Source of the DNA: an uncultured Porphyromonas sp.
GTDB taxonomy: Bacteria; Bacteroidota; Bacteroidia; Bacteroidales; Porphyromonadaceae
Reading direction: 5' to 3'
Assembly: GCA_945875135.1 (NCBI GenBank)
Contig: CAMCJO010000083.1
Location: 1-8,404, forward strand
Length of the DNA: 8,404 bases
Of the stretch, positions 1 to 8,404 are shown piece after piece. The stretch's first letter is position 1, and every line of letters begins with the position of its first letter. Under the pieces are notes generated by a model, which worked only from the letters and a program-made list of their open reading frames with translations, did no database searches and was not told the DNA's origin. The position numbers were made by a program, and so were the translations under genes.

Positions 1-3000
1 CATCTCATTGGTAAAGTAGTCTCCCGTCAGCTCATCGTCTACAAGTAGTGTACGTATGCTACCATCCTCCATGGTGTACTTAACATCGTCCTCTCCGCAG
101 ATGTCGGAAGATACTCCTGACTCCTTTTTGTGGAGTTCCTTCGAATTGACGAGACCCTTTGCTACTTCGGCTTTGTTGTCTACAGCGATCTCCTCACGAT
201 AGGACACTTGCAGCTCCTTGTCTATGACACACCTTACGCCTGCATTGAGACATGATCCGTAATACTCGTTGGTGAGCCTGTTGCCTGCAGAGTTTTTCAA
301 CCAATGGAAGAGACGTCCGCCCTTACCAAAAGAGAGTACATCAACTCGTGAGACTTGGTCTAACTGCTCCACCTTGATAGTCTTACCTATTAGCATGCCA
401 GAGTAGAAAAGGAGTAGCCCAGTCACATAAGCAGGTATTGTGAAGACGGACTTGGCATTGTTGTCTATGGAGCGATAGAACTCATCATACTCCTCTTCCG
501 TTTGTAGCTGATCGAAGATGCTGTTGAGGAAGTAAGGAGCCTTCGAAGGCTCGCTTTGGAGAGCCTTGATGTTGCTCACATTGACATTGGTACGTCTCCC
601 CTCGTGAAAAGAGATCAGCGCCTCTCTAAACTCTTGGGACTTGATGACTGTGTTGAAGAAGACTCCTGCAGCCATTCGTACTGAGCTCTCTCTTAGGAGC
701 GATGCCCGGTTGCCGTTGTTGGGGTCTTTGCCTAGGATGAGTATGTCACTGGTGCTACCACCCACATCAATGCCTAGGAAAAGATTGTCTACATTGAGAC
801 CGAACTCCTGTGACAAGGCAAAGCTACAGACAGCCTCAGCCTCTGTCGTAAGTTGATCGCTAAGCTCGGGCTTCCGCTGATTAGAAATCGGCGTTAGCTT
901 GCACAAGTCCTCATAGATACGCTCTAGCTCTGTCCGGTCAGCGGGCATCATAGATCCTGGATAGCTCCAGACTAGCTTAGCAGGGCGAATCCTGTTTTTG
1001 TAGAGGTAAGCACATGCTTGGAGCCAAATGGTCTTAAGGAATGCACTCTTCTTGAGTAGCCCACGGTTATCGCTAAGCCACTTCATATTGTAGTGCAGGG
1101 TACCTGCTTGTGTCGTGATGGCAAAGCGATCCATCTTGCGAACCAATACGTTGGGACGATTGACGGGTACACCGCCTGCAATCTCTAAGGCCTCGTTGTG
1201 GGTGTTGTAGCGTGAGTCCTGCTCGTGTAGCCAAGACTTAATCTGACCATTGGTGGCGGGGTAGTTGGAGAAGAATAGTAGCTCGTTGTTTTCGGCTACA
1301 GCTTTGAGGTTGTTATTTTCCTTGCCTACGACTACTAAGCGGTAGTTCTCAAACTGTATCGGAGCTGGCTCTCTGTCGCCCTCATTGTAGAAGAGACACG
1401 TATTGTTGCTCCCGAAGTCTATACCGACCACAGCCTCTGTCTGTGGCGGTAAGGAGGTGCGATCCTCCACAATCTGTGGACGGAATATAAGGAATCCCGC
1501 ATGGCTTGGCTTCCCCATGTCCTTAACGTATGCTACGACGCCTCCTAGAGGCTTGTCTGTGCAGATGATGTTGTACTTGTGTAGATCCTCGCCTTCACCA
1601 GCAGGGTAGGTGATGAGCTTCTTGACATCTACTTGCTTAGGCTCGTCTACCTCAGCTTGGTAATCTCCTGTCCAAAAAGATCCGTTGATAGTCTTGACAA
1701 ACTTGTTTTGGACCTTAAAGATAGGCTCAAAGAGCTCCTGAGCATCAGCGGTGAACTCTGAGTAAAGGTAGTACTTGCTCCAATGCTCTGAGACGAAGTT
1801 AGGCCACATAATAACCTTGCCGAGGTCCGTCATCCAGTGGATGGCATACTCTCGCGTGTTGAGCGTGACGCGCTGACCATCCACCTTGACTGAGAGTGTG
1901 GCTGCTAGTTGCCCTGAGTCAGTGATCACGCCTGAGAGAGATACGTTGTCAGAGTCACTGTAGCCTAGCATGCCAGAAAGATCGTTTTTGAAGACATCTA
2001 CACCAGACTCCGATAAGGGGATCGTAAAGTAATAGTTCTTCTTAGACTGTAAGTCTTTTGTCTTTAAGTAGAAGACGGGTGCTTCTGATAATTTAGGACG
2101 GGCATCTTCGTCTTCTACCCAGCCGATGACAAATTTGTCATCGCTCAGTAGCTTTTGGATATCTCCGATAAGCTTATACTCACCGCCTCCTTCATTTGTA
2201 TAGGTAAAGGTGTAGTCGTCCAGCTTCAGATAAACAGGCACGTTGCTCTCAAAAAGCAAAGAAAATGGGCACTCTAGATTGGGGTAGGAGGCTATAGGAC
2301 CTCTGTCCCTCAGGTTGCTCCCTCTCTGACGTAGCTCCTCCTCCCACAAGCGGCTCATCTGCTTGAAACCATTGATCTCCTCGTGAGGCTTAGATCCTCG
2401 CTGAGAGTTGATCTTCTCTTCAAAAGCTCTCAGGTTGCTGTTGAGGTTCTTGACAAAGAGATATAGCTTCTGCAGATGGTCTGGAGATAAATAGGGATCT
2501 GGACTCTCAAATCTCCCGCCTCGGTACCAGCTTATGTCGCTAGCCTCAGGCAGATGGTCATACTCCACACCCGTGAATACTCCTGTCATCGGGGAGGTTC
2601 CTCCGACCAAGCAGTCTCGATAGTAGATCAACTGTATGAAAGGCTGCGTATCTGGTTCTGTAGCTAGCTTGTCTTGGTTGCTCCAGAGGTCTCGGTCGTC
2701 AAAGAGCATACGCCCGAAGGATGATGCAATGCCATAAGCCTGACCATTGACATCCATCTCTATAGGATTAGAAAAGCGGATTCGGTCTGGATACAAAGCT
2801 ATCACAGCTAGTAGTCCCTTCCACTCATCATACAGCATCTCATAGAATTGCTGTAGTCCCGAGCTGTCGATGTTTGGATCGGGTGTGGCGAGGGTATTCA
2901 GAGCAAACTTAAAGAGCTTAGCACGAGCCCAGGGTGTGGGGATTCCTGAGATTAGTGTGTTTAGTTTGTCTGCCGTGAGGTCATCAAGGATTTTGCCCGT

Positions 3001-3105
3001 TTCGATGCCTTGTATGTATGATACGGGCATATTGAGTTCGTTCCACTCTCCTGGGGTACCCGTCGTTAGGTTGGTATAACTCTTTATCAGTAACGCTTTA
3101 GACAT
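1..3105 (-). CDS. Large actin/Hsp70-fold ATPase with novel N-terminal region (partial, C-terminus outside window)
   Basis: The frame opens at ATG 3105, 16 bases after the tubulin-like stop, and stays open for 1035 codons to the window edge. The C-terminal half has the actin/Hsp70 ATPase motifs in order: phosphate 1 VVGIDFGSNNT (559-569, D563); a strand VWSYPGS (712-718) like the Hsp70 VPA strand; connect 1 TEAEAVCSFAL (754-764); phosphate 2 GIDVGGSTSD (778-787, D780); a degenerate adenosine motif VLSFGKGGRL (923-932); and a connect-2-like KAEVAKGLV (978-986). These suggest ATP binding and probably hydrolysis. Residues 1 to about 555 match no family I recognise. They look mixed helical and beta-rich, with a Gly-rich VGGTSPMTGVFTG (167-179) and a charged helical stretch near 210-265. 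No signal peptide or membrane segment is seen, so it should be cytoplasmic. Normal DnaK has its ATPase at the N-terminus and is about 600-640 residues, so this is not DnaK. Chaperone-like or filament-forming roles are both possible. Confidence 0.88.
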   Translation of the reverse strand, partial: MSKALLIKSYTNLTTGTPGEWNELNMPVSYIQGIETGKILDDLTADKLNTLISGIPTPWARAKLFKFALNTLATPDPNIDSSGLQQFYEMLYDEWKGLLAVIALYPDRIRFSNPIEMDVNGQAYGIASSFGRMLFDDRDLWSNQDKLATEPDTQPFIQLIYYRDCLVGGTSPMTGVFTGVEYDHLPEASDISWYRGGRFESPDPYLSPDHLQKLYLFVKNLNSNLRAFEEKINSQRGSKPHEEINGFKQMSRLWEEELRQRGSNLRDRGPIASYPNLECPFSLLFESNVPVYLKLDDYTFTYTNEGGGEYKLIGDIQKLLSDDKFVIGWVEDEDARPKLSEAPVFYLKTKDLQSKKNYYFTIPLSESGVDVFKNDLSGMLGYSDSDNVSLSGVITDSGQLAATLSVKVDGQRVTLNTREYAIHWMTDLGKVIMWPNFVSEHWSKYYLYSEFTADAQELFEPIFKVQNKFVKTINGSFWTGDYQAEVDEPKQVDVKKLITYPAGEGEDLHKYNIICTDKPLGGVVAYVKDMGKPSHAGFLIFRPQIVEDRTSLPPQTEAVVGIDFGSNNTCLFYNEGDREPAPIQFENYRLVVVGKENNNLKAVAENNELLFFSNYPATNGQIKSWLHEQDSRYNTHNEALEIAGGVPVNRPNVLVRKMDRFAITTQAGTLHYNMKWLSDNRGLLKKSAFLKTIWLQACAYLYKNRIRPAKLVWSYPGSMMPADRTELERIYEDLCKLTPISNQRKPELSDQLTTEAEAVCSFALSQEFGLNVDNLFLGIDVGGSTSDILILGKDPNNGNRASLLRESSVRMAAGVFFNTVIKSQEFREALISFHEGRRTNVNVSNIKALQSEPSKAPYFLNSIFDQLQTEEEYDEFYRSIDNNAKSVFTIPAYVTGLLLFYSGMLIGKTIKVEQLDQVSRVDVLSFGKGGRLFHWLKNSAGNRLTNEYYGSCLNAGVRCVIDKELQVSYREEIAVDNKAEVAKGLVNSKELHKKESGVSSDICGEDDVKYTMEDGSIRTLLVDDELTGDYFTNEM

Positions 3106-3121
3106 AGTTGTATCCGATGTG

Positions 3122-4744
3122 TCAGTTGAACTTATATAGCTTGGCTAGCGTGTCAAAGATGAGCTTGTAGAGTTGCTCCCCTTTGTTGCTGATTTGATTC
3201 CACGCTTGCTTTTGGGCGTCATCTTGTACGCTGATAAGCGTCTCCTTGAAGGGGTCAAACTTTGACTTATTAAGAAGTGTCCCCGTCTTAGAGTACTTAT
3301 TGTCCTTACCTACACCCTCATTACGATAGAGCTTATTGTTCCAATCGTACTTCATAAGCTCTCTAAAGCTAGTCGGTGAAAACAAAGCTGCATGAAATAA
3401 GAATGTGTCTCCACCACCTGCAGATCTATGGAGCTGACGTAGCCATCCTTCTTGTAGGGTGTCACCGACTGCTTTGACGAAGAATAGATTGAAATAGTTG
3501 CGTAGGTTTGTGACTTGCGTTACATCCATCTCGGTGAACTCTTGAATCTCTTTTTGATCTCCAGAGCGTACACTCTCGACGAAGTTGTCCTCGCCGTTGC
3601 AGAAGAGCGAAAAGGCGATGAGCATGCCAAACCTTTGAGCAAACTCTTTAGCCATATCCTTGCCTACGAAGTCTTGAAAGTCTAGCTTTCCTGTATCGCT
3701 GATAGCTCGATACAGGTAGTCCGTTTGATTCTGAGCCTTGTTGTCTCTGAGCTGGCTCTCGTCCATGCGATAGAAGCTGAGAGCGGCACACGCTGCTAGT
3801 AACTCGATGTAGTGCGAGTCGTTCTTCTGTTGCTCTCCACCTGTGATGGTCTCAGTAATCCTGTCAGACTGCTTCTGCATAGGATCCCAGTCTAATCCGC
3901 TCGTGCCAAGCATATAGAACTTCTGGTAGGTGCTTGCGACAGTCTTGTCATCGTTGTAAAACATCATAGCGACCTGCGAGTTTAGTGCAAACTTATCACT
4001 CGTCGCGATGACCTTCTGATTGCTGAGTTCACTACCTGTGGGAGCCTTGAAGGTAAAGTAAGCTGTCAGTAGTGTAGAGCCAAAGTAAGCGTTGCTCAGT
4101 ACGTTTGCGACGCCATTGCTCATGATGCCCGCAGCTCGAGATATCGCTTGGGGGATAATAGGAATAGAGGAGGCGCCCGTACCACCAAAGACAGAGCCTA
4201 AGATGAAGACTCGGGGCTGACCATTTTGAGCAGCAGTCGTTAGTCTGCCCAGAAAACGCTTTAAGTCGTTGTCTCGAGGAGACTGAGCAGCCTCTATGAT
4301 AGAGTGGTACATCATCATAGAGCCTAGGTGTGTCTGGGCTCTATAGCCATGACGCAGGTTGAAGTTTTGCACATTGTTAGAGAAGACAAGGTCTGCTAGA
4401 TCAGCCTCCTCACGATTGTGATAGTGCGTGTCATCATATCCGAAGACAGCTCTAAAGGTACTCTTCTGCTCATAGTTGGGACTAAACTCGTAGTACTTCA
4501 AGTTAGCAGAGAAGAAGGTGTTAGACAGAGCTACTCTATCAGCCTCTTTGCTCCCTTTGGCATTACAGTAAGCCTCTTTGACCTCTTTGAGTCTAGAGAA
4601 GTTGCCATTGTTCTTGTCCGTGTCTAGAGCGAGTAGATGTATCTCTGTATCGTCAAACATCCCCATAGCACAGAGGTGTATCAGAGACTCGATGCAGCGC
4701 ATCCCTGTACCTCCGATCCCTAAAACAAAAAATGGTGTAGGCAT
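3122..4744 (-). CDS. Divergent tubulin/FtsZ-superfamily protein
   Basis: This 540-residue protein has the nucleotide-binding signatures of the tubulin/FtsZ superfamily. Residues 5-12 form a strand leading into GIGGTGM (9-15), the T1 loop equivalent of FtsZ GxGGxG. LLALDTD (37-43) matches the second strand, where FtsZ has a similar NTD. GSVFGGTGASS (183-193) is the tubulin signature T4 loop (GGGTGTG in FtsZ), which binds the GTP phosphates. A possible T7 catalytic loop is LDFQDF (354-359), which has the DFxD spacing of FtsZ, but it lies farther from T4 than in FtsZ, so large insertions would be needed. At 540 residues it is much longer than FtsZ and lacks a typical FtsZ C-terminal peptide; it is not the cell-division FtsZ. 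It most resembles the tubulin-like families found outside division clusters. The ATG start lies directly before the first strand of the fold, and the gene begins 12 bases after the membrane-protein gene. GTP use and polymerisation are inferred. Confidence 0.87.
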   Translation of the reverse strand: MPTPFFVLGIGGTGMRCIESLIHLCAMGMFDDTEIHLLALDTDKNNGNFSRLKEVKEAYCNAKGSKEADRVALSNTFFSANLKYYEFSPNYEQKSTFRAVFGYDDTHYHNREEADLADLVFSNNVQNFNLRHGYRAQTHLGSMMMYHSIIEAAQSPRDNDLKRFLGRLTTAAQNGQPRVFILGSVFGGTGASSIPIIPQAISRAAGIMSNGVANVLSNAYFGSTLLTAYFTFKAPTGSELSNQKVIATSDKFALNSQVAMMFYNDDKTVASTYQKFYMLGTSGLDWDPMQKQSDRITETITGGEQQKNDSHYIELLAACAALSFYRMDESQLRDNKAQNQTDYLYRAISDTGKLDFQDFVGKDMAKEFAQRFGMLIAFSLFCNGEDNFVESVRSGDQKEIQEFTEMDVTQVTNLRNYFNLFFVKAVGDTLQEGWLRQLHRSAGGGDTFLFHAALFSPTSFRELMKYDWNNKLYRNEGVGKDNKYSKTGTLLNKSKFDPFKETLISVQDDAQKQAWNQISNKGEQLYKLIFDTLAKLYKFN

Positions 4745-4756
4745 AGCTATCTGTGA

Positions 4757-5146
4757 TTACTTCTTTTCTTTACCAAGGATTGAACCAAACTTCGAGCGAC
4801 GGAAGGCAAACATAAGTACCACCCCGACGACTAAATAGATACCTAGATTGATCCCTACGCATTTGAGGTTGCAAGCTGCAAACATATTCTGGAGACCTAC
4901 ATTCTTTATGTAGTTCATCACTACTAGGTCGTTGTACATCCAGAATCCCAGGACAGCAACGGCTCCAATGACAAGATACACGATGCGACGCTTAATATAA
5001 GAGCGGTCATTGCCTCCCTCCCACGGGATCAGATAAGAGGAGATAAGCCATGCCAGGGCTAGAGCTATGAGACTCACCACGACCGCATAGATCATGGTGC
5101 TATTCATCAACTGATTCAGTTGGTTGACGTTAGTTACTGGTGTCAT
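4757..5146 (-). CDS. Small inner-membrane protein with three transmembrane segments
   Basis: This is a 129-residue protein of unknown family. It has three hydrophobic stretches long enough to cross the membrane: about residues 18-40, 54-71 and 97-115. The segment between the first two contains KRR (52-54). The C-terminal tail is strongly basic (RRSKF at 116-120, GKEKK at 125-129). By the positive-inside rule, the 41-53 loop and the C-terminus should be cytoplasmic. The segment between helices 2 and 3 (about 72-96) should then be periplasmic, as should the polar N-terminus. That periplasmic loop holds two cysteines spaced C-x3-C (C92, C96), which could form a disulphide. The gene sits 22 bases after the lipoprotein gene and 12 bases before the tubulin-like gene, so it is almost certainly co-transcribed. 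A membrane anchor or link between the cytoplasmic NTPases and the lipoprotein is a reasonable inference. No catalytic motif is visible. Confidence 0.85.
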   Translation of the reverse strand: MTPVTNVNQLNQLMNSTMIYAVVVSLIALALAWLISSYLIPWEGGNDRSYIKRRIVYLVIGAVAVLGFWMYNDLVVMNYIKNVGLQNMFAACNLKCVGINLGIYLVVGVVLMFAFRRSKFGSILGKEKK

Positions 5147-5168
5147 AAGTATGTGTTGGTTTGAGTTA

Positions 5169-6524
5169 TTATCGTTGGTTTGCTTTCACATAGATGGTGT
5201 AGATAGGGCAAGACTTCATCTGGGCAATGATGTCGGGGTCAGCTAGGCACTGCTCTATACTAGATACGATAGAGACGTTTTGAGAGCCAGGCATATCTAT
5301 ACTGTCGAATGAAAACATTCCCTTGTATTGATCCTCCAGCTCTACGTCTGCAACGCTGAGCCTAATCATAAAGTAGTTAAAAGGACTCCCATCCAGGGCT
5401 GATGCGGGGTTGTAATACTCCGTATCAAAGTGAAGGTTGATTACAGAGTCGTCGCGCCAAGCCTTATCGTCTATCTTGACAAAGTGGTCACATTCGCTAG
5501 ATGTGGTCTGCTCTTCGGGAGGCGTTGCAGCCTCTCTGCTGTTGTAGTAGTCGGTGTAAGCTTGATTGATATTGTAGACTGTCGCTTTAATCTCCGTGAT
5601 ATGACAGCCTCCGAAGCTACTCTTATCTAGATGCAGACCTGACGTGAAGGGGATCCCCTCGGGGAGGGCGTCCCCAGTCTCAGGATCTATAGCATTGACG
5701 AGTAGAGGCTCTATGCCATTCTTCCAGTCTATCTCCCAGTCCTGTATCTCATAGGATCCGCCTGGGGTGGCTTTAGCACTCAGTATGGAGTGAGGCGAAG
5801 AGGTCTGCCCCCCCTCTGTGTAGAGTGCTGGGTGATCTGCAGATAGATGAAAGAGCTGTACGCCATCGTATTGGCTTCTATCGACTGTCTGTTTGATACG
5901 TTCGTAGATATTCCCTGCGAGACGGTTGTCAGTAAAGATGAAGTAAAAGCGTTTCTTCTGATAGGGCTCACCCTTGTACACCTCTTCGTAAGGCTCTATA
6001 TAGATGTAGATGTCGTGCCCCCTTTTGAGCCAAGTCTTAAACGCTTCTGCCATATAGGGGTTGTTGATATTCCCTAGTGCTATCGAAGGCTGAAAGTACT
6101 CTCCATCGGTCAGCAGCACTCCTTCGGTATTGCCTTGAGCTATGCGCTCTGCAGCTGTTTTGATGTCTGCATAGTTGACCTCGCTCACACTGCGTAGTAG
6201 TAAGAAGGTCGAGTCGGCTGAGTGCTCCTCTATGGTACTGCCCTTGATGGCAAAGAAGCTTTTTGCCGCATTTGTCCAAGAGGGCACGAGAGCTTGAAAG
6301 AAGGGCGAGTTTTGCCCTAGAGCGATACAGGTGGAGTAATCTACATAGAGTGCCAGCTGATCGGGGACGATGGCATCAATCTTCTCACGATAGTAGGTGT
6401 CGTGAAAGTCTGGAAGATACTTCGTGTCAGGAGCTGTAGGTACCTTATTACTACAAGATACGAGCTGTAAGAGAGCATAGCTTGCTAGGGTGATAGTAAG
6501 CAGACGTGCTGAAATCTTGTTCAT
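5169..6524 (-). CDS. Lipoprotein with a probable degenerate vWA-like domain
   Basis: This predicted 451-residue envelope lipoprotein has no recognised name. Residues 1-24 are a type II signal peptide: positive residues K3 and R7, a hydrophobic core, and a lipobox ending LVSC with the lipidated Cys at 24. The residues after it (SNKVP) lack the acidic surface-export signal reported in some Bacteroidota, so a periplasm-facing location is more likely than the cell surface. About residues 57-180 look like a von Willebrand A fold. A hydrophobic strand runs into D62-x-S64-x-C66, resembling the metal-binding DxSxS motif with Cys in the last position. Later, GVLLTDGE (135-142) has the classic vWA strand ending in Thr-Asp. 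An amphipathic segment (about 158-170) and another strand follow. Residues 250-451 seem beta-rich and are unassigned. It is the first gene of the compact set and ends 22 bases before the membrane protein. The lipoprotein call is strong; the vWA call rests on motif reading. Confidence 0.85.
   Translation of the reverse strand: MNKISARLLTITLASYALLQLVSCSNKVPTAPDTKYLPDFHDTYYREKIDAIVPDQLALYVDYSTCIALGQNSPFFQALVPSWTNAAKSFFAIKGSTIEEHSADSTFLLLRSVSEVNYADIKTAAERIAQGNTEGVLLTDGEYFQPSIALGNINNPYMAEAFKTWLKRGHDIYIYIEPYEEVYKGEPYQKKRFYFIFTDNRLAGNIYERIKQTVDRSQYDGVQLFHLSADHPALYTEGGQTSSPHSILSAKATPGGSYEIQDWEIDWKNGIEPLLVNAIDPETGDALPEGIPFTSGLHLDKSSFGGCHITEIKATVYNINQAYTDYYNSREAATPPEEQTTSSECDHFVKIDDKAWRDDSVINLHFDTEYYNPASALDGSPFNYFMIRLSVADVELEDQYKGMFSFDSIDMPGSQNVSIVSSIEQCLADPDIIAQMKSCPIYTIYVKANQR
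5808..5814 (-). repeat. Homopolymer tract of seven G (coding strand) in the lipoprotein gene
   Basis: Seven consecutive C on the + strand read as G7 on the coding strand, within codons for E237-G238-G239-Q240 of the lipoprotein. The frame is intact in this copy. Gain or loss of one base would shift the frame near residue 239 and remove the C-terminal half. The tract is at the short end for phase variation. Confidence 0.5.
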
Positions 6525-6577
6525 AGACTCTTAATTGATTAGTTCTTTGTCATATTGATGGAAGTGGGGCGGGGAGC
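6525..6577 (-). other. 53-base intergenic gap; no clear terminator or promoter
   Basis: This is the widest gap in the window and separates the calcium pump from the four-gene cytoskeleton-like set. I see no strong hairpin followed by a T-run. The only pairing is a weak GAAGT/ACTTC stem, partly formed by the last pump codons, with a 14-base loop. I also see no match to the Bacteroidota -7 element TAnnTTTG. The half next to the lipoprotein start is A/T-rich, as is common upstream of starts in this phylum. A weak promoter or simple read-through from the pump gene are both possible. Confidence 0.4.
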
Positions 6578-8404
6578 TTACTTCTTAGCCCATCGGAAGA
6601 TCTCTCCACACCATAGCACTAAGCTCGTAGAGAGTACGATGATCGCCCAGCTGACGAGATCTAGTGGCACTACACGAAACATCTCTCCACCAAACGTCGT
6701 GATAACCACCTGCCCTATAACGATAATACTCGCAATGAATAGGAAGTTACGACAATGCTTGAGATCTGCTAGTGCAGACTTGCCTGAGTGAAAGGCCTTG
6801 GCGTTGAACATATTCCAAAACTGAAGGAATACAAAGAAGCAGAAGAAAACAGTTAGCTCATAGCCACTGAATGCACCCTGGTTAAAGTCAAAGAAGTGAC
6901 GTCCTAGCTCTGCAAAGCTAAACTCCGTCAGAGTAGTCACCTCCGCATGCTTGAAGTACTGCATGACAGCAAAGAGTAGCACGACGAAAAAGCTCCCGAG
7001 ACCAAAAATACGCTTGGCCATAGCCGGCGATATGATATTGTCCGTTTGCTTGCGAGGCTTGCTCTTCATGACTCTACTACTAGGAGGTAGTGAGGCGAGA
7101 GCTAGCGCAGCAAAGGTGTCCATGATCAAGTTGACCCAAAGCATCTGTGTCACTGTCAGAGGGCTTTCGGTATCTAGGAATGCACCTATCAGCACAATGA
7201 TACAGGCTGCGACATTGATCGTCATCTGGAAGAGGATGAAGCGCTGTATGTTGAGATACAGAGAGCGTCCCCACATTACCGCCTTAGAGATAGAGGCGAA
7301 GGAGTTGTCCAGGATTGTGATATCACTCGCCTCCTTAGCTACAGAGGTGCCGTCTCCCATAGAGAGACCTACGTGAGCACGATTGAGAGCGGGCGCATCG
7401 TTGGTACCATCACCAGTGACAGCGACTACCTCTCCCTGCTCCTGTAGGAGTCTTACGAGGCGCTCCTTATCCATAGGACGAGCACGGCTCACGATTCGCA
7501 CATCCTGTACACGGGTAGCGAGCTCCTCGTCACTCATCTGAGCAAACTCAGCTCCTGTGATGATGTTTCTCTCGGTACAAGAGTCGTCCCACAGTCCGAT
7601 CTGACGTCCTATCTCTTTAGCGGTACCAGAGGTATCCCCCGTGACGATCTTCACCTGAATGCCAGCATCTGTACAGCTCTGGATGGCTGCTGGGACTTCG
7701 GGACGGATAGGATCACTAATGCCTACGACACCCATAAAGGTGAGTGCGTCAACGGCTAGCTTGTTATCTACAAATGGGGTGGCACCATCAAGAGGTGCGT
7801 AAGCAAAACCTATGGTGCGCATAGCACGAGACTGATAGCTCAGCAGTTGATCTTCGTAGTGGCTGAGAGTAGCTGTGCTGAGAGAGCAGTGCTGCATAAC
7901 GATCTCTGGAGCTCCCTTAATCAATAGGTGATCTACTCCATCGATCTGGATGACAGATGCCATATACTTGCGCTCAGTAGAGAAGGGTAGCTGAGATACT
8001 AGAGGGTAGTCCTGACGTAGCTCTTTGTAGTCTACCCCCTGTTGATGTAGCCATAGGAGCAGTGCCCCCTCTGTAGGATTACCTAGTACGGTGGGGTGCT
8101 CGCTGTCATGCTGGTCAAGGTGTGCCGTAGAGTTGACAGCCATAGAGAGGTGGACTAGTTGGGGGGATGTGCCCTCTACAAAGGAGGAGTCTGTGACGGT
8201 CATTCTGTTTTGTGTCAGAGTGCCAGTCTTGTCGGTGCATATTACCGTTGCTGCGCCCATAGTCTCACAGGCATGCATACGCCGTACGAGGTTGTTGGTC
8301 TTCATCATACTACGCATACTGTAGGCTAGACTGAGGGTCACGCTCATAGGTAGCCCCTCTGGAACTGCAACGACAATCACCGTGACAGCTATCATCACTT
8401 TCTG
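6578..8404 (-). CDS. Calcium-translocating P-type ATPase, PMCA type (partial, N-terminus outside window)
   Basis: This is the C-terminal part of a P-type ATPase that pumps Ca2+ out across the cytoplasmic membrane using ATP. The frame is open to the window edge (first codons Q, K), so about 300 N-terminal residues, including the actuator domain, are missing; 608 residues are visible. Counting from position 8404, the M4 motif PEGLP is at 15-19, the phosphorylated Asp is D58 in DKTGTLT, KGAPE of the nucleotide-binding domain is at 163-167, and the hinge motif TGDGTND is at 330-336. M6 carries NLIMD with N425 and D429, matching SERCA N796 and D800. M5 has N397 followed by Ala400 where SERCA has the site I Glu771. 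That pattern points to the single-site PMCA subfamily rather than SERCA. Six C-terminal membrane helices (M5 to M10) follow to a TAA stop. The next gene starts 53 bases downstream. The family call is firm; the transported ion is inferred from these residues. Confidence 0.96.
   Translation of the reverse strand, partial: QKVMIAVTVIVVAVPEGLPMSVTLSLAYSMRSMMKTNNLVRRMHACETMGAATVICTDKTGTLTQNRMTVTDSSFVEGTSPQLVHLSMAVNSTAHLDQHDSEHPTVLGNPTEGALLLWLHQQGVDYKELRQDYPLVSQLPFSTERKYMASVIQIDGVDHLLIKGAPEIVMQHCSLSTATLSHYEDQLLSYQSRAMRTIGFAYAPLDGATPFVDNKLAVDALTFMGVVGISDPIRPEVPAAIQSCTDAGIQVKIVTGDTSGTAKEIGRQIGLWDDSCTERNIITGAEFAQMSDEELATRVQDVRIVSRARPMDKERLVRLLQEQGEVVAVTGDGTNDAPALNRAHVGLSMGDGTSVAKEASDITILDNSFASISKAVMWGRSLYLNIQRFILFQMTINVAACIIVLIGAFLDTESPLTVTQMLWVNLIMDTFAALALASLPPSSRVMKSKPRKQTDNIISPAMAKRIFGLGSFFVVLLFAVMQYFKHAEVTTLTEFSFAELGRHFFDFNQGAFSGYELTVFFCFFVFLQFWNMFNAKAFHSGKSALADLKHCRNFLFIASIIVIGQVVITTFGGEMFRVVPLDLVSWAIIVLSTSLVLWCGEIFRWAKK

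Follow-up and report, generated by a model that had tools for sequence, protein, structure and literature searches.

A patchily distributed Bacteroidota operon encoding predicted tubulin-like and actin-like proteins with two predicted envelope proteins

A near-constant quartet of genes, encoding a predicted tubulin-superfamily protein, a predicted actin/Hsp70-fold ATPase, a small putative membrane protein and a lipoprotein, is patchily distributed in Bacteroidota; this quartet, together with the modules that are swapped around it, is what is new here. The analysis concerned a contig of 8404 bases from an uncultured Porphyromonas sp. (CAMCJO010000083.1), the whole of which is referred to as the window. 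We consider it close to an even chance that the quartet works as one envelope-anchored surveillance (conflict) machine, which senses a breach of the envelope such as phage entry.

Gene layout of the window

The four open reading frames of the quartet all lie on the minus strand, as does a fifth gene upstream of them:

1..3105, minus strand: predicted ATPase with an actin/Hsp70 fold and an extended N-terminal region, cut by the contig end
3122..4744, minus strand: tubulin-like (FtsZ-like 1 / Tubulin_2) protein, below the PF13809 cut-off, with relatives above it (27-sequence alignment A1)
4757..5146, minus strand: small membrane protein with three predicted helices (hydropathy and tails; alignment of 17 homologues)
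5169..6524, minus strand: envelope lipoprotein with a predicted vWA-like domain (AlphaFold model and conserved motifs in 20 homologues)
6578..8404, minus strand: calcium-translocating P-type ATPase (NCBIfam TIGR01517), N-terminus cut by the contig end

The quartet genes are separated by 16 (actin-like/tubulin-like), 12 (tubulin-like/membrane protein) and 22 bases (membrane protein/lipoprotein), which confirms the closely spaced four-gene operon, with gaps of 12-22 bases, of the initial annotation. Upstream of the lipoprotein gene, after 53 bases, comes the Ca2+ ATPase gene, which runs off the opposite end of the contig. Because the contig is so short, the actin-like reading frame is truncated, at 1035 amino acids in the window versus 1127 in P. 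uenonis 60-3. Scans of the window for promoters and terminators found no more than in shuffled sequence. The annotated gene set is real but incomplete, the conserved set being larger (a TPR protein, TerD-like proteins, a peptidoglycan-binding membrane protein and the Ca2+ ATPase, or other modules).

Predicted folds and conserved motifs

The tubulin-like protein of the window (540 amino acids) matches PF13809 (Tubulin_2) at 19.1 bits (E 8.5e-4), below the cut-off of 27, whereas a relative (L028) exceeds the cut-off at 28.7 bits, and PF13809 is a precomputed domain in many of the 120 homologues listed. The protein carries a T1-like loop (GIGGTGMR, 4697-4720) and a GGTG loop (GGTGASS, 4166-4186); when compared with the FtsZ-like 1 signature GGGTG(S/T)G, its putative GTP-binding loop, FGGTGASS, differs at the flanking positions, and the GGTG core is invariant or nearly so across 27 aligned sequences. 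Searches of PDB sequences with the single protein and with the family profile gave nothing significant. The predicted membership of the tubulin/FtsZ superfamily, which rests on sequence profiles, is supported by PF13809 in the relatives and by the two loops, and the link to the FtsZ-like 1 family by the PF13809 similarity; FtsZl1 is presumably the same family as PF13809, given the shared description. FtsZ-like 1 proteins are characterised by a long coiled coil and a C-terminal domain of alpha helices, and the first to be described, from Halorhabdus, has 1051 amino acids (PMC2875224).

In the actin-like protein, phosphate-1 (1396-1425), phosphate-2 (745-774) and adenosine motifs accompany a predicted nucleotide-binding fold, and GKGGRLF is encoded at 307-327; structure matches listed span residues 555-1028, with little on the N-terminal half. 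No actin or Hsp70 family scored over the Pfam cut-off in members of the actin-like alignment, and at E up to 10 neither HSP70, MreB nor any other named actin-fold Pfam family was among the matches listed for 18 members, except MreB-like_C, which matched one member at E 0.29. As with the tubulin-like protein, PDB sequence searches with the single protein and the family profile returned nothing significant. One actin-like protein contains a GYF_2 domain (Pfam scan). The earlier assignment to the actin/Hsp70 superfamily holds, an actin fold having been predicted; a role as an ATPase is likewise predicted.

The lipoprotein possesses a lipobox (LVSC, 6453-6464) and a predicted vWA-like domain at about residues 53-213, with the motifs VDYSTC (6327-6344) and LTDGE (6099-6113). 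Across 20 homologues the D, S and C of DYSTC and the T, D and E of TDGE are invariant, and the third MIDAS position is a cysteine. Its AlphaFold model (pLDDT 88) gave VIA Z values of mostly 5.4-6.2 against vWA-fold chains, without a vWA sequence match; no vWA family passed the cut-off in a Pfam scan of the alignment members, and a PDB search with the family profile found nothing significant. The vWA fold is only moderately supported. The small protein, with three helices and a membrane placement that are both predicted, ends in a conserved C-terminal tail, SKFGSILGK (4769-4795; 17 homologues aligned).

Co-occurrence and distribution

The tubulin-like protein was used to find the loci, so every locus count presupposes it. 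In 52 of 56 mapped loci the actin-like gene comes after the tubulin-like gene, and 38 of the 49 loci that extend 2.2 kb or more upstream contain the full quartet, neighbour genes being counted with profiles trained on the mapped loci themselves. The loci are not all independent (the tubulin-like protein of L005 is 94% identical to that of the window, and parts of L024 and L028 are almost identical to each other), and two short contigs labelled Eubacteriales and Clostridia (L011, L016) may be misbinned. The 52 of 56 loci rule out an assembly accident as the source of the gene order. The operon occurs in records titled Prevotella jejuni DSM 26989, Phocaeicola sartorii JCM 17136 and Porphyromonas uenonis 60-3.

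Of 393 Bacteroidales genomes, the same 11 have strong matches to both the tubulin-like and the actin-like protein; in three (G072, G073, G360) the two matches lie on separate contigs. In the distant branch B, strong matches to both fall in the same 7 of 375 genomes of the phylum at an actin-like E <1e-70, a cut-off of our own choosing, one of the seven (G516) running into a contig end; with the limit relaxed to E 0.001, the branch-B actin-like family matches 257 of the 375. Three further genomes (G609, G707, G732) have weaker branch-B hits, and there too the actin-like gene adjoins. Of 11 searched genomes that have the branch-A tubulin-like gene, not all with an intact operon, 10 gave a lipoprotein homologue and served as the positive control; 19 genomes lacking that gene, picked from the head of the no-match list and not at random, gave none. 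Absence of co-occurrence from other genomes, which would have counted against the annotated system, was thus not what was found.

The tubulin-like gene is present in 3 of 38 genomes of its own family and has matches in 23 of 393 genomes of the order; nine of the 11 order genomes with only weak hits were inspected (all but G210 and G320), and the inspection took in neither the additional matches that G047, G164 and G274 have on further contigs nor a partial match in G054. In nine Bacteroidales genomes (L058-L062, L064-L067) only the pair is kept together, or the genes lie apart; this looks more like a resident function than cargo.

An integrase gene lies directly upstream in four loci (L014, L015, L018, L086), with a relaxase-like gene, named by eye, in L086; no tRNA was found in these four. 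The operon might on this evidence be a mobile-element helper, serving stability, partition or transfer, with the tubulin-like and actin-like proteins as a TubZ/ParM-like pair. We give that explanation very little credence: no integrase of that family is present in the available stretch of the other mapped operons, a lipoprotein and a peptidoglycan binder have no obvious role in partition, and stable chromosomal locations free of any element may be what the nine genomes lacking an intact operon represent. A search at E up to 1e-5 yielded no match in 50,697 phage records, which leaves a phage-borne operon with little support, and distant cyanobacterial relatives only in 72,556 plasmid records. 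Two exact-match scans with short patterns turned up one IMG/VR contig; it looks like an integrative element and includes the operon as far as the CW_7 gene.

Accessory modules around the core

Around the core one finds alternative modules: TerD-like proteins together with a membrane protein that binds peptidoglycan, a DO-GTPase with GAP1-N2, or a ZorA/ZorB-like pair. The Ca2+ ATPase of the window matches the PMCA-type model TIGR01517 at 512 bits (cut-off 507.05) and carries the phosphorylation motif DKTGT at 8219-8233; of 39 branch-A loci, 11, among them the window, have an ATPase of the same cluster no more than 12 kb from the tubulin-like gene. TerD-like genes, in one to three copies in relatives, occur in 14 of the 39. 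The relatives' TerD-like protein matches an annotated TerD at E 3e-4, and 3 of the 120 homologues listed bear a TerD or tellurium-resistance name; Pfam TerD matched none of 20 TerD-like members, and a PDB search with their family profile found nothing significant. A CW_7 repeat, of peptidoglycan-binding type, is present in L007. TerD, CW_7 and TPR genes are seen in relatives and not on the window contig, which ends inside the actin-like gene, and TerD was not found elsewhere in the window's assembly either.

These genes could belong to a ter-type system for calcium or oxidative-metal stress, with the cytoskeletal pair as a scaffold for TerD-like Ca2+ sensors and for a Ca2+ pump; the TerD-like and pump frequencies in branch A and the Ca2+ binding of TerD (PMC8123226) speak for it. 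However, the 17 branch-B loci and the 4 Rikenellaceae-type loci yielded neither TerD-like nor pump genes; since most of these keep the pair and the quartet, both look like accessories, and we judge a stress system of this type decidedly improbable.

DO-GTPase2 and GAP1-N2 exceed their Pfam cut-offs in L028 and have homologues in L024-L026. These are the only 4 among the 39 branch-A loci to have them, though many of the 39 are short and the window contig itself ends early; neither was seen in L005, the closest relative, over 10 kb of sequence downstream of the tubulin-like gene. A ZorA/ZorB-like pair follows the quartet in 9 of 17 branch-B loci and in none of the 39 branch-A loci, with the same early end of the window contig. 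In L075 the PADLOC matches are ZorB-like at E 1e-16 and ZorA-like at E 1.7e-11; overall, 4 of 4 proteins tested were ZorB-like and 2 of 5 ZorA-like at E <1e-6, while the best PADLOC matches of 3 of the 5 ZorA-like proteins were other defence-protein models. PADLOC gave no hit for the four window proteins and a hit for only 2 of 10 nearby genes tested, and no killing effector (nuclease, pore or other) was recognised.

Comparison with described systems

Makarova and Koonin (2010) described FtsZ-like 1 proteins with vWA, GTPase and OmpA proteins and proposed a role in membrane remodelling (PMC2875224, which has Bacteroides caccae in its Figure 1 legend). As outlined there, such systems share with the present one a PF13809-related tubulin-superfamily protein, an envelope partner that is predicted here to be of vWA type, and a membrane setting. 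In contrast, the near-constant actin/Hsp70-fold partner and the small membrane protein go unnamed in the main text of PMC2875224 (term search), and neither the P-loop GTPase nor the OmpA protein described there was recognised near the tubulin-like gene in the window's closest relative. The quartet might be a housekeeping machine for membrane remodelling or envelope maintenance, its NTPase filaments shaping the inner membrane or anchoring it to the wall; besides the shared FtsZ-like 1/vWA/OmpA theme, this would suit the membrane, lipoprotein and peptidoglycan-binding-type partners and the gene copies that are separate yet co-occur in some genomes. The patchy distribution in family and order, the integrases beside the operon in four loci and the swaps with conflict-type modules make it somewhat unlikely.

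The initial annotation had called the system undescribed. That holds for the quartet in Bacteroidota, but GTPase-centred conflict systems with tubulin, HSP70 and vWA components were described in 2020: the overview of Kaur et al. (PMC7159879) presents a class that combines GTPases with tubulin homologues and an HSP70, vWA and membrane components, although its detailed section places tubulin and HSP70 in separate, non-overlapping themes, the former only in Firmicutes and Actinobacteria. Four Rikenellaceae-type relatives resemble those systems in having a DO-GTPase and GAP1; unlike in the themes of that section, the tubulin-like and actin-like genes here adjoin (52 of 56 loci) and do so in Bacteroidota, and neither a GTPase nor GAP1 is seen in the window's branch. 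Apart from the systems of Kaur et al., no bacterial system with tubulin-like and actin/Hsp70-fold proteins as constant partners was found in the literature searches. Zorya, as presented in PMC11890865, has in common the ZorA/ZorB-like pair of branch B, absent from branch A, and peptidoglycan anchoring. The link to ter operons lies in the relatives' TerD-like proteins and in Ca2+; the tubulin-actin core sets the present gene set apart.

A candidate surveillance machine

Surveillance at the envelope is favoured by the co-occurrence of the pair, the quartet and the lipoprotein, by the conflict-system modules (DO-GTPase2, GAP1-N2, ZorA/ZorB-like), the upstream integrases and the patchiness, and by the CW_7 repeat in L007, the TerD similarity and the reports that TerD binds Ca2+ and that ter operons are implicated in phage inhibition (PMC8123226). 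Against it count the want of a recognised killing effector, the few PADLOC hits, the plasmid matches being distant and phage matches nil, the nine genomes with the pair only or the genes apart, the TerD, CW_7 and TPR genes not on the window contig, the moderate support for the vWA fold and the ZorA-like proteins that best match other defence models. Where the initial annotation had proposed an envelope-anchored cytoskeletal, membrane-remodelling or conflict-related machine, the conflict part has the greater circumstantial support, and membrane remodelling has no direct support.

The surveillance machine would assemble under the inner membrane upon envelope breach, for example by phage. The lipoprotein, and in relatives also the peptidoglycan-binding membrane protein, would read the state of the envelope; the three-helix protein would pass the signal inward via its conserved tail, and the two cytoplasmic proteins, their assembly driven by GTP and ATP, would form the switch or scaffold. 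In relatives, TerD-like proteins may dock on the peptidoglycan-bound protein by way of an N-terminal motif common to both, VxLKKKVTLRxK, and respond to Ca2+; resetting the signal would fall to the Ca2+ pump. The output may be containment, dormancy or repair, defence being our first choice.

A more elaborate version, which we hold to be unlikely as a whole, is an immune machine in which an envelope sensor triggers the tubulin-like and actin-like proteins to co-assemble on command at the entry site as a GTP- and ATP-driven composite cytoskeleton; Ca2+ (TerD and pump), a ZorAB-like motor and a GTPase-GAP1 switch would be interchangeable drives, and gut phages' own TerD and Ca2+ ATPase would serve as the counter. 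If the two proteins cooperate, they would offer a tractable model of cooperation between cytoskeletal folds outside eukaryotes, and would link FtsZ-like 1 proteins to NTP-dependent conflict systems and to Zorya-type motors.

Gene content of the window

The sequence of the window spans a whole contig of 8404 bases (G000:C83) from a genome fragmented into 305 contigs, and the tubulin-like protein encoded there shares 94% identity with the one from Porphyromonas uenonis 60-3. Its genes are arranged as follows.

Genes of the window, in order
Ca2+ P-type ATPase, minus strand, cut by the contig end
Lipoprotein, minus strand, 451 aa
Membrane protein, minus strand, 129 aa
Tubulin-like protein, minus strand, 540 aa
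Actin-like protein, minus strand, at least 1035 aa, truncated at the opposite contig end

From the ATPase to the actin-like gene, the intergenic gaps are 53, 22, 12 and 16 bases. The initial annotation had described four adjacent, closely spaced genes, and both the genes and their spacings were borne out by the ORFs and measured gaps; the Ca2+ ATPase and the truncation by the contig end are additions to that finding. The membrane protein and its homologues end in a short, basic, conserved tail, SKFGSILGK (window 4769-4795), and the tail differs in a distant Bacteroidota branch (branch B; the window's own is branch A), where it often ends in SPF or TPF; these tails are candidate docking peptides.

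When compared with Pfam, the window's tubulin-like protein matched PF13809 (Tubulin_2) under the cut-off (E 8.5e-4); a relative of about 40% identity, at locus L028, exceeded it (28.7 of 27 bits), and many among the 120 homologues listed carry PF13809, such that the relationship is clearer at the level of the family's sequences than in the window protein alone. The segments GIGGTGMR and GGTGASS are invariant or nearly so in an alignment of 27 sequences. A further consensus motif of both branches, QxNxxHxxEL (window 3800-3826), in which Q, E and L are invariant in the alignments of each, may correspond to the T7 loop region of tubulin, for which earlier authors had no confident placement in FtsZ-like 1.

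Conservation of the quartet

A scan of genome contigs yielded 24 loci, nearly all labelled as Bacteroidota. Of 393 Bacteroidales genomes, 23 had a tubulin-like match and 13 an actin-like match at E <=0.001, and strong matches to each (tubulin-like nearly full-length, E <1e-180; actin-like, E <1e-280) fell in an identical set of 11. The two genes lie on separate contigs in genomes G072, G073 and G360; in a twelfth genome, G054 (completeness 70%), the tubulin-like match is partial and lies at the edge of a contig, and there is no actin-like match. For branch B, strong matches (E <1e-100 for tubulin-like, E <1e-70 for actin-like) occurred in the same seven of 375 genomes of the phylum. At E <=0.001 the branch-B actin-like search matched 257 of the 375; the weak matches listed are mostly short stretches around phosphate-2, within ORFs some 300-500 aa long, and are uninformative on the actin-like family. 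Profile comparison connected branch B to branch A, with E 5e-34 for the tubulin-like and E 1.5e-21 for the actin-like family.

In 52 of the 56 mapped loci (branch A 36/39, branch B 16/17), the tubulin-like gene is followed immediately downstream by the actin-like gene. Comparison of homologues and neighbourhoods upheld the proposal that all four genes co-occur in other genomes, the full quartet being present in 38 of the 49 loci having at least 2.2 kb upstream (branch A 23/32, branch B 15/17). With the window's own genome left out, 10 of the 11 searched Bacteroidales genomes that have a branch-A tubulin-like gene also contained the lipoprotein family, the miss being G054, and none of the 19 searched genomes without that gene did.

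Exchangeable neighbouring modules

In many branch-A relatives the quartet is followed by genes for a TPR protein, for TerD-like proteins (one to three copies), for a single-pass membrane protein containing a CW_7 repeat (PF08230; E 1.7e-12 in locus L007) and for a small lipoprotein, often accompanied by a Ca2+ ATPase. Of the 39 branch-A loci, 14 have TerD-like genes and 15 have CW_7 genes, many loci being too short to show them; the Ca2+ ATPase is present in 11. In the Rikenellaceae-type loci L024-L026 and L028, a GTPase and a GAP1 gene take the place of the TerD-like/CW_7 module (DO-GTPase2, E 3.7e-10, and GAP1-N2, E 1.7e-8, both over Pfam cut-offs in L028). Nine of the 17 branch-B loci carry a ZorA/ZorB-like pair and the others have different neighbours. 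PADLOC supported ZorB for each of the four proteins examined (E from 3.9e-8 to 1e-16); of five proteins tested for ZorA, two matched at E <1e-6, and the best models for the remaining three were LmuB, DruC and LeoBC. We infer a common theme, in which a near-constant quartet is joined by a module that touches peptidoglycan or serves as an NTPase switch.

The actin-like protein of a Prevotella-labelled contig (L025:8178-12416) is 1412 aa long, and is probably the single member, among 18 in the actin-like alignment, that bears a GYF_2 domain (E 1.6e-27); GAP1-N2 systems, too, are reported to include GYF domains (PMC7159879). In loci L061, L062 and L064, from three genomes of one family, the first or second gene upstream of the pair encodes an HtrA-like trypsin/PDZ protease, with the domains established by domain test for L062 alone. 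PADLOC gave no match for the window's proteins, and matches for two of ten nearby genes tested; a gene near the operon at L027:5849-7075 matched the defence model mad3 (E 1.2e-28) and one in L007 matched PDC-M28B (E 4.7e-7). No effector was recognised.

TerD-like proteins and calcium

None of 20 TerD-like family members matched Pfam TerD. By tblastn, a TerD-like protein matched an annotated TerD family protein (E 3e-4, 87% of length) and a Paenibacillus site without annotation (E 5e-5), the Pseudomonas TerD matches listed having E 3-5; three of the 120 homologues listed for the TerD-like protein bear a TerD or tellurium-resistance name. These proteins share their N-terminal motif VxLKKKVTLRxK with the CW_7 membrane protein, in which it is likewise N-terminal and lies on the predicted cytoplasmic side. 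The pattern, derived from these two families themselves, is present in 21 of 23 TerD-like and 12 of 16 CW_7 proteins and absent from all other proteins of the mapped loci. Because the motif is common to both, the TerD-like protein may dock on the CW_7 protein.

The TerD, CW_7 and TPR genes are known from relatives of the window only, and no TerD match was found anywhere in the window's assembly. A search of the assembly with the P. uenonis downstream region placed the start of that region at the end of the window's contig; contig C132 carries its far flank, and the genes between were not found. Most of the 56 matches of this region to the window's genome are about 30-170 bases long and lie within L005:15430-15870 (P. 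uenonis), a short repeat dispersed over many contigs of G000, which possibly caused the assembly break near the operon. In huge Bacteroides gut phages, TerD genes are described together with a P-type ATPase for Ca2+ (PMC12363816), the same two accessory kinds as in relatives of the operon; the resemblance may be coincidental.

Mobility and distribution

The gene immediately upstream of the operon encodes an integrase in L014, L015, L018 and the IMG/VR contig L086 (PF00589 in L015; similarity for L014 and L018), preceded in L086 by relaxase-like and excisionase-like genes, named by eye. The tubulin-like gene occurs in 3 of 38 genomes of the window's own family. Integrase neighbours and patchiness are typical of a transferable accessory system. 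Counting against this reading, however, are nine Bacteroidales genomes without an intact operon (L058-L062, L064-L067), in which the pair stands alone together in six loci and its genes apart in three, the lipoprotein being elsewhere in the genome except in L060, where it is near the tubulin-like gene.

Relation to known systems and proposed role

FtsZ-like 1 proteins, which include a Bacteroides caccae member (Figure 1 legend), partner vWA, GTPase and OmpA proteins, and Makarova and Koonin proposed membrane remodelling (PMC2875224); a term search of the main text of that paper returned no actin-like or Hsp70-like partner. Kaur and colleagues described conflict systems centred on GTPases, and their overview unites GTPases, tubulin homologues and an HSP70 in one class, while their detailed section places tubulin and HSP70 in distinct themes without overlap, the tubulin theme being confined to Firmicutes and Actinobacteria (PMC7159879). 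The Bacteroidota quartet therefore belongs within a known conceptual kind; what sets it apart is that the tubulin-like and actin-like genes are almost always neighbours, together with the lineage and the modules. No description of the quartet was found in the literature searched, outside which most subscription papers lay.

In the simplest reading, a path would run from envelope to cytoplasm, from sensor to scaffold: the predicted vWA-like lipoprotein would lie outside the inner membrane, where relatives would add a peptidoglycan-bound protein; the three-helix protein would span that membrane with its conserved tail; and the predicted tubulin-like and actin-like NTPases, whose genes are seldom apart, would act in the cytoplasm. 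Although no effector was recognised and PADLOC matched none of the window's proteins, we prefer defence as the purpose, because the modules that replace one another belong to conflict systems, because integrases adjoin the operon in four loci, and because ter operons are reported to be implicated in the inhibition of phage (PMC8123226); the system may thus serve its hosts in defence.
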